A stretch of DNA of 64,000 bases from positions 372,001-436,000 of the forward strand of contig CAJNAR010000001.1 of the NCBI GenBank assembly GCA_905220665.1, read 5' to 3'. Below, in pieces: positions 1-64,000 of this stretch. Position 1 is the first letter of the stretch; the number at the start of each line of letters is the position of its first letter. The DNA comes from Albugo candida (lineage: Eukaryota > Oomycota > Peronosporomycetes > Albuginales > Albuginaceae). The notes under the pieces are model-generated. The model did no database searches. It was given only the letters and a program-made list of their open reading frames with translations, and was not told the DNA's origin. A program made the translations under genes and the position numbers.

Positions 1-2052
1 GATGCGCCAACATGTAGTCCATTGGTTGATGCACATACTTCGTGCATTTCCACCAAAGCAATCTCCAGATACTTCTTAAGCTCATTAACATCATTTTCCG
101 GGCATGCATGATACCCACTGATGCTGAAGCTGAATTGGTCGGGTTGAATGCCGTAACAGATCCCGTAGCCGTCATTGTATAATGCTGAAAATCCACCCCA
201 GATTGGACTTGCGTTTCTTCCTCCACTAATGTTGCTGGTCGAAATACGATATTTTTTGCTGATTTCAAACGCTTTATCTGTAAATAATGACGGCTTAGGG
301 CTGATTCCGGACATTTCTGAGACAATCAATAGACCCATGAGATGACGATCTATGCCTTGCCCCATCAGCGCTTGTTTGATCTTCGTACCATGCGTCGAAA
401 TCGCTTTTTTCATGGCCTCCCATTTCTCACTCGAGGAAGCTCCATCCTTCTCCATGATTTTGCAGAAATTGAGCGAGTCGGTGGTTAAGGACCGCATCGT
501 CTCAGTGCGCCCATGATAAAACAAACGCGTATGTGCAGTTTCGTACACTGCAGGGATAAATTGATGCTGCTTGTAGAACGCTAGCTGAATGGCCAGCTGG
601 ATATAGAAATCTGGACCAAGCTTGTAGCGCTTAATGAAGGCGTCACCATAGTGTCGAAACTCCAGCACGGTTAGATCACTAGCACTGATTAGTTTCGTGA
701 CGGCTATACTAGCGCACTCAATCGCACTATTCGCTTGATTGTCGAGTACCCAAGTCAATTTTCGTGGCCTTATAGGATTCGTCGCAATGGTCCGAGGACG
801 ATCAAGGTAAGAACTGAGATTGCTGTTGATCAGTTTAATGCAGAAATCAAATAACCGAACGACAACTAGCGCGTCCGCCCACGCGTGTTGGCCATTTAAC
901 CCACCGAGACCATTTTCATAGGTAACCAAATTGAAAGGTTTATCATACCAGCGATTCCTGCCATTGCCCAAGAGGCAATTTCGCGCAATCTATAGACAGA
1001 ATCACCAATTTCAGCATGATCAGTTGATGAGAACTAGCTCTTACCTCCTCCGATGTAGTAGGCGAGCTTTCGTCGAGTGCAACACAGAAGATTGCTTGCT
1101 CAATACACTCAAGTGATTCCTTATTCTTGGCATCTATCTTGATGATATGTTCCCTTGTCTACGGTAACAATATTGACGCCTCCAGTCCGTATGAATAGTT
1201 ACAAGTGTGATCAAACCTTTGCCCAATTTGTGCGATTTTCTGAAGTCAGAACGCTCACCGGTGGATGTCGAATCAGTGTGAACAATCCAGTGGCCTCCTG
1301 TCGAACGCATTCGAATTGCCTCAGAATATCTGCCAGTGGGAGAATTTTCCCCTCATCATCTAGCACTTTGACGGCCCAAATTCCGTTATTTCGAAGGACT
1401 ATGATGTGTTTGGCATTATGCGGATGCACCTCGATCTCGTCACATTCTTCCCCCGGTATGACGCAGGAATTGAACATCCTCGTGTAGGTGTACATACAAA
1501 GTGGTTGGCCGGCCATGCGTTCCACTGGATACGATTCTCTGCGTCCAAAAGAACAGTCAAAAGTCAAAAAATTAGCGCTTCATTGTCAAGCCAGAATTTA
1601 AAAAGATGCTGCTGGAAATCGTACGTAAATAGCGCCTCTCGAAATTGCAGGATAGCGTGTGTGAATGTAGCAGCAGCTTCTGCTTGGCTTAAATCTCGAG
1701 GTCCCCAGTTGCCTGGCAGTACTCCGTACCAGTTTATATTGATTGCAGACGGATATCGCGGTTGTAAGTACGCAAATGTTTCCCACCACTCTTCGAGCCA
1801 ATTTCTCTCATCAGAAGCACGCTCCTCAAGAATTTGCTGCAGTTTAGGACCAACGCCGTGGAGAAAGTCATTGCAAACTGCCTTTGTGTGTATCAATTCC
1901 TGCTCATTCAGCAGCGGCTCACAACTCTCAACATATGCTTCCAACGTTTGTTCTAAAGATGGAAGTGGAAGAGATGGAAGAGACTCTTGATACTGAAACG
2001 TTTTTTCTCGAGAGCTTTCCTTTTCAGTCGCTTTGATTGCTACTTTGTTCAT
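1..2052 (-). CDS. Carnitine O-acyltransferase family protein (3' end outside window)
   Basis: Transfers acyl groups between CoA and carnitine, normally in peroxisomes or mitochondria. Proposed exons on the minus strand: 2052-1625, 1538-1217, 1158-1045 and 989 to the window edge; all junctions keep frame. Family landmarks are clear: an N-terminal LPSLPLPSLEQTLEAYVES stretch, PVERMAGQPLCM, TRMFNSCVIPG, the active-site region GGLNGQHAWADA (His codon at 885-887), and the late STSNISGG motif near the window start. The frame change near 1570 is resolved by an intron with donor GTACGA at 1624 and acceptor CAG ending at 1539. About 600 residues are visible, so only the extreme C-terminus is missing. 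Whether it is a CRAT, CROT or CPT-like member cannot be decided; no N-terminal membrane segments are seen, which argues against CPT1. Confidence 0.9.
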
Positions 2053-2214
2053 TGCTCTTTAAAAGCTTTGTAGAAAACTCTGAAAGATTAAAAGATCCGA
2101 AATTGATACTATCAAAATGCAGAGAGCAGAATTACAAAAGTATGCGTACATCTGTTGCTTCAGCCAATCACCTTGCTACTTTAATTGGAGCTTGTGGTCG
2201 AATTAAAGCGCTCC

Positions 2215-3128
2215 ATGTTTGCTCGCTGCATCACAAAAAGAGTATCAACGCAATTCTGTCGTTCAAGACTGGTATGTACATTTAGCAATAGTGCGGGTAA
2301 TGTCAAAGAAGCCCCTGTGTATCGAAAGTATCGTACAGCACCAGCGTGGATAGCCGACATCCGGAAGCATGCGCAAAAGGATTTGTTTTTGAAGCGTTCA
2401 AAAATGAATCACTTGCTGCAAGACGTCGTAAACAAAGAGGAGCTTAGAGAATCTCTGGATATTATGAAGATTTACGAAGAGAAAAGAATTGATCTGATGA
2501 CAAATGCCGCGGCAGAATTCATAAAAAAAGCGATTCAACTTGATGAGTGCGATTTGGTGATCAAAGCAATGGAAGAAAAGTATCGATTTATGCTATTTTT
2601 GGAACCAAAAATGCTGGCCAAATTGAATATAAAACTGATCAACGACGATAGAATACAGGACGTCTACAAAGTACATCAAATTGCAAAAGAACATTATGAA
2701 GTCAAAGAAAATCGAAGGCTCTATGCAACGCTCATCTTGTATGTGTAATTTTTCTTTTCTAAGCATATTGGAGCGCTAATTCGTTCGCTATGACAGAGCG
2801 GCCGTCAAAGAAGGCGATTACGATAAAGCCCTCTCGTTCGCAAAAGAAGCTGCGTACGTCTTATGCTTTTGTTTTAGTTATTCTTTTTGCTGAAGAGCTA
2901 TGTCTTTCAGTGAGAACAACAAATTATCGCGAGTGAGCTGCAATCTTTTACTTGCGCGTCTCCAAGAAAACCAATCAAGCGAACAAGTAAGATGACACTT
3001 TATTATTGCGGACATCAATCATTTTATGACCCGAATGTGCTCTCTAGTTTAGTCAGGCCCTCGAATTGATGAAAGAAGCCGGTATAAGTTTCAACGAGAC
3101 GACGAACAAAATTATCGCTCGGCTGTAA
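2215..3128 (+). CDS. Small protein with mitochondrial-type presequence, unknown function
   Basis: Four exons (2215-2738, 2797-2853, 2911-2986, 3048-3128) give 245 residues. The ATG at 2215 opens a basic, hydroxylated leader lacking acidic residues (MFARCITKRVSTQFCRSR), typical of a mitochondrial targeting peptide. The rest is helical and charged, and the last exons read like a single tetratricopeptide-type helix pair (GDYDKALSFAKEA and FSQALELMKEAG). No family was recognised; a mitoribosomal or respiratory assembly role is possible but not shown. It is divergent from the carnitine acyltransferase gene, with 162 bp between the starts. Confidence 0.65.
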
Positions 3129-6019
3129 TAGGCAGTATTCGTACAATTATAAGGAACACGAACAGTTATTCCCACTAATTGCTTTCTTCTGAGCTTTAAT
3201 CATCATAATAGAGAAGGGAACATGCAAAGAAATGATTAGAAGGCTGACTTAAGATCAATTAGCCGTGGTATTCTAAATGGCGTTCATCTACGGGAAGTAG
3301 ACCTGTGTATAGATAGATTAAACCTGTGTTCTCGCCAAATAACGCCTTCTACACAAGTGCGCTAAATCGGAATGCATACACAACCGTGGTCAAACGTTAA
3401 AGACTAACCATTTGCAAAGATACCTAAGGCAACGACCGTTTCGAAAACCTGCAAAGTTTCATTGACTTCTGCGGTTGTTGACTGACGAACACTTTGAATG
3501 AGAGCGAGTTCTCGGAAAGCGTCGAATGCTCCATGTCATGATGTACACATTGGAAATTTTCAAAGTCGCCGCTACTTGGCATTCTTCAAACAGTCACATG
3601 GGAGCGAAATTATGGAGTTCTTCTCGTTTATATCGGTCACTTACATGATAGGCTGTCTAAATATCACAGAATCCACATTGTGTGTGTACGCCTTTTGATG
3701 TCGAGCAGAGCGGGCTACGCGATCGGATAGATTTGCCACAGATCACTAATTGATCTTTGTCGTGCTCAATGACACGGTAGATACATAGCCGCGGCTTACC
3801 TCTACGAAATACTTGGCATTGACAAGGGGGCACATTATACTCGTGAACACGAGATTGGATTATTGGATTGTATAAGGGTGCACTACTACTGGCATGCACG
3901 AACTTCGGTGTGTTCACGGGTTCTTACACAGCACTTTCTATGCTTAAATCGAGATACATTACGAATTATTTTAGCCAGCTAAGTTGTCAGGCGCCGGGAT
4001 ATCGGCAACGAAACATCGAGAGCTTCCGCACAAACGCCACACGAGTCATGTGCGTTACTTCACCCTTTATTTCCCCGGCGAAAAGCAAGGTACATAAATT
4101 GAATGGCCGAATACTGATCTCCAAGCCGTGTTTATTGTCATCGGCGAAAGAGTCAGCTTACTTGGCTGAGTGTGTTTTCAGCCAGATCAGGACGACAAGG
4201 TCAGTCGCTGGAATTGATACGTTGACATTGACATCTATTGCAAAGCTACCTAGTCCTTGTTCATCCACCAAATGCTCTTATGACGTGAACACCACGCATG
4301 TTGAAAGAGGATTAAGAAAACCTTAAACGGCATCTAAGATATTTTCCATGTATGATGATAAAAATTCGAGGAGGATTGAGTAAAGTTCGAACATATCGGA
4401 CAGATAGATCCACATATTCTGTCATCTGAGCCGTCTCAAGTGTAAAAGGATGGCCAGCAGGTGCCGATTCCTTATAAGCTTTATCTGCAACAGATCCATA
4501 ACTGAACTTGATCTGGCGAAAACATTTATTTTTCATAATAAAGTAAAGACCGGGTCAGTCGCTGTTGGCAAGATGTAAGCTCTGCAATACATCTACAAGA
4601 GTCATGCAGCAGTTTGCCATACCCAACGATAATCGTTCAGAATGTTATTCTGTATAGACTTGAATCGGAGCATGTGTATGTCTTGATTACGTGGTACCTT
4701 TCGTGATGTCAGCATGGAGTAAAAGAATATATGCACCTATTTTGCATGACCCTTATAACAAATTAGCTTATAATTCTGGGGTTGTAATCACGACAGGCAA
4801 TTCAAGCTCAATTCGACGAGATGATAATCTATATTACATCCACTAGAGCCCACGTCGTATCTCGTCATATTATATTTGAGGTGACAGCGACTGTTAGAAG
4901 ATAGACCATAAATCTTGAAGCATGTGAGCCGAATCGATTACAAGGTGTAGTGTATGCAATAGGTCGCTCGCGGACGATTCGCTGACATGAGGAAGATAGC
5001 CAAGAAGAGGCTCAGGATATAAAAACACTTCTCGCTCACCAGCACTGAGATTTTGGACGATCGGTTCCATTCTTTGTTCATACTCCCGAGCACCCTGATC
5101 ACTAAGGATTGCAGAGCATGTGGCATTACATTTGATATATAAGGAGGAACACGTCAAAGAACCTATTACGACACTTGTGCGTTCAATCAAGCATGCGTAA
5201 TTTCTTCTATTATCACAATTACGATGCCAGCAGAAATGAGGCTAATGCGGCATCAGTGCCTCACGATCAGAAACAGAAATGGGTCATAGGAATAAGATAC
5301 AGACAAGCACGAGTAAAACTCACTATTCATAGCCTGAAATCGGTTTGAACCAGCCCAATTTGAAGTCTAATCAAATACTGAAAACTCCCCGAGATAAGCG
5401 GCGTCCTAATCTGTCTTGCCACGGAATTTTACATTATGTATGGTCGATTAGCACAACAGAAGTGTCAATCTTGTGCTGAGAACGCAAGGACTCGAATTGG
5501 GTAAGACTCTGGTGCAATCGACGAAGTGGCAGGAATAGAGCAACTCTTCCAGCTAGTACGCTACCGAAAAGCGTGCTAAGGTATGGAACGTAGACATTGA
5601 TTTATTCTATCTAACATCCGCGATGATTCAGCAATCGCCCGAGTACTTGAATGGAGCCGATTCACAACCTGACGCGGGCATGGAGATACACAAACGCCAA
5701 ATGCTGAACCTCGCGCATAGGCAGGAACACCTGACCGAGGACCATGCGTCGAATAGCATGACCAGGCCGCGTATTATCACGTTTCGATAAGATACACTCA
5801 CAACTTGATTATACTTGAATTATCTCACATGCACATCGGTAGAACTAATACAACTCACTTATCCTAAATAACGTGTACGGAAATTATTGATAGCTCATTC
5901 AATTCTGGGAGCTTTCACGCAGTAACGAAAACTGGTGCCTGCCGCTTGACGTTTTATCACGCTGGATGAACGCTAACTTGCACTGTCCCTCTATTCTGTA
6001 GGAAAAGGATACGGTGAGG
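3129..6019. other. Gene-poor stretch, no supported gene
   Basis: Nearly 2.9 kb without a convincing gene. Open frames of up to 152 codons exist on both strands (for example 3868-4326 plus and 4894-5190 minus). They lack an ATG in good position, family motifs or partner exons with matching splice phase. No long repeats, transposase or RNA gene were recognised. It may contain regulatory DNA, decayed genes or genes with very short exons. Confidence 0.5.
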
Positions 6020-6673
6020 TTAAATCGAGACAGACGATATCTTAGTTGGTAATGCAGATCCCCACTCATTTTCTACTTGTACATAGGTACCTTCTGGTGG
6101 TGGCATGGGATCCTCTAATTCCCACGGCAACTCATTCACTTCTTCCGTGTGTTTCCAAGTCAATATGATCGGATTGCCGTCACATTTCGCCAACAAAGAA
6201 TGAATTTGCCTCGACACTTGACCACGGGATTTATTTACCACGAGTCTATGATTGATCGCATACAATGTGTCTCCTATCCGGAGTCCTCCACTTGCTTCAG
6301 CTGGTCCCTTCATTCCATTCCAGTTACTCAAACTCGGTCCTTGTCCACGATTTCGCGCGACTAATCGACGACCTTGTAGGCGGTAATAATCTACTATCAC
6401 GATTTCAGCATTTTGCATGATCCGACTCCCTTGCGTTTTCACCATTATACCCAGCCGCTTGAAAAAATCAAACTTTTTCGATGTATCTAGTAATAGCAAG
6501 TGTCCTCGGGAGCCGATTTGGACAGATTTGACGTCGAGGATCCCATTCCCGCCACCGCTTCCAATCCTGACTTCTGTTTGCCGGTCGTAGCTCAAACTCG
6601 TCGCGTAGACAGGTCCGACATAAAAAGCGCCATTTCCGTGAGGAGGCAGCTCATGGGATGCATGCTGACCCAT
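6020..6673 (-). CDS. PDZ-domain protein, possibly N-myristoylated
   Basis: A single-exon protein of 217 residues. The first ATG in the open frame (6673) gives an N-terminus MGQHAS, which fits the N-myristoylation pattern (Gly2, Ser6). The middle holds a PDZ-like fold with a GLRIGDTLYAINHRLV strand/helix signature followed by QIHSLLAKCDGNPIILTW. The C-terminal tail is Pro/Glu-rich. PDZ domains bind short C-terminal peptides or lipids, so a membrane-edge scaffold role is an inference. The carboxylate-binding loop is not canonical, so ligand class is uncertain. No close neighbour suggests a pathway. Confidence 0.6.
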   Translation of the reverse strand: MGQHASHELPPHGNGAFYVGPVYATSLSYDRQTEVRIGSGGGNGILDVKSVQIGSRGHLLLLDTSKKFDFFKRLGIMVKTQGSRIMQNAEIVIVDYYRLQGRRLVARNRGQGPSLSNWNGMKGPAEASGGLRIGDTLYAINHRLVVNKSRGQVSRQIHSLLAKCDGNPIILTWKHTEEVNELPWELEDPMPPPEGTYVQVENEWGSALPTKISSVSI

Positions 6674-7334
6674 TTCGAAAGTGTCAACAAAGTAACCACA
6701 ATTGATCAACCCTATCGCTTTATAATCCAGACTGATATTTGATTGAGTGCCAGAACCTTTCGACTCTAAACACTTTCTTTTCTCGCTAAGAACGTGTCGC
6801 TATCTAGAAGCACGTTCAGTTCTTGTAAAGAGTATGGAGAGTGCCAGCGACGACGCTGCTCTCTTATCGCCGGTATTCACTGTGACTGAATTATTGTAAC
6901 TTTTTTGTTCGCAATGCTCTCTTGATGGATATTGCTCCGATTGATCGAAAATACACAAGTAAAGCGCTCATTTTTTGAATATGTCGATATTTCAAGATAA
7001 TGTACATTGGTCAATAATGCTTCCTACAATTTTCGCTGGCAGTCAAATAGATGATGAAATCCTTGCCATCACTGACGAATAAGAGACACACCGATTGTAG
7101 TTTTGACAAACCAACCTACAAGAGAAATCTGACTTGATGCGTATTGACCTTTTTTCGCAAAGGTAATTTTAGTCAGCAGAAATTTAGAAGATTGACGTTG
7201 TACCACCAGGCACTGGTACAATAGATTCACAAGATCGACAATAGCGGGAAAATAGCATGTCCCATGACTTGTGATGACGATCTACTCAAACGTATTACTA
7301 CGCTTTCTTTCCTCTATTACTCATACTTTACAAA
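6674..7334. other. Intergenic region upstream of the PDZ gene
   Basis: 661 bp between two minus-strand genes. Only a 60-codon plus-strand frame (7271-7453) is present; it overlaps the end of the next gene and has no recognisable motif. A stretch at 6966-6982 partly resembles the oomycete Inr/FPR initiator but points away from any gene. Nothing else was seen. Confidence 0.45.
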
Positions 7335-8606
7335 TTAAACTTCCAAGACTTGTTTTTTGTCTTCTGGTTTTCTCGGTGAGGATGTATCTTGTCCGTTTTT
7401 ACTGCCATAAATACCTGGATACGTCGGGAACAACTCTTCAGTGTGATCAATAGCGTCAAAGTGCGGTATATCATCCTTTACGAGCACTAAGGTTTGGTCG
7501 TTTTCGAACGAATCCACTTCTGTAAGATGTACCGGACCTCCCAGAAGAAAACTCTCTTTTCCCTTATGCACATTTCGGTAAGTATGTGACATATGAAACG
7601 AGAGGTTTTTCGAGGGCACGCGAGTTGATAAATCGTCATTGGAAATCTTGATGGGTTGATGACTGTCACAAGACGCTGGAATCCGAAAAATTGCACCATT
7701 AACGTCGCCTACACTCCACCCCAATTTGGCTGCTGATTGATTTGGTATTTTAGAAGCTGTCCTACTTGTACTTGGTGATGAAGGCTGCAGGAAAAAGCTG
7801 GCCAAATTTTTTTTTGCCATTCGGGTGCGACGATAATACATGAAACCAGCAATAAGAAGCACTACAAATGCGAGACATCCCATTACGATGCCCATAATGG
7901 TTCCAATCGATGTGCTTTTGTTGTTGTTACTCGAGTTTACGGTAGCAGTAGTATAAATCAACATGTCGTATCGTTCACGAGTGATATCTTTGGAGGGAAT
8001 AATAACATGAGCTAGAACGATATGTTTTCCGGGCTCATCAAATGTTATTGTTTGCCAAAAATCGGCGATTCCGTCTGTGAAATTTGACGTTTCCTGGGTC
8101 GATACCTTTTTTCTCATTCCGGTTTGAAAAATATCGCACTTTGTATCAGCCATGCAAATGTGTATATTAGCATGCGCTATTTGCGCTGGCCGACCAGTGA
8201 ATGGATCTGGCGACGTATATAATTTCTTCACATGAAATGCATTTTTCAAATTTAGTGTCACTTTGAAATGGTATAGCTCCGGCTTGTCGACGAAAATAAT
8301 CCCTGATTCTACTTGGTCAATCTGTAGGGTCACAGGACACGCGCTGTCTAAGCCTGATTCATTAATATACGATGCGTCTGGATTTTCGACTTGTAGACCT
8401 TGGTTCAACCAGTAGCAATACGTTGTCTTCCCATCGAGCTGATAATCTAAAACAACAAAAGATGTAAAGCGTGATGATGGACTTATGCTTCGCGACGTAC
8501 CGAATACAGATTTGGTAGTCGTGCTGAGGCGTAACAAGATCATGGCATGTATCAAGCAAAGAATGCAGCGCCTCTGAATCGTACATAGCGAGAACTTCCT
8601 CATCAT
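7335..8606 (-). CDS. Type I single-pass membrane protein, unknown function
   Basis: The open frame encodes 423 residues. The N-terminus is basic then hydrophobic (CILCLIHAMILLRL), like a signal peptide. An ectodomain of about 190 residues has paired cysteines and N-glycosylation sequons (NFT, NSS, NKS). One transmembrane helix lies around residues 233-257, followed by Tyr-Arg-Arg and a cytoplasmic tail of about 160 residues. A 54-nt segment (8500-8447) starts GTACGT and ends TTTTAG; it is divisible by three, so it could be a normally spliced intron (405-residue product) or be retained. No domain family was recognised. The true 5' end is uncertain because other coding-like fragments lie just upstream. 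Confidence 0.6.
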   Translation of the reverse strand: MMRKFSLCTIQRRCILCLIHAMILLRLSTTTKSVFGTSRSISPSSRFTSFVVLDYQLDGKTTYCYWLNQGLQVENPDASYINESGLDSACPVTLQIDQVESGIIFVDKPELYHFKVTLNLKNAFHVKKLYTSPDPFTGRPAQIAHANIHICMADTKCDIFQTGMRKKVSTQETSNFTDGIADFWQTITFDEPGKHIVLAHVIIPSKDITRERYDMLIYTTATVNSSNNNKSTSIGTIMGIVMGCLAFVVLLIAGFMYYRRTRMAKKNLASFFLQPSSPSTSRTASKIPNQSAAKLGWSVGDVNGAIFRIPASCDSHQPIKISNDDLSTRVPSKNLSFHMSHTYRNVHKGKESFLLGGPVHLTEVDSFENDQTLVLVKDDIPHFDAIDHTEELFPTYPGIYGSKNGQDTSSPRKPEDKKQVLEV

Positions 8607-9304
8607 TATCTATTGCAAATTTTTGAGGACAGTTTCTACGAAAAACGATTCGGGTGAATGAGGCCAATCCACGTAAGGCATAGAAGCCTCAGCCACATCA
8701 GATGGTTTACCCTCACACCATTTTTCAACTGCGGCGTTCACGAAATCATAGCAATTTCGTGTCATGTACGTGTTGAACTTACGTTTTACATACCCTAATC
8801 GATCTTATGGCACAGATCAGCTTCACGACATCAGATTATCTGCCTTTCTCGCAATGCAATTCTTCGCATTTGTCTATATATTTTGTATTAGAAACAGCTT
8901 ACCAAACGCGTCTGGTAGTCTAACGGTATAAAAATGGACAGATGAATTGATTGGGTTGAAAAAGGAGTGTGAGCTTTTTGTCATCTGTATGTACTTTAGG
9001 GTTCATTGCAAGCAGCTGTCCTCGGGGTTATATGCTCGCTGTATAATCTGAAAGCATGCACGTCTTCTCTAAATGATCTTTACTCTGTCTTGCACGTATA
9101 TCATAGTCACTTCCATAGGTTAGAAACGTAAATCACAGTCCGTTACATAAATATTCAAACTATGCGTGCGGTGTCTCTTGATAAGGCTTTCACCGCAAGC
9201 GGAATAGTAGCCGTAGGAAAGAGCTTCGACGCCCGAAATATTAAAAGGGACATGTACGATGTAACTGTTAGCCATAGCTACTTCCGAGTTATTTAACGCC
9301 TAAA
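8607..9304. other. Intergenic region with possible 5' exon fragments on the minus strand
   Basis: Contains a 51-codon minus frame (8765-8610) rich in Trp, Cys and acidic residues, and two shorter Cys-containing pieces near 8985-8840 that could be joined through a 30-nt GTAAGC..ATAG gap. None of these can be linked to the membrane-protein gene at 8606 by a clean set of splice sites, so they may be 5' exons, remnants or chance. The plus side must contain the promoter of the threonyl-tRNA synthetase gene. Confidence 0.35.
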
Positions 9305-11902
9305 ATGGATGGCTGCATGCGGCTGGGTATTATGCAGCTGTCGCGTTATGCAATAAGGCGAAGGTCATCCCGCATTATTCGATCAAACTTGGACCTACAT
9401 TTCTCGTCGCGATGTTTTTCCAGCATCGCTACGTCAATCCAACAACATCGTGAAGCTATGTGGGAACTCGAATGCAAGCGCCAGCAAAAAGAGCGAAAAA
9501 ATATCTCAGAGGCTATCAGCATCGAAGTACATACTAAACACGGTGTTCAAAGCGTCTGTGCGGTCGCCAATACCACCACACCACTTGACATTCTGAAGCA
9601 AAGTGATGAACGGCAACTTTTGATATGCGAGGACCCGGTTCTTGGGGCCCAGTATACATACAACAATAACGATGGAACGCTTCATAATACACTACATGAT
9701 CTGAATCAGCCTTTGTCACATTCAGGCAAGTTGAATTTCTTGAAGTATGTCCTGGTTCTTAGGCCATCCACATAATTTGACAGCTTCTCTCCAGTTTTGA
9801 TAGTGCACAAGGAAAACAAATATTCTGGCATTCATCAGCTCATGTAATGGGACAGGTATGATACAGAATTAGGCAGCGATGGACACCCATTGAACAACTA
9901 TGTAGGCTTTGGAGTCTCGGTACCACGACCAAATTCGATTGTGTGACGGTCCGGCCTTGATTGATGGAGGCTTCTTTTACGAAACTTTTTTCGACAATCA
10001 ATATACAATATCCGAGTCAGATTTCAAAGAGCTGGAAGCCATATGCAAGCGAATTGTGAAGGAAAGACAACCTTTTGAACGAATGGAAGTGACTCGAGAC
10101 TTTGCAAGAGAACTTTTTTCTTATTCAGACTTCAAATTGCAGGTGAGACGGCTGGCCAAGTAGGACGTAGCACATGGAGACCAATATTTTATATGTAGAT
10201 GCTACAGAACATCCCTTCCAACGAAGTAATATCGCTGTATCGTTGCGGTCGCTTAATCGATCTTTGTCGAGGTCCACACGTTCCCCACACAGGTAAACGA
10301 ATTTCCACCAACAGTGGACTCAGTAGGCGAGCTGCAGAAATTGCGAACAACCGTTCCTGTTGATTTTCTTGCAAGCCTTCTCACAGTCCGATAGAAATTG
10401 TCAATTACTGAACAACCCGTCAAATCTCACAAGGATTGATCATCTGGGCTACACTTTGACAAACATATTTTGAAAGCTTTGACGTCTACTAAGCCGACCA
10501 TCTTTCTGTAGGTTTATTGAAGGCATTTCGGATTACTCGATGCGGGGCCTCACATTGGAAAAATCAAGCTCTCTTACAACGAATTTACGGGGTATCATTC
10601 CCAACAAAAGCTGAAATGAAATCCTGGCAACATTTTCAGGTCGAAGCTGCAAAACGAGATCACAGAATTATTGGTAAACAGCAACAACTTTTCTTTTTCC
10701 ACCCTTATAGCCCAGGGTCGGCCTTTTTCCTTCCACATGGAGCACGAATTTTCAGTAAACTCACAACACTTGTGCGTGAAGAGTACAAACTGTGCGGCTA
10801 CGAAGAAGTGATAACGCCTCTTATTTTCAAAAAAGAGCTATGGAAGACGTCAGGACACTGGGACAATTATAAAGAAAACATGTTTATGATAGCTCATGAC
10901 CATGCTGATGATCAGCATCCCGACGCTGCCTCCCTACCCAATAACATGGTATCGAGCGAGCAGCTGGGATTGAAACCAATGAACTGTCCTGGACACTGCC
11001 TGATTTTCCGAGAAGGCTCCCGATACTCATATCGAGATCTTCCGGTGCGCTTTGCTGATTTTTCATCCTTACATCGTAATGAAGCAACTGGGGCTTTAAC
11101 CGGCTTGACTCGGGTTAGACGATTTCATCAAGATGATGCGCACATTTTCTGTCGAGATGACCAAGTACAGCAGGAAATTGCAGACTGTCTGGCGTTCATC
11201 AAGCGGACATACGGTATTTTTGGTTTCAAATTTGAATTGTGCTTATCAACACGACCAGAAAAGTATTTGGGTGACCTAAGCTTGTGGGAAACAGCAGAGC
11301 GACAATTAGAGCAAGCGTTGAACGATTTCAAGCAGCCTTGGACAATCAAGGAAGGCGACGGTGCATTCTACGGGCCGAAAATCGATCTCATCGTCACTGA
11401 TGCATTAAAGCGGCAACACCAATGCGGAACTATCCAATTAGATTTCCAGCTGCCTCGCAAATTCGATCTTGTGTATGATGGAGCTAATGGCCAGACGCAC
11501 TCTCCAATTATAGTACATCGAGCCGTTCTAGGCTCCATTGAACGCATGATGGCAATTCTGATCGAGCATACAGGAGGAAAGTGGCCGCTTTGGATAAATC
11601 CACGTCAAGTAGCTATCATCCCGGTTGCAGCGCCATTCGAAAACTATGCCAATTCAGTTGCGACTCGACTGCGGAAGGAGTCGATGTTGGAATATGTGGA
11701 TGTACTTGAATGCAGCAAAACCTTATCAAAAAGAGTACGAGAAGCACAATTGGCCCAATATAGTTTTATACTGATTGTCGGGGATAAAGAACAGCAACAT
11801 GAGGAAATCAATGTCCGCACTCGTGATAATGAACTTTGTGGTGCACAAAGCATTTTTACTTTCATACAAAACATAAATGCCCTTATTCACCAGAAAAAAT
11901 AG
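9305..11902 (+). CDS. Threonyl-tRNA synthetase
   Basis: Class II aminoacyl-tRNA synthetase that charges tRNA-Thr. Five exons (9305-9744, 9795-9855, 9906-10142, 10199-10292, 10512-11902) give 740 residues. Order: a basic mitochondrial-type leader, TGS-like region, the editing/SAD domain with HSSAHVMG and CRGPHVP (zinc-type His/Cys set), then the catalytic core with class II motifs, MNCPGHC near residue 435, [10 protein letters not shown] and [18 protein letters not shown] (the Cys/His/His zinc ligands of the family), and a C-terminal anticodon-binding domain. Intron 4 (219 nt) is much longer than the others here. A downstream in-frame Met (before WELECKRQQ) could give a cytosolic form, so one gene may serve both compartments (inference). 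Confidence 0.95.
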
Positions 11903-11985
11903 ACTATATTTGTAAAACCGTGTTAGTATTCCGCTTCTCGCGTAATAGTTATCTCAAGTGCTGTCACATTGTTATCGCTGTCATC

Positions 11986-13919
11986 ATGTCGGTGATTGAC
12001 ACGCTACCAGCTTGGGGACGATTAAAGCTTATATCAGGGACTTCTATAGGAGATCAAGATGACAAATATCTCACGGAATCGGAGCATAGAATTGGAAGAC
12101 TACCAAGCCGTGCTGATATCGTCCTATCACATGTTTTCATCAGTGGATTGGTGTGAAAAAGCTCAAAGCTTGCTTATAATGATACATGATGCTGATATTT
12201 GGTGCTGTAGCATTGTGTTATCACATTAGAAGAGAATGAAGGACAGCCCGCTCTTTTTCGAATACGTGACTTCAGGTGATGAAGGATGCATCTGCAGTTG
12301 GATTAGTGTCGCTGAATGTTGCCTCCAATACAGCCGAAATGGCGTTTGTGTCAATGAAGAATTTCTTGGTGCAAACGTGGAGAAAATCATTCATGAAAAT
12401 GATATTATTCATTTATCTCGACCAGGCAAAGGTGAGCTTTTGAGGTGCTTATGTGTATTATTCAGCTGCTTACATGAAGCTAATCGGAAGGATATCCGCC
12501 CACTATCTACAGATTTGAGATATTGTAAGTGCACTCTTTTGATTTATTCGGACTTAAGAAATTTGTTGTAGTCCACATGCTTTCGGTCCTGAGCTCGCTT
12601 CTGCAAGAAGATCAACCTTTTTGGCAAAACAGAATACTATGAAAAATGGGTCGAGAAAAAGAAGAGGAGGAGACCCCATCAATAGTATGGCGGTGTCTTC
12701 TGTCGAGAGTGGCCAATTCACAGAATGTCTTCCTGGTACATCACCGAAAAGGATACGTGGAAGCAACAGCAAAAATGCCCCTGACCACGAATGGGCTGTT
12801 GCAAAACAAGTAGAATCGCTCACAGCAGAATGCGAACGTTTACGTGGAGCTTTAGAGGAAGAGGTGGCAAAAGCTGACACACTCAAGTTTAGAGAAAAGG
12901 AGCGAGAAAGGCAACTTATTGAGAAGGAAAGATGTTTGGAAGAAGCACGCAACGAATGTATTCGGCTAATCGATACAACTGCAGATATGAAAGGCAAGTT
13001 ACTAAATGCTGAGCAGAATCATGCACACCTTAAAGAGGCCATCAGCGAAGCCACAGAGCAAAATCATATGATGTTAGAAGAATTCCATGCAAGCAAGTTG
13101 AAAGCTTATATAATGAGCCAGCAGGTAAAGCCTAGAAGATTGCAGAACAGCATTTAACTGTGATCGATGCAGGGACGAGCACGGGACCAGCACACCATAC
13201 ACAGCAATCGTCCCAATCTGAAACAAGTCGCCAAACAGGTGCAAGTAGCTTGCAAATCCGTTGAATTCGCTATGAGAACACTGAAGAAGATACAAGATGA
13301 AATGAATTTATCTGATTCCACAAGCATTCAACAAGATATAGACAGCTCGGACTCGAGCAAATATTTACCAAGCCATTTTTCTGAGCCTTCTATAAGCACA
13401 AATTACGGAAACAGTACCGATACAATACAAGGAGAAGATGAAGATAGCCTTACACAAAACCCCGAGGCAGAAGCGACACGAAAAAATGCTCATAGTGAGT
13501 CCAATTCTTCCAATAAATCGAGCCAAGATAAGCAGAAATCAAACTCGAATCAAGATACCGAAGCGGTCACATGTCTAGCCACCGAAAGTCTTGCATGTCA
13601 AAAATCGGCTGAGACTACTTCTGATGATCACATTTCGAAGTTAGAAGCAAGTGCGGATGCTAAAGAATCCTCATCCGAGCCACTGGAATCACACTCTATC
13701 AGCCTGTACACGACGTGTCGCTGTGAACATTCTGAGATGATTGTCAACCAAGCTGAAGAGGAAGTCGATTTTCAACGTGACGTCAACGAACAGATCAGCG
13801 ATATTCGTTGGCTCAAGCTGGATGTTGAAGTCGGATTGTTGAGCCCGCACGCCGATAATGATGGTCATGAGATTCTTGGAAATGATACACAGTTATCAAA
13901 TGGTGTGCCCGAACATTAA
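11986..13919 (+). CDS. FHA-domain protein with coiled coil
   Basis: Proposed exons 11986-12150, 12211-12275, 12334-12431, about 12559-13124 and 13173-13919 give about 546 residues. The first three exons encode an FHA phosphothreonine-binding domain: HRIGRLPSRADIVL, then VFISGLHCVI, then RDFSRNGVCVN, matching the GR, S/H and NG landmarks. The rest is a basic patch (KNGSRKRRGG, possible nuclear signal), a long Glu/Lys-rich coiled coil (roughly residues 215-330) and a Ser/Glu-rich tail. The acceptor of exon 4 is the weakest point; 12558 is the one that keeps frame. FHA plus coiled coil suggests a phospho-dependent adaptor, perhaps nuclear. No named family was recognised. Confidence 0.75.
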
Positions 13920-13966
13920 TTAGAAAAATATAGTGTTTTGAACACCACGTATAAGGTTCAGCATAA

Positions 13967-14911
13967 ATGACTACGGCCCACCGACCAACTTGGCATGCCG
14001 CTGTCGGGCAGGGAAATCAAGGCGGATGGGAGTCAGGAGGTTTACATAGTTGATACATGCATCATAAACCTTGATAGTATCTTATGAGCTATAGGTCAAA
14101 TCAGTCAGCAATTTTCAGCGCGCGATCTCCCAGGACATACAAAGCTCAAACTGAGGTATACACTCGCTGCATACTACCTGCTGGTTATGCGTCTAGTATA
14201 ACCGGATATGTTTCAATCAGGCAAATAGGTCAAGGAACTACGAATGAAGTGAATCTGCTCAATCTTCGCGAGGAGCTATACCGAAAAGAGGAGAAGTACG
14301 AAAACGAAAAAACACCAACGTCCTTTGATGCAAAAAGTACGTATAGCGGAAAGAGTAGAGTGATATTTCTGTTCAGTTTGGGATTTTTTTTGTAGACAAA
14401 TTCAAACGCCTAGAAGTCAATCGTAAATTGTTGCTGCTTGGCGATACGGAGTCAAATGCCAAAGAAGAAGAGTTGTGTCGAATTGCTAGCAAGTATGATG
14501 ATGCAGACGATAATAACTCGGATGATACCAGCGATTCAGATAGTGAAAGGTATGCCAAACTATATTCTTAGTTGTATTTTGTCCTCATCGGGATGACTTA
14601 GTGACGAGGACGAAGAAGCTGAATTGATGAGGGAATTGGAGAAAATAAAAAAAGAAAGAGAAGAGGAAAGAATTCGTAAAGAAGAGGAAGAACGAAAAAT
14701 TGCTGCTGAAAAAGCCAAAGTAGAAGTTATACAAGGAAATCCTCTGACGCAGCAGCATGAAGGAGTAAATGCGAGAATGAAGCGACGCTGGAATGACGAT
14801 GTAGTGTTCAAAAATCAGTCGCGCAATGAACCAGAACTGAAGAAACGATTCATCAATGATACAATCCGGAACGATTTTCATCGCCGCTTTTTGCACAAAT
14901 ATATCCAGTAA
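13967..14911 (+). CDS. CWC15: Spliceosome-associated protein CWC15
   Basis: Component of the Prp19/CDC5L (NTC) complex of the active spliceosome. Five exons (13967-14039, 14095-14155, 14221-14336, 14396-14549, 14602-14911) give 237 residues. The start MTTAHRPTW is the family signature N-terminus. It is followed by QQFSARDLPGHTKLKLRQ, an acidic middle (DDADDNNSDDTSDSDSESDE), a Glu/Lys/Arg helix and the conserved C-terminal block with RRWNDDVVFKNQ and FHRRFLHKYIQ. The 3' end lies 31 bp from the convergent MORN gene. CWC22, another splicing factor, starts 0.9 kb downstream. Confidence 0.95.
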
Positions 14912-14942
14912 TATTACCTATTCATGCTGCGTTCTTAGCAAC

Positions 14943-15729
14943 TCAAGGATGTCTAGGAATTGTACCATTAATGCATTTATGATGTACAATCACATCCCCC
15001 GAAGCATCAGCCTCAGAAACTTTCACATATTCCGCTTCTATCTGCAATCCGCTACGGGATTTCAAGACGCATGGCCCAATTGGTTTACCATTTTCAAATC
15101 GTCCGATATACTCTCCTCCATTTTTGAATTTCCACCGACCATCAATCAAAGCATTCATAACCCATTTGCCAGTCAACATACTTCGATCTGCTGCGTACTC
15201 GTACGTGCCTTGACCTTCTCGAATTCCCTGTTCGAACTCGCCACTATATATATCGCCATTTGCGTACATAAATGCTCCTTCCCCATGCATCTTATCGTCC
15301 TTCCATTCTCCATGATAGATATCTCCATTCGGAAAAATCATTTTCCCGATACCTTGCTTCACCCCGTCCAAATAATTTCCATCGTAGGACGCAAATTCTT
15401 TTCCTGCACGATAATAGACAGCATCAAAACGAATCTGGGAAAGTGAAATTATCAAACCTCTGTTATCCTCGTCGGAGGATGGATTTTGCCAGATATATTT
15501 TCCATTTCCTTGTTTGAGCAAATTCGAGTCAACGGATCCTACAAATGTATCGCCATTTGCGTACACAATCTGGACATCTCCCGCCCTTTTCAAATATTTC
15601 TCCTCTTCTTGTTCGCCGTCTTTGTATTGTACCTTGTATTCCTATACAAATCTCCTCAGCATACGATACAAACAAATGAAAAGCTTCCATCACTTGTTCC
15701 ATGACGCTTCAAGATCGAATTACCTTCAT
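14943..15729 (-). CDS. MORN-repeat protein
   Basis: About 234 residues with consecutive MORN repeats (YANGDTFVGSV, FPNGDIYHGEWKDDKMHGEG, YANGDIYSGEFEQGIREGQG, FKNGGEYIGRFENGKPIGP). MORN repeats bind membranes or act as scaffolds in protists. The main frame (14943-15641) has no ATG at its 5' end. An in-frame start comes from a two-codon first exon (15729-15724) joined over an 82-nt GTAATT..TATAG intron, giving MKEYKVQYKDGEQ. That exon is an inference. It is divergent from CWC22 (82 bp between starts) and convergent with CWC15. Confidence 0.75.
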
Positions 15730-15811
15730 GCAACCTCAACAATCTGTCGCCCCAATTTGCGACCAATCACTGATATCGCATCCAAAATTCTCCCTCTAAA
15801 AAAAGCGTCGA
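15730..15811. promoter_or_regulatory. Short shared promoter region between MORN gene and CWC22
   Basis: Only 82 bp separate the proposed start codons of the two divergent genes. No TATA box is evident. Inference: a bidirectional core promoter lies here, possibly extending into either gene. Confidence 0.4.
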
Positions 15812-18526
15812 ATGCGAGATCGCAGTAAGACATCCACACGTCCACGTTTCCAATCGAGATCAGCTTCACGCGATTACCGAAATCGAAGAGGGCGGTCTCA
15901 GTCAAAGTACTCCTCCCGAAATCGACGAGATCTATCTAGAAGTAAATCGAGACCACGAAGAAAGTCGCGACCTCGTTTAAGATCCTCCTCAAGTGATTCT
16001 TCTGATCATTCGTACAGAAGGAAAAGTAGAAAAAGGAAGGTTTTGAGCACATCTCGCTCTCGGACGCGTTCCCGCTCACACCACCGTAACTCCAGGCTCG
16101 CTTCTCGCTCCAATTCGCGAAATCGATCACGAAAGAGAACTAGCTCTAATGGGAGAACGAAAAGAAAATCTGCATCGCCAAAGCGTCATGGGAAAGAAAC
16201 CGAAAGACGAGCAACTGATAAGATCAATGGAAACGGACGAGATGGAAGCCAATCAAATCGATCTTTACATGATGATGCAAGTTTGAAAAAATCAAACACA
16301 AGAAAGCGAAGACGATCGTTTTCAACGAGCTCTAGTTCCTCGGAATCAGACGCTACTTCGACTCCCGTGAAAAAGGATAAAAATACTCGATCTCCGGATA
16401 AACAAGATCGTAAATTGGCAGGAGCGAAATTTCCATCGAGAAATGCATCACCAAGAAAAACAGCTTCTGGTATCAATCAAGCGAAGAATTCAAAAGATGA
16501 AAAAGCGGCTAAATCTTCAAATAGACCTAGCCGGCGAGATTCTTCAGCGTCTTCTGACTCTGATTCATCACAGTCTTCTTCTGAATCTTCGTCATCTTCG
16601 TCGCATCCTTCAACTGCGAGAAAGGTGTCCAGGACAAATAAGGAAGATTCAGGTCGTCACGGTAGAAAAAATGAGCAGAAGGCTGATACAACTAAAAAGG
16701 GCAATGACTCAGGGGCATCAGATTCAGCGCAGAACGATTTGAAAAATGCCAAGCCGGCTAGAGCTTCTAACATTTTTTTAAATGACCCTCGAGCTGGAAG
16801 AACGGGAGGTGTATACATCCCACCTTTTAAATTGGCTCAGCTGCGGCAGGAGCAGCACCCTGACAAGACCTCGCAAGAATACCAGAGAATGACATGGGAT
16901 GCATTGCGAAAGAGTCTAAATGGCCTGATCAACAAGGTGAATGTATCCAATACAGCAAATATTATACCCGAACTCTTTCAGGAGAATCTTGTGCGCGGAC
17001 GCGGTATCCTGACGCGATCGATCATGAAAGCTCAACTTGCTTCTCCTGGATTTACGCATATTTATGCAGCACTTGTGGCTGTCTTGAACACGAAAATGCC
17101 AGAAAATGGAGAATTACTGATAAAACGTGTTGTGTATCGTTTTCGACGTTCGTTTCAGCGAGGGGATAAGGTTGTTGCCATCGCATTGGTTCGATTCATC
17201 GCTCATCTTGTGAACCAGCAAATTGTCCATGAACTACTAGCTTTGGAAATTCTAACGCTTTTGCTTGCGTCCCCAACGGATGATTCCGTTGAGGTAGCTG
17301 TGAACTTTACCAAAGAATGTGGACAAATACTTGCAGAATTGTGTCCAGAAGGTCTTCGTGCCATTTTCGAACGCTTCCGTGGCATCCTACATGAAGGAGA
17401 CATTGACAAACGGGTCCAGTACACGATTGAAGGTTTATTTGCGATTCGTAAGGGTGGCTTTGCCGACTACCCAGCCGTGCATGAACAGCTCGATCTCGTC
17501 GAGAGCGGAGATCAGATTACCCATGAAATTGGTCTGGAAGATGAAATCGACCCAGAGGATCGACTTGATGTGTTTCGATTCGATCCGGACTACGAGAAGA
17601 ACGAAGCTATGTGGACAGAGATCAAAAACGAGATTCTTGGAGAATCTGATTCAGAGAATGATGAAGCGAGCTCAGGCGACGAAAGCGATCACGCCGGTGA
17701 GGCTAACGAGCAAGAACAACAGAATTCTCAGCAAAATGCGATCCAGGATTGCACCGAGCAAGATCTAGTGAATTTGCGAAGAACAATATATCTGACGATC
17801 ATGTCTAGCGTTGGACATGAAGAATGTGCCCACAAGCTGCTCAAAATTCAAATCCGATCAGGGCAGGAAAAAGAGATTTGTTCGATGTTGATAGAATGCT
17901 GCAGTCAGGAGCGCACGTATCTTCGTTATTACGGATTACTTGGACAACGATTTTGCTTGATAAAGCGCGAGTACCAAGATGCGTTTGATGAATGTTTCAT
18001 GGAACAATATTCTCTCATTCACCGCCTCGAAACCAACAAACTTCGCAATGTTGCTAAATTCTTTGCACATTTGCTATTCACAGATGCATTACCGTGGACG
18101 ATTTTGGAGTACATCCGGCTAAATGAAGAAGAAACAACTTCAAGCTCCCGAATTTTCATCAAGATGCTTTGTCAGGAATTGGCAGAGCATATGGGCATGA
18201 AAACGCTGAAGGAGCGATTGACGGATGAATACATGCAAGAAATATTCGCAGGTTTATTTCCAAAAGATCATCCCCGTAACACGCGTTTCGCAATCAATTT
18301 TTTCACTTCCATCGGGCTTGGTGGATTGACCACAGAGCTCCGAGAGTTTTTGAAAAACGCTCCAAAATTGATTATGAACAACACCTCAAAGAATGAGAGC
18401 AGGACTTCCAGTAGTGATGACAGTAGCAGTAGCGGAAGCGATACTGACTCCAGTAGTAGTAACAGTGATACCTCCAGCAATTCGGATTCCAGTTCCGATT
18501 CCTCCGACAGTAGTGATTCCGATTGA
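15812..18526 (+). CDS. CWC22: Pre-mRNA-splicing factor CWC22
   Basis: Intronless, 904 residues. CWC22 recruits eIF4A3 to the spliceosome for exon-junction-complex assembly. Layout: an Arg/Ser-rich N-terminal third (about 1-330), the GGVYIPPFKLAQLRQE entry to the MIF4G domain (about 345-570), an acidic linker (about 620-660), an MA3 domain (about 665-790), and a Ser/Asp-rich tail of about 50 residues. The length is close to that of animal CWC22. The N-terminal RS region could interact with SR proteins and be phosphorylated (inference). It lies between the divergent MORN gene and the cyclic-nucleotide-binding gene 70 bp downstream. Confidence 0.95.
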   Translation: MRDRSKTSTRPRFQSRSASRDYRNRRGRSQSKYSSRNRRDLSRSKSRPRRKSRPRLRSSSSDSSDHSYRRKSRKRKVLSTSRSRTRSRSHHRNSRLASRSNSRNRSRKRTSSNGRTKRKSASPKRHGKETERRATDKINGNGRDGSQSNRSLHDDASLKKSNTRKRRRSFSTSSSSSESDATSTPVKKDKNTRSPDKQDRKLAGAKFPSRNASPRKTASGINQAKNSKDEKAAKSSNRPSRRDSSASSDSDSSQSSSESSSSSSHPSTARKVSRTNKEDSGRHGRKNEQKADTTKKGNDSGASDSAQNDLKNAKPARASNIFLNDPRAGRTGGVYIPPFKLAQLRQEQHPDKTSQEYQRMTWDALRKSLNGLINKVNVSNTANIIPELFQENLVRGRGILTRSIMKAQLASPGFTHIYAALVAVLNTKMPENGELLIKRVVYRFRRSFQRGDKVVAIALVRFIAHLVNQQIVHELLALEILTLLLASPTDDSVEVAVNFTKECGQILAELCPEGLRAIFERFRGILHEGDIDKRVQYTIEGLFAIRKGGFADYPAVHEQLDLVESGDQITHEIGLEDEIDPEDRLDVFRFDPDYEKNEAMWTEIKNEILGESDSENDEASSGDESDHAGEANEQEQQNSQQNAIQDCTEQDLVNLRRTIYLTIMSSVGHEECAHKLLKIQIRSGQEKEICSMLIECCSQERTYLRYYGLLGQRFCLIKREYQDAFDECFMEQYSLIHRLETNKLRNVAKFFAHLLFTDALPWTILEYIRLNEEETTSSSRIFIKMLCQELAEHMGMKTLKERLTDEYMQEIFAGLFPKDHPRNTRFAINFFTSIGLGGLTTELREFLKNAPKLIMNNTSKNESRTSSSDDSSSSGSDTDSSSSNSDTSSNSDSSSDSSDSSDSD
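18385..18523 (+). repeat. Low-complexity Ser/Asp-coding tract at the CWC22 3' end
   Basis: Imperfect AGT/AGC/TCC/GAT repeats encoding a serine- and aspartate-rich tail. A similar Ser-rich tract lies at about 16545-16615 inside the same gene. Such tracts are prone to length change. Confidence 0.7.
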
Positions 18527-18596
18527 TTCCACCAAATAAAATACTGCGTTATTTTTAATTCCAGATCGCTTGTATTCGCTCGAACCCAAATACAGC

Positions 18597-20789
18597 ATGG
18601 ACAAGAATATTGCGGAAGCTGCGGATTTGGAGCGCATTCTGCAGCAGCAAAATGCTGTTCGAGACGTTCTCATTAAAACACCCGAAGCCCGAGACCCATG
18701 GGATATTGATCTTCTCCACGAATTTGTGATGCGCAATAGTAATACGTATCGACTGTTTCAAGGAGCACAAGAAATTATCTGCAAGACAATCTGTCGGGAA
18801 CTCACACTATTGGAGCTTCCAAGGAATGCACTGGTTTGCAAGCAAGGCGAATTCGGCGATACATTTTATATAATCTTTTCGGGGCGCGTGTCGATCTATG
18901 TCGAGACGCGTTGTCGATTATCATGTGATGAAGATGGCACATGGCAATCAGGAAATTTTCAGACGTTGGATATTGATGACTCGGCTAGAATGGATGTTTT
19001 GTGTAAAAAATTCGGCGCGTGGAAGAACACAATTGAGCGTGGAGGAACATTCGGTGAGGTTGCAGTCTCCGATCCAACAGCAAAGCGAACTGGTACGGTG
19101 ATATGTGATACTCCTGTAGCTTTGATTTGCTTGAAACGAGGTGCATATCAACGTCTTCTCCGTATCACCAACTCATCCGAGCTCAAATTCACTGAGGTTG
19201 AGTTCCTGAAAACCTTATTTCTTTTCCGGAATTGGCCGCACGCTGGTCTCACGCGCTTGTCACGTCAACTCAAGCGCACAAATTTCCCGGCTGCCACATT
19301 TCTCACACGTGTTGGTGCTGAAGCAAGCGTCTTGTACTTTATATATGATGGACTTGTTCAAGAATCAGTCCCGGTCGTTCATTATTGCGATGCAAACGGA
19401 CTGATTAAAAAGTGTATGACGACCGAAGATTACTCGAAGAAGCAATCGGGGCTACAGGTTCTTCCACATTCGTTGGATATGAGTCGTTATCGCAAAGCCC
19501 ATTTAGAACTGACTCTCTACCAAGAACACGATATTTGTGCAGAGCTGCCATTTTACCTCAATAAGACTACACATCAGACCAATTTACTTGCCATGAATCA
19601 TGTCAAAGCATTGGCAATGGATGTATGTTGCTAGCTGATGCTTTTTTCACGTTGTTGACAGTTGCATTCACTTTAGCGTCAAACGTGGAAAGAGCTTTTT
19701 CAGTTCCGTGGATCCCAATACATTCGCGACGCGTATCAATTGATTCGATCCCTTGCCGAGACAAGAGAAGATTGGCGGCAAACTCGACTCAAGCTTGCAT
19801 TAGCCAACCCAAGGCTCACTCTTACCATGTAAGTGACCGTATGCAATGTTGATAGAGAATGAGACTATCAGTATCATAGCTCCACAATGGACATGATGCA
19901 GGATGGACACTGTGTCTGCGGATGGTGTGGAAGTCAAGATCACTCGACGGGAAATTCTCGCTGCATGGTTATGCAGGAGTCAAAGCGTAAGGAAGCTGGT
20001 CGAGCCCAAATACAGTACAATAAGTTAATCGAAAATGCTCAGTTTCAGTCCTCCGTAAATCGATCAGCCTCACTGAGTTTTGCCAAAGGAGCTCAACTAG
20101 TGAGCACCTGGATGCGTCTCAATTCGAGGGTGCCATCTACCCTGGATGACCATACAAGCGATAAACCAAATAGCAATTCCATAACAACTCTTCCAAATGT
20201 GACACTCCCATCTCAGCAGCCTCTCATTTATGAACGGAGTAGTCCTCTGCAAGAAGTGGATCAGAAAAAGCACGATGACACTCTGGCTGAGCTTGAGGCT
20301 CTGACAGCGACTTCGAAACCACACTCGACACCATCAAATGAGAGAAGAATAGTTGATCGATCAGACCAAAATTCGTCTTTATCGACATCTCTCACCGAAG
20401 TAGTTGATGCTCAAACGGAGGAGATTCGTGTGGGGACTTTCACAGAGGGTATTGCAGCAGAATATCGATCTGTAATGCTTAAAAAAATGAAAAGAGTAAC
20501 ATCTATGGAACAGTATCTCAAAACACGCCGCGATATGCTAGCCGTGATAAGTCAGAATTCAAATGCGCCAGAATTCGAGCGACGCTTTGAGGCAAAGTTG
20601 AAGCTGATGCCAAGCAAACCGAAAATTCCGCGCCAAACTCGACGATTTATATCGAAGACGTCGCGGGATCCAGGTCCAAACCGCTTTAATCGAAAGATCA
20701 ATCGGATGCTTCGTAAAATACAAGGCAATGGTCATGCAGCTCCCACAATTGAGGAGTCTTTACAAGACATAGCGTCATATTCCGCTTGA
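18597..20789 (+). CDS. Protein with tandem cyclic-nucleotide-binding-like domains and a zinc-knuckle-like motif
   Basis: Three exons (18597-19622, 19677-19828, 19880-20789) give 695 residues. The first CNB domain (about 75-195) has the beta-roll entry LVCKQGEFGDTFYIIFSG and a phosphate-binding cassette FGEVAVSDPTAKRTGTV with the Glu and Arg that contact cAMP/cGMP in active members. A second, degenerate CNB-like region (about 205-345) lacks a clear cassette. After a helix comes CGWCGSQDHSTGNSRC (about 406-421), a C-x2-C-x4-H-x6-C arrangement like a variant zinc knuckle, then a basic disordered tail. There is no kinase or channel domain, so it is neither a PKA regulatory subunit of standard form nor an ion channel. 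Function unknown. Confidence 0.8.
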
Positions 20790-20865
20790 CTGCAACGCGT
20801 TTGAACCAGTTAACAGTCATACATCATCATAACCAGTTTGTGCACAGATAGTAATATATGCGAAA

Positions 20866-22502
20866 ATGGCGAACGAATCGCCGATTGCGCTTTATGACGC
20901 ATTACGACGCACAAAGAGACGAAAACTAGTAGGTAAAGGACAATACTACTTTGTTGGTATGGCTGGATATGATGTTTTTGCATACTGTTCTTTAGTTTCA
21001 CTTTCGTCATCCGAGGAGGACAGTGATGGAGACAAAACGCCTGTGCCTTCTCGTCGAACACGCAAGCAGGGTTGACATTTTTTTACAGTGGACTAAATGA
21101 ATTGAGCGAGAAGCCTTAACATTTTCTTACCAGCAGGAAAAGAGACCGTAGAAAGCTCGAGTAAAGAACACATTCGAGAAACATTTGATCAAGATGATCA
21201 CTTCTCGAAAGAAATCAATCGGGAATTAGATAACGACATAGTGCTGCAGAAAACGCGCGCTTTGATAGAGTATATAGTGAAGGGTGGATTGTCGCCGTAC
21301 TGACTAGGAATGTGCTTGGTCTGTGCTAGTAAGGTTGCATCCAGTCGAAATGGCCTCAAAAATCGTTTGGATAGTGCTGCGGTTTCTTCGCTTCGCGATG
21401 AAATCATAGTGATAGACTTGGCAGATGAAAATGAAAAGCAGACAGGTATTCGACATAGCACCAAACATACCAATTCATCCACACGAAGTGCTGCAAGCTC
21501 TCTGGATATCACATTGGAAGTTCATTCAAATGAAAATCGAATCGATTACGTTACTATTCCAAAGGTGAAATCTGCTGCATACCCGCAGCGTAAATATGTA
21601 ATCAGTATTTGATAATTGGAAGTAGCTTGCGACATCTTTGAATGCTCTGTATGCAACTTATGGTGGCCTCCATGGTCTCTTGGATGAAGAGCTGGAATTC
21701 ACATTCAAAGGAATAGAGCTTTCTGTTGAACAGTCTCCATCCATGCTGAACATGAGGTCGGGAGATGTGGTTAAAGCTGTTATTCGAGCAAAACCTTTCA
21801 AACAAGGCTCAAATAAACGTCACGTACATCTGTGGGTGTCAGTAAATGGAGCGAGCGATGAAGAGTTCCACATACAAGCAGTACGCTCCACTCTAAATAT
21901 TAACAAACTTTACCTTTTCATAGTTATCATCCAACAGGATCTACCGCTCAAATCGCTGCAAGGAACTATATGCGAGAAACATAACATCCTCAACCGCGAG
22001 TCGATAGTAATGGTCATTGACGGTGCCGTTCTGGATATGTCAGAGTCTGCCGAAGTAAGCATTTTGATAACGATTAAGCACTTCATGATCGTCTTGATTT
22101 GGTAGTTTTATGGGCTCATGAATGAAGATCGGATCAATGTGGTCTTGAAAGATTTCTCGGATCCTCGGGCTGTAACGATACAGTTGCGATTCCAAAATGG
22201 CGATATTGAATCTGCATCTATAGTTCCCGTAAGGCTCACATTTACCACCTGAAAAGCGCTCTTGTTTGAACGATCAGATGATGTATAGATTAATAAAGTG
22301 ACAACTTTGATTCAGCAAATTACAAAAAAGAAAAGCTGCAAGACGACCACTTTTGCATTACGTATCGACGGTGAAACAATGCATGGAGATCGCTGCTTCC
22401 TCGTAAGATATCTGCACTATATGTGAGATGAAACAATAACTACATTTCTTGTAGGATTATGACATCGAAGGAGGTGAACTAATCGAGGTCTGCACAATTT
22501 AA
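20866..22502 (+). CDS. Rad60/Esc2/NIP45-like protein with SUMO-like domains
   Basis: Nine exons (20866-20932, 20996-21070, 21137-21269, 21330-21564, 21626-21880, 21938-22054, 22106-22228, 22289-22402, 22455-22502) give 388 residues, with every junction in phase. The N-terminus is basic (RRTKRRKL), followed by a VVSLSSSEED stretch and EIIVIDLADE, a typical SUMO-interacting motif. Three ubiquitin-like beta-grasp segments follow, at about 148-232, 236-312 and 318-385; the last (RFQNGDIESASIVP..IEGGELIEV) is the Rad60-SLD type. Family members link SUMO conjugation to recombination and Smc5/6 function. Known relatives have two SLDs, so the third is unusual. The stop codon overlaps that of the opposite gene. 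Confidence 0.8.
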
Positions 22503-23485
22503 TCCAAGAATATCTCATTTATTCGCACTCTCTCTTCCTCTATCGAATCGCCATCTACCTTGACGACCAAAGCTCGCGAAGTTGCGCGATACTTTGATCG
22601 CAAGCGTGAAGCTAGGTAAACAAGCATGAATGTCGCCAAATGACTCAACAATAGCCCCGCATACCACAATGGCGATAGTGGAGTGTCTACTTTCATGAAA
22701 GGATACGGCCAGAACTCGTGCTTGATTATTTCGTGCATGAACCAAATAAATATTGTATACATTGTCGGCCACAAAAGTAAGAACGGAATGGCGTTCAGCG
22801 ATATAACATGCTGCGTGCATGTGAAGTCAGCGATGAGCCATAAGATATTAACTCCATGTTCAAAAAAGCTGATGATATTTACGACTTTTCCTGCTTTGTG
22901 ATCTCTCACAGCTTCAGGATACAAGATGCTCCAAACCACCACCGCCACCAATATAGATGTCGCAAGGCAAACATCGAAAATGAGTTCGAGCCGCAACCAA
23001 CTTCGTCTCCATTGTCGGGTTGCCATCATATTATCGCCTATGGAGTCAAACGAAGTCTCTGCTCTACCCTCTAGAGCGACATATAGCGCTTCTTCGTGTA
23101 TCTTGCGTTTCTGGATGAGATCATACGTTCTCCAAGTAGACGCGAGAAAGTAGATACTTTGCAGCATCATGTTCCAAGTAGTATACATGACTATACATTT
23201 CGCATGGGTTCGTATAATATTGATGAACAGAATGCTAACGAAAAATGCTGTGCCAAGCACACGAAATGAGAGCAGTTGATGTATTGAACACCATGCGGCC
23301 GGGGAATACAATGGAGAATACAAAGCACTATCTTCAAAGTTTGACAGAACAAGATGATCCTGATTATATTTACGATGTAGCAACCACAATGCTGCTGAAA
23401 GAACCAAAAGAAGCTCAAACAGGTCAACATACGTCTCCCAAGGAACTAATGAGACCGTATTGATATAAGACGTAATGGAGTTCAT
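22499..23485 (-). CDS. Multi-pass membrane protein resembling the AIG1/FAR-17a/rolling-stone family
   Basis: Intronless, 328 residues from the ATG at 23485. About six hydrophobic helices are visible. The block FFEHGVNILWLIADF (with His-Gly-x-Asn) followed by a long hydrophobic run and FWPYPFMKVDTP resembles the AIG1/ADTRP and rolling-stone families; AIG1 members hydrolyse fatty-acid esters of hydroxy fatty acids. Assignment is by pattern only. It is divergent from the MFS transporter (96 bp) and convergent with the SLD gene, sharing 4 bp (TTAA), so each stop codon is read from opposite strands of the same site. Confidence 0.55.
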   Translation of the reverse strand: MNSITSYINTVSLVPWETYVDLFELLLVLSAALWLLHRKYNQDHLVLSNFEDSALYSPLYSPAAWCSIHQLLSFRVLGTAFFVSILFINIIRTHAKCIVMYTTWNMMLQSIYFLASTWRTYDLIQKRKIHEEALYVALEGRAETSFDSIGDNMMATRQWRRSWLRLELIFDVCLATSILVAVVVWSILYPEAVRDHKAGKVVNIISFFEHGVNILWLIADFTCTQHVISLNAIPFLLLWPTMYTIFIWFMHEIIKHEFWPYPFMKVDTPLSPLWYAGLLLSHLATFMLVYLASRLRSKYRATSRALVVKVDGDSIEEERVRINEIFLD

Positions 23486-23581
23486 CGCAAAATGCACAAA
23501 TTAGAAGTGCCAAAATGACAAGCTGAGATTTTAGAATGTTCGCATCAGCAGGATATTGTTATTGGACAAAATACCACAGGA
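23486..23581. promoter_or_regulatory. Short shared promoter region (AIG1-like gene / MFS gene)
   Basis: 96 bp between divergent start codons. No TATA box or other named element is clear. Inferred to hold both core promoters. Confidence 0.4.
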
Positions 23582-24892
23582 ATGCGCCGGATTTTAAGCA
23601 TTGTTTCGGGCGTATTAGTCATGGTAGCGCTTGGTTCCAATCACGCGATCTCAGTTTGGAATGCCGATCTGAAGGAAACTTTGCATTATACACAATCACA
23701 AATATCTTCGGTATGCGCATTGGCTTCTTTGGGTGTTTATTTCTCCATCAGTACTGGTTATTTGTTTGATCGAATGGGTGCGCATAAGAGCGTATTATGC
23801 AGCGCTTTACTGCTATCTGGATTTTACTTTTTCTTATCGGCCGAAGTGGCCACGAAAAAGTATATCCCGGCGTCATTTGTCGGCATTTTGTTTGTTTTGA
23901 TTGGGCAGAGCTCGAATTTTGGTGTGTTTGCATCACTGGCATGCAATGAGGGACTTTACGGAAGTGTAAATCGCGGCAAGATAATTTCTCTGCAATTGGC
24001 ATCATATAGCGCTGGTGCAGCCGTATTTTCGACCATGTACCGCAAGTATTTTACGCATAATGTGCAACTTTACTTTCGATTTTTAGGGTTTACCATGCTA
24101 TTCGTGCTGTTGTTGGCATATTTCGCGCTTTATCGCGAGAAAAACGAAAAGGGAACAGAAAAGTCGTCGCAAAGTACTTTTGGAAACGAAAAGATCGATT
24201 CGGTGGACATAAGTGATTTAGCGTTACTCAAAGACTCTAGATTCTGGCTTTTGTTCCTCATCGTTCTGGTTTTGGTCGGAGGCTCTTTGTTTGTTATGGC
24301 AAACATCTCATTTATTGTCGAATCTTTACAGGGACCAGTTAATCAGGTTTCTTACATGGTTGCTATGTTCTCATTAGGAAATTGTGCAGGTCGTATCGTC
24401 ACTGGAGTTTTGTCAGATCACCTGGTAGCACGGATTCCTCGAATACATTACATTACATTTGCAGCAGCTTTGACTGCGCTGAACCAGCTTCTTTTCCTCC
24501 TTATCTCGCCGAATTGGCTCATTCTACCAATTTCCATCGCAGGAATATCAGATGGGATGGTCTTTTCGACTTTTCCGGTCTTGGTGCGGGAATGCTTTGG
24601 AAGTCGGCATTTCGGGAAGAATTTTGGGTACATTAGCTTGGCGAATGCAATTGGATTTCCTCTCTTCCTCAGTCCAATAGCTTCGTGGGTGTATAGCCAT
24701 TATGCAACTATATCTGGTGCGAACAACGTCGAAACATGTGCTGGATCACACTGCTTCCAAGCAATTTTCTATTTGATAAGTTTTCTGAGCTTGGTGGTGC
24801 TTGCAGCCTGCGTGCGATTTGCACAAATCGAATCCGTTACTGAATCCGTCAAAGTAGGAGATAATGAAATTACTCCTTTACTTCCTGTTTAA
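23582..24892 (+). CDS. Major facilitator superfamily transporter (nodulin-like / MCT-like)
   Basis: Intronless, 436 residues, with about 12 hydrophobic segments. The N-half has the loop 2-3 signature DRMGAHKS; the C-half has the matching SLGNCAGRIVTGVLSDH between helices 7-9. A short charged loop (EKNEKGTEKSSQS) separates the halves and the C-terminus ends in PLLPV. The closest types are the nodulin-like and monocarboxylate-type MFS groups, so a small organic anion is a plausible substrate, but the sequence does not fix it. Confidence 0.8.
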   Translation: MRRILSIVSGVLVMVALGSNHAISVWNADLKETLHYTQSQISSVCALASLGVYFSISTGYLFDRMGAHKSVLCSALLLSGFYFFLSAEVATKKYIPASFVGILFVLIGQSSNFGVFASLACNEGLYGSVNRGKIISLQLASYSAGAAVFSTMYRKYFTHNVQLYFRFLGFTMLFVLLLAYFALYREKNEKGTEKSSQSTFGNEKIDSVDISDLALLKDSRFWLLFLIVLVLVGGSLFVMANISFIVESLQGPVNQVSYMVAMFSLGNCAGRIVTGVLSDHLVARIPRIHYITFAAALTALNQLLFLLISPNWLILPISIAGISDGMVFSTFPVLVRECFGSRHFGKNFGYISLANAIGFPLFLSPIASWVYSHYATISGANNVETCAGSHCFQAIFYLISFLSLVVLAACVRFAQIESVTESVKVGDNEITPLLPV

Positions 24893-25187
24893 TGCGCTGG
24901 TCTCTCACCTTTCTCCCATTTTGCAAAGTGTGAATTGCTCATGTTCAAAAACAAAAAAAATATGATCGTGTAGACCGATACGAGTAACCTTGGAGGATTT
25001 CGTCTTGTGACAGAGGAGAAGTCAATACGCGGATTAGCTGGAACGATATAGAGGTAAGAAGAGAGTCTGGGCCATGTTCGATGCGATACGGCGACAATAT
25101 AAATGCAAAATATATTCAGAGATTTGAGCAAAATCGACTCGAAGGGTGTTGCGTTTAAGTCGCTTACCGATGATCAGGTGCCGTCTA

Positions 25188-25823
25188 CTAGTGCTGATGA
25201 ATCGGGCAAACATGATCGTCCGCAAGTAGTAAAAGGTTACTGATGTAATCGAGAAGTGATGCATGCTTTTTCCCCATCTCTTTGCGCAAAAGAACCAGTC
25301 CTGGATAGATGATATGCTTCATAATTCTTTTGTGCCACCAACACCATTCAAAAGTTGTGGAAACAGAGAGTTTCATATTGTATGCTCTCTCGAGAGGCTT
25401 TTGTAATAATTTTTCGTTTTCTCTCAGAGCGTCCATACATTTGTATCCCCATTGATTGACAGCGTCTTTGTACTCTTTGTAGTCTCGTGATGCAGCTATA
25501 TCCTCATCCTCCTTTAGAATGTTGTCCACAAACGTAGCCAACGCTTCTTTTGTTCGGCGCTGCAAATTATAGACGATATCTCGTAGTGGCAAATACCGTT
25601 TACGCGACTTGTAATAGCGAATCTTATACTCGAGATACTTTCGCTGATACCAGCGCAGATTACTGAAGCTAAACTCAGTATTTTCGTCAAGTGTTAGCAG
25701 AGAAGGAACTGTAAAAGATGATTCCAAGGCCACGTATGTTGATTCTGGTTCAAGGGCGTATTGGTGGTGTGAAAGAATCGGGGCAATAGCTGATAAGCAA
25801 AGTAACGTGCGTCCTGTAAACAT
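25188..25823 (-). CDS. Small candidate secreted protein, no known domain
   Basis: 211 residues from the ATG at 25823. The first 24 residues look like a signal peptide (MFTGRTLLCLSAIAPILSHH). The mature part is helical and very rich in Tyr, Lys and Arg (RWYQRKYLEYKIRYYKSRKR), with few cysteines and a Trp-rich patch (EWCWWHKR). No RXLR, LFLAK or CHXC effector motif was found near the N-terminus. The open frame continues upstream to a non-ATG codon at 26063, so an upstream exon cannot be excluded. It sits beside a gene-poor island, a common setting for effector-type genes in oomycetes; that role is inference only. Confidence 0.5.
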   Translation of the reverse strand: MFTGRTLLCLSAIAPILSHHQYALEPESTYVALESSFTVPSLLTLDENTEFSFSNLRWYQRKYLEYKIRYYKSRKRYLPLRDIVYNLQRRTKEALATFVDNILKEDEDIAASRDYKEYKDAVNQWGYKCMDALRENEKLLQKPLERAYNMKLSVSTTFEWCWWHKRIMKHIIYPGLVLLRKEMGKKHASLLDYISNLLLLADDHVCPIHQH

Positions 25824-27253
25824 TTTTTCTTCGGTGCAAAATGTCAATATGTGGCTATAATGAATACAACTTTCAAATTGTTCATGCAGAATAGAAACAC
25901 TTCCCCGTATCAAAAGTAAAAAAAAGAAAAAGTCATACATAAATGTAGGGTAACTCATGTGGTGTCGTACAGTTTTTCGAAATGAGAGATCAGGTTCAAT
26001 GGGACACGTGACGCCTATGTAAGAAAGAAACTTGTATTGTCGAGCTAAGACTATGAGATTCAAATGTGAAATTAGAATTTGAAGTCAACAACATTATCTT
26101 CTGAAAGAACGCATGAAATTGTTAGACATTCCGAAATGTAAGTACGACCGAAGGCAACGCAAAGGCGAGCCCTTAGAGCCTGCTTTCGCATTATTCTAGC
26201 ATCTGAAGACGTAAGACACTCTTATGCGATATTAGACACTTCTGTGAAAGACTGAAAGACTACCTGACCAATTAACGCTTCTTGAAGAAATAGGCTAGAC
26301 GGTGAATGTACCCAGTATTCAGTGCAAGTTTATTTGGCGCAAGTGTCGCTCGCCAGGAGCATTCTTTCAAGGGTATTGATTATGCTGGCTTTGAGTTCTA
26401 TGTCATAGTATGGTTGAATGCTTGAGCATTGAAGCGTGTTTGCGGATCTTTTTGCTATTTGATTTATGCTTCCTTCAATCAATTGTACGAAGAGCAAATA
26501 GCGTAGAATTTATTCCTCTTGAGCAGAGCATAGACTCTAACTTGCTGTGAAGGGCTATATAAAGTGTGATGATTGTGCAAGATGCCAGTGTGATTGATAT
26601 TGGACCCTGATGGTGCTGTTATCCCTATTTCGCTAAGCATGAAAGTCGATCGCCAATTGTATAAAAGTCGTCGAGCGGTAGTTCTAATGGATCTGGGTAA
26701 CCCAGCATTAATCAAATCACTAAATCGATTATTCTGGCCCTATTGCGTCATCGACTTGGTTTTGGTCGAGGCTTCGCACTTGTTGTGGCAGACCTTGCCT
26801 TCATTGTCGTATATTTACAGCGCCCATGTTGGAAATCGTGGCGTCGTGACGAAAGTGAACTTTCAATATTTGATAGCATACTTTTTTCGAGTACATTACA
26901 TCCCATTTGCATCAGATTTGGCCGTATAAAAAAATTGTCCTTCCAATTGCCACTAAAGCGATTTATAACTTGGGCCTCCCCGTTAAAAAGCAACAGACGA
27001 CATGCGATCGCATTCACTCGATCGATTCCTCTCTATTTTGATCTGCAGGCCGTCTCTAGTGACAACATCGTACTATTGGATCCGACTTGATGTCTGGATG
27101 CAATTTACACCGAATGGAGTCTCACGCTGTAATCTCAAAATTCCGTCAAGTACTAAGAATCAAACTGATCAAGCTGCTATTCAACTCTATCTGCATATGC
27201 TCGTTTTCCAACTTTCGATTCCCGATCTTCCCAGCTAATCCACGTCATATTGT
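25824..27253. other. Gene-poor stretch, no supported gene
   Basis: 1.4 kb with several overlapping frames of 60-115 codons on both strands (for example 26594-26929 and 26743-27090 plus). They have no recognisable motif and no single frame or exon set stands out. No repeats or RNA genes were seen. A cryptic multi-exon gene cannot be excluded. Confidence 0.45.
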
Positions 27254-28132
27254 TCAAGATTTCACAAAAGGTTCTTGAAAAGCTTTCAACAGATTCGTCA
27301 ACTTCTTGGCTCCAAGACCAGGACAAACCGCCATTTCTTCCGGGGAGGCATTCATCAAGTTTTTAATCGTTCCAAACGTCGATAATAGAGTAATAATGTC
27401 GGTCTTGTTGATGGATCGGATGCCACCTAATAGATTATTTGCCTGAGATATGAAATCGGTTTCCACTCGTTCCTGAATGAGTGAAGCTGGTTTCTGCTCG
27501 TAGCTTTTCAAAGTCTCGATGTATCTTGCCCCTTCTTGCCAACTCCACGACAGAATTAGCGTGAATTGACTCAACAGCGTGACACGATTGATTTCGAGTA
27601 ACGAAACCACGTAATCTTCAATGTCGACAAAACATATAACTATTTTATTCCGGTACGATGTGACATCATCACGTTGTATTCTGCCTATACGCTCCTCGAG
27701 GTAGCTACCGTGCAACAGATGGAATCGTATGCTCAAAAACAGAATACACGTATTGGTGTTTTCGTTCGCATTAAATAGCACGTAATCAGGAACCAGTCCA
27801 TCGCGAAACTCGCATACGACATTTTGCATATACTGAAGCAAAGGATTTCCAGTTTGACATCGATTTACTTGAACTGTGACAGAAGCATCTAACGTGGAAA
27901 TGGTGGGAGCGTCGGAAATCGCGGAATTATTCGAATTTGACAATTTGTATGATGGTGTGCGTTTTAGATTGGCAAAGCTCTCACCGAAAGTTAGGTAACG
28001 CGGTAAGGAATCAGTGGATTTCTCTCCAGTATTATGTAATTTACGCGAGTCAACAATGGAGTCCTTCGATTCCTTGGCGTCTTTCTTCTCCTCCATATCA
28101 GACTCATTCGCGATCTTAGTGTCTTTATCCAT
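27254..28132 (-). CDS. ERCC1: DNA excision repair protein ERCC1 (Rad10/Swi10)
   Basis: Non-catalytic partner of the XPF nuclease in nucleotide excision and interstrand crosslink repair. Intronless, 292 residues from the ATG at 28132. An acidic/Ser-rich leader of about 90 residues precedes the central XPF-like domain: NRCQTGNPLLQYMQNV, DYVLFNANENTNTCILFLS, RFHLLHGSYLEERI and ICFVDIEDYV. The C-terminal tandem helix-hairpin-helix (SINKTDIITLLSTFG, VCPGLGAKKLTNLL) binds XPF and DNA. It is complete and divergent from the RRM gene with 73 bp between starts. Confidence 0.95.
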   Translation of the reverse strand: MDKDTKIANESDMEEKKDAKESKDSIVDSRKLHNTGEKSTDSLPRYLTFGESFANLKRTPSYKLSNSNNSAISDAPTISTLDASVTVQVNRCQTGNPLLQYMQNVVCEFRDGLVPDYVLFNANENTNTCILFLSIRFHLLHGSYLEERIGRIQRDDVTSYRNKIVICFVDIEDYVVSLLEINRVTLLSQFTLILSWSWQEGARYIETLKSYEQKPASLIQERVETDFISQANNLLGGIRSINKTDIITLLSTFGTIKNLMNASPEEMAVCPGLGAKKLTNLLKAFQEPFVKS

Positions 28133-28205
28133 TCGCAATACTTATAATTACACGATGGTGTTTCAGCCAATCCAATTCAAAATCGCATTCATTGGGTAAG
28201 AAGTG
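28133..28205. promoter_or_regulatory. Short shared promoter region (ERCC1 / RRM gene)
   Basis: 73 bp between divergent start codons; no TATA box visible. Inferred bidirectional promoter. Confidence 0.4.
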
Positions 28206-29222
28206 ATGGCCAAGCACTCTAAGCGTCAGCGTAAAGAGACCAGTATAGACGAAGAAAACTCCGACATGACAAATGAAGGATGCAAAAATGCACATTTAGA
28301 GTTGGAAAGTGATTCTTCCAATTCTTCGAGTGATGAAGAGACCGAAAAGACATTATTTCGTCCTTCCAGCGCGCAAAATCCTTCAGATGCAGAGATTATT
28401 CGCGATCAGGACCACCAGCGTGATGTTCGCTCTACAAAGGTAGAAAGGAAAAAAGTCAAGAAAACAAAGTCAGTAAAAGATGACGACACTGTAGAAGATC
28501 AGGATTTATTAGTCGAAGAAGTTGCTCAGAAGGTTGAGGCCACGATATACGTCGAAGGCATCCCTTATGATTGTGACGAAGGAGACATCGTGACTCATTT
28601 TTCTCCTTGTGGTATCGTTAAGGAAGTTCGACTTCCACGTTATCAGGATTCTGGTAGACCTCGTGGATATGCACACGTATTATTCGAATCTGCTTCTTCA
28701 ATTCCCGGAGCTCTGAAAATGGATAAAAAGTATCTAAAGCGGCGATATCTGTCCGTGAGGAAAGCTGAAAAGCCTCGTAGTGTGGAGTTAGCATTGGAGC
28801 AGCAAAAGCAAGCTAACATCAGTGTAAATAAAATTAAAGGATGTCGAACAGTTTTTATAAAACAGTTACCTTACGATATCGAGGAAGATCAAGTAAAACA
28901 AGCTCTCCAGAATTGTGGAAACATAGTAAGCGTGCGACTACCATTATGGAATGATACGAAAAAGCTCAAAGGTTTTGGCTATGTCGAGTTTGAGAAGGAA
29001 GAATCTGCTTTGCAAGCAGTCAAAAAAAGCGGCATGAAAATAGGGAATCGTATGGCTCTAATACAACTGGAAACAACTCATTCTGGACCCAAAGCGAGTT
29101 TCCGTAAGCGAGACGGGCAATATTGGATAAAGGGAGAAGAGAGTAAAAAATTGCTTGGCAAACGCCTCGCGGAAAAATCACGACACAAAGTGCGAAAAGT
29201 AGCTTCGTCAAAGAGACCATAA
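28206..29222 (+). CDS. Nucleolin-like protein with two RRM domains
   Basis: Intronless, 338 residues from the ATG at 28206 (an in-frame GTG lies just before). The first 105 residues are acidic, Ser-rich and Lys-rich, as in nucleolar RNA-binding proteins. RRM1 (about 110-185) has RNP2 ATIYVEGIPYD and RNP1 RGYAHVLFES. RRM2 (about 210-285) has RNP2 TVFIKQLPYD and RNP1 KGFGYVEFEK. A basic tail follows. The layout resembles Nsr1/nucleolin and related ribosome-biogenesis proteins, so a nucleolar role is likely, but orthology is not established. Confidence 0.85.
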   Translation: MAKHSKRQRKETSIDEENSDMTNEGCKNAHLELESDSSNSSSDEETEKTLFRPSSAQNPSDAEIIRDQDHQRDVRSTKVERKKVKKTKSVKDDDTVEDQDLLVEEVAQKVEATIYVEGIPYDCDEGDIVTHFSPCGIVKEVRLPRYQDSGRPRGYAHVLFESASSIPGALKMDKKYLKRRYLSVRKAEKPRSVELALEQQKQANISVNKIKGCRTVFIKQLPYDIEEDQVKQALQNCGNIVSVRLPLWNDTKKLKGFGYVEFEKEESALQAVKKSGMKIGNRMALIQLETTHSGPKASFRKRDGQYWIKGEESKKLLGKRLAEKSRHKVRKVASSKRP

Positions 29223-29999
29223 GCGCGAGTCATTGCGTAGAGTCTGCGTTGGCATGATTGTCTCCAAAATAGAGAGCAGACTTACTTTTCATCATATTAC
29301 CCTAGTGTACCAGCTAACGATCACGTCACTTTCTGATCGAGTTCTGCATTGATATTTTATCAAAATGTGCAGCACTGTACAATAGTCTGATCAATATTCG
29401 TCGCCAGAATGGGATTCAAATATTACTTCTGTGACTAGTTTATTCCCATTGCATGACCAATTTTAGCATCTCTGGCACCCTCTCTCAGTCGACCGGAATA
29501 ATTATCATTATGTATACTTTAGCGTCTCCTGTAGCCGCAACGGTGCCGTCAGTAGAGAAAATGATAAATTGCATGACGTTAAGTCTCACAAAGATGCTTC
29601 TTTGTATGCATTATACGGTAAGACAGAGAGACTCATCTCACTCACATTGCAAAGTTTCGGGATGAACGCTGGATCCTTTAACACCAAGTTATCTATGCTA
29701 AGGGGTTCGAATGACATTGGATGGCGGTCCACTAAAACAGGCCGCCACAAATGAATAAAATTGGTTTAGCGTTCGAGACAAGCTAGTCAAAAAGCGAATT
29801 TTGCCCTCTGAGTATACATCATTGCTCGATGCAGCACAGTTTGATAGAATGATAGGTCTATGTAAGCAAGTCGCGCTCATGGTCGCAGACCCGACATAGC
29901 AGAGCTATCTCGTGTCATTTTATAGCTGTCTCTTGGAACTACGCGACATGACCTGCTAGAGCTGCACACTGCTTATCTAAATATAAGACCCGTAGCCAA
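29223..29999 (+). other. Intergenic region with a speculative small spliced gene
   Basis: No recognisable gene. One phase-consistent plus-strand model exists: 29254-29304, 29386-29430, 29467-29726 and 29770-29899, which would give 161 residues. The two 3' exons read most convincingly (ALYGKTERLISLTLQSFG and RILPSEYTSLLDAAQFDRM). Some donors (GTCCAC, GTGACT) are weak and no family is recognised, so it is offered as a hypothesis, not a call. Confidence 0.25.
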
Positions 30000-30927
30000 A
30001 TGGATGCTTTGCTTTCTCGTTCTGGCGTTCGGCAAGGACTCACTGCACTTACACGAGTGAAACAAGTAAATAAATTGCAAGTATCCCTACGGTCCTATTC
30101 AGATGTGAAGAAGGATGCGGAAAATGACGCTCTGATGGAACAACTACGCCAGCAGCATCTTGAAGAGGAAGAACGAACAAGTATGAGCGCACTAATCATC
30201 GAGGCTTCTTTTAAATGTGTCTGATGAAGTATTACCGTATCATGCTTCTGAGCACGTCTTACCCTCGATAAATAAAGTTGGCATTCCATTTCCTGAAGAA
30301 GTATCTGTTGTTTCGGGTGTGAGCCATTGGTCAGCAGGACGGAAGGTTCCATTGATCGCTCTCTTGACTTTGACTTCTCTCACTATACTTTTAGGTTCAA
30401 ATCTTCAAACCTGCGCGACATCAAATGCAAAGCGGAACGTACAACACGCGTCATTGGGAAATTCGCTTCGAATCGCCAAGTTAGTGGGAAGTTTTTCTTT
30501 CGAAGAGGGCTCTAATTGTATCGTGAGTCTAGAAACCTGGGAAAATCCATTGATGAAATGGACGAGCACTGATGATCCTTTCCATTCAGTCGTTCTCAAA
30601 TTCGATACCAAAGAGGAAGCACTGATGTTTGCTCGAAAGCAAAGTATGTTAATATTTAGCAAGAGTTTGTTTGGCTAAAAATGTCGCCTCCATGTAGGAT
30701 GGGAATTTGAGATTGAAGAACCAAGTCCAACAGGCAATTTTGATGGGGAGCTTTCCTACTCACACAATTTCTTGCCTCTGGATCTAGAGAACAAGATCAA
30801 ACGAGAAGGTAAAAAATCACACGTGCATTTCCGCCACCCAACTGGACGACAAAGTAATTGGGTCAAGACACTAAAGTATCACGGTCAAGGCGAAGTCGAG
30901 CAACACGGAGGCGAGAAACCTGAATGA
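30000..30927 (+). CDS. NDUFS4: NADH:ubiquinone oxidoreductase 18 kDa subunit (NDUFS4)
   Basis: Accessory subunit of mitochondrial complex I. Five exons (30000-30180, 30230-30345, 30395-30479, 30533-30643, 30698-30927) give 240 residues. The N-terminal region ([19 protein letters not shown]) is a mitochondrial presequence. The family core is clear: [52 protein letters not shown] and [10 protein letters not shown]. The tail carries a YSHNFLPLD block and [20 protein letters not shown]. Introns are 47-54 nt. Confidence 0.93.
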
Positions 30928-31052
30928 TATCTCATTTTTCCAATATGAAATGATACACTTGCATTGAGAATGAAAATTCTTTTCAAAAATGTCAATTTAC
31001 AACTTCTTCGAAAAAGTTGGGCTCTCCAATGTTTTGCTCCATCCTAATGACA

Positions 31053-31975
31053 TTACACCATTATGTGTCCAGCACTTGATGCTGATGTGGTCGATGACTG
31101 ATTCGGGTTGTAGCGAATCTCCGGGCCTCGCTGAGTCGAATCAGATGAATCCATATTTGTCATGTGCGATTGATACGCGGGGTGCTACAATCGGCGATTA
31201 ATGCAATAGGCGTATCACAGAACATTTTTTTCTTACCTTGTGAATCAGAAAGAAATTAAAAAGAGCAAGTGCGAGGAATAAAAATCCAATAATGCTTCCT
31301 ATCCATCCCAAAGAAAAGGCCAATAATGCGATTCTACACACCCAGATTCAGTCCACGTCTAAAGACATCCGAAATAAAGCTCACGTACACCAATACATAG
31401 CAACTTCGTCCAGGTGCTGTGAATATGAATCCAAAGTTTTTCTTAATCTTTTCGGCCAATGATGGAAAGCTCTCATGGTTTTCGCATACAACCAGCCCCG
31501 CGGCCAGCACCCTTTCAATGACTCGTTATACGTGAATCCTGCATAAGACCAATTGACTTACATGATGCAAACATAAACAAGAAGCTGCTCATAATTCTCG
31601 AGTCGTGTCAGCGCGACGAAAGAAGTAAGAACCAAAGTGCCAGCGCCGAACAGATTTGCAAGGCGAAGGTATCCATTGATACGCGCAATGTCCATTCTCG
31701 TGATTCGTTCCGCGAGCTCTCCTGCCGGCTCACCGATTGCCCGGGGAAGGTGAAATTGACTCGCGACAGGTTGTGCTACCGGTACATTTGCAGGCAATTG
31801 AGAAGGCATTGGCATTGGAAGAGTGGCTGAAGAGCTGGACGATGTGGATTTTAGCGTTGAGGACGTAGCGGTCGATGAAGTAGAGGATCCTTCTGTTTGG
31901 GAAAGAAATTGCGTGAGTTCAACGCGACATCAACGCATCAACTGACGTACGCGGCATGGTCGTTGGTGCCATCAT
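31053..31975 (-). CDS. COPI-associated membrane protein
   Basis: Five exons on the minus strand (31975-31951, 31892-31562, 31511-31389, 31333-31237, 31184-31053) give 235 residues, all in phase. A Ser/Thr- and Pro-rich cytosolic N-terminus leads into four hydrophobic segments: ANLFGAGTLVLTSFVAL, LLVYVCIMVLAAGLVV, then KKNFGFIFTAPGRSCYVLV and IALLAFSLGWIGSIIGFLFL. The NFGF..GR..SLGW pattern is that of the COPI_assoc family, small Golgi/ER membrane proteins. The C-terminal tail is polar. The donor at 31388 (GTACGT) is the only one that keeps the third and fourth helices in frame. Confidence 0.75.
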
Positions 31976-32192
31976 GATAAATTCTTTGTAGTACCTGTCA
32001 TTACTTATTAGTGCGCGGTATAGAGCAGATATTTGGCAAAATATTTGATTGACAGAATCAATTGACTCGAAAAAAGTTATGCGATTGAAATACTTTAATG
32101 GCTACTTTTGATGCAAATCGTAACAAGCCAATCTATCATAAAGTGGATTGGGTCCTTATATCATTTGAAAATCTTACAGACTCAAATTGGCT

Positions 32193-33461
32193 ATGATTCA
32201 GTCCTATCAAACTGCCGATTGCCCAGGAGTAAGGCTTCTTGAGCAAAATGATGTGGAAAAGAGTCAGATTGAGGAGACAGAAAGCGTCACTAGTAGCTCC
32301 ATGGAAAGCAGTTCTCTATCCATTTCGAGCGAAAGTGACGAACATTGGAAAGCACTTTCTTGGGCGCAGGAATGGGAATCGATATGGCGGTTCATTGCCA
32401 GCGAGCCAATTTGTGTACTTTTAATTTTGATACCTTTTGGCATTTGGTGTGGTGTTGCGAAATGGAATGATACAGTCACTTTCACAATTAATTTTCTGAT
32501 TATGATTCCGTTGGCAAAGTTATTGAGCGAGTCAACAGAGGTCATAGCATGTCACACCGGGGACGTATGTGGCGGATTAGTGAATGCGACATTCGGAAAT
32601 GCTGTAGAATTAGTTATGGCGATGTTGGCATTGCGGAAGGGTGAATTTGCAGTGGTGCAGTCATCATTGATTGGCTCGGTGCTGTCAAATATGTTGTTCG
32701 TGCTCGGCAGTAGCTTCCTTGCCGGTGGAATTCGGAGCAGCGAAACCACATTCAGCTCCGTTGTAGCAAGCGCAAATTTGTCTTTACTGATGCTCGCAAA
32801 TTTTGCCATGCTTCTCTCCTCTTATGTATATTTCTATATGGATTTCAAGTCAGAAGGCGATAAAATGAAAACAACGTTGACATTGTCACGTATTTCGGCT
32901 TTGGTTTTACTGTTTCTATATATGCAGTTTCTGGTCTTTCAACTTTGGACACATTTTCAGTTTTTTCGGGACGAACAAGTGGAAAATGTGAACGTGCGAC
33001 TCTCATTGCGGGCCAGTGGAGTAGTTCTCCTTGGCTTGACCATTTTGGTGAGTGTTATTTCCAACTTTTTGGTGTCCTCTATTGATGGATACACAAAGAG
33101 CATGCACATCAGTAAGACTTTTGTCGGTATTGTACTTTTACCAATAGTGGGGAATGCTGTTGAGCACCTGACTGCTATCAAAGTGGCGATGAATGGTAAA
33201 ATGGAGTTGGCTGTGGGTGTGGCGATTGGCTCAGCCACACAAGTGGCGCTGTTTATCGTGCCGATAGTTGTCTTAGTTGGCGGAATATTGGGTCAACCGT
33301 TGACGCTTGCGTTCCCAAAACTCGACACACTCATTTATTTGATGGCTGTAGTAATTGTTTATATGGCTGTTGCTGATGGAAAGTCCAATTGGCTTGAAGG
33401 TGCGATGCTTTTAACGGCGTATGTGCTCATTGCAATCGCTTTGTTATGCGTCCCGTCCTAA
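32193..33461 (+). CDS. Vacuolar Ca2+/H+ antiporter (CAX family)
   Basis: Intronless, 422 residues from the ATG at 32193. An acidic/Ser-rich cytosolic leader of about 60 residues precedes about 11 TM segments. Both CAX alpha repeats are visible: VNATFGNAVELVMAMLAL (c-1) and LPIVGNAVEHLTAIKVAM (c-2), with the GNAVE cores that bind the cation. The second repeat continues with VAIGSATQVALFIVP. Such antiporters load Ca2+ or Mn2+ into vacuoles using the proton gradient. The N-terminal leader could be autoinhibitory, as in plant CAX1 (inference). Confidence 0.93.
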   Translation: MIQSYQTADCPGVRLLEQNDVEKSQIEETESVTSSSMESSSLSISSESDEHWKALSWAQEWESIWRFIASEPICVLLILIPFGIWCGVAKWNDTVTFTINFLIMIPLAKLLSESTEVIACHTGDVCGGLVNATFGNAVELVMAMLALRKGEFAVVQSSLIGSVLSNMLFVLGSSFLAGGIRSSETTFSSVVASANLSLLMLANFAMLLSSYVYFYMDFKSEGDKMKTTLTLSRISALVLLFLYMQFLVFQLWTHFQFFRDEQVENVNVRLSLRASGVVLLGLTILVSVISNFLVSSIDGYTKSMHISKTFVGIVLLPIVGNAVEHLTAIKVAMNGKMELAVGVAIGSATQVALFIVPIVVLVGGILGQPLTLAFPKLDTLIYLMAVVIVYMAVADGKSNWLEGAMLLTAYVLIAIALLCVPS

Positions 33462-33529
33462 AATAGAGGAAAGGATGTACGGTAGGATAATATAAATTGT
33501 GTGAGACACATCATGTGCAATGTATAGCA

Positions 33530-36343
33530 ATGTACAAATTCTGGGTACGCCCACGATTACGAATTCCTGGCGCCACATATGCCATTAGGAGATGCATTCC
33601 ATCATTTGCTGCTACTCATAACCGCACGATTATACATTCGCGAATTAGTTTTTTAAAATTTCGAGCTGAACAGGAAAATCACGGTGCTGTATCTAAGACA
33701 GGAATCAGTTCTACTCTATTTGACCAAATGAAGCAATTCTTGTCAAATCTGGATCCTGCACAACATGAAACGATGAAGCGTATTATTGACACGATGCTTC
33801 ATCATCACGTATATGCCACAATGCGTGGGGAAGAAGCTTCTGTTATGGTCATGGTAACCCATGCCATGCAAGAGTATGATTCTGTAATCTCTGTATACCA
33901 GTCCCTGCGAGATCATAACGTGCCTCCATCACCGATAACGTTGGAACTCGTATCGGATGCTTGTGCTCGAATAGGAAAGCATGCCACCGCATTAGAGATT
34001 GTGGAGCGGATGCATGATGAAGGCGACACCATGCTTCCACTGGGGAAAATATATGAAAATGCTATTCGAGCGTGCCATCGAGATGGAAAATGGATCAAAT
34101 CGATGCATTTGTTTGATGAAATGGCGTCTTATGACCTACAAACCCCACCTGAATTATATGTGGAGTGCCTGACGTTGTGCACGCAAAACAAAGAACCCAA
34201 TGCAACTCGGAAATTACTGGCAAAGGTTCAAAATACTTCCTCAAATGAAGAATTGAAAACTTTATTGCTCTCACTGCTCAAAATTGTGCTGAAAGAAGGA
34301 AATCTTGAAAATGCATTTTTATTGATAGATGAGCTGAGGGAGAAGGTCAAATGGCGAATCACAAAAGACATTCTTGCGAAAATGATGGAAGTTTGCGCAA
34401 GCGAGCGCGCTTGGGATCGCGCTGAATCTTTGTTGACTCAATACACAGGAGATTCTTCCTTTGGTCAACCCATTGTATACCCGTCCAAGTCGTATACGTC
34501 CAATATTCGAGCCATGATGATCGCCATGAAAGACCATCAAATTCCGATGACACTAGACCTTTATAATGCGGCATTACGCGAGTACGGTCGACATCGATTG
34601 GAGAAAGAAGCAATAAAACTTTTCCAAGAGATCATCCAAGCTGGTTTGATACCAAATGAAGTGTCTTATAACGCTGTCATGCAATCACTTGATCGAAATA
34701 TTGGCCAAGTGAAGGTATGGTTTTCGCGCCTAAAGGCACAAAACCACTTGAATCCAACTCGAGACACGTATCTGATTCTTATGAAAGCTCTCAGTCGAGC
34801 CAATTCTTGGCAGGAAGTGATCAATACTTTCGAAGACGTATCTCAGCGACATTCCATTGATAGAGATCATCGCATCATGTCGATCGTAACGGTGGCGCAT
34901 GCGCGCTTGCGCAATTATGAAAAATTACTCCAGCTATTTTGTGACATGAAAATGCGAGGATTGGATTTGCCTATTCATTTGCATGGTGAAGCAATGTTTG
35001 CGTATATTTACACGGAGCAATGGCAAAATGCTTTATTGCTATTTCAACACGTAACCGAAAGCGGCCAATTTGACACCAATCAGCTGGCTCAATGTGCAAT
35101 TATGTGGGACGCAGTGATTTTCGCGTGTGTGCGCGGAAAGCAACACAAGCAAATGGAGCGATATTATACCGAAATGACTCATTATCAGGTGCGTCCCAGT
35201 GTAAAAACAGTTATTCAAGTTATCAAACATCTTGATAACGTACAACTTGAATCGATATGGAATATATTTGGAAGTGACTACCGACATGTGGGAATTGTAA
35301 ATGAAACACTGCAGCGCGCAATGGAACACAGCAAGCCTGAGTTTGTGCAGCTTGTGTTGTCTGATGCAGAAGCGATGAGAGAAGCTGGTTGCATTCATTA
35401 CAATTCCATGACATACTCATTATTTCTGCGATATTTTGCAATGAAAAATGATGTTGCAAACTTCACAAAGATTTGCAAGCAAATGAATCAAGACGATAAA
35501 GTGACGGTGACGGTCTTTACTTATCGCGCAATCTTGCAACTTATACAAAACTTGGCCAGGGATATTGGGACAGAAGATGTCACAAAAGATTGGCAGCCCA
35601 TATTTGATCTGATTGGAGTAGATCCAGGTGAGATAGATGGCACTTTTGAAGGTACTGCAAAACGGGTTTTAATGCATGCCGAAGATCAAGGATATTTGTG
35701 TGACCCAGTTTGCTTGCGGTACTATGTTGGAATGTGTCACAATGTGGAAGACGCAGAAGTGGTACTAAGACAACTTGAAAATGGCTTTCGGTCCGCAAAC
35801 TCATTTGTATTGACATCTGCTGTATTGGACGCTATTATAGTGCTGTTTGGAGACTATGATGAGCAGCCAGACCGTATTTGCGACTTAATGGTGCGGGTTT
35901 TTAAAACGCAGTCTTGCACCGAATTGAAATGTTCCGCATTAAGTGCGTTCTGTAGCGTGAATTCGCCTCAGAATGTAGTGCGATTATTTGAATCGTTATG
36001 TAGCAGCCTGGCAAGATCCAATTTATTACAAAAAGATCAAGTCGTTTATTTTATCGCACGTTTGGTGCAACCGGATGCGCCTTTGGAACAGCTGGATACG
36101 TTGCTCCGCATAGCTTCCAAGAGTGACCTTGCACCACTACCGCCATCCTCCGTGGCATTAATCGTGGAAGGGATTGCAGAGAAACGATTTCGAGAAAATA
36201 TTTCCCCGAGGGACCAACACTCGCTCATCCGATTGGCTTGTTCAGGTTACACGAATGATCAAATTCGTACATTTCTCAAAGTTTTAGGAGCGAGTCCAGA
36301 ATTAAAAGATGTAGTAGCAGTGTTTGAGGAAGAGGATTATTAA
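33530..36343 (+). CDS. Pentatricopeptide-repeat protein, probably mitochondrial
   Basis: Intronless, 937 residues from the ATG at 33530, the first in-frame one. The N-terminus (MYKFWVRPRLRIPGATYAIR) is basic and lacks acidic residues for about 40 residues, like a mitochondrial presequence. P-type PPR motifs of about 35 residues are spread from about 110 to 480 and again around 590-760 (for example IKLFQEIIQAGLIPNEVSYN). PPR proteins bind organellar RNA for processing, stability or translation. No SMR, DYW or nuclease domain was seen. The C-terminal quarter is helical with no clear motif. Confidence 0.88.
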   Translation: MYKFWVRPRLRIPGATYAIRRCIPSFAATHNRTIIHSRISFLKFRAEQENHGAVSKTGISSTLFDQMKQFLSNLDPAQHETMKRIIDTMLHHHVYATMRGEEASVMVMVTHAMQEYDSVISVYQSLRDHNVPPSPITLELVSDACARIGKHATALEIVERMHDEGDTMLPLGKIYENAIRACHRDGKWIKSMHLFDEMASYDLQTPPELYVECLTLCTQNKEPNATRKLLAKVQNTSSNEELKTLLLSLLKIVLKEGNLENAFLLIDELREKVKWRITKDILAKMMEVCASERAWDRAESLLTQYTGDSSFGQPIVYPSKSYTSNIRAMMIAMKDHQIPMTLDLYNAALREYGRHRLEKEAIKLFQEIIQAGLIPNEVSYNAVMQSLDRNIGQVKVWFSRLKAQNHLNPTRDTYLILMKALSRANSWQEVINTFEDVSQRHSIDRDHRIMSIVTVAHARLRNYEKLLQLFCDMKMRGLDLPIHLHGEAMFAYIYTEQWQNALLLFQHVTESGQFDTNQLAQCAIMWDAVIFACVRGKQHKQMERYYTEMTHYQVRPSVKTVIQVIKHLDNVQLESIWNIFGSDYRHVGIVNETLQRAMEHSKPEFVQLVLSDAEAMREAGCIHYNSMTYSLFLRYFAMKNDVANFTKICKQMNQDDKVTVTVFTYRAILQLIQNLARDIGTEDVTKDWQPIFDLIGVDPGEIDGTFEGTAKRVLMHAEDQGYLCDPVCLRYYVGMCHNVEDAEVVLRQLENGFRSANSFVLTSAVLDAIIVLFGDYDEQPDRICDLMVRVFKTQSCTELKCSALSAFCSVNSPQNVVRLFESLCSSLARSNLLQKDQVVYFIARLVQPDAPLEQLDTLLRIASKSDLAPLPPSSVALIVEGIAEKRFRENISPRDQHSLIRLACSGYTNDQIRTFLKVLGASPELKDVVAVFEEEDY

Positions 36344-36446
36344 TTTTAACAATGTCAGCTATTTTGATATCGTAAAGGCGTTTCTTATATTTTTGCCGGA
36401 TTCAAGTCTGAGGAAAGCATAAAAGTCGACTTGTCCATAAGTGAAA

Positions 36447-37841
36447 ATGGGCTGCACCAACTCGAAACAAGTACGAGCACGAGAATAAATCGATTGTATG
36501 GACCTCATCTAAATGTCTGTGTAGGAAGGCGTCGTTAACTCGGACCAACTGAATGCGAATGGCGTGGAGAAGAAGCACTCGACGGAGGCAACAGACACGA
36601 TAAAGCCTAAACTACGTGATTCAACGGATGAGGGCTCACATGACGGAAAAGCTGCTCAAAGCGCATTCAATCGTTTTGACAGCCAGTATGACCTCGGAAA
36701 AACGATTGGGTCAGGAACGTTTTCAATTGTTCGTGAAGGTATTCATAAACCAACAAAGCAAAAGTATGCGATCAAATGCATCAAGCGCGACGGTCTCACC
36801 GTCGAAGACATTGAAGCTCTCACAACAGAAGTAGCCATTTTGAAACAGGTGTGTTTTGTTTGCCAACTTTAGAAACAGCGCTGACTTCAGTTGCCTTGCA
36901 GATGAATCACCCAAACATCATGATTCTATACGACTTTTTTGCCGAAGATAAATATTACTATCTCGTGACCGAATTCATGGAAGGTGGCGAGCTTTTTGAT
37001 CGCATTGTCGAGAAGGTATCATTCTATCTTATTGTGGAGGAACATATAAACTTATATTATATCATAGTCATACTATAGCGAGCGAGAAGCACGCGATCTT
37101 GTCAAACTTTTGCTGGAAGCCGTGAAATATTGCCACGATTTTGATATAGTGCATCGCGATCTGAAACCAGAAAATCTATTACTCACTAGCAAAGACGACG
37201 ATGCGTCCATCAAACTGGCCGACTTTGGATTTGCCAAGAAGATTGATGTCGATAGTTACGGGCTGACAACGGCATGTGGAACGCCAGGCTATGTCGCTCC
37301 AGAGATACTGGAAGGTCATCCATACGGAAAAGCAGTCGATATATGGAGTGTTGGTGTGATCACGTATATTCTACTGTGTGGTTATCCTCCATTCCATGAC
37401 GAAAACCATAATGCGCTTTTCAAGAAAATCAAACGAGGAAAATTCCAATTTGATTCGCCGTACTGGGATCATGTATCCGATGATGCCAAAGATCTAATCA
37501 CAAAGATGCTGGTTACAAACCCAAATGATCGGTATGCTTGATTTTCACTTGAAACCGGGAGTTTCGATTGACTTTTTTGTATGCATAGAGAAACAGCATC
37601 GCAAGTACTGCAACACAAATGGGTCACAGGAAGCGATGTCGCCACTGTTCAATTGACAAGTGCCTTGGAAGAATTACGCCGATTCAATGCGCGTCGGAAA
37701 TTCAAGGCTGCTGTCAGCACCGTTCAGGCAACTATCTCGCTTTCCCGAAACTTTTCTAATCGGTCAGCAAATGCAGCGGAGATTGAGACGAACAAGGTCG
37801 AAAATGTTAATGCTGAAATCGAAGCAAGCGGAAAAGAATGA
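36447..37841 (+). CDS. Calcium/calmodulin-dependent-type protein kinase with dual-acylation N-terminus
   Basis: Five exons (36447-36470, 36525-36848, 36902-37015, 37068-37531, 37589-37841) give 392 residues. Exon 1 encodes only MGCTNSKQ, a typical N-myristoylation plus palmitoylation signal (Gly2, Cys3). The kinase domain (about 60-320) is complete: GSGTFSIV loop, AIKCIKRD lysine, HRDLKPENLL near 183, DFGFAKK near 206, GTPGYVAPEIL and the final TASQVLQHKWV. After it comes ALEELRRFNARRKFKAAV (about 333-350), very like the calmodulin-binding/autoinhibitory helix of CaMKI. There are no EF hands, so it is CaMK-type rather than CDPK. Membrane anchoring is inferred. Confidence 0.92.
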
Positions 37842-37940
37842 ATGTGCTGACAATGATACTTTATATCTTAACAGATAGGGCTAGTGCACGATAACTTGTT
37901 AGGTTCTTTTCAACAGATATTCCTAAAATAACATTGGATC

Positions 37941-38841
37941 ATGGAGTATGAGCAATTGTTGCGTCAACGACAACATCAGCTGAGAATATTACAAATCTTC
38001 CCACCCCATTTGGATGATGGTGAGCTTTCGCACAAAGAATGGACATATTTCGCACTTGAAATCGCGCGAATTGGCGTTATTCTCATTGCGCCTTGTTGCG
38101 TGTTATATCATCTTGAGGTTATAAGACTCGACTCGGTTCTATGTAACATCACTGTTGCGCTCTGTATTATGCAGCTGTTCATTTCAGCGGTAGATGTCAC
38201 CACTGGAGTTGCTACAACTCTAGATCACATTTCGCATTTTAGAATCGTCATTTCATATTATACCCTGAAGGCAGAACAAAAAGGCTGCAATATTGGCATC
38301 AGGTGAGATGTTGACGCAATTTCAAGTTGATTTACGCATTGATAACTGTTATGTAAAGCTCGGTATGTCGGATAAATTGAAAATGCTGGAATTCTACCAT
38401 CGCGCATCAAGCAAGTTTTTGTGCCGATTTCCAGCGACCGTATCAACGAAAGAAGTTCGAAGATTTTATAGAAAGCAGAATGCGATTCTATTCACGCTTT
38501 TCGTGGATTTGTATGTCCTTTGCATGGTACTTCTAATCGTCTGTTACTTGAAAATGAAGCCACTTTATATCTGGCTCCTCTATTTTGCAAGCGTATTGAG
38601 TGGTGTGTTGATTGTACATATTGGCAAACGACATTTACTCGAGCTTGATGAGATTCTTATATTGCGGAAAAGCCCAGAGGTACGAGTTAGAGCATTTCAA
38701 AGTTATATCGTGTTGATGATTGTCTACGTAGCTTGCAATCGGCCTCACGCGGCAAGTTTCGGCAAAAGAGAGTTCCGCGCTGCGAACTTGTGTGTCAAGT
38801 TATCACACTGGAGTGATATAAAGTATTTTAATACCTGTTGA
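37941..38841 (+). CDS. Four-TM membrane protein, unknown function
   Basis: Proposed exons 37941-38189, 38243-38302 and 38359-38841 give 263 residues. Four hydrophobic segments are visible (ARIGVILIAPCCVLYHL, ITVALCIMQLFISA, FTLFVDLYVLCMVLLIVCYL, IWLLYFASVLSGVLIVHI). The middle exon was chosen because it is the only set of splice sites that keeps frame on both sides. No family was recognised. The stop codon lies only 11 bp before the RMI1 start on the same strand, so either the two genes are extremely close or the last exon is wrongly modelled. Confidence 0.5.
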
Positions 38842-38852
38842 ATATTAATAAA

Positions 38853-40172
38853 ATGAAGCGTTGGTATCGTGCAATTAATCCAGTCTGGGAGCAATCGCAG
38901 CGTGAGGTCTTTGACAGGACATTCCACAATTCGATAATTCCATCTTCAGAATCATCAGATGCAGATGCTTGGGAAGGTTTTCTCGCCGCAAAATTTCTTC
39001 AAACGGATTTAGCGCTATGTAGCCTTCCTGTCTTGCCTGATGTCACAAGCATGCATAATGATACACTGCAAGGATGCTACATTGTCCAGGTATTATCTCT
39101 TGCATTATATAAATACGCACAGGATATACATCTATCACATCTATCATTTATACAAGGTTGCCACGATCACCAACATTGGCGCTAACTACAAACTTCGGAC
39201 AGAAAACAGCAATTTTCCGAATCGCACGCTCAAAATCGGCTTTACAGATGGGACGCTGATGGCGTATGGATTTGAGTGGGTCGCCACGCTGTTCCTCACA
39301 CGCAAAGATTCACATTTTTCTGTAGATATCGGCATCTTCCACAATTCTCAATCAGACTTTCAACGGGAAGTAAAGTGATACTGCGGGATGTGGATATCCG
39401 ACACGGATTACTACTTTTGACGCCGCAAAATTGCCACATACTCGATATTCATCACACAATTCCATCAATACCGAATGAGAGCGAACATCGGGTCACCAGT
39501 CCATTTCAAGAGACTTCTTCTAGGCGGACTGGAAATGGTCAAAAATCGAACGGAATTACTACCACAAGCTCTGATGAAGTGTCCAAACAGTGTTTGATGG
39601 ACTCCTCTGTGAATGTATCGCCACACACGACTCAAAGTGTCGACGGACAAATGCCAAAGTTTTCAAGAAAGCGCTTGCGATCAGATGAAATCATTGACGT
39701 GGAACCGACCGATGATACCAATAATGATCGTCTCCCTTTTCAATATTTTTCATCGAGAAATCCAATTTACTCGATACAAATGACGAAAATGGAGCGGACA
39801 GAATATCAAATAAAAGCCTGTATCAAATCGGTAGCAGCATTTGACTTTCAAGATGGTACGTACAAGCTTCATGTTGTCATTGAAGATGGAACGTCACCGA
39901 CCACAGCCCGAGTGGACCCAGCATTTGTTGAGGAGATGATGGGTGTATCTTGCGCGGAATTTACAACAATGTTGGAACATGAGCCCCAAGTCGCACATCA
40001 ATGGGCAGCAAATATGCAATTCGCTTTGATGATTCTGGAAGGAATTATGACATTCCGATTTGAATCGACAGAAAGTGAACCAGTGCTCATGTCATGTCGT
40101 GCCGTACAGTCAAGTGATTTGGACCAGCTGCTCTGTCGAATCGAGTGCGATCAAAGCGCTTCAAACGGTTGA
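38853..40172 (+). CDS. RMI1: RecQ-mediated genome instability protein 1 (RMI1)
   Basis: OB-fold scaffold of the BLM/Sgs1-TopoIII-RMI dissolvasome, which resolves double Holliday junctions. Three exons (38853-39089, 39157-39275, 39326-40172) give 400 residues. The N-terminal helical part has FLAAKFLQTDLALCSLP. OB1 follows: VATITNIGANYKL, LKIGFTDGTLMAYGFEYRHL, then GSKVILRDVDIRHGLLLLTP, which is the family hallmark. A disordered stretch leads to a second OB-like region (about 250-395). The donor at 39276 reconstructs GFEYRHLP, matching the conserved GMEY-type sequence. The convergent neighbour ends 9 bp away. Confidence 0.88.
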
Positions 40173-40181
40173 TTGTGAGCC

Positions 40182-42720
40182 TTAAAGCGCTTTCTTTTGC
40201 GGTATCAGGACGTTGGCTTCATTGAGCTGCTGTATGATATGTTTGGACAGCTCATTTGAAGAGAAAGCGAGAGCTTTGATAGCTCGACGCCGATCGTATG
40301 AAATGCCAATTCGATGCAAAAAGCCATTCACCTCATCAAACTCCAGCTACATGAGATGTCAACAGTGGTATCGGAAACAATGAATATCGATGATCTACCT
40401 CAATTTCTGGCGCTCTGCCGCCCCATTCCGCTTTCTCGACCTCTTTCCAGCGAATTTTCGTGATCTGAACAGAATCAGAGCACTTTTTTGTTTCTTCCTA
40501 CAAACGAAAAAGTTGAGATGCAAATCGATCGAAAAAAGTCTCTTTATTTACATCAATGATCTTGCTATGGATAAATGTTCTCAAATTGGGAACGTGAATT
40601 GGCATCCGTTCTTCCAAACTGATTCGAATGATTCCTTTCGATCTGTACGAAAGCCACAGAAGCAGCATCGCGATACAGCCGATGATACTCGCCCACGTAA
40701 TCAGGCTAATGAAAAACCATAATCCAGGGTTATTATGAAGCATGGTGGATACGAAATCCTCCATCCACTTTGTGTCCATCACCGTCCATTCTCCAGTCAA
40801 TCGATCAAGCAATCCGAAAGCCAACAAACCGCTACTCAAAACTTGCAAAGCCCACAAATTTGCAGTCAACTCGGAATCATTGGCTGCTTCCATACGTCGA
40901 CTCGACTGCATTCGAGCCAATTTATCCTCATATTGGCGTCGCTTATCCGCACGTAACATACAAAGTTTCTCCAGATTGACCAATTCTTTACGAGCTTGAG
41001 TTGCTACTATATCGAGGTCTTTCACAGAAAGTTCCAATCGTTCTTTCAAACTTCCCAGTTCCAATCGCTCATACAAATTCCGTCCTGCTTGCTCAGGTGG
41101 CTCCGATGGTATATGCATCCCTTCTAGCGAATCCTTGAGGTACATTGGAACCTCTTCCACCAGCACAATCTCATGGGTGAATTCGACGCTGCGAAACCAA
41201 ACGGTCTCGGAACTCTGTGGGTCTTTGGTCGCATTTTCCATCACTTCAGCCTGCATCCTTTTTAGCTCATTGATAAAACTGGACGTCCTCCCGAAGAAAT
41301 TTTGTATGAACAAACGGATGGCTTCCAACTGTACAAAACAGCAGAAAAGAGGCTCATAATGCCGACACTTTGGACCGGCAATAAAGAGCCCATTAGAGCC
41401 CAAAAGGAGCGTATCGTGGTCGGTGATGTCGTAGGCTGCTCGAACATGACCGATGATCTGCTTGAATTCATTCTCAAAGTCACCTCTGTCCATATATTCT
41501 CGTGCCGAAAGATGAGGTCTGATCTGATTCGCGATTATCAGATTCATTTTGTTCCGACTCAGAGCTTGGTCTGAGTATATAAATTGCATTATTGCTCGTT
41601 GATGATTGGATAAAACAGAATCGAGGATCGTCGATGAATCCATATGAACGTCGACCAATAGGCGAGATAAATGATCCAATGAAACGTGATCGCGTACGTG
41701 ATTCATAATTGCCTCAATCTGCATTCCATAGAAGCAAGACCCAGTGGCTAGGACACTACATCCGAATGCTTCAATCTGGAGGATTCCTGCAGCTTCTGGG
41801 AAATGGATATCCGCTTCGAAATTCACGTACGATGACGACTGATAATCTAGGACGGTTATGGAGGTCAAACCAGGTCGAACCGCAACTCGTGTGTCACTGA
41901 TATTAATATCGGCAGATGTCGTGAAGAACCCACCTTGAATGCGGTCTATGGATCCTAATGTTGTGTTCAGCTGTACCATTTGATTCAGACCAAACGGAAC
42001 ATACTCTGCCACCGAAATAGAAACCGAACCAAGTGCAATGATTTCATCCAATTCGTCCTTGATGGTGGAAGCGCCAATCGCACATTCATACGCTCGATGT
42101 GCATTGCTCAATGTCGGTCTGCCACCATGCCGAAAGTGTTGTGGAATATACGCGCTAGAAACGTATGAGACATCTTCAATATCAGTTATCGAAGACTCGC
42201 GAGCATTATCGTGCTGGGCATCAACAAGCCAGAACTTGTCGTCTTTCCACTCTACTGTTAGTAACCGGGATGTTCCCGGAACGTGTACTACTTTATCGAC
42301 CGACAGCTTATCCAATGTTTCAATCTGATCCAGTTTCCCGGTACCTCGGTTCGATATCTGATAACATGTGACAGGTTCGGATCTACTCACACTAAGCCTT
42401 AAACTATGGAGAAAACCGTTCTCGCATAAATAATCGAGATCCGACGTGCCTTCATGTGAAGTGTTAATGTAATGTCGTTTATTATCGATCAACTCTGAAG
42501 ATGGAGCATAATCATAATCCAGTGCTTTTGAAATGATTGCTTCGTACAGAAATACATGCAAAGCTGATTTAGGAATCCATTCTTCAGCGTCTGTAGCTTG
42601 CAGAGCAGCTTTAGAGTATAACGAGATCAAATACAGCAATCGGGTCTGATTATGAGATAATCGTGCATCCTCGTCGTCTTCCCCATCGTCACTCGAGTGA
42701 CGTAATTTGCCGTCAGTCAT
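40182..42720 (-). CDS. Large C-terminally anchored membrane protein, unknown function
   Basis: Exons 42720-40552, 40497-40399 and 40346-40182 give 810 residues. An acidic N-terminus is followed by a long soluble region with a helix-rich first part (SLYSKAALQATDAEEWIPKS) and a coiled coil around 600-640. Two hydrophobic helices follow (ANLWALQVLSSGLLAFGLL and LWFFISLITWASIIGCIAM). Reading through without splicing would end at a TAG at 40500-40498. A GTAAAT..TTTGTAG intron (40551-40498) instead restores frame into RWKEVEKAEWGGRAPEIE and a conserved-looking tail. No family was recognised; it may be a lineage-specific organelle-membrane protein. Confidence 0.7.
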
Positions 42721-43442
42721 GCGTCGCTTCGACCAAAATCACACGATGAAGCACTAATAGAAGCCGCACACTCGACACCTTCATTTTTGCTGAAAGAGCT
42801 GTCAAACCATTCCAAACGGACTCAAAAACGCTCGATTGCGTTCAAGTTTAACCGCGTCAAAGAAAAAAAGGGGCGGTTAAAACGACAGGATAGCTGGCAG
42901 CGCGATGACACCGTGTGCAGTTGAGCTAGTATAGCATTGCCACCTATTCCAGCTATCACAAGATCGCTGTAGAATACAAACTCGACCGGCATCACTTCAT
43001 TGTATTTTCACGAGCATACAAAAGCTTCGTGAGAAGGTAGAACACGTGTTTTTTTGGTCACGGTACCCTCTACTTCATCCTTCTATAAAAAATCAAGACA
43101 CGTGGACGAGTGTGACTTGATATATCACACTATTTTTGTTGGATTGCGACAAAGTGTCTGGAGTTGGCAGGTGCGATTACGCTTTGCAAGGTAGCGATAG
43201 GGTTATAGTGTTGCTACTTGCATCTTTAGCTTTCTTGCTTTAAGTATAAAAAGTGATACAGTAGTCCTCGACAGTGGGTTTCAACAGGTCCTTAGTACCT
43301 TCTAAGCTTAATTTATTGCTTGCACCTGGAGCCGCAACCTCATCATTTTCATAAAAGAGAAGAAACAGACAACAGTCTACTGTTGATCTACCTAAGCTTA
43401 CTAGCTTGTACAAACAATAACCAATCATTTCGACAGAATATT
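42721..43442. other. Divergent intergenic region
   Basis: 722 bp between divergent genes. A 29-nt purine-rich/AAAGAAAAAAAGGGG tract lies near 42860. The region is otherwise without open frames of note except leader codons before the ATG at 43443. It must hold both promoters; no named element is clear. Confidence 0.45.
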
Positions 43443-44534
43443 ATGGCCAGACCAATCCGTGTTGGTAACAGGATTCCTAAAGTACTGCCTACGCTCGGCA
43501 CGCGATCGTTTGCGAAAACCGATGGAACTCATCCACAAGCCTTCCACCCTCTGATAGGATTACTTTTTGTGGTACTCGTCTCGTTGGCCTTGTACATCCA
43601 ATATCGATTTTGGATGATCACTTTTGGGCTCGTTGTGATGATTCTCAGTGTTGCTTTTGTGTGGCTGGAACTCTCTGTTAAGTACACTGGAAATATGATC
43701 AGTATCAATCAATGGCAATTGATCCCTCAAAATCTGGTTGAAACACTACTCAAATCTCAACTTTGGCATTCGATTCGTCGACTCGGAAGTGTGGCCACAA
43801 ATAAAGCAACAGTCCGATTGAGTAAAAACACTCGAAAAGTACCCAGGATTGGTCGAAATTCGATCTCTCAGAAAAGCACTACTTTGTATGGCCGTAAAGG
43901 TCGCTATTGCGGATCGCCAAATGAACTCAAAGTTGCCAAGAATAAGGACGTGCGTCCGGTTGAAGCCGCCGATAAAGTCACTGCTACGCAATGCGGAACA
44001 ATCATTGAAAAACGTGGAAATAAAGGAATGCTGATTCCACATAATTTAAGTGCGGACACCATGGCTCAGTATATTTCTCAATCTTTTGAACCATTCTCAG
44101 CAACGAATATGACGAATGCCAGCAATAGACAGAGCTGGATCATACCATTTGCACTCGACAAATCTGTTATCGATGCAGATGCAGTCCGAGTCGGCCAAAT
44201 TGTCGAGTTCTCGATACTGAAAGACTCCAAACTCGGGAACAATACTGCTATCGATGTCCGACCTGTGCGATCTGCAGCCGATGTGAACGAAGAGATTCTC
44301 AAGACCCGAAAAGCTTTGCTGACGTGTAAGCAAGCACGTGAGGAATCATTTGTCAGAGCTATGGAAGGTGTCAAGGTGATTTCACCGCGTAATGAACCCG
44401 TCATCCATCATTTAGATCTGATCGAGTATGCCGCTAATTTGGACCAGCAAGGAGACCTTTACACAGGGCGTTTGGCTGAGAAAGAATCTCTGTTTGCGAT
44501 TTTACGGAAGAAACTATTTGCTCTGAAATTTTGA
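43443..44534 (+). CDS. Two-TM protein of unknown function
   Basis: Intronless, 363 residues from the ATG at 43443. After a basic N-terminus there is a hydrophobic hairpin (PLIGLLFVVLVSLALYIQ and FGLVVMILSVAFVWLEL, about 38-80). A basic linker and a soluble C-terminal domain of about 200 residues follow (VIDADAVRVGQIVEFSIL, EYAANLDQQGDLYTGRL). The hairpin is reminiscent of tail-in or reticulon-like membrane insertion but shorter. No family was recognised. Confidence 0.65.
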   Translation: MARPIRVGNRIPKVLPTLGTRSFAKTDGTHPQAFHPLIGLLFVVLVSLALYIQYRFWMITFGLVVMILSVAFVWLELSVKYTGNMISINQWQLIPQNLVETLLKSQLWHSIRRLGSVATNKATVRLSKNTRKVPRIGRNSISQKSTTLYGRKGRYCGSPNELKVAKNKDVRPVEAADKVTATQCGTIIEKRGNKGMLIPHNLSADTMAQYISQSFEPFSATNMTNASNRQSWIIPFALDKSVIDADAVRVGQIVEFSILKDSKLGNNTAIDVRPVRSAADVNEEILKTRKALLTCKQAREESFVRAMEGVKVISPRNEPVIHHLDLIEYAANLDQQGDLYTGRLAEKESLFAILRKKLFALKF

Positions 44535-45160
44535 TAAAATCTCAGCCTTTTTATCTATGAGTTTTAGTTACTTGATTTTAATTGTGACGTAGCAAGTAGT
44601 GGTGCTTCCATACAACCCAAACATGTTACTGATCCCTCTTCGTATAAAGGTCCTTGTACCACGTCTGTCTGGGCGACGAAGATGGTGTTACGCAGAGCTC
44701 GTGCTTTTGTGTTGGTGGTGGGAGCGACCACAAAATATGGTTTGATGCTAGCGAGACCTAGCAACTGTGACTGTATGCGCATGACCCGTTTTTGACGCAG
44801 GTTTAGTGTAGATCACTGTGATGCGATACATTGGGGCAATCTGTTTTTCATAGTATAGGAATCACGAATCACTCGAGAGTAAAATACGTGCGGATTAAGG
44901 CCACCACTCTGTACGCCTCATCACTATAGTGGACGCTTTGATTCAATCAGTATACGAATTTACAAACGTTCCCATTATCGACTCTCGTGCATTTTTGCAT
45001 AGGATGCTATTGGAATATCTGCTTAGTTTCTCTATAGAAACGTAGTATCGATTTGGAGCACGATGCCTTCCGATACCACCTCCTCAAATCGTATACTATA
45101 CATGACAAACTACCATTTCCTTTTCAACACTAGACCCAGCAACCGAATCGTTTGAACAAA
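44535..45160. other. Intergenic region with one small minus-strand ORF
   Basis: A 72-codon ATG-initiated frame (44782-44564, minus) ends 29 bp from the convergent gene and has balanced composition (for example IKPYFVVAPTTNTKARAL). It has no recognised motif and no confirmed partner exons, so it is left uncalled. The remaining 380 bp should contain the promoter of the Vps39-like gene. Confidence 0.4.
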
Positions 45161-48100
45161 ATGGCTGTCACTGCACAAGAGAGCCAAAATCTTGTTCCTA
45201 TTGATCCCTTCACAGAGCTCAAAGCAGATATCGACGAAATGGCTACAAAGAAATCAAATATTCAATGTCTTTGGGTCAGTTCGATTCCATGGGGTCAATT
45301 GACGCCTCTTCTGTTCTTGGGAACTACCGATTCTACGCTGCACGCTTATGTACCGACAGAAATCGGAACTCCTCCGTCATCTGTAAACGACCAAAGTGAC
45401 ACAATTCCGAATTCTTCGACTCTCACCTTTAACCATTACATGTCTTATAAACACGTACACCATACCTTCGCTCAACTCTTAGAGTCTTGGGGAATGTATC
45501 TGACGTTATCTGATACAAAATTGATTCTGTACACACTACCGCTTTTAACAAACAGTGAAATCGCTCAATCCGATGAAATCCATCAAAGTAAACATAAAAA
45601 TGTAAAGGTATCCACGCACAACAGAATGTTTATAGTTTCTGATACAAAACAGACCTTGTTATTTAATGCATTTGAACCAGGAAATACAATTGTGTGTGTG
45701 AATAAACAGAACATTCTCAAGGTTTTCGATCGTATCAGCGAGATGACTCTCCAGTTACGAACACAATACGATTTAACAATACTTTTGAGGGACAAGAAAA
45801 ATAGCCTCAAACTCTCAATGATGGTCCTGCCTCTGAAGAATCTCATCGTCATTGGAGATGATCACGCTCTATTGGTCTTCAGGAAAGGATGGGGTCTATT
45901 GGAGCTCTCTACTGGCGAATTCGTCAATCTAAATGATGACGTATATGATGAATTGGGGACCGAGATTGGCGCTTGCGTGCTTGTGATGGATACATTGCAC
46001 AATAGAAGCGATAATCTATGCAGGTTTCAAGGTGTTTTTATAGCTGGGAAGCAAAAAAGCTGTATCCTCACATTTGAGGAACAGGAAGTTTGTACGAAAG
46101 AAATGAGTCCGGGGATATCTGATAAGAGGCGATGGACACTGTATGAGGACAGCTGGGTGACGTATAACGCAACTCCAAAAGCGGTTCACTGTGCTTTTCC
46201 ATACCTACTTTTGGATTTTCAAGAAAATGTCAAAGTGTATCAAATTGGGTCGAGTGATTACGTGCAAGAATTACCGATCCGATCACTACAGAGTGGTTTT
46301 GTATGGGATTCAAAACAGCTTCCATCTCTATCACTGTCGAATTCCACGTACTTTATTGGTGCTACTGCAGGAATTAAATTACAGCTTTGGAAGCGGACAT
46401 CGGTGAAAGATCAAATTCAGTCATGTTTGAGTCTTAAAAATTGGAAACAAGCAGCAGCACTCATAGAGCTGTGTCCGGAAGCTTGCGAAATTAGTCAAGA
46501 AGAGCGAAAAAAGGTATTTAAGAAGCTGGGATTCTCGACATTTTACAATCACGAACCCGATGAAAATGATCTCTCGCGAGAAAAAAGGCTCAGAACGGCT
46601 ATGGAGTACTTCTTTCAGGCTCATTTGAGTGTATTGGACGTACTTTGTCTATTCCCTCGTGAATTGCTGCCTCAATCTGATCAATCGACTGCGAGCAATC
46701 CGCAGGTTGACGACACAATACTATTTACGGGGAAAAACGACCTCATCATGGTTCAGAAAATCGTGGCGTTGATACATTATCTCAATAAAAGTCGAAAAAG
46801 ACTCGAAATCGAAGGCAGTCAAGTCGATGCTTTAGTTCGGGTGGATACTGTTTGGATGAAAACACTCGTGTTTCTCTCAAAAATTGATAAGTATCAAGAT
46901 CAAGCGCTCAAAGATCTCACAAAACTCTTCCAAAACGACAATTACTGCGACGCTAATGAGGTCGAATGGTACCTGAGGACATACGAACTTCGACAGAGTC
47001 TTTTACTGTTTTTCACGAAGAAAAGTCTACATCGAAATGCCCTCGAATTGATGGAAGAACTGGAGGATGAAGATCACGCTGGGGGAGCGGAGATGCTACT
47101 TCCAGCGAAGAGTGTCCACAATACTGGATCCTATCTCGAGAAAATCGCAATGTACCTTCAAGAACTGAATTTCGAGAACGAGAAACTTTTCTTCGAGTAT
47201 GCGGGTCGAGTGATAGATCGCAATCCTCGACTCGGGCTTCAAATTCTCATCAACAGATCGATTGAGAAGCTACCGGAAAATGACGTGGATCCATTGACGT
47301 TCAAAGACTATCTTTTATCTCTCAAACCGCAAAACCTTGGATCCGAAACCTCGTCACAAATCGACGCTTCCAACTGTGATTTATTACTGGAAGACAGTGT
47401 GGTCCTTCCAATGAAAAATGGACGATTCATGGCCATTGAGTATCTCGTACGACTGATCTACGCTCGTTCTCGTCCCATAGACGTCCGAATACACGATGAG
47501 GTTGTTACTCTTCTCATTGAATCGATCGAATTGGAGCTTTGCGAGAACGAACAGATAATTGATTCGTCGGTGGAAATAGGCGTACTCGGTCTCCTTCGTC
47601 GAAGACTCACTCATTTTCTGCAGCATCCAAAAGCAAAGTACCATCCCGAGCGCTTACTGAGCCGATTCCGCAAAGAAATGATTGATGAGCGAGTGACGTG
47701 TCTATCGGTGCTTGGTCGACACAAACAAGTGCTGCAGCTTTACATCCAGGAACTGAGAGACTTTGCGTCGGCGGAATCGTACTGTGACAAGTGCTACAAA
47801 TCACACAAAGATCCTTCCATTTACACGTCGCTACTCAAGATCATCCTTCTCTGCCGATCCGATTCAGAAGAAAAAAAGACGCTCAAGACTTTGGACGGAA
47901 TCGACGATCGAAATGTCTCTGAAATCGCTTCAGTTGGAATGGCTATCAAATTACTAAACAAGTTTCCAGAACGCATGGAGGCTCCAACAGCACTCAATCT
48001 GCTTCCAAGTGATGTTCTAATCACATTCTTGGCGCCATTTCTTTGCTGTACATTTGACGTTCAAGTGGAACGACATCGAAATGGACAAGTACAGACCCAA

Positions 48101-48289
48101 CTTGCGAAAATGGAAAACTTTAAAGTCCGTGAGCTCTTATCAATGCGACGTAAGGCTTCCGTAACGATTTGGGCGTCTCAATGCTGTCAGATGTGCGAAT
48201 GTAAGCTCGGCCTCGGCACAACAGTGCGAATGCCTGGTGGATCCCTGGTGCATTATGGCTGTCATTTAGCGCAAATTGGCGCAAAATGA
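45161..48289 (+). CDS. Vps39/Vam6-like HOPS/CORVET tethering subunit
   Basis: Intronless, 1042 residues from the ATG at 45161. The family promotes fusion at late endosomes and vacuoles. The N-terminal third is a CNH beta-propeller (about 30-420), the middle is alpha-solenoid (clathrin-heavy-chain-repeat like), and the C-terminus has the Vps39 domain 2 signature: KVRELLSMRRKASVTIW followed by CCQMCECKLG and a late YGCH, a zinc-binding Cys/His set. The same layout occurs in Vps39, TGFBRAP1 and Vps3, so HOPS versus CORVET is not decided. It is convergent with the RCC1 gene (34 bp gap). Confidence 0.88.
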   Translation: MAVTAQESQNLVPIDPFTELKADIDEMATKKSNIQCLWVSSIPWGQLTPLLFLGTTDSTLHAYVPTEIGTPPSSVNDQSDTIPNSSTLTFNHYMSYKHVHHTFAQLLESWGMYLTLSDTKLILYTLPLLTNSEIAQSDEIHQSKHKNVKVSTHNRMFIVSDTKQTLLFNAFEPGNTIVCVNKQNILKVFDRISEMTLQLRTQYDLTILLRDKKNSLKLSMMVLPLKNLIVIGDDHALLVFRKGWGLLELSTGEFVNLNDDVYDELGTEIGACVLVMDTLHNRSDNLCRFQGVFIAGKQKSCILTFEEQEVCTKEMSPGISDKRRWTLYEDSWVTYNATPKAVHCAFPYLLLDFQENVKVYQIGSSDYVQELPIRSLQSGFVWDSKQLPSLSLSNSTYFIGATAGIKLQLWKRTSVKDQIQSCLSLKNWKQAAALIELCPEACEISQEERKKVFKKLGFSTFYNHEPDENDLSREKRLRTAMEYFFQAHLSVLDVLCLFPRELLPQSDQSTASNPQVDDTILFTGKNDLIMVQKIVALIHYLNKSRKRLEIEGSQVDALVRVDTVWMKTLVFLSKIDKYQDQALKDLTKLFQNDNYCDANEVEWYLRTYELRQSLLLFFTKKSLHRNALELMEELEDEDHAGGAEMLLPAKSVHNTGSYLEKIAMYLQELNFENEKLFFEYAGRVIDRNPRLGLQILINRSIEKLPENDVDPLTFKDYLLSLKPQNLGSETSSQIDASNCDLLLEDSVVLPMKNGRFMAIEYLVRLIYARSRPIDVRIHDEVVTLLIESIELELCENEQIIDSSVEIGVLGLLRRRLTHFLQHPKAKYHPERLLSRFRKEMIDERVTCLSVLGRHKQVLQLYIQELRDFASAESYCDKCYKSHKDPSIYTSLLKIILLCRSDSEEKKTLKTLDGIDDRNVSEIASVGMAIKLLNKFPERMEAPTALNLLPSDVLITFLAPFLCCTFDVQVERHRNGQVQTQLAKMENFKVRELLSMRRKASVTIWASQCCQMCECKLGLGTTVRMPGGSLVHYGCHLAQIGAK

Positions 48290-48323
48290 GCGATTGACAC
48301 TTCTCGAGGTCGAGAATGTCGGC

Positions 48324-50327
48324 TTATATGTCGAAACGCTCAATGGGTAAATCGCGAGATCTCAGCAGAATTGGTTTGTGCCAAGACGAAGTTTTATTCA
48401 GACGATCGTAAAAGTAAGGACTTTGGGTTTTTGGATCGATGATTTTCCAATATCGTTCCATTAGAAGCGAATAGAGCTTTTGACGCGCCAGAAAACGGCG
48501 TACAAGCGCTTGGATAGCTATTCCTGCCGTTTGGATTGTATCGGTTTTGGTGCCGTTCTCTTCGACACGTAGCTCAGTGAGGATAGCTTTATGGTCCGAT
48601 ACAGCGTTTGCTCGCTTTCCATGCAGCTTTTTCTCGTGGAAGCATTGACGACAGAATGAAAGGTGATCGATGGATGGACGAAACCCATCGCATTGCGAGC
48701 AAACGCGACATTTCGGATGAAGAAACAAATACAATTTTCGCTCCTCATCGACTTCCTCGTCATCTATCGCTCCTTCCTGACGCTCCATATCGTCTGGAGG
48801 CTTCTTGCCATCGCATACTTTATCCTCTGAAGAATTCGATGTCTTCTTATGCTCGTCACCTGACGCGAATCTCACACTGAATGCGGTGAATGTACGACCA
48901 CACGTCAAACTGCTTACTTTTCTACTTTTGATCAAAGCCTTCAGCTGAATGTCACGCGGCACAAACGAATTGGCAGCGTGTTTTTTGCTGCGGCTTCCCC
49001 ACGTAAACAGCGCATTCCTTCCTGTGAGCACTGCTGTGTGATACATTCCACATGCGAGTTGGTCGATGTCCTCGATATGCTCTCCACATCGAAGCGCTAC
49101 GAGACTTGGCTCATTCGATATCACCCGTTCTGGACCGAGACCGAGCTGCCCAAACACTCCCGTTCCCCACGTAAACACTCGCCCATGACCACGATCCCCA
49201 GTCTTGATTGCGATACAAGCACTATGCCAAGTACCACAGGCGATCATCACAACGAGAGAGGATTCCAAGAGACCAGCTATCTGTCGGGGTCCCGTACGTG
49301 CTTCAGACTGTTCTACAGCGGATCTCCCATGACCCAAACGACCACCATCAGAACATCCCCATGAGAAAAGCTTCCCGTCATGTGAGATTGCCAGCGCATG
49401 CATCGCACCACAAGCAACTTTCGTGATGTGATGTTCTCGTAATCCTTTCACAGAATGCAAAGCCATACACGAGGACGTTGTTGGAGGTGTCTGTTGTCCG
49501 TAAGCACCACTCAGAGGATGTGAATACTTTCCCCAACTAACGACTTCATTGACCTCTCCGCCTTTGTGGCCATACACAGCAACGACATAATGCTTTCCAA
49601 CAGAGATATCGATTGCGTGGCCAAAAGGCGATGGCGATACACGACAAGGACGTGATGTTGCATTGGATCCCCACGTGAAAAGAAATCCTTCACTCGTACG
49701 TGCAACTCCATCGGTAGTGGAAATGCATATGTCCTGAATCCTCTCGCCATCAAACACATCCAACGCAATCGGAGGATCGGATATCGCCCCCTGAGACGCA
49801 CTTACACAGAGCCACGCAACGCCAAAATCAGAGTTTATCGCATACAATGAATCGCTATCGGAGCCTGCGGCGAGTTTGGTCACTTTCTTGCCACAAAACC
49901 ATTGGATCTCCACTGGGAAGTGATCTTCCGCTCCATACACAAAGACTTGGCCGATATTTTTATCGGAGAGGTCTCTTCCCTTTGCGGCTGCTGAGGCTGA
50001 GATCTCTGCCCAAATTGTCTCTTTATTTCGCCAATTTTCGATCCGTTCGATGATTTGAGACCTCTTACCAATGCGAGGGAGGTCGAGGTACATGGCTGCC
50101 TTCTCCAGTCTCTCGCGGGAGAGCGATTCGAGATCTAGGGCTCGCCAGTACGTTTTAGACGATAATCTGTGGTACTTTTTCAAAGCCGTAAATGAGACGT
50201 TTAAGAGGTCGTATCTCTCTTTTTCTTTCTTCCATGCTATAAAATGGCGAAAACGGTGCTGGATTATCCTGGTAGCGACATGTCTCCCGATTTTCTTTTG
50301 ACGTAAATAAACATGAAAGAGTTCCAT
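48324..50327 (-). CDS. Multidomain protein: IQ, SAP-like, RCC1 repeats, zinc motif, IQ, WW
   Basis: Intronless, 667 residues from the ATG at 50327. Order: an IQ-type helix (RIIQHRFRHFIAWKKEK), a SAP-like helix pair (ERLEKAAMYLDLPRIGKRS), a seven-bladed RCC1 propeller (about 125-500, e.g. CGAMHALAISHDGKLFSWG, GRVFTWGTGVFGQLGLGP), a Cys-rich pair (CRVCSQCDGF..FCRQCF), a second IQ (IAIQALVRRFLARQKLYSLL) and a C-terminal WW domain (YWKIIDPKTQSPYFYDRLN..SSW). RCC1 repeats are linked to Ran and other small GTPases or to chromatin, IQ to calmodulin and WW to proline motifs. The combined function is unknown. Confidence 0.85.
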   Translation of the reverse strand: MELFHVYLRQKKIGRHVATRIIQHRFRHFIAWKKEKERYDLLNVSFTALKKYHRLSSKTYWRALDLESLSRERLEKAAMYLDLPRIGKRSQIIERIENWRNKETIWAEISASAAAKGRDLSDKNIGQVFVYGAEDHFPVEIQWFCGKKVTKLAAGSDSDSLYAINSDFGVAWLCVSASQGAISDPPIALDVFDGERIQDICISTTDGVARTSEGFLFTWGSNATSRPCRVSPSPFGHAIDISVGKHYVVAVYGHKGGEVNEVVSWGKYSHPLSGAYGQQTPPTTSSCMALHSVKGLREHHITKVACGAMHALAISHDGKLFSWGCSDGGRLGHGRSAVEQSEARTGPRQIAGLLESSLVVMIACGTWHSACIAIKTGDRGHGRVFTWGTGVFGQLGLGPERVISNEPSLVALRCGEHIEDIDQLACGMYHTAVLTGRNALFTWGSRSKKHAANSFVPRDIQLKALIKSRKVSSLTCGRTFTAFSVRFASGDEHKKTSNSSEDKVCDGKKPPDDMERQEGAIDDEEVDEERKLYLFLHPKCRVCSQCDGFRPSIDHLSFCRQCFHEKKLHGKRANAVSDHKAILTELRVEENGTKTDTIQTAGIAIQALVRRFLARQKLYSLLMERYWKIIDPKTQSPYFYDRLNKTSSWHKPILLRSRDLPIERFDI

Positions 50328-50431
50328 TTCGGGAACGATGCTTCCGATTGCCCATGATATTGTTCGCGCTATCTATTGGATGAAACTGTGTATGCAATAG
50401 ACGAGTTTCTACCAATCAACACGCGTATCGT
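50328..50431. promoter_or_regulatory. Short shared promoter region (RCC1-domain gene / TMEM18)
   Basis: 104 bp between divergent start codons. No clear TATA element. Inferred bidirectional promoter. Confidence 0.4.
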
Positions 50432-50920
50432 ATGGATCATGTGCTCGAAGGCGTAAAGCGCGGAATTCGCGGCCAATACAGCCATTTAATGCTTCGTTGG
50501 TACGAAGCAGTTGATTGGAGAGAACCCCTTATAATCGGGACAATCACCAGTCATCTGGTGCTCCTTATATTGGTATACATTACGCGTAAGAAATACGCAT
50601 TTCAAGTGATTTGGTTCATTGCGATCATTACGCTATTGATACTATCGGAACGCGTCAACGCGTGGGGCCACCAAAACTGGAAATTGATTGCGACACAAAA
50701 CTATTTCGATTCTCGTGGCGTTTTCATTGGAATTTTCTATGCAGCGCCGCTTTTATTCATTGGTTTTGTTCAGTCGGTGAGCTAATATTTCATCACAATC
50801 GCTTACTAAGTATACAATTTATAGACACTCAATATGAAGCGAATGATTGATTTGATGGTAGAAATCAAACAAATTCAAGCGAACAAGCAAACGCTCCGAA
50901 AACAAATGAAAAAGGACTAA
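50432..50920 (+). CDS. TMEM18: TMEM18-like nuclear-membrane protein
   Basis: Two exons (50432-50776 and 50825-50920) give 146 residues. Three hydrophobic helices are visible; the family landmarks are AVDWREPLIIGTITSHLVLL, SERVNAWGHQNWKLIATQNY and FDSRGVFIGIFYAAPLLFIG. The short C-terminal exon is highly basic and helical (KQIQANKQTLRKQMKKD), as in TMEM18, where this tail is reported to bind DNA and tether it to the nuclear envelope. The length is typical (about 140). Confidence 0.9.
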
Positions 50921-51042
50921 CGAAATGACAAAGGCGACAGCGCGTAACGTATCTCAACGGTAAGAGCTGTATTTCCAACCAAATGAAATTTACATATTGG
51001 AAAACGCACACATTTGCAGCCGATAGTTTACAATGTGCGTTT

Positions 51043-53495
51043 TCATTCTGTCGCTTCAGTCGTATAAGATATTTCTTCGATGCTTTCTTCTGTATCGACT
51101 TTTGACTCCTCTGCGGTTTGTTTTATTGTCTCTGCTTCATCGGTGGTGGTTGAAGGCCACGGATTCTCTTCAAAGTTGGCCCAATTGCTATCGACGTCTT
51201 CGTTCAAATTCGGTGTCTCTCCATCTGTCTCTACTTTGTGGTCATCGTCCGATGGTAAACGATGGGGCTGCAGAAAATCGTCATCATCTTCGCTGCTACT
51301 GCTATCGTTCAAAATCTCTGGAAGCATGGACGCCTCACCCGAGTCTTTGAGACCATAGTCGTCTTCATAATTGTCTTCTTTTGTAATGTACTCACTGTTA
51401 CTGAGCATTTCTGCAAATTGTGCTCTCATCTGATCTTCCTGAGTGTATTCCAAAGAATTGTACGAAGCTTCCACAGTCTCAAATGACAATGGAACTCCAC
51501 CAAGCGGATGTCTCTCTTCTTCGTACAGTATCTCGAGTTTTGTGGCTGCTAAAGTATCCCAAGCTTTCCACACTGGAACATCTTCTTCCAATAAATCAGC
51601 CACACTATCTGCATGAGTCATATCATTGAGTGTCGTGCTGCCTTCATTAGAGCCATTTCGAATCGCATTCATGAGCGATAGTAAAACGCGGCAAATACGA
51701 TGAATATGGCCCATACATCCCAGCGCGAATGGTTTTGGTTCCTTCAACTTTTGTTCATTATCTGTAAAAGCTTGCAACAACCGAGGCAGAAGCCTCCCTT
51801 CTCGTATCAGAGCGATCAAAAGATCCTTACTACCTCCGTCCAAAATCCCCACAACCATATTCTCCACATCGCTGTGAAGTATATTCACCGATTCGAACGC
51901 GAAAAAAAGATCCAAACAAGCTTCGACCGCTTTCTACAGAGCAAAAAATGTATCCAAATCGAAAGTCCCAACCAAGCACGTTGTAATTACCTCTTTGAGC
52001 AGCGCCGCATCGACCTGATAAAACTTGGTCTGCGTCAATAACACCAATAATCCCACTAATCGAAGCCGACCAAGACCCAGTCGAGGGACCTTCTCATGCC
52101 TTTGATTGTAAATAAAGCCGGGCTCATACATTTCACCGCGAAGTGTAGCACATATCTGCGGTAATCGATTCAGAATTGCTTCCAATACGATCGGCGGCGG
52201 TTTTCCATTTGTGTATCGAGCGTTGGTGTGAAATGAGAGAAGTGCGCTCAGTACAGAAAGAGATGCTGTCATGGACGAAGTCGCAGTGATTGACAATGTT
52301 TCGGTCGGAATTGCATAACTGATAATCTTTTCTACGATTTCTTCACTTTCGAGATATTCCATAAGCGTTGAGGTGCTCTGTCCTCCAGCGTCGGAGGTTG
52401 GTGAGGATGGATCATTCAGTTGACTACGTGCTACAAAGTGCGTGAGATCCACAAGAATATCCGCCGTATGCTTATGAGCATCCGAATCGAATGGAGTGCC
52501 ATCAGCAGCCAGAGGTGCTAAATTCGACACCAATAGATCAATAACGGTGGTATCTTGATGCCATACAAGCGCTTTCGATGAAGCAGTTGGTGTGCCAACC
52601 GATCCATCTTCCTCATCAAGACTTGAATACCAAGGTATAGTGCTCGAGGCTCCCATCGGAAATCCAGAATATTCCATTGAGTCATCTACAAAGTCTACAA
52701 ACAAAAGTCAGCCATTTGAAAAAGAGATACCAATACTGCATTTCCGACCCATATGGAATGGCTGTAATAGTCGTTTGAAGATCTCAGCGACTGAATAGGA
52801 TCGAACATGAGTGATAAAGCCTTGTAGTACAAATTGAGCATTTTGATTGATCAGCTTGGTTATCTCCTGAGGCTTTCGAACCATCAACATGGAGAAAATC
52901 TGACCAGAGAGAGGTTAGTGATGCATCCCCATTCAAAGCGCTTTTCCATTCAACGTCACCTTTTCGAAATACCCACAAAGTCGTGGATTCAGCGGGGCAG
53001 GCAGATCCAGAAACTCCAAGAATACACTGACAATTTTCCCGTCTGATGCAGTTGCCAGTATATCTGTGATGCTCATGATATCACAGCATAGAACTTCGCA
53101 CGAGACGTATGGATACTTGAGCACTTGGATGTCGTCTTGAGGATTTTGCGCTGGTTTTGTGACATATTCCACCAATTGTAAGATAATATGTTCCTGCGAC
53201 AAACTATATCCCATTTGATTTTGTAAACTACTAATCCTGTTAGTTTATTCACTTACAATTCTAATAATTTTTCGTTTCTAGTCTTGACTTCTTGGATGAT
53301 ATCATCTTGTTGTAAAAGTTGCTCTAATGTGAATTGATTACTGTCTAATAAATCATTGAGCCGACTATAGAGGAGGAAATGTACAGATTGATTGTAAATA
53401 CATGTGCCTCATTCTCCTCACCTCGTCGTGTTGAATAGCGAGGATCCTTTTGCCCAGACACTTGCTTCATCATGGAAACCTGAAAAAATGGACAT
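51043..53495 (-). CDS. SAPS-domain (SIT4/PP6 phosphatase regulatory) protein
   Basis: Regulatory subunit that targets the PP6/Sit4 phosphatase. Six exons (53495-53422, 53364-53257, 53203-52960, 52899-52737, 52694-51991, 51933-51043) give 727 residues with all phases matching. The N-terminus MSIFSGFHDEASVWAKGSS, then TLEQLLQQDDIIQEVKTRN and an EEL-type helix are the SAPS entry; IFSMLMVRKPQEITKLI and HVRSYSVAEIFKRLLQP follow. The later part (ACLDLFFAFESVNILHSDVE) is also conserved. The C-terminal 120 residues are acidic and disordered. The chosen ATG (53495) is the only one in frame with exon 2. Confidence 0.88.
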
Positions 53496-54512
53496 TCGTT
53501 CGCTATGAATGCAGGTATTTTCTCAAGTGCGCAATGAGCTAAACAGATTTCTGCGTCTTCCGTGGATAATGACACGATCTGCTTCAAAATCAGTTTGATT
53601 AAGGAATCTGTCGAATCACCTTTTCTTTTGTCAATCACAATTGATATCTTTCAGAGACTATCTGCATCAATGCCCTCCGCCAATGTATTAATTTCTTCTA
53701 AACGGTCGTACTTTTACGAATACTCTCAAATAGTGTACGTGTACGAAAACTCTTAAATAGAGGCCAAGTTCGAAAAGCAGCAAGATAGAAAAAGGTTATG
53801 TCACTGACCACAACCGTTGCGCAGAAAGTCTGTGCCACTGAGGACGAATTTAAGAGGACCTTTTGGATCTCAATCGATAATTGTATTTTCTCCTGCAACA
53901 GCGATGATCCTTCTGTGAGGTTTAATACAAGCTGGCGACTTGATATGAGAATCAAATGCTTCAATGATAAACACACCTATGACGATTGTTGACTTGATTG
54001 GGAGACCTGTATCAATTCGTATCTGATAGCAACGAGCTCTCCACATCCGGAATAGAGTAGCTTATAGCATTGAGCGGCGCGTGTAGGACCGAGTGTTTTG
54101 ATGGCAGTATATTACAACAAGTCTATCGAGCTCGTATTTGTAGTCAAGAAGAGTTGATATGACGGATACTGATGCACGTTCATGCACACAAGAGCCACTA
54201 TTCATCGCTTAAGCTAATTAATGTGTGACTTTTCTGCCATTCTCAGTAGCAGCAGTGATAAAGCGATCTACACCGCCCTGTTAAATCTTATATGCATGCA
54301 CATTAGAGAATATATTGCGGTATTACAACACAATACGTCCCGCTGTCAGCTCAATTACTCGTAAAAGACGATCGATTTGGAGCGTACTTAACGAAATGAC
54401 GAAAAGAAGCACTTACGACACTCAGAACGAGATTCTAAAACGTACTAGTTTATCGATAAATGAAGTTATTACGTGACAATGTGCGTCGCTTATAGAAAAG
54501 TATCAATTAAGC
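53496..54512. other. Gene-poor stretch between SAPS and HROB genes
   Basis: About 1 kb. There is a 64-codon plus ORF (53798-53992) with five cysteines and a 92-codon minus ORF over the same bases (53976-53698). Both have balanced composition but no motif, so neither can be called. Just upstream of the SAPS start, another minus frame (53638-53520) is open. No repeat or RNA gene was recognised. Confidence 0.4.
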
Positions 54513-55698
54513 ATGGTCAAATGGATGCGAGACATCCCTGGTCCACTCAATGCCATCATGAAAGCAGACACTAGAGCTATCTCTCATGGTCATAACGACT
54601 CTGATAGTGCTGATCAGGACGCATCCAGGATAACCAGTTGTTTTGATCACGGACCGTGGGTCGATATGTGCAGGTACATCAATATCGACGCGAAGTATGG
54701 CGAGCTGTATGGTAAGTCAAATATTGCCTCACAAGGAATTGCTCTTAATTACAAGAGTAGGAGGTATTAAGCTCAGTAAATTGGAACACACTATTTCAGG
54801 CTCTTTGGAGTCAGACGATGCTAGCACTAAGATACAGCAAGTATGTCTTGTGTTCTCAGTGAAGGCATCTGCTTGACTCCACCTGTGGCTAGCTTATGGT
54901 ACTGATCAAGTCCATCAGTTACACAGACGAAGAAGTTGTCGCTCGATTTCATGTGCGTCCTTTCCTTTATCAACAGCTATAAGGAGACTGATACTTTGAT
55001 ACTGCCAGGATCCAACAGGAGAAGCGTGCGGCTACTTCCATCGAGATTCGGTCAGGCTTCTTAAGCCTGCCCTTAAAGTAGGCACAGGTCTTTTGCTTGA
55101 GCACGTATCGGTACTGGACACATCAATGACAAAGAGACGATTGCTTTCCACGCGTGCGACTCATTGTTATTTGAATATCATGTCCCACAACATCAAGCGG
55201 GTGTTTGCGTCGTACTCTGACATGGACGGTGCTGATAGAAGTGAAGCGGATCTTGCCATTACTCAATTTCATGAAAGCATCAACTCTTCGAGTACTAGTG
55301 GTAGAGTAGAAGAATGCAATTCTTTTCAAGGTGAAGTAGAGGTGCTGATCCGGTCGGAGATGGTACAAGATACGATGCGAGAAATATCATTTCTCTCTCA
55401 ACGGCAAGTAATCCAGCCAAATCCTCCAGTGCGATCTACTACAGCAATCAGCCAGCCCTCAAAATCAGACAAAGTTCAATGGACTTGGACCACTTTGACC
55501 AAAAAGCCCCCAGTTCTAAACATCAATGATGAAAAGCATCAAAAGAAACCGCAAATTCGTCCGATTGAAGACATCGTAACGCCAATGAACCCGTCGGCGG
55601 AGAACGCCAAGAGATTCCGAATATCATCAGAGATTCAGCCTTCGCAGACAGACGCATTGGCGCTTCTGAATGAAGAATTAGAACGTGATGACTGGTGA
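54513..55698 (+). CDS. HROB: HROB-like (MCM8IP) homologous-recombination OB-fold protein
   Basis: In animals and plants HROB loads and activates the MCM8-MCM9 helicase during recombination repair. Four exons (54513-54711, 54758-54840, 54893-54952, 55009-55698) give 343 residues. A helical segment (HGPWVDMCRYINIDAKYGEL) precedes the OB core: LMVLIKSISYTDEEVVARFH joined in frame to DPTGEACGYFHRDSVRLL, then VGTGLLLEHVSVLDTS and THCYLNIMSHNIKRVF. The DPTGE..G..H block and the VGTGLLLEHVSV strand are the family signature. The C-terminal 150 residues are disordered, with a PWTW-like WTWTTLTKKP patch. Upstream exons could be missing because animal HROB is longer. Confidence 0.82.
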
Positions 55699-55773
55699 GC
55701 ATCGAGCCTCATACTTTTTTAATTTTACATAATACATACGGTACCGTCGATATAACTCGAAAAATAAGCAAAA

Positions 55774-56109
55774 ATGGGCAAAACGGACTCGGCACCCGAT
55801 ACGTTGGGCAAACTTTTGGAAAGCTGGAAAGCCGAAGAACAAGTTTTGAAAGAGCAGGAACGCCGCATCTATGAATTGGAGGATTCATATCTGAAAGAAA
55901 CGATCGTTGAAGGAAATGTGTGGACAGGATGGGGAGAAAGTCGTTCGGCTCCGATACGCTTTCGAAATGCAAACATTCGGCGGCGGAAACGGCAACGCGA
56001 GCAATTACCGATCGTTCTCAGCAAAGAAGAGCAAGAAAAAGTCACTCATTCTCGTTTTGCTTCATTTTCATCCATCACTTCTCCCGCAGAATATAAAGAC
56101 ACTAAGTGA
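55774..56109 (+). CDS. EAF6: EAF6-like subunit of histone acetyltransferase complexes
   Basis: Small coiled-coil subunit shared by NuA4/NuA3 (Tip60, MOZ/HBO1 in animals). Intronless, 111 residues. The EAF6 domain reads LGKLLESWKAEEQVLKEQER, then RIYELEDSYLKET and GNVWTGWGE, matching the helix plus the conserved YLE-T..GN..GW block. A basic segment (NANIRRRKRQREQ) follows. It starts 75 bp after the HROB stop on the same strand. Confidence 0.88.
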   Translation: MGKTDSAPDTLGKLLESWKAEEQVLKEQERRIYELEDSYLKETIVEGNVWTGWGESRSAPIRFRNANIRRRKRQREQLPIVLSKEEQEKVTHSRFASFSSITSPAEYKDTK

Positions 56110-56366
56110 TGAAATGTAGTACGAAAGTATACGAACGGAGCGCCAGGAGAAGCCAAATTTTTTGCTTTTGCCGTTCGCTTTGTAATTGACATCCGCGAAG
56201 AAGACTTCTCTTCGTTCCTATTACTAACCACTCGTATCCGCGTATTTATTTGAAAGTCGTCAATTTATCCAATCACAACATCCGATGCGACTTCTACAGA
56301 GTACAACGCTCTAATCTATTCTTGAGATTTGGCTTTCTCTTTCTTGTGGATAACGGACAAAGGATC

Positions 56367-59300
56367 ATGCCCGCGAGCAAGAAAAGAGTGCAGAACGCAC
56401 GCGGTACATCTGGAGGACAATATCGTCAGTCTGTCCCTGCAGCGCTTCGAAAATGGGCTCACATTTGGCATGGAGTACGCATCGCCGGAGATGACACTTT
56501 TATGACGGCCCATATGCCAATAGAGCCCTCAAGCCCATCAAATGAGGTCTCACCGTCCTTCAGCTACACAAATGCCAACCTCTCACCTCAACTTGTCGAT
56601 ACGCAGACGCCAATGATCCTCAAACGGGTCTCAATTTGGCTTCGATATATCACAAAAAGTCTTGCATGTAAACGTGACGACGAGCCTTTATGCACATTCG
56701 GCCAAAACAACGGACCGAGGAGCTACCAAAATGTGAAAGACCCAAGCAGTGCAAACAGCAGACGCGCGTTTTTTCGGAGTAAGGTTGTGCACACATCTAA
56801 GCAGTCCTTATTCCCGTCATTACAAACGATTGAGAATCCGAGGAAACGATATAAAGACTCATTGTATGTGCTTTTGAATATGCGGTGGCCACTTTTGACG
56901 ACAGTTTTAAGCGGTGTCTTTATCGTCACAATTATATTCTTTACGTTAATTTTTCAAGTGGTGTGTGGTGAGCCCTCCGGATTCTTGGAAGCATTTGATC
57001 TCACGTATCAGACGTTTAGCACTGTTGGATTCGGCGTTGTCTCGCCGTTGAAAACGTGTGCAAATATGATGAGCGTCGTTGTATCATTCTGGTCCATGTT
57101 GATCACATCGGCGATCACTGGTCTTGTATTCGCCAAATTCGCCAAACCAAAGGCGAAAGTAGCTTTCAGTCGAGTTTGCGTCGTCCAACCATACGGCAAG
57201 AAATACCTCGCTTTGGTTGTGCGTGTTGCAAACGCTACGCAGTCTCGAGATATCACTCATGATGTGATAATGGAAGCCAATTTCAAGCTCAATTTACTTC
57301 GTATCGAAAAGAGTAGTGCTGTCGATCCCAAGGTCGAGGATCATTCTGCCGCGGTCGACCGCTTGTGCTCTTACAATTTGCGATTGTTACAAAACAATTT
57401 CGTCACATTTCGAATGGGCGTCGCAGTGGTTCATATCGTTGATGAGCAAAGTCCGTTATACGGAATGACTCGCTCAGATCTGCTTCAGTCGGATATGATC
57501 TTGGAAGTTGGGATGGCAGGAGTTGACTCCACTTTGCAAGATACCGTCACCGAAAGACATGTGTACACCGCAAGAGATGTCAGGTGGGGATATCGATTTT
57601 CAGAATTACTTGATTTTGACGAAGTGAATGCCGAAGTTGTGATGGATTTTGAGAAATTGAGTAAGACATATCTCGCTCCAATCGAAGAAAGTCGATATGT
57701 TACAAAGAAGTCACAACGTTCATCAAAAGCGAATGGAGACCCGAATATGTCTCAAAGCGCTGGAGAACCGATAAACGGATCAACACGTGGCGACTTTCCC
57801 ATCGGTGGGATTGATGTTGAAAGTAGAGGACGGAGCGCCATCAAACCACGAAGAGCGAGTGTATGTCGGACCAAATATGAAGGTGGCGATCAAATTGACT
57901 CAGGCAGTTGTCATCCTTATTACAATTCAGTCGTGCTCCGTCGATATTCTCGATCCGCTTCTCTTGGCTCTAGTGTCGTAGACACACCCATACAAGTTCG
58001 CAAACAATCAAAATGTTCTTTTGCAATGGAGCCACTTTTTGAATCGCTTCTTAAACCATCAGTTGGGACGCAACGGCTACCGAAAATGGAAGGAGTTGAA
58101 GACAGTTCACAAAGAACTCATCGAAATACTCCTACAATCGCTTGTTCTGGGCGTATCCGGCAAGAGAATAGCGCTACGGACGATACGTTTCTGGCACCAT
58201 CACAACGTCAAAAGAAGAAACTACAATCTCAATTGGCTGGAGATGCCACTAGTGATGATGAAGAAGATCAAGACGATGATGAGGATGATGAAAATGATGC
58301 TGAGAGCACCGGTGATATTCAGGACAGCCCCGCGAATAAACAGGTCAACTTGAGTCGCACTTCATCAAAAGCTATACTCAAGTTCTCTTCGGAGCGAGGC
58401 CACAGCCATTCTGTGTTTCCTCCTGAATTACCAAAGCGAGAATCTCCACAAATTACCCGATCTCGTGCAATCAATTACTCCAATGTCTCCGTCGACGTCC
58501 AAGATACTCCACGATTTGTTCGCATTCGTCCAATTCGTATTCCGAAATCGTACAGCTTTATGCGTTTGTATCACAGCGCACTGTATGAGCGGTGGCCTCG
58601 CATTATCGTCATTATGATTATCTGCTTTCTCGGCATCAATACAGTATTTGCCATTCTCTACTGGCTTGATCGGGATGCTTTTGAGGTCAGTGATGCCCTT
58701 CAAGTCACGTCGTTCGAAAAGGCTTTCTACATGAGCGTTCACACGTTGTCGACTGTCGGGTACGGTTCTGTCGCACCAACAGCGAAATCGGTGTATCTCA
58801 ATCTTTGCGTAATGATGGAATCTGTAGTAGGATTAATTACAGTCACAATCATCACAGGAATCGCTTGGTCCAAATTTGCGCGTCCGAGAGCACATATTCA
58901 TTTCTCGTCCAATATTATCATTTCAACGTTTTACGGGCATCGCTGTTTGATGTTTCGTGCTGCAAACACTCGACATAGCGGTGATGTTCACGAGAACTTT
59001 TTCCGCATCGGTGTCATCCTTACAAACCGAAAGACAGGCTTACGCCAAGTGTATGACGTCCCGCTAGTGACGCCAGAGTGGCCATCGATCAAGCTTCCAG
59101 CCACATTGATCCACATAATCGACATACATTCTCCGTTTTATCGGTTTAATTCGACAGAAGACTTGTCGAGTGCTCGGGTCGCGCTGATTGCGCTCATGAC
59201 AGGTCTCGATACGACATTTGCCGAAAATGTATATGCTCGAAAAATGTATTTTTGGGATGATTTTGCATTCGATCAGCAATTTGCAGACTTTGCGACCATA

Positions 59301-59426
59301 TCAAGCGAGGGAATTCATGTGAATTTCAGGTATTTTGATCAGCTTGTACCCTTTACCTGGCAAGAACAAGACGAGCACGAGCAAAAAGGAGAGCTAGGGC
59401 AAAAGTTGGGCTGGCAATTCCTTTGA
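56367..59426 (+). CDS. Tandem (two-module) inward-rectifier-type K+ channel
   Basis: Intronless, 1019 residues from the ATG at 56367. Two full Kir/KirBac-type modules are fused in one chain. Module 1: TM1 about 176-200, pore helix, filter TVGFG (219-223), TM2 about 233-256, then VFAKFAKPKAKVAFS and an immunoglobulin-like cytoplasmic domain to about 460. A linker of about 270 residues carries a run of acidic residues near 630-650. Module 2: TM1 about 744-770, filter TVGYG (796-800), TM2 about 808-832, then WSKFARPRAHIHFSSNIIIS and a second cytoplasmic domain with CLMFRAANTRHSGDVHE. A functional pore would need only two chains (inference). Normal Kir channels have one module and assemble as tetramers. 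Confidence 0.9.
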   Translation: MPASKKRVQNARGTSGGQYRQSVPAALRKWAHIWHGVRIAGDDTFMTAHMPIEPSSPSNEVSPSFSYTNANLSPQLVDTQTPMILKRVSIWLRYITKSLACKRDDEPLCTFGQNNGPRSYQNVKDPSSANSRRAFFRSKVVHTSKQSLFPSLQTIENPRKRYKDSLYVLLNMRWPLLTTVLSGVFIVTIIFFTLIFQVVCGEPSGFLEAFDLTYQTFSTVGFGVVSPLKTCANMMSVVVSFWSMLITSAITGLVFAKFAKPKAKVAFSRVCVVQPYGKKYLALVVRVANATQSRDITHDVIMEANFKLNLLRIEKSSAVDPKVEDHSAAVDRLCSYNLRLLQNNFVTFRMGVAVVHIVDEQSPLYGMTRSDLLQSDMILEVGMAGVDSTLQDTVTERHVYTARDVRWGYRFSELLDFDEVNAEVVMDFEKLSKTYLAPIEESRYVTKKSQRSSKANGDPNMSQSAGEPINGSTRGDFPIGGIDVESRGRSAIKPRRASVCRTKYEGGDQIDSGSCHPYYNSVVLRRYSRSASLGSSVVDTPIQVRKQSKCSFAMEPLFESLLKPSVGTQRLPKMEGVEDSSQRTHRNTPTIACSGRIRQENSATDDTFLAPSQRQKKKLQSQLAGDATSDDEEDQDDDEDDENDAESTGDIQDSPANKQVNLSRTSSKAILKFSSERGHSHSVFPPELPKRESPQITRSRAINYSNVSVDVQDTPRFVRIRPIRIPKSYSFMRLYHSALYERWPRIIVIMIICFLGINTVFAILYWLDRDAFEVSDALQVTSFEKAFYMSVHTLSTVGYGSVAPTAKSVYLNLCVMMESVVGLITVTIITGIAWSKFARPRAHIHFSSNIIISTFYGHRCLMFRAANTRHSGDVHENFFRIGVILTNRKTGLRQVYDVPLVTPEWPSIKLPATLIHIIDIHSPFYRFNSTEDLSSARVALIALMTGLDTTFAENVYARKMYFWDDFAFDQQFADFATISSEGIHVNFRYFDQLVPFTWQEQDEHEQKGELGQKLGWQFL
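58249..58311 (+). repeat. Acidic low-complexity coding tract in the channel linker
   Basis: GAT/GAA-rich imperfect repeats encoding about 18 consecutive acidic or polar residues between the two Kir modules. No other simple repeat of similar length was seen in this gene. Confidence 0.65.
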
Positions 59427-59531
59427 TCCGGAAGCTCAAGGAACCAATCAGTATGTAATATACGTAAAAGCACTGTTGTGATTGGCGGAATCTGTCTTAT
59501 CAAGTCTACTTGGGCTCGCAGTATTTTGTAA

Positions 59532-61480
59532 ATGCGCTCCATCATCGACTGGAGTGACGCGCTTGCGTTTACAATCTGTATGCTTCATATAGCTGTGTGC
59601 CCCTATACAAAAGTCGAAGAGAGTTTCAATCTTCAAGCTACGCACGATTTCCTGCTGAATGGACTCACTGCCCCTTTGAATGCGACCAATTTTGATCATA
59701 TCACCTTTCCTGGTGTTGTTCCACGCACGTTTATCGGTGCCATTTTCCTGACCATCCTGTCCTATCCGATCAAATACGTGCTGTATGACATGATACAGTG
59801 CTGCTCGATCTGGTCGATTCAAATCATTGTACGCTGCATGCTCGCATTCGCCGGCTGGATTGCATTGTGCGCCTTGAAACGCAGCATTTCGAGTCGATTT
59901 GGGAAGGTAGACATCTGCTGAGGCGATAGGTATCAACTGCTTTTGACCGTATTGTAGGACACTGCTACTTGTTTCATACTTATTTGCTCGAGTCAATTCC
60001 ATCTCTTTTACTATTTGGGAAGAACACTACCAAATATGTTTGCTTTTGTATGCAAAGTTTGTATGTAATTGAATGAATTTATTTGAAATGTTGTATAGAT
60101 ATTGATACTATTTGGCTATTCTGCGTGGCTCAAAGTACGTTTTCCGTCATGTTCCTCGGGTTCCAATAGCTTTATCCAACTCGTAGAATGATCCGAAATC
60201 CGTCATTTGGCTGTTTGTATTCACTACGATCATTTTTCGGAGCGACACGAGCTTTTTATTTGCTCCAATTCTTCTCAATTTGCTCGTGACGAACGCAATC
60301 TCATTCTGGAAGACCATTCAGCACGGCCTTATCGCATCGTTTATTGCGCTTTTCGTTACAATCTCAGTGGATTCTTACTATTGGTACGCTACAGGTAGAT
60401 CTCTCTTTCTATGCATTGACGACTACTGTCAAGGAATCGATGGGTATGGCCGGAAGGCGAGGTTTTGTGGTACAATACTGTTCAGAACAAGAGTCACGAG
60501 TGGGGAACAATGCCATTTCTGTGGTATTTCTACTCCGCATTACCTCGTACACTCCTTACAACGGTATGCCTCCTGCCATTTGGTGTGAGGTAAGACACGC
60601 GCGTCACAAAACTTCCACTAACTCTTCATGTATTAGTCCTCTTCTCAGCGCTGCTGTCTCTTGCAGATCCTACCAACAGCTCAGAGAGCTGTTTTCAGTC
60701 TTTCCCCTTTTCGACTGGACGTGTGTGGGCATCCTTGGACCAGTTCTCTTGTATATCGCTCTGTACTCATTCCTTCCTCACAAGGAAACGCGATTCATTT
60801 TCAGTACGATCCCAATCTTCAACTTGGTATCGGCGATTGTATGTGATTGAATGCGTGTCTATGCACTCGTGTTTTCATTTCGATACTCTTAGGGAATGAC
60901 GAGGATATATCGTCGTCGCATCAAGGTACCGCACACATTGCCCACGAGCATTGACTTATGACGCCAACACTGCAGCGTCAATGGCCTTTCATCGTTGCAG
61001 TCACATTGCTGGCGATCGCATCTTTTGGCGTCATCATATTTATCGCTATATCGCGAGTCAACTATCCAGGTGAGCAGCAGACGTGGTCGAATTCCCCACC
61101 GTTTGATGACATTGGCTTTAGGCGGACGAGCGCTTGCCTGGCTGCATAAAGTTGCATCACATGAGAGCTCTTCTCTAAAAAGTGTGTATATCGATACTGC
61201 AGCGGCGATAAACGGTGTTAGCCGCTTTGGAGAAATATATCGTCCAAATTGGACATACGTCAAAGATGAAGACGTCGATTTGGATCGGGATTGGTTTGCA
61301 TTCGATTATATCATTTCCATCAAATCTCTCGGTAAAATTCCAGCAAATAAAAAGCGGTCGATCGTGAAAATGGGCTCATCTTCAGGCCTCAATGAAAACG
61401 ATATAGGATGGTGGTATTTGAGGTTTTTGGTGAAAGCGCCAGAGCTTCTCGTCTACAATGTCACGCAAAAAAATGGCTAA
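59532..61480 (+). CDS. ALG12: Dolichyl-P-mannose alpha-1,6-mannosyltransferase ALG12
   Basis: GT22-family ER enzyme that adds the eighth mannose to Man7GlcNAc2-PP-dolichol for N-glycosylation. Nine exons (59532-59906, 59958-60047, 60099-60134, 60187-60383, 60434-60589, 60637-60838, 60893-60925, 60976-61069, 61122-61480) give 513 residues. Landmarks: [20 protein letters not shown] with the luminal catalytic-loop acid pair, [77 protein letters not shown] and a C-terminal [15 protein letters not shown]. Multiple TM helices are visible. It is the most intron-rich gene in the window alongside the SLD gene. Confidence 0.93.
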
Positions 61481-61595
61481 AGGAGAGGGCGCAAGCGGGC
61501 CAGGTCGATTGAATGCACTGATATTGCCTCTCTTTATTGCTCGTTCGCTACAATTTTCGCTGTCTTGGGAGTACTCTCCTACATGCTTCGCTCGC

Positions 61596-62540
61596 TCAAG
61601 GCTTGGGAACATCCGGTGGATCGATGATGGATCGCACGTTATATCGCTTGTGCTGGTGGTAAGTCGTTACTACACTCATACCAAATGTGGTCTTCATATA
61701 ATATCGTCAGTATGCAATTACTTGTGGTCTTGTCAAATGTCAATTCAGCACTGTACCCGGAATATCTCAATCATGATAACGACTGAGGGCTTTGTCAGAT
61801 TCACTTTGTGGAGCGGATCCATTTCCGACACACACGCATTGATCACGTCCATCGACTTGATATGAGTGCAATTTCTTCGTTTTACTTCCACGCAATACTC
61901 AATCGGGGAGGCTGATTTGTGATACCCACGCTTTTGAATAAGCTCTTTGGCGGTTTGCTGAATCTCATTGATGCTCGCATGTCCGATCTTCTCCAAAGGA
62001 ATTAAACGATTGATAAATCGCGAAGGAATCTCTTTACTTTCTTCCAATTCTTCAAAAAATCGGATTATGAGCGCTTCCACCGAAACAGTTGTATCCACGC
62101 ATTTCAGGAGAATAACACCTTTCACACCAGTGTCCAGCGGTGTAAAACGACCTGTAACTCTCTTTTTGGCATTCGATCGAAGCTCCTGAACCTCTGCGTC
62201 GAGTGTCGCCTGTACAGAAGACAAAGGAGACGCAGTGGAAGTGCACTCAGTGCTCTCTTTGGACCCAAAGTATCTATCTGCAGCCTCATTGAGGAGATTC
62301 AGTGCATCTCGGATTGTTTGCTTTTCTTTGGATCGATCACATGTGAGCAAGACGCCTTGTGATCCTTTTGCGGCCGACGCATTGGCATTATAGCTTGTAT
62401 TTCGATTCTATTGCATCGTTCAGTTATAAGGTACGCATTTTTGGGATTGCATGCGCCGCAATGCTTACTTTTGCGTCCACAGCACCGGTCTTCCATTGCT
62501 TCTTACGCTTTACTCGGACGTCATTGGCATCCTTCGACAT
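61596..62540 (-). CDS. THUMPD1: THUMP-domain tRNA acetylation adaptor (TAN1/THUMPD1)
   Basis: Binds tRNA-Ser/Leu and helps NAT10/Kre33 make N4-acetylcytidine at position 12. Exons 62540-62469, 62407-61757 and 61691-61596 give 272 residues. A basic leader (RVKRKKQWKTGAVDAK) leads to KGSQGVLLTCDRSKEKQTIR and an N-terminal helix. The THUMP core has RFINRLIPLEKIGHA, IEYCVEVKRRNCTHI and NLTKPSVVIMIEIFR. The short last exon adds FGMSVVTTYHQHKRYNVR, matching the conserved C-terminal strand. Convergent with ALG12 (115 bp gap) and divergent from the FKBP15-like gene (71 bp). Confidence 0.9.
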
Positions 62541-62611
62541 CCTATCAATTAATACGTTCTGTACATTGGCTATCCGAATACTAGCCGTACCTCTTCCGAC
62601 CCGAATTCCAA
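62541..62611. promoter_or_regulatory. Short shared promoter region (TAN1 / FKBP15-like gene)
   Basis: 71 bp between divergent start codons, the shortest such gap in the window. No TATA box. Inferred bidirectional promoter. Confidence 0.4.
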
Positions 62612-64000
62612 ATGGATGCGAACCCAAGCAAACGATTATCGTCTTTATTCCAGCATGACGCTCGCACGACTGCACCTCAAACACAAGGGAATGACGTATT
62701 GAGATACACTGCCCCTCAGGAACCCCCAAATAGCTCCATTTTCACGTCGCCAGTGACTGTAAATCCATCAAATGCTCCGGTTTCCATCATCTACAGCACA
62801 ACGATAACGTTATATCAATATAATAAAGCCTCAGGAAAGTATATCTCCATAGGCGATAGTGTCTCAAACGCGCCATCTATCGGATGTGTGATTCTTGGTT
62901 CTGTCACTGCATACAATCTCTTACTTTACACCGCAACAAAGCAACATATCGCACAGCTTCCACTTCATTTTACCACATTTAAGCCCACTTTACAACCCAA
63001 ATTGTATATAAACTTCTATGATCCATCCGGTGTGAATTGGAGCATGCGATTCGCTTCTGAAACCCAATTAATGGAGTTTACAACGTGCTGCTTTCTCGTC
63101 AAAGTACATTGTGAAATATGGGGAAAAGATCGACTTTTGTATACGAAATCGGGCACTTTGGCTCTTGAGGTGCTTCAAGAAGATCTGATTCACGTCAATG
63201 AGAAACAGAATACGGTCCAAGCGGGCGATACGGTAGCGGTCTCGTTTCAGTGCTGGCGAATGGTTGGAGACGCGACTGTGAATCCTATGGAAATTATCAA
63301 AAAGTATCCGCCAACATTTGAGAAGAGCGGAGAAAAATATTATAAATTTCGAGTCGGTGATAAAACGGCTCATAATGACGCTGTTTCTTCACTGGTCGAT
63401 GAGACTGTGCATGGAATGCGCAAAGGAGGTCGACGGATGCTGTTAGCGCCGCCAAAAAAGACCAACGGAGAAGATTGGTACCTTTTGCAAGTCTCAGTGA
63501 TAAAAGTAAAAGCAAAGACGAAAGAAAGTAAACTGAAAAGTATCGATGCAAAAGAGAAAAAGGTCGTGCTCAAAGACGAGATCGAAGCTTTTGAAGAGAA
63601 ACCTGTCAAGCACAGCTCGTTTTCTTCTCAGCAAGAGCGAAGAAAAGAAGGTTTAGAGGATGAGTTGGAGATAAGAGAATACAAGCTATTACGTCGTGAG
63701 AAGGAATTCCAGCAAGCACTAAGTGCCCAAGAACAGCAGCAGCGTCTTCCCCTGGGCGCCTCAGCGCTGTATGGGGTCGGAACGCTCAATGCTTCTCACT
63801 ACACTTCCGGAAAGCCCATCGACACGCTGATGATGGAAGTGCATGCAAAATTGGATCATATCATTCGCTCAATGCCCGTTCATGCGAATCGCTCGGCCAC
63901 GATCAGTTTTGGAACTCCGACGAATGTGACTTCCATTCTCGACGGCGTGGAACGTTTAGCGCATGAAAATGAACGTCTGCTACTTCAAATCAATACACAA
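62612..64000 (+). CDS. FKBP15-like peptidyl-prolyl isomerase-domain protein (3' end outside window)
   Basis: Open from the ATG at 62612 to the window end, 463 codons visible. The N-terminus (about 45-165) resembles the EVH1/WH1-like domain of FKBP15 (VSIIYSTTITLYQYNKASGK, YINFYDPSGVNWSMRFA). An FKBP-type domain follows (about 200-300): VQAGDTVAVSFQCWRMV, KYYKFRVGDKTAHNDAV, VHGMRKGGRRMLLAPP, WYLLQVSVIKVK. The catalytic-pocket aromatics are only partly kept. Lys/Glu-rich helices (about 340-390) and the beginning of a coiled coil (LERLAHENERLLLQ-type) come next. Animal FKBP15 acts in endosome-actin transport; the same role here is inference. Confidence 0.82.
   Translation, partial: MDANPSKRLSSLFQHDARTTAPQTQGNDVLRYTAPQEPPNSSIFTSPVTVNPSNAPVSIIYSTTITLYQYNKASGKYISIGDSVSNAPSIGCVILGSVTAYNLLLYTATKQHIAQLPLHFTTFKPTLQPKLYINFYDPSGVNWSMRFASETQLMEFTTCCFLVKVHCEIWGKDRLLYTKSGTLALEVLQEDLIHVNEKQNTVQAGDTVAVSFQCWRMVGDATVNPMEIIKKYPPTFEKSGEKYYKFRVGDKTAHNDAVSSLVDETVHGMRKGGRRMLLAPPKKTNGEDWYLLQVSVIKVKAKTKESKLKSIDAKEKKVVLKDEIEAFEEKPVKHSSFSSQQERRKEGLEDELEIREYKLLRREKEFQQALSAQEQQQRLPLGASALYGVGTLNASHYTSGKPIDTLMMEVHAKLDHIIRSMPVHANRSATISFGTPTNVTSILDGVERLAHENERLLLQINTQ

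What the first reader, a model, noticed from the sequence alone, without database searches (positions are those of the whole stretch)
56367..59426. Two complete inward-rectifier K+ channel modules fused in one protein
The sequence shows two selectivity filters (TVGFG and TVGYG), four TM segments and two Kir-type cytoplasmic domains separated by an acidic linker of about 270 residues. Kir and KirBac channels are known as single-module subunits that form tetramers. A tandem chain would make a dimeric pseudo-tetramer with two non-identical pore halves, as two-pore-domain channels do for the voltage-independent K2P class. The Tyr-to-Phe change in the first filter and the divergence between modules suggest asymmetric roles. 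I know of no described channel with this layout, but cannot search.
Basis: partly seen in the sequence, partly recalled or inferred. Interest (0 to 1): 0.92.

Follow-up and report, generated by a model that had tools for sequence, protein, structure and literature searches.

The report
Tandem Kir potassium channel in oomycetes
Water moulds carry a conserved potassium-channel gene in which two complete inward-rectifier-type units, normally separate proteins, are fused in one chain with two consistently different halves, so two copies probably assemble into one lopsided channel.

Summary
One uninterrupted frame at 56367-59426 (+) encodes 1019 residues with two complete KirBac-like modules; both Pfam Kir domains hit twice above cut-off. 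Of 58 long homologues found, 57 carry two filters, from 13 named oomycete genera; that search could not return single-module proteins. Module asymmetry is conserved: filter GFG in module 1 (53 of 55), GYG in module 2 (55 of 55). A cysteine pair flanks the module-1 pore at nearly animal-Kir spacing and is absent from module 2 (0 of 55) and from KirBac-like proteins taken as bacterial (0 of 98). Trees indicate one fusion, most simply an internal duplication, before a second tandem paralogue arose. The genome keeps two single-module Kirs. Best mechanism, inferred: two chains form a 2+2 pseudo-tetramer, K2P-like in stoichiometry but built from Kir modules. Corrections: the linker is disordered, not acidic overall (40 acidic, 39 basic), and no acidic rectification residue exists. 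Ten searches of open-access papers found tandem Kv and CNBD channels in oomycetes, not tandem Kir.

The parts
56367..59426 (+). Single-exon gene for the tandem Kir-type channel, 1019 aa plus stop
   Evidence: open frame; 57 of the 58 homologues have two filters
56367..56831 (+). N-terminal region, residues 1-155; conserved start MPASKKR and W...W.GV, otherwise largely low-confidence
56847..56966 (+). Module 1 slide helix (161-171) and TM1 (174-200), ending at conserved Cys200
   Evidence: AF2 secondary structure; C200 in 34 of 34 aligned rows
56982..57035 (+). Module 1 pore helix and selectivity filter TVGFG (filter 57021-57035)
57054..57140 (+). Module 1 TM2 (230-258), including conserved Cys231 at its start; no acidic residue at the rectification position (Thr247)
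57153..57686 (+). Module 1 Kir cytoplasmic domain (263-440)
57687..58508 (+). Linker, residues 441-714, predicted disordered, net charge near zero
   Evidence: pLDDT under 50 for 462-612 and 625-716; composition
58026..58076 (+). Conserved short motif in the linker, MEPLFESLLKPSVGTQR (554-570)
   Evidence: EPLFE or EPLLE in 40 of 58 homologues
58254..58304 (+). Acidic tract DDEEDQDDDEDDENDAE (630-646)
   Evidence: sequence; composition
58548..58664 (+). Module 2 slide helix (728-740) and TM1 (743-766)
58710..58766 (+). Module 2 pore helix and selectivity filter TVGYG (filter 58752-58766)
58791..58868 (+). Module 2 TM2 (809-834)
58890..59354 (+). Module 2 Kir cytoplasmic domain (842-996)

Best explanation
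The gene makes a four-TM, two-pore potassium-channel subunit built from two diverged KirBac-type modules. Shown by sequence: the anatomy, its conservation, the fixed asymmetry, and trees that fit a single fusion. Inferred: two chains come together so that modules 1-2-1-2 surround one pore, giving a filter of two GFG and two GYG strands and a cytoplasmic vestibule of four Kir domains, two of each type. Fusion would thereby fix the stoichiometry and the alternation of non-identical subunits. Gating is probably by lipid or ligand acting on the Kir domains and slide helices, as in KirBac and Kir. Strong Mg2+/polyamine rectification is unlikely, so it is probably a weakly rectifying K+ conductance that sets membrane potential or K+ flux. 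Use in spores or zoospores is plausible but not shown for this gene.
For: Two full Kir modules in one frame. Two filters in 57 of the 58 homologues, in 13 named oomycete genera. Both modules are similarly constrained: mean pairwise identity 0.655 (module 1) and 0.70 (module 2) against 0.298 for the linker, over 32 sequences, so neither is decaying. Module-specific features are kept: GFG 53 of 55 against GYG 55 of 55; Cys before and after the pore in module 1 in 52 and 55 of 55 by fixed window (34 of 34 for both when aligned), 0 of 55 in module 2; Gln 52 of 55 against His 52 of 55 at the pore-helix position. Slide helices and basic residues after TM2 are present in both modules (sequence). K+ pores need four pore loops (established knowledge), so a two-loop chain needs two chains, or partners.
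Against: No complex prediction, expression or current data. The 274-aa disordered linker does not force the two modules of one chain into the same pore. Two single-module Kirs in the same genome could be partners. The AF2 model is a single chain of modest confidence (pLDDT 65.2, pTM 0.64). One-module entries exist in the database and were mostly not checked one by one. Module asymmetry alone would also fit a regulatory module.
Confidence: 0.72

Rival explanations
1. Four chains assemble into two separate homotetrameric pores (all module 1, all module 2) tethered by the long linkers.
For: The linker is long and predicted disordered; each module on its own has the domains of a KirBac subunit.
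Against: Linker length varies widely between gene models (2 to 383 aa by fixed offsets over 60 sequences, median 243), while the module asymmetry is nearly fixed; tethering two independent pores would not by itself explain one-to-one retention of both.
Confidence: 0.1
2. One module conducts and the other is mainly regulatory, or the tandem chain co-assembles with the genome's single-module Kirs.
For: Divergence between modules (23% identity); two single-module Kirs in the genome.
Against: Both filters are conserved and both modules similarly constrained; the two single-module Kirs group with Kir6.2, apart from the tandem modules, in the tree.
Confidence: 0.13
3. Two genes or transcripts mis-joined by the open frame, or a precursor split by proteolysis.
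For: No RNA or protein data here. One-module entries exist: P0061 and P0069 bear the same P. cinnamomi source name and contig length, i.e. probably one locus annotated as two proteins; P0062, P0063, P0066, P0068, P0070, P0071 and P0074 also hold about one module and were not traced to their contigs.
Against: No stop in 1019 codons; in-frame linker motif in 40 of 58 homologues; two filters in one protein in 13 genera, also in another P. cinnamomi entry, P0044. The one-module search took only proteins of about module length, so it could return nothing but pieces. P0064 is 100% identical to window residues 554-1019 from contigs of at most 2058 bases and is listed as the tool lists a protein encoded by the window itself.
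Confidence: 0.05

Closest known systems
KirBac channels (KirBac1.1, KirBac3.1)
   Same: Each module aligns over nearly its whole length: KirBac1.1 at 5.6e-37 (module 1) and 6.4e-34 (module 2), KirBac3.1 at 1.2e-32 (module 2); module 1 is 34% identical to the KirBac1.1 segment
   Different: One module per chain: all 8 distinct IRK_C places in 7 bacterial genomes were single, in frames of 300-440 aa; no flanking Cys pair in 98 KirBac-like proteins taken as bacterial
Eukaryotic Kir (Kir2, Kir3, Kir6)
   Same: Same domain pair; module 1 has a Cys pair flanking the pore at -19/+8 from the filter, against -20/+8 in Kir6.2 as read (that it is a disulfide in animal Kirs is recalled)
   Different: Weaker sequence match than KirBac; two modules per chain; no acidic TM2 rectification residue. 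The genome's eukaryotic-type Kirs are separate genes
K2P (TWIK/TREK) channels
   Same: Four TM and two P loops per chain; presumed dimer
   Different: K2P lacks Kir cytoplasmic domains and has an extracellular cap after TM1 (recalled); here the TM1-to-pore-helix gaps are about 5 and 15 residues, and no K2P chain is among the rows shown (60 of 158; 57 of 57; 59 of 59)
Two-repeat tandem Kv-like and CNBD channels of oomycetes, dinoflagellates and a chlorarachniophyte (PMC7576140, passages read)
   Same: Same lineage tendency: tandem, diverged repeats, first and second repeats in their own clades
   Different: Those are 6TM repeats; the paper's one mention of Kir concerns the origin of TOK
Toxoplasma gondii Kir homologue (PMC3283738, passages read)
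   Same: Kir homologue with four predicted TM segments in two regions
   Different: Only its second TM pair has a filter-like sequence, according to the paper; not examined here
Engineered Kir tandem dimers (recalled)
   Same: Two Kir subunits linked covalently to fix stoichiometry
   Different: Laboratory constructs; this one is natural and conserved

Membership tests
Kir/KirBac inward-rectifier superfamily | Kir transmembrane domain (Pfam IRK) | tested here: met
   Two hits, 26.3 and 34.1 bits, cut-off 22.7
Kir/KirBac inward-rectifier superfamily | Kir cytoplasmic domain (Pfam IRK_C) | tested here: met
   Two hits, 56.5 and 45.6 bits, cut-off 22.5
Kir/KirBac inward-rectifier superfamily | K+ filter T-x-G-Y/F-G in every pore loop | tested here: met
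   TVGFG and TVGYG; conserved
Kir/KirBac inward-rectifier superfamily | One module per chain, four chains per channel | tested here: not met
   Two modules per chain; the assembly itself was not testable
Strong inward rectifier (Kir2-like) | Acidic residue at the TM2 rectification position (Kir2.1 D172 equivalent; position recalled) | tested here: not met
   T/V/L/I in module 1 (34 rows), V/T/I in module 2 (33 rows), none acidic; the cytoplasmic rectification residues were not tested
Kir/KirBac inward-rectifier superfamily | K+-selective, lipid-regulated current | not testable with these tools
   needs electrophysiology
K2P two-pore-domain channels | 4TM/2P chain | tested here: met
K2P two-pore-domain channels | Extracellular cap between TM1 and first pore helix (recalled) | tested here: not met
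   TM1 ends at 200, pore helix starts at 206 in the model
K2P two-pore-domain channels | Closest sequence relationship to K2P, no Kir cytoplasmic domain | tested here: not met
   KirBac is the best PDB match of both modules; IRK_C present twice
Oomycete tandem Kv-like/CNBD channels | Two 6TM repeats with voltage sensor or CNBD | tested here: not met
   Four hydrophobic peaks in all; no CNBD hit, and Ion_trans only under its cut-off (23 against 25 bits, module 2)

The most novel reading that the evidence does not exclude
A natural 'two-pore Kir' class: an oomycete-wide, obligately two-chain, two-fold-symmetric Kir channel in which covalent fusion fixes an alternating GFG/GYG filter, only two of the four subunits carry the extracellular Cys pair, and the four Kir domains work as two functionally distinct pairs. 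It would have arisen independently of K2P by duplication of a KirBac-like gene.
Probability: 0.6. Interest if true: 0.82.

Novelty: new variant of a known kind. Interest (0 to 1): 0.7.

Why it matters
Kir and KirBac channels are textbook four-subunit assemblies of one-module chains. A conserved natural tandem would be an independent replay of the step that gave K2P channels, now with the Kir gating domain retained, and a natural system for asking how non-identical subunits share filter gating and ligand gating. The layout is kept across 13 named oomycete genera, which include plant and fish parasites (recalled), and was not found outside oomycetes in the searches made here, which are limited (see Tried and rejected).

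Tried and rejected
Fused gene model or chance: rejected as the main reading, kept as a rival at 0.05 because no transcript or protein data could be seen. Whole-linker acidity: rejected. Loss of the pore-helix Glu as a special feature: dropped, because KirBac-like proteins taken as bacterial also mostly have Gln there (58 of 98; Glu 35, His 5); only the module-2 His is unusual. Two independent acquisitions: not favoured. joins modules 1 and 2 with support 97/92, but grouping module 1 with eukaryotic Kir is not rejected (p-AU 0.224), and rooting rests on three eukaryotic rows, one partial and one long. The bacterial rows were one group but not (2 changes; 6% of bootstrap trees with 1).

Limits of the searches. 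One search takes only proteins of 0.55 to 1.75 times the query length, so one-module proteins could not appear among its 58. The profile search (57 returned) scored only the 7997 candidates sharing most words and missed the known relatives P0052 and P0054-P0058; no returned entry bore a non-oomycete name, but many bear none. Absence outside oomycetes is therefore weak evidence. The proteins called bacterial are unnamed for the most part (110 of the 118 new entries among the 120 listed of 194; 98 had a readable filter; 109 of suitable length, thinned to 24, plus KirBac1.1, went into the trees). Dropped before the tree: six paralogue rows and the two rows of P0060.

Searches that gave nothing: viral contigs (10 stretches, no relative); a second tandem copy in this genome (one match); tandem Kir in bacteria (3 genomes reached through loci, and 5 of 200 drawn from one phylum, one genome shared; 8 distinct places, all single); NCBIfam (two weak hits under cut-off). 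Papers: ten searches, some listing only part of the papers found (20 of 25, 25 of 40, 15 of 171), gave no tandem Kir; the library is open-access PMC only. Nine papers were opened, by term search or one section, none in full: PMC5322657, PMC10031896, PMC3283738, PMC12223298, PMC7409359, PMC7718214, PMC4820453, PMC7576140, PMC5023847. The prokaryote-to-oomycete transfer survey PMC5023847 has no 'potassium' or 'ion channel' in the main text held.

Full report

Correction. The linker 441-714 is 274 aa and close to neutral (40 D+E, 39 K+R). Only a stretch near 601-670 is acidic (19 D+E, 7 K+R). A short motif from residue 554, (M/L)EPLFEPLL..GTQR in relatives, recurs as EPLFE or EPLLE in 40 of 58 homologues and is the clearest island of conservation in the linker; its role is unknown.

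How widespread. A search of about 5.8 billion proteins, limited to proteins of 0.55-1.75 times the query length, found 58 with E <= 1e-3. All those whose printed name shows an organism are oomycetes: Lagenidium, Pythium, Globisporangium, Phytophthora, Nothophytophthora, Hyaloperonospora, Peronospora, Bremia, Peronosclerospora, Aphanomyces, Thraustotheca, Achlya, Saprolegnia. 57 of 58 have two filters. The exception, P0053, is cut short; another protein from a contig of the same length (7651 bases, probably the same contig) carries a second module (P0083). Several species appear more than once, so counts are of sequences, not independent events. Five sequences (P0054-P0058, Phytophthora and Peronospora) form a second, diverged tandem family with STGYG/TVGYG filters. 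Against this, one-module entries also exist (P0061-P0063, P0066, P0068-P0071, P0074). P0061 and P0069 look like one P. cinnamomi locus annotated as two proteins, while another P. cinnamomi entry, P0044, is tandem. I take these as fragments or split models but did not trace them one by one.

Asymmetry. In the 55 main-family sequences with two filters, module 1 reads GFG in 53 and GYG in 2, and module 2 reads GYG in 55. P0053 and the second family also have GYG in module 1, so the Phe is a feature of the main family, not of every tandem. A Cys lies before the module-1 pore in 52 of 55 by fixed window (34 of 34 in an alignment) and after it in 55 of 55. Module 2 has neither in 55. Of 98 KirBac-like proteins taken as bacterial with a readable filter (of 110), none has the pair. 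In the second family only the later Cys falls in the fixed windows (5 of 5; the earlier 0 of 5). The spacing, -19 and +8 from the filter, is almost that of Kir6.2 (-20 and +8, read). That this pair is a disulfide in animal Kirs is recalled. The pore-helix residue is Gln in module 1 (52 of 55) and His in module 2 (52 of 55); Gln is common in the bacterial set, His is not (5 of 98). No acidic residue occupies the TM2 rectification position in either module (34 and 33 rows), so strong rectification is doubtful. In the window's own protein a module-1 TM2 Glu present in 31 of 34 rows is Val (V239).

Constraint. Among 32 sequences the mean pairwise identity is 0.655 for module 1, 0.70 for module 2 and 0.298 for the linker. 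Neither module is decaying.

Origin. In a tree of 53 modules (24 bacterial rows kept from 109 at under 50% identity, plus KirBac1.1), the module 1s including those of the second family lie on one side of a branch (100/99), and the module 2s likewise (99/97). The fusion is therefore most simply older than the split of the two tandem families and of Saprolegniales from Peronosporales. With three eukaryotic Kirs as outgroup (six paralogue rows and the two of P0060 dropped, 48 rows), modules 1 and 2 are sisters (97/92), which fits internal duplication of a KirBac-like gene; a grouping of module 1 with eukaryotic Kir is not rejected (p-AU 0.224). Whether the ancestor came from bacteria or is an old eukaryotic lineage is open.

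In the same genome. IRK_C is found at two other places, each in pieces that suggest introns. The one compared with the PDB (C160, exons joined by eye) matches Kir6.2 best (2.2e-27). In the tree both group with Kir6.2. So the genome has one tandem KirBac-like channel and two apparently ordinary Kirs. The genome is 38.9 Mb, and a TPI-GAPDH fusion gene lies beside one of the Kirs; that such a fusion marks stramenopiles is recalled. The species was not identified.

Mechanism. Because a K+ pore needs four pore loops, two chains are the simplest assembly, with modules alternating 1-2-1-2 (inferred, 0.72). Rivals are two tethered homotetramers, a regulatory module or mixed assembly with the single-module Kirs, and a split product. 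The long linker is the main reason not to be surer. In P. infestans the summed expression of genes classed IRK rises 5-fold in spores (PMC5322657, cation-channel section); which genes contribute is not told there. IRK channels are also named among differentially expressed genes of Plasmopara halstedii (PMC10031896, passage).

Literature. Ten searches of the open-access PMC library gave no tandem Kir. The nearest precedent, PMC7576140 (passages), reports two-repeat tandem Kv-like and CNBD channels in oomycetes, dinoflagellates and a chlorarachniophyte, and mentions Kir once, for TOK. A survey of K+ channels in pathogenic protozoa (PMC3283738, passages) found Kir homologues only in Cryptosporidium and Toxoplasma and no K2P; its Toxoplasma Kir has four predicted TMs but one credible filter. 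Several database entries for the oomycete proteins already carry Kir names, so the genes are annotated, but I found no paper that remarks on the tandem layout.

Verdict. Real, conserved and, as far as searched, undescribed. It is a new variant of a known kind: Kir by family, K2P-like by presumed stoichiometry.

Noticed in passing
L009:3840-4719 (own genome C150, - strand): Single-module Kir gene in pieces (filter TIGYG), grouping with Kir6.2 in the tree.
   Followed up: partly
L010:3983-5328 (own genome C160, - strand): Second single-module Kir gene in pieces (filter TIGFG), best PDB match Kir6.2.
   Followed up: partly
L010:1953-3785 (-): Triosephosphate isomerase fused to glyceraldehyde-3-phosphate dehydrogenase in one 611-aa frame, next to the second Kir gene.
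   Followed up: no
window 58026-58076: Conserved linker motif (M/L)EPLFEPLL..GTQR shared by many oomycete tandem Kirs; possible docking motif, unexplained.
   Followed up: partly
P0054-P0058 (database proteins): A second, faster-evolving tandem Kir family with STGYG/TVGYG filters in Phytophthora and Peronospora; no counterpart was seen in this genome.
   Followed up: partly
window 55774-56106 (+): Short frame just upstream matching Pfam NuA4 histone acetyltransferase subunit (2.8e-8).
   Followed up: no
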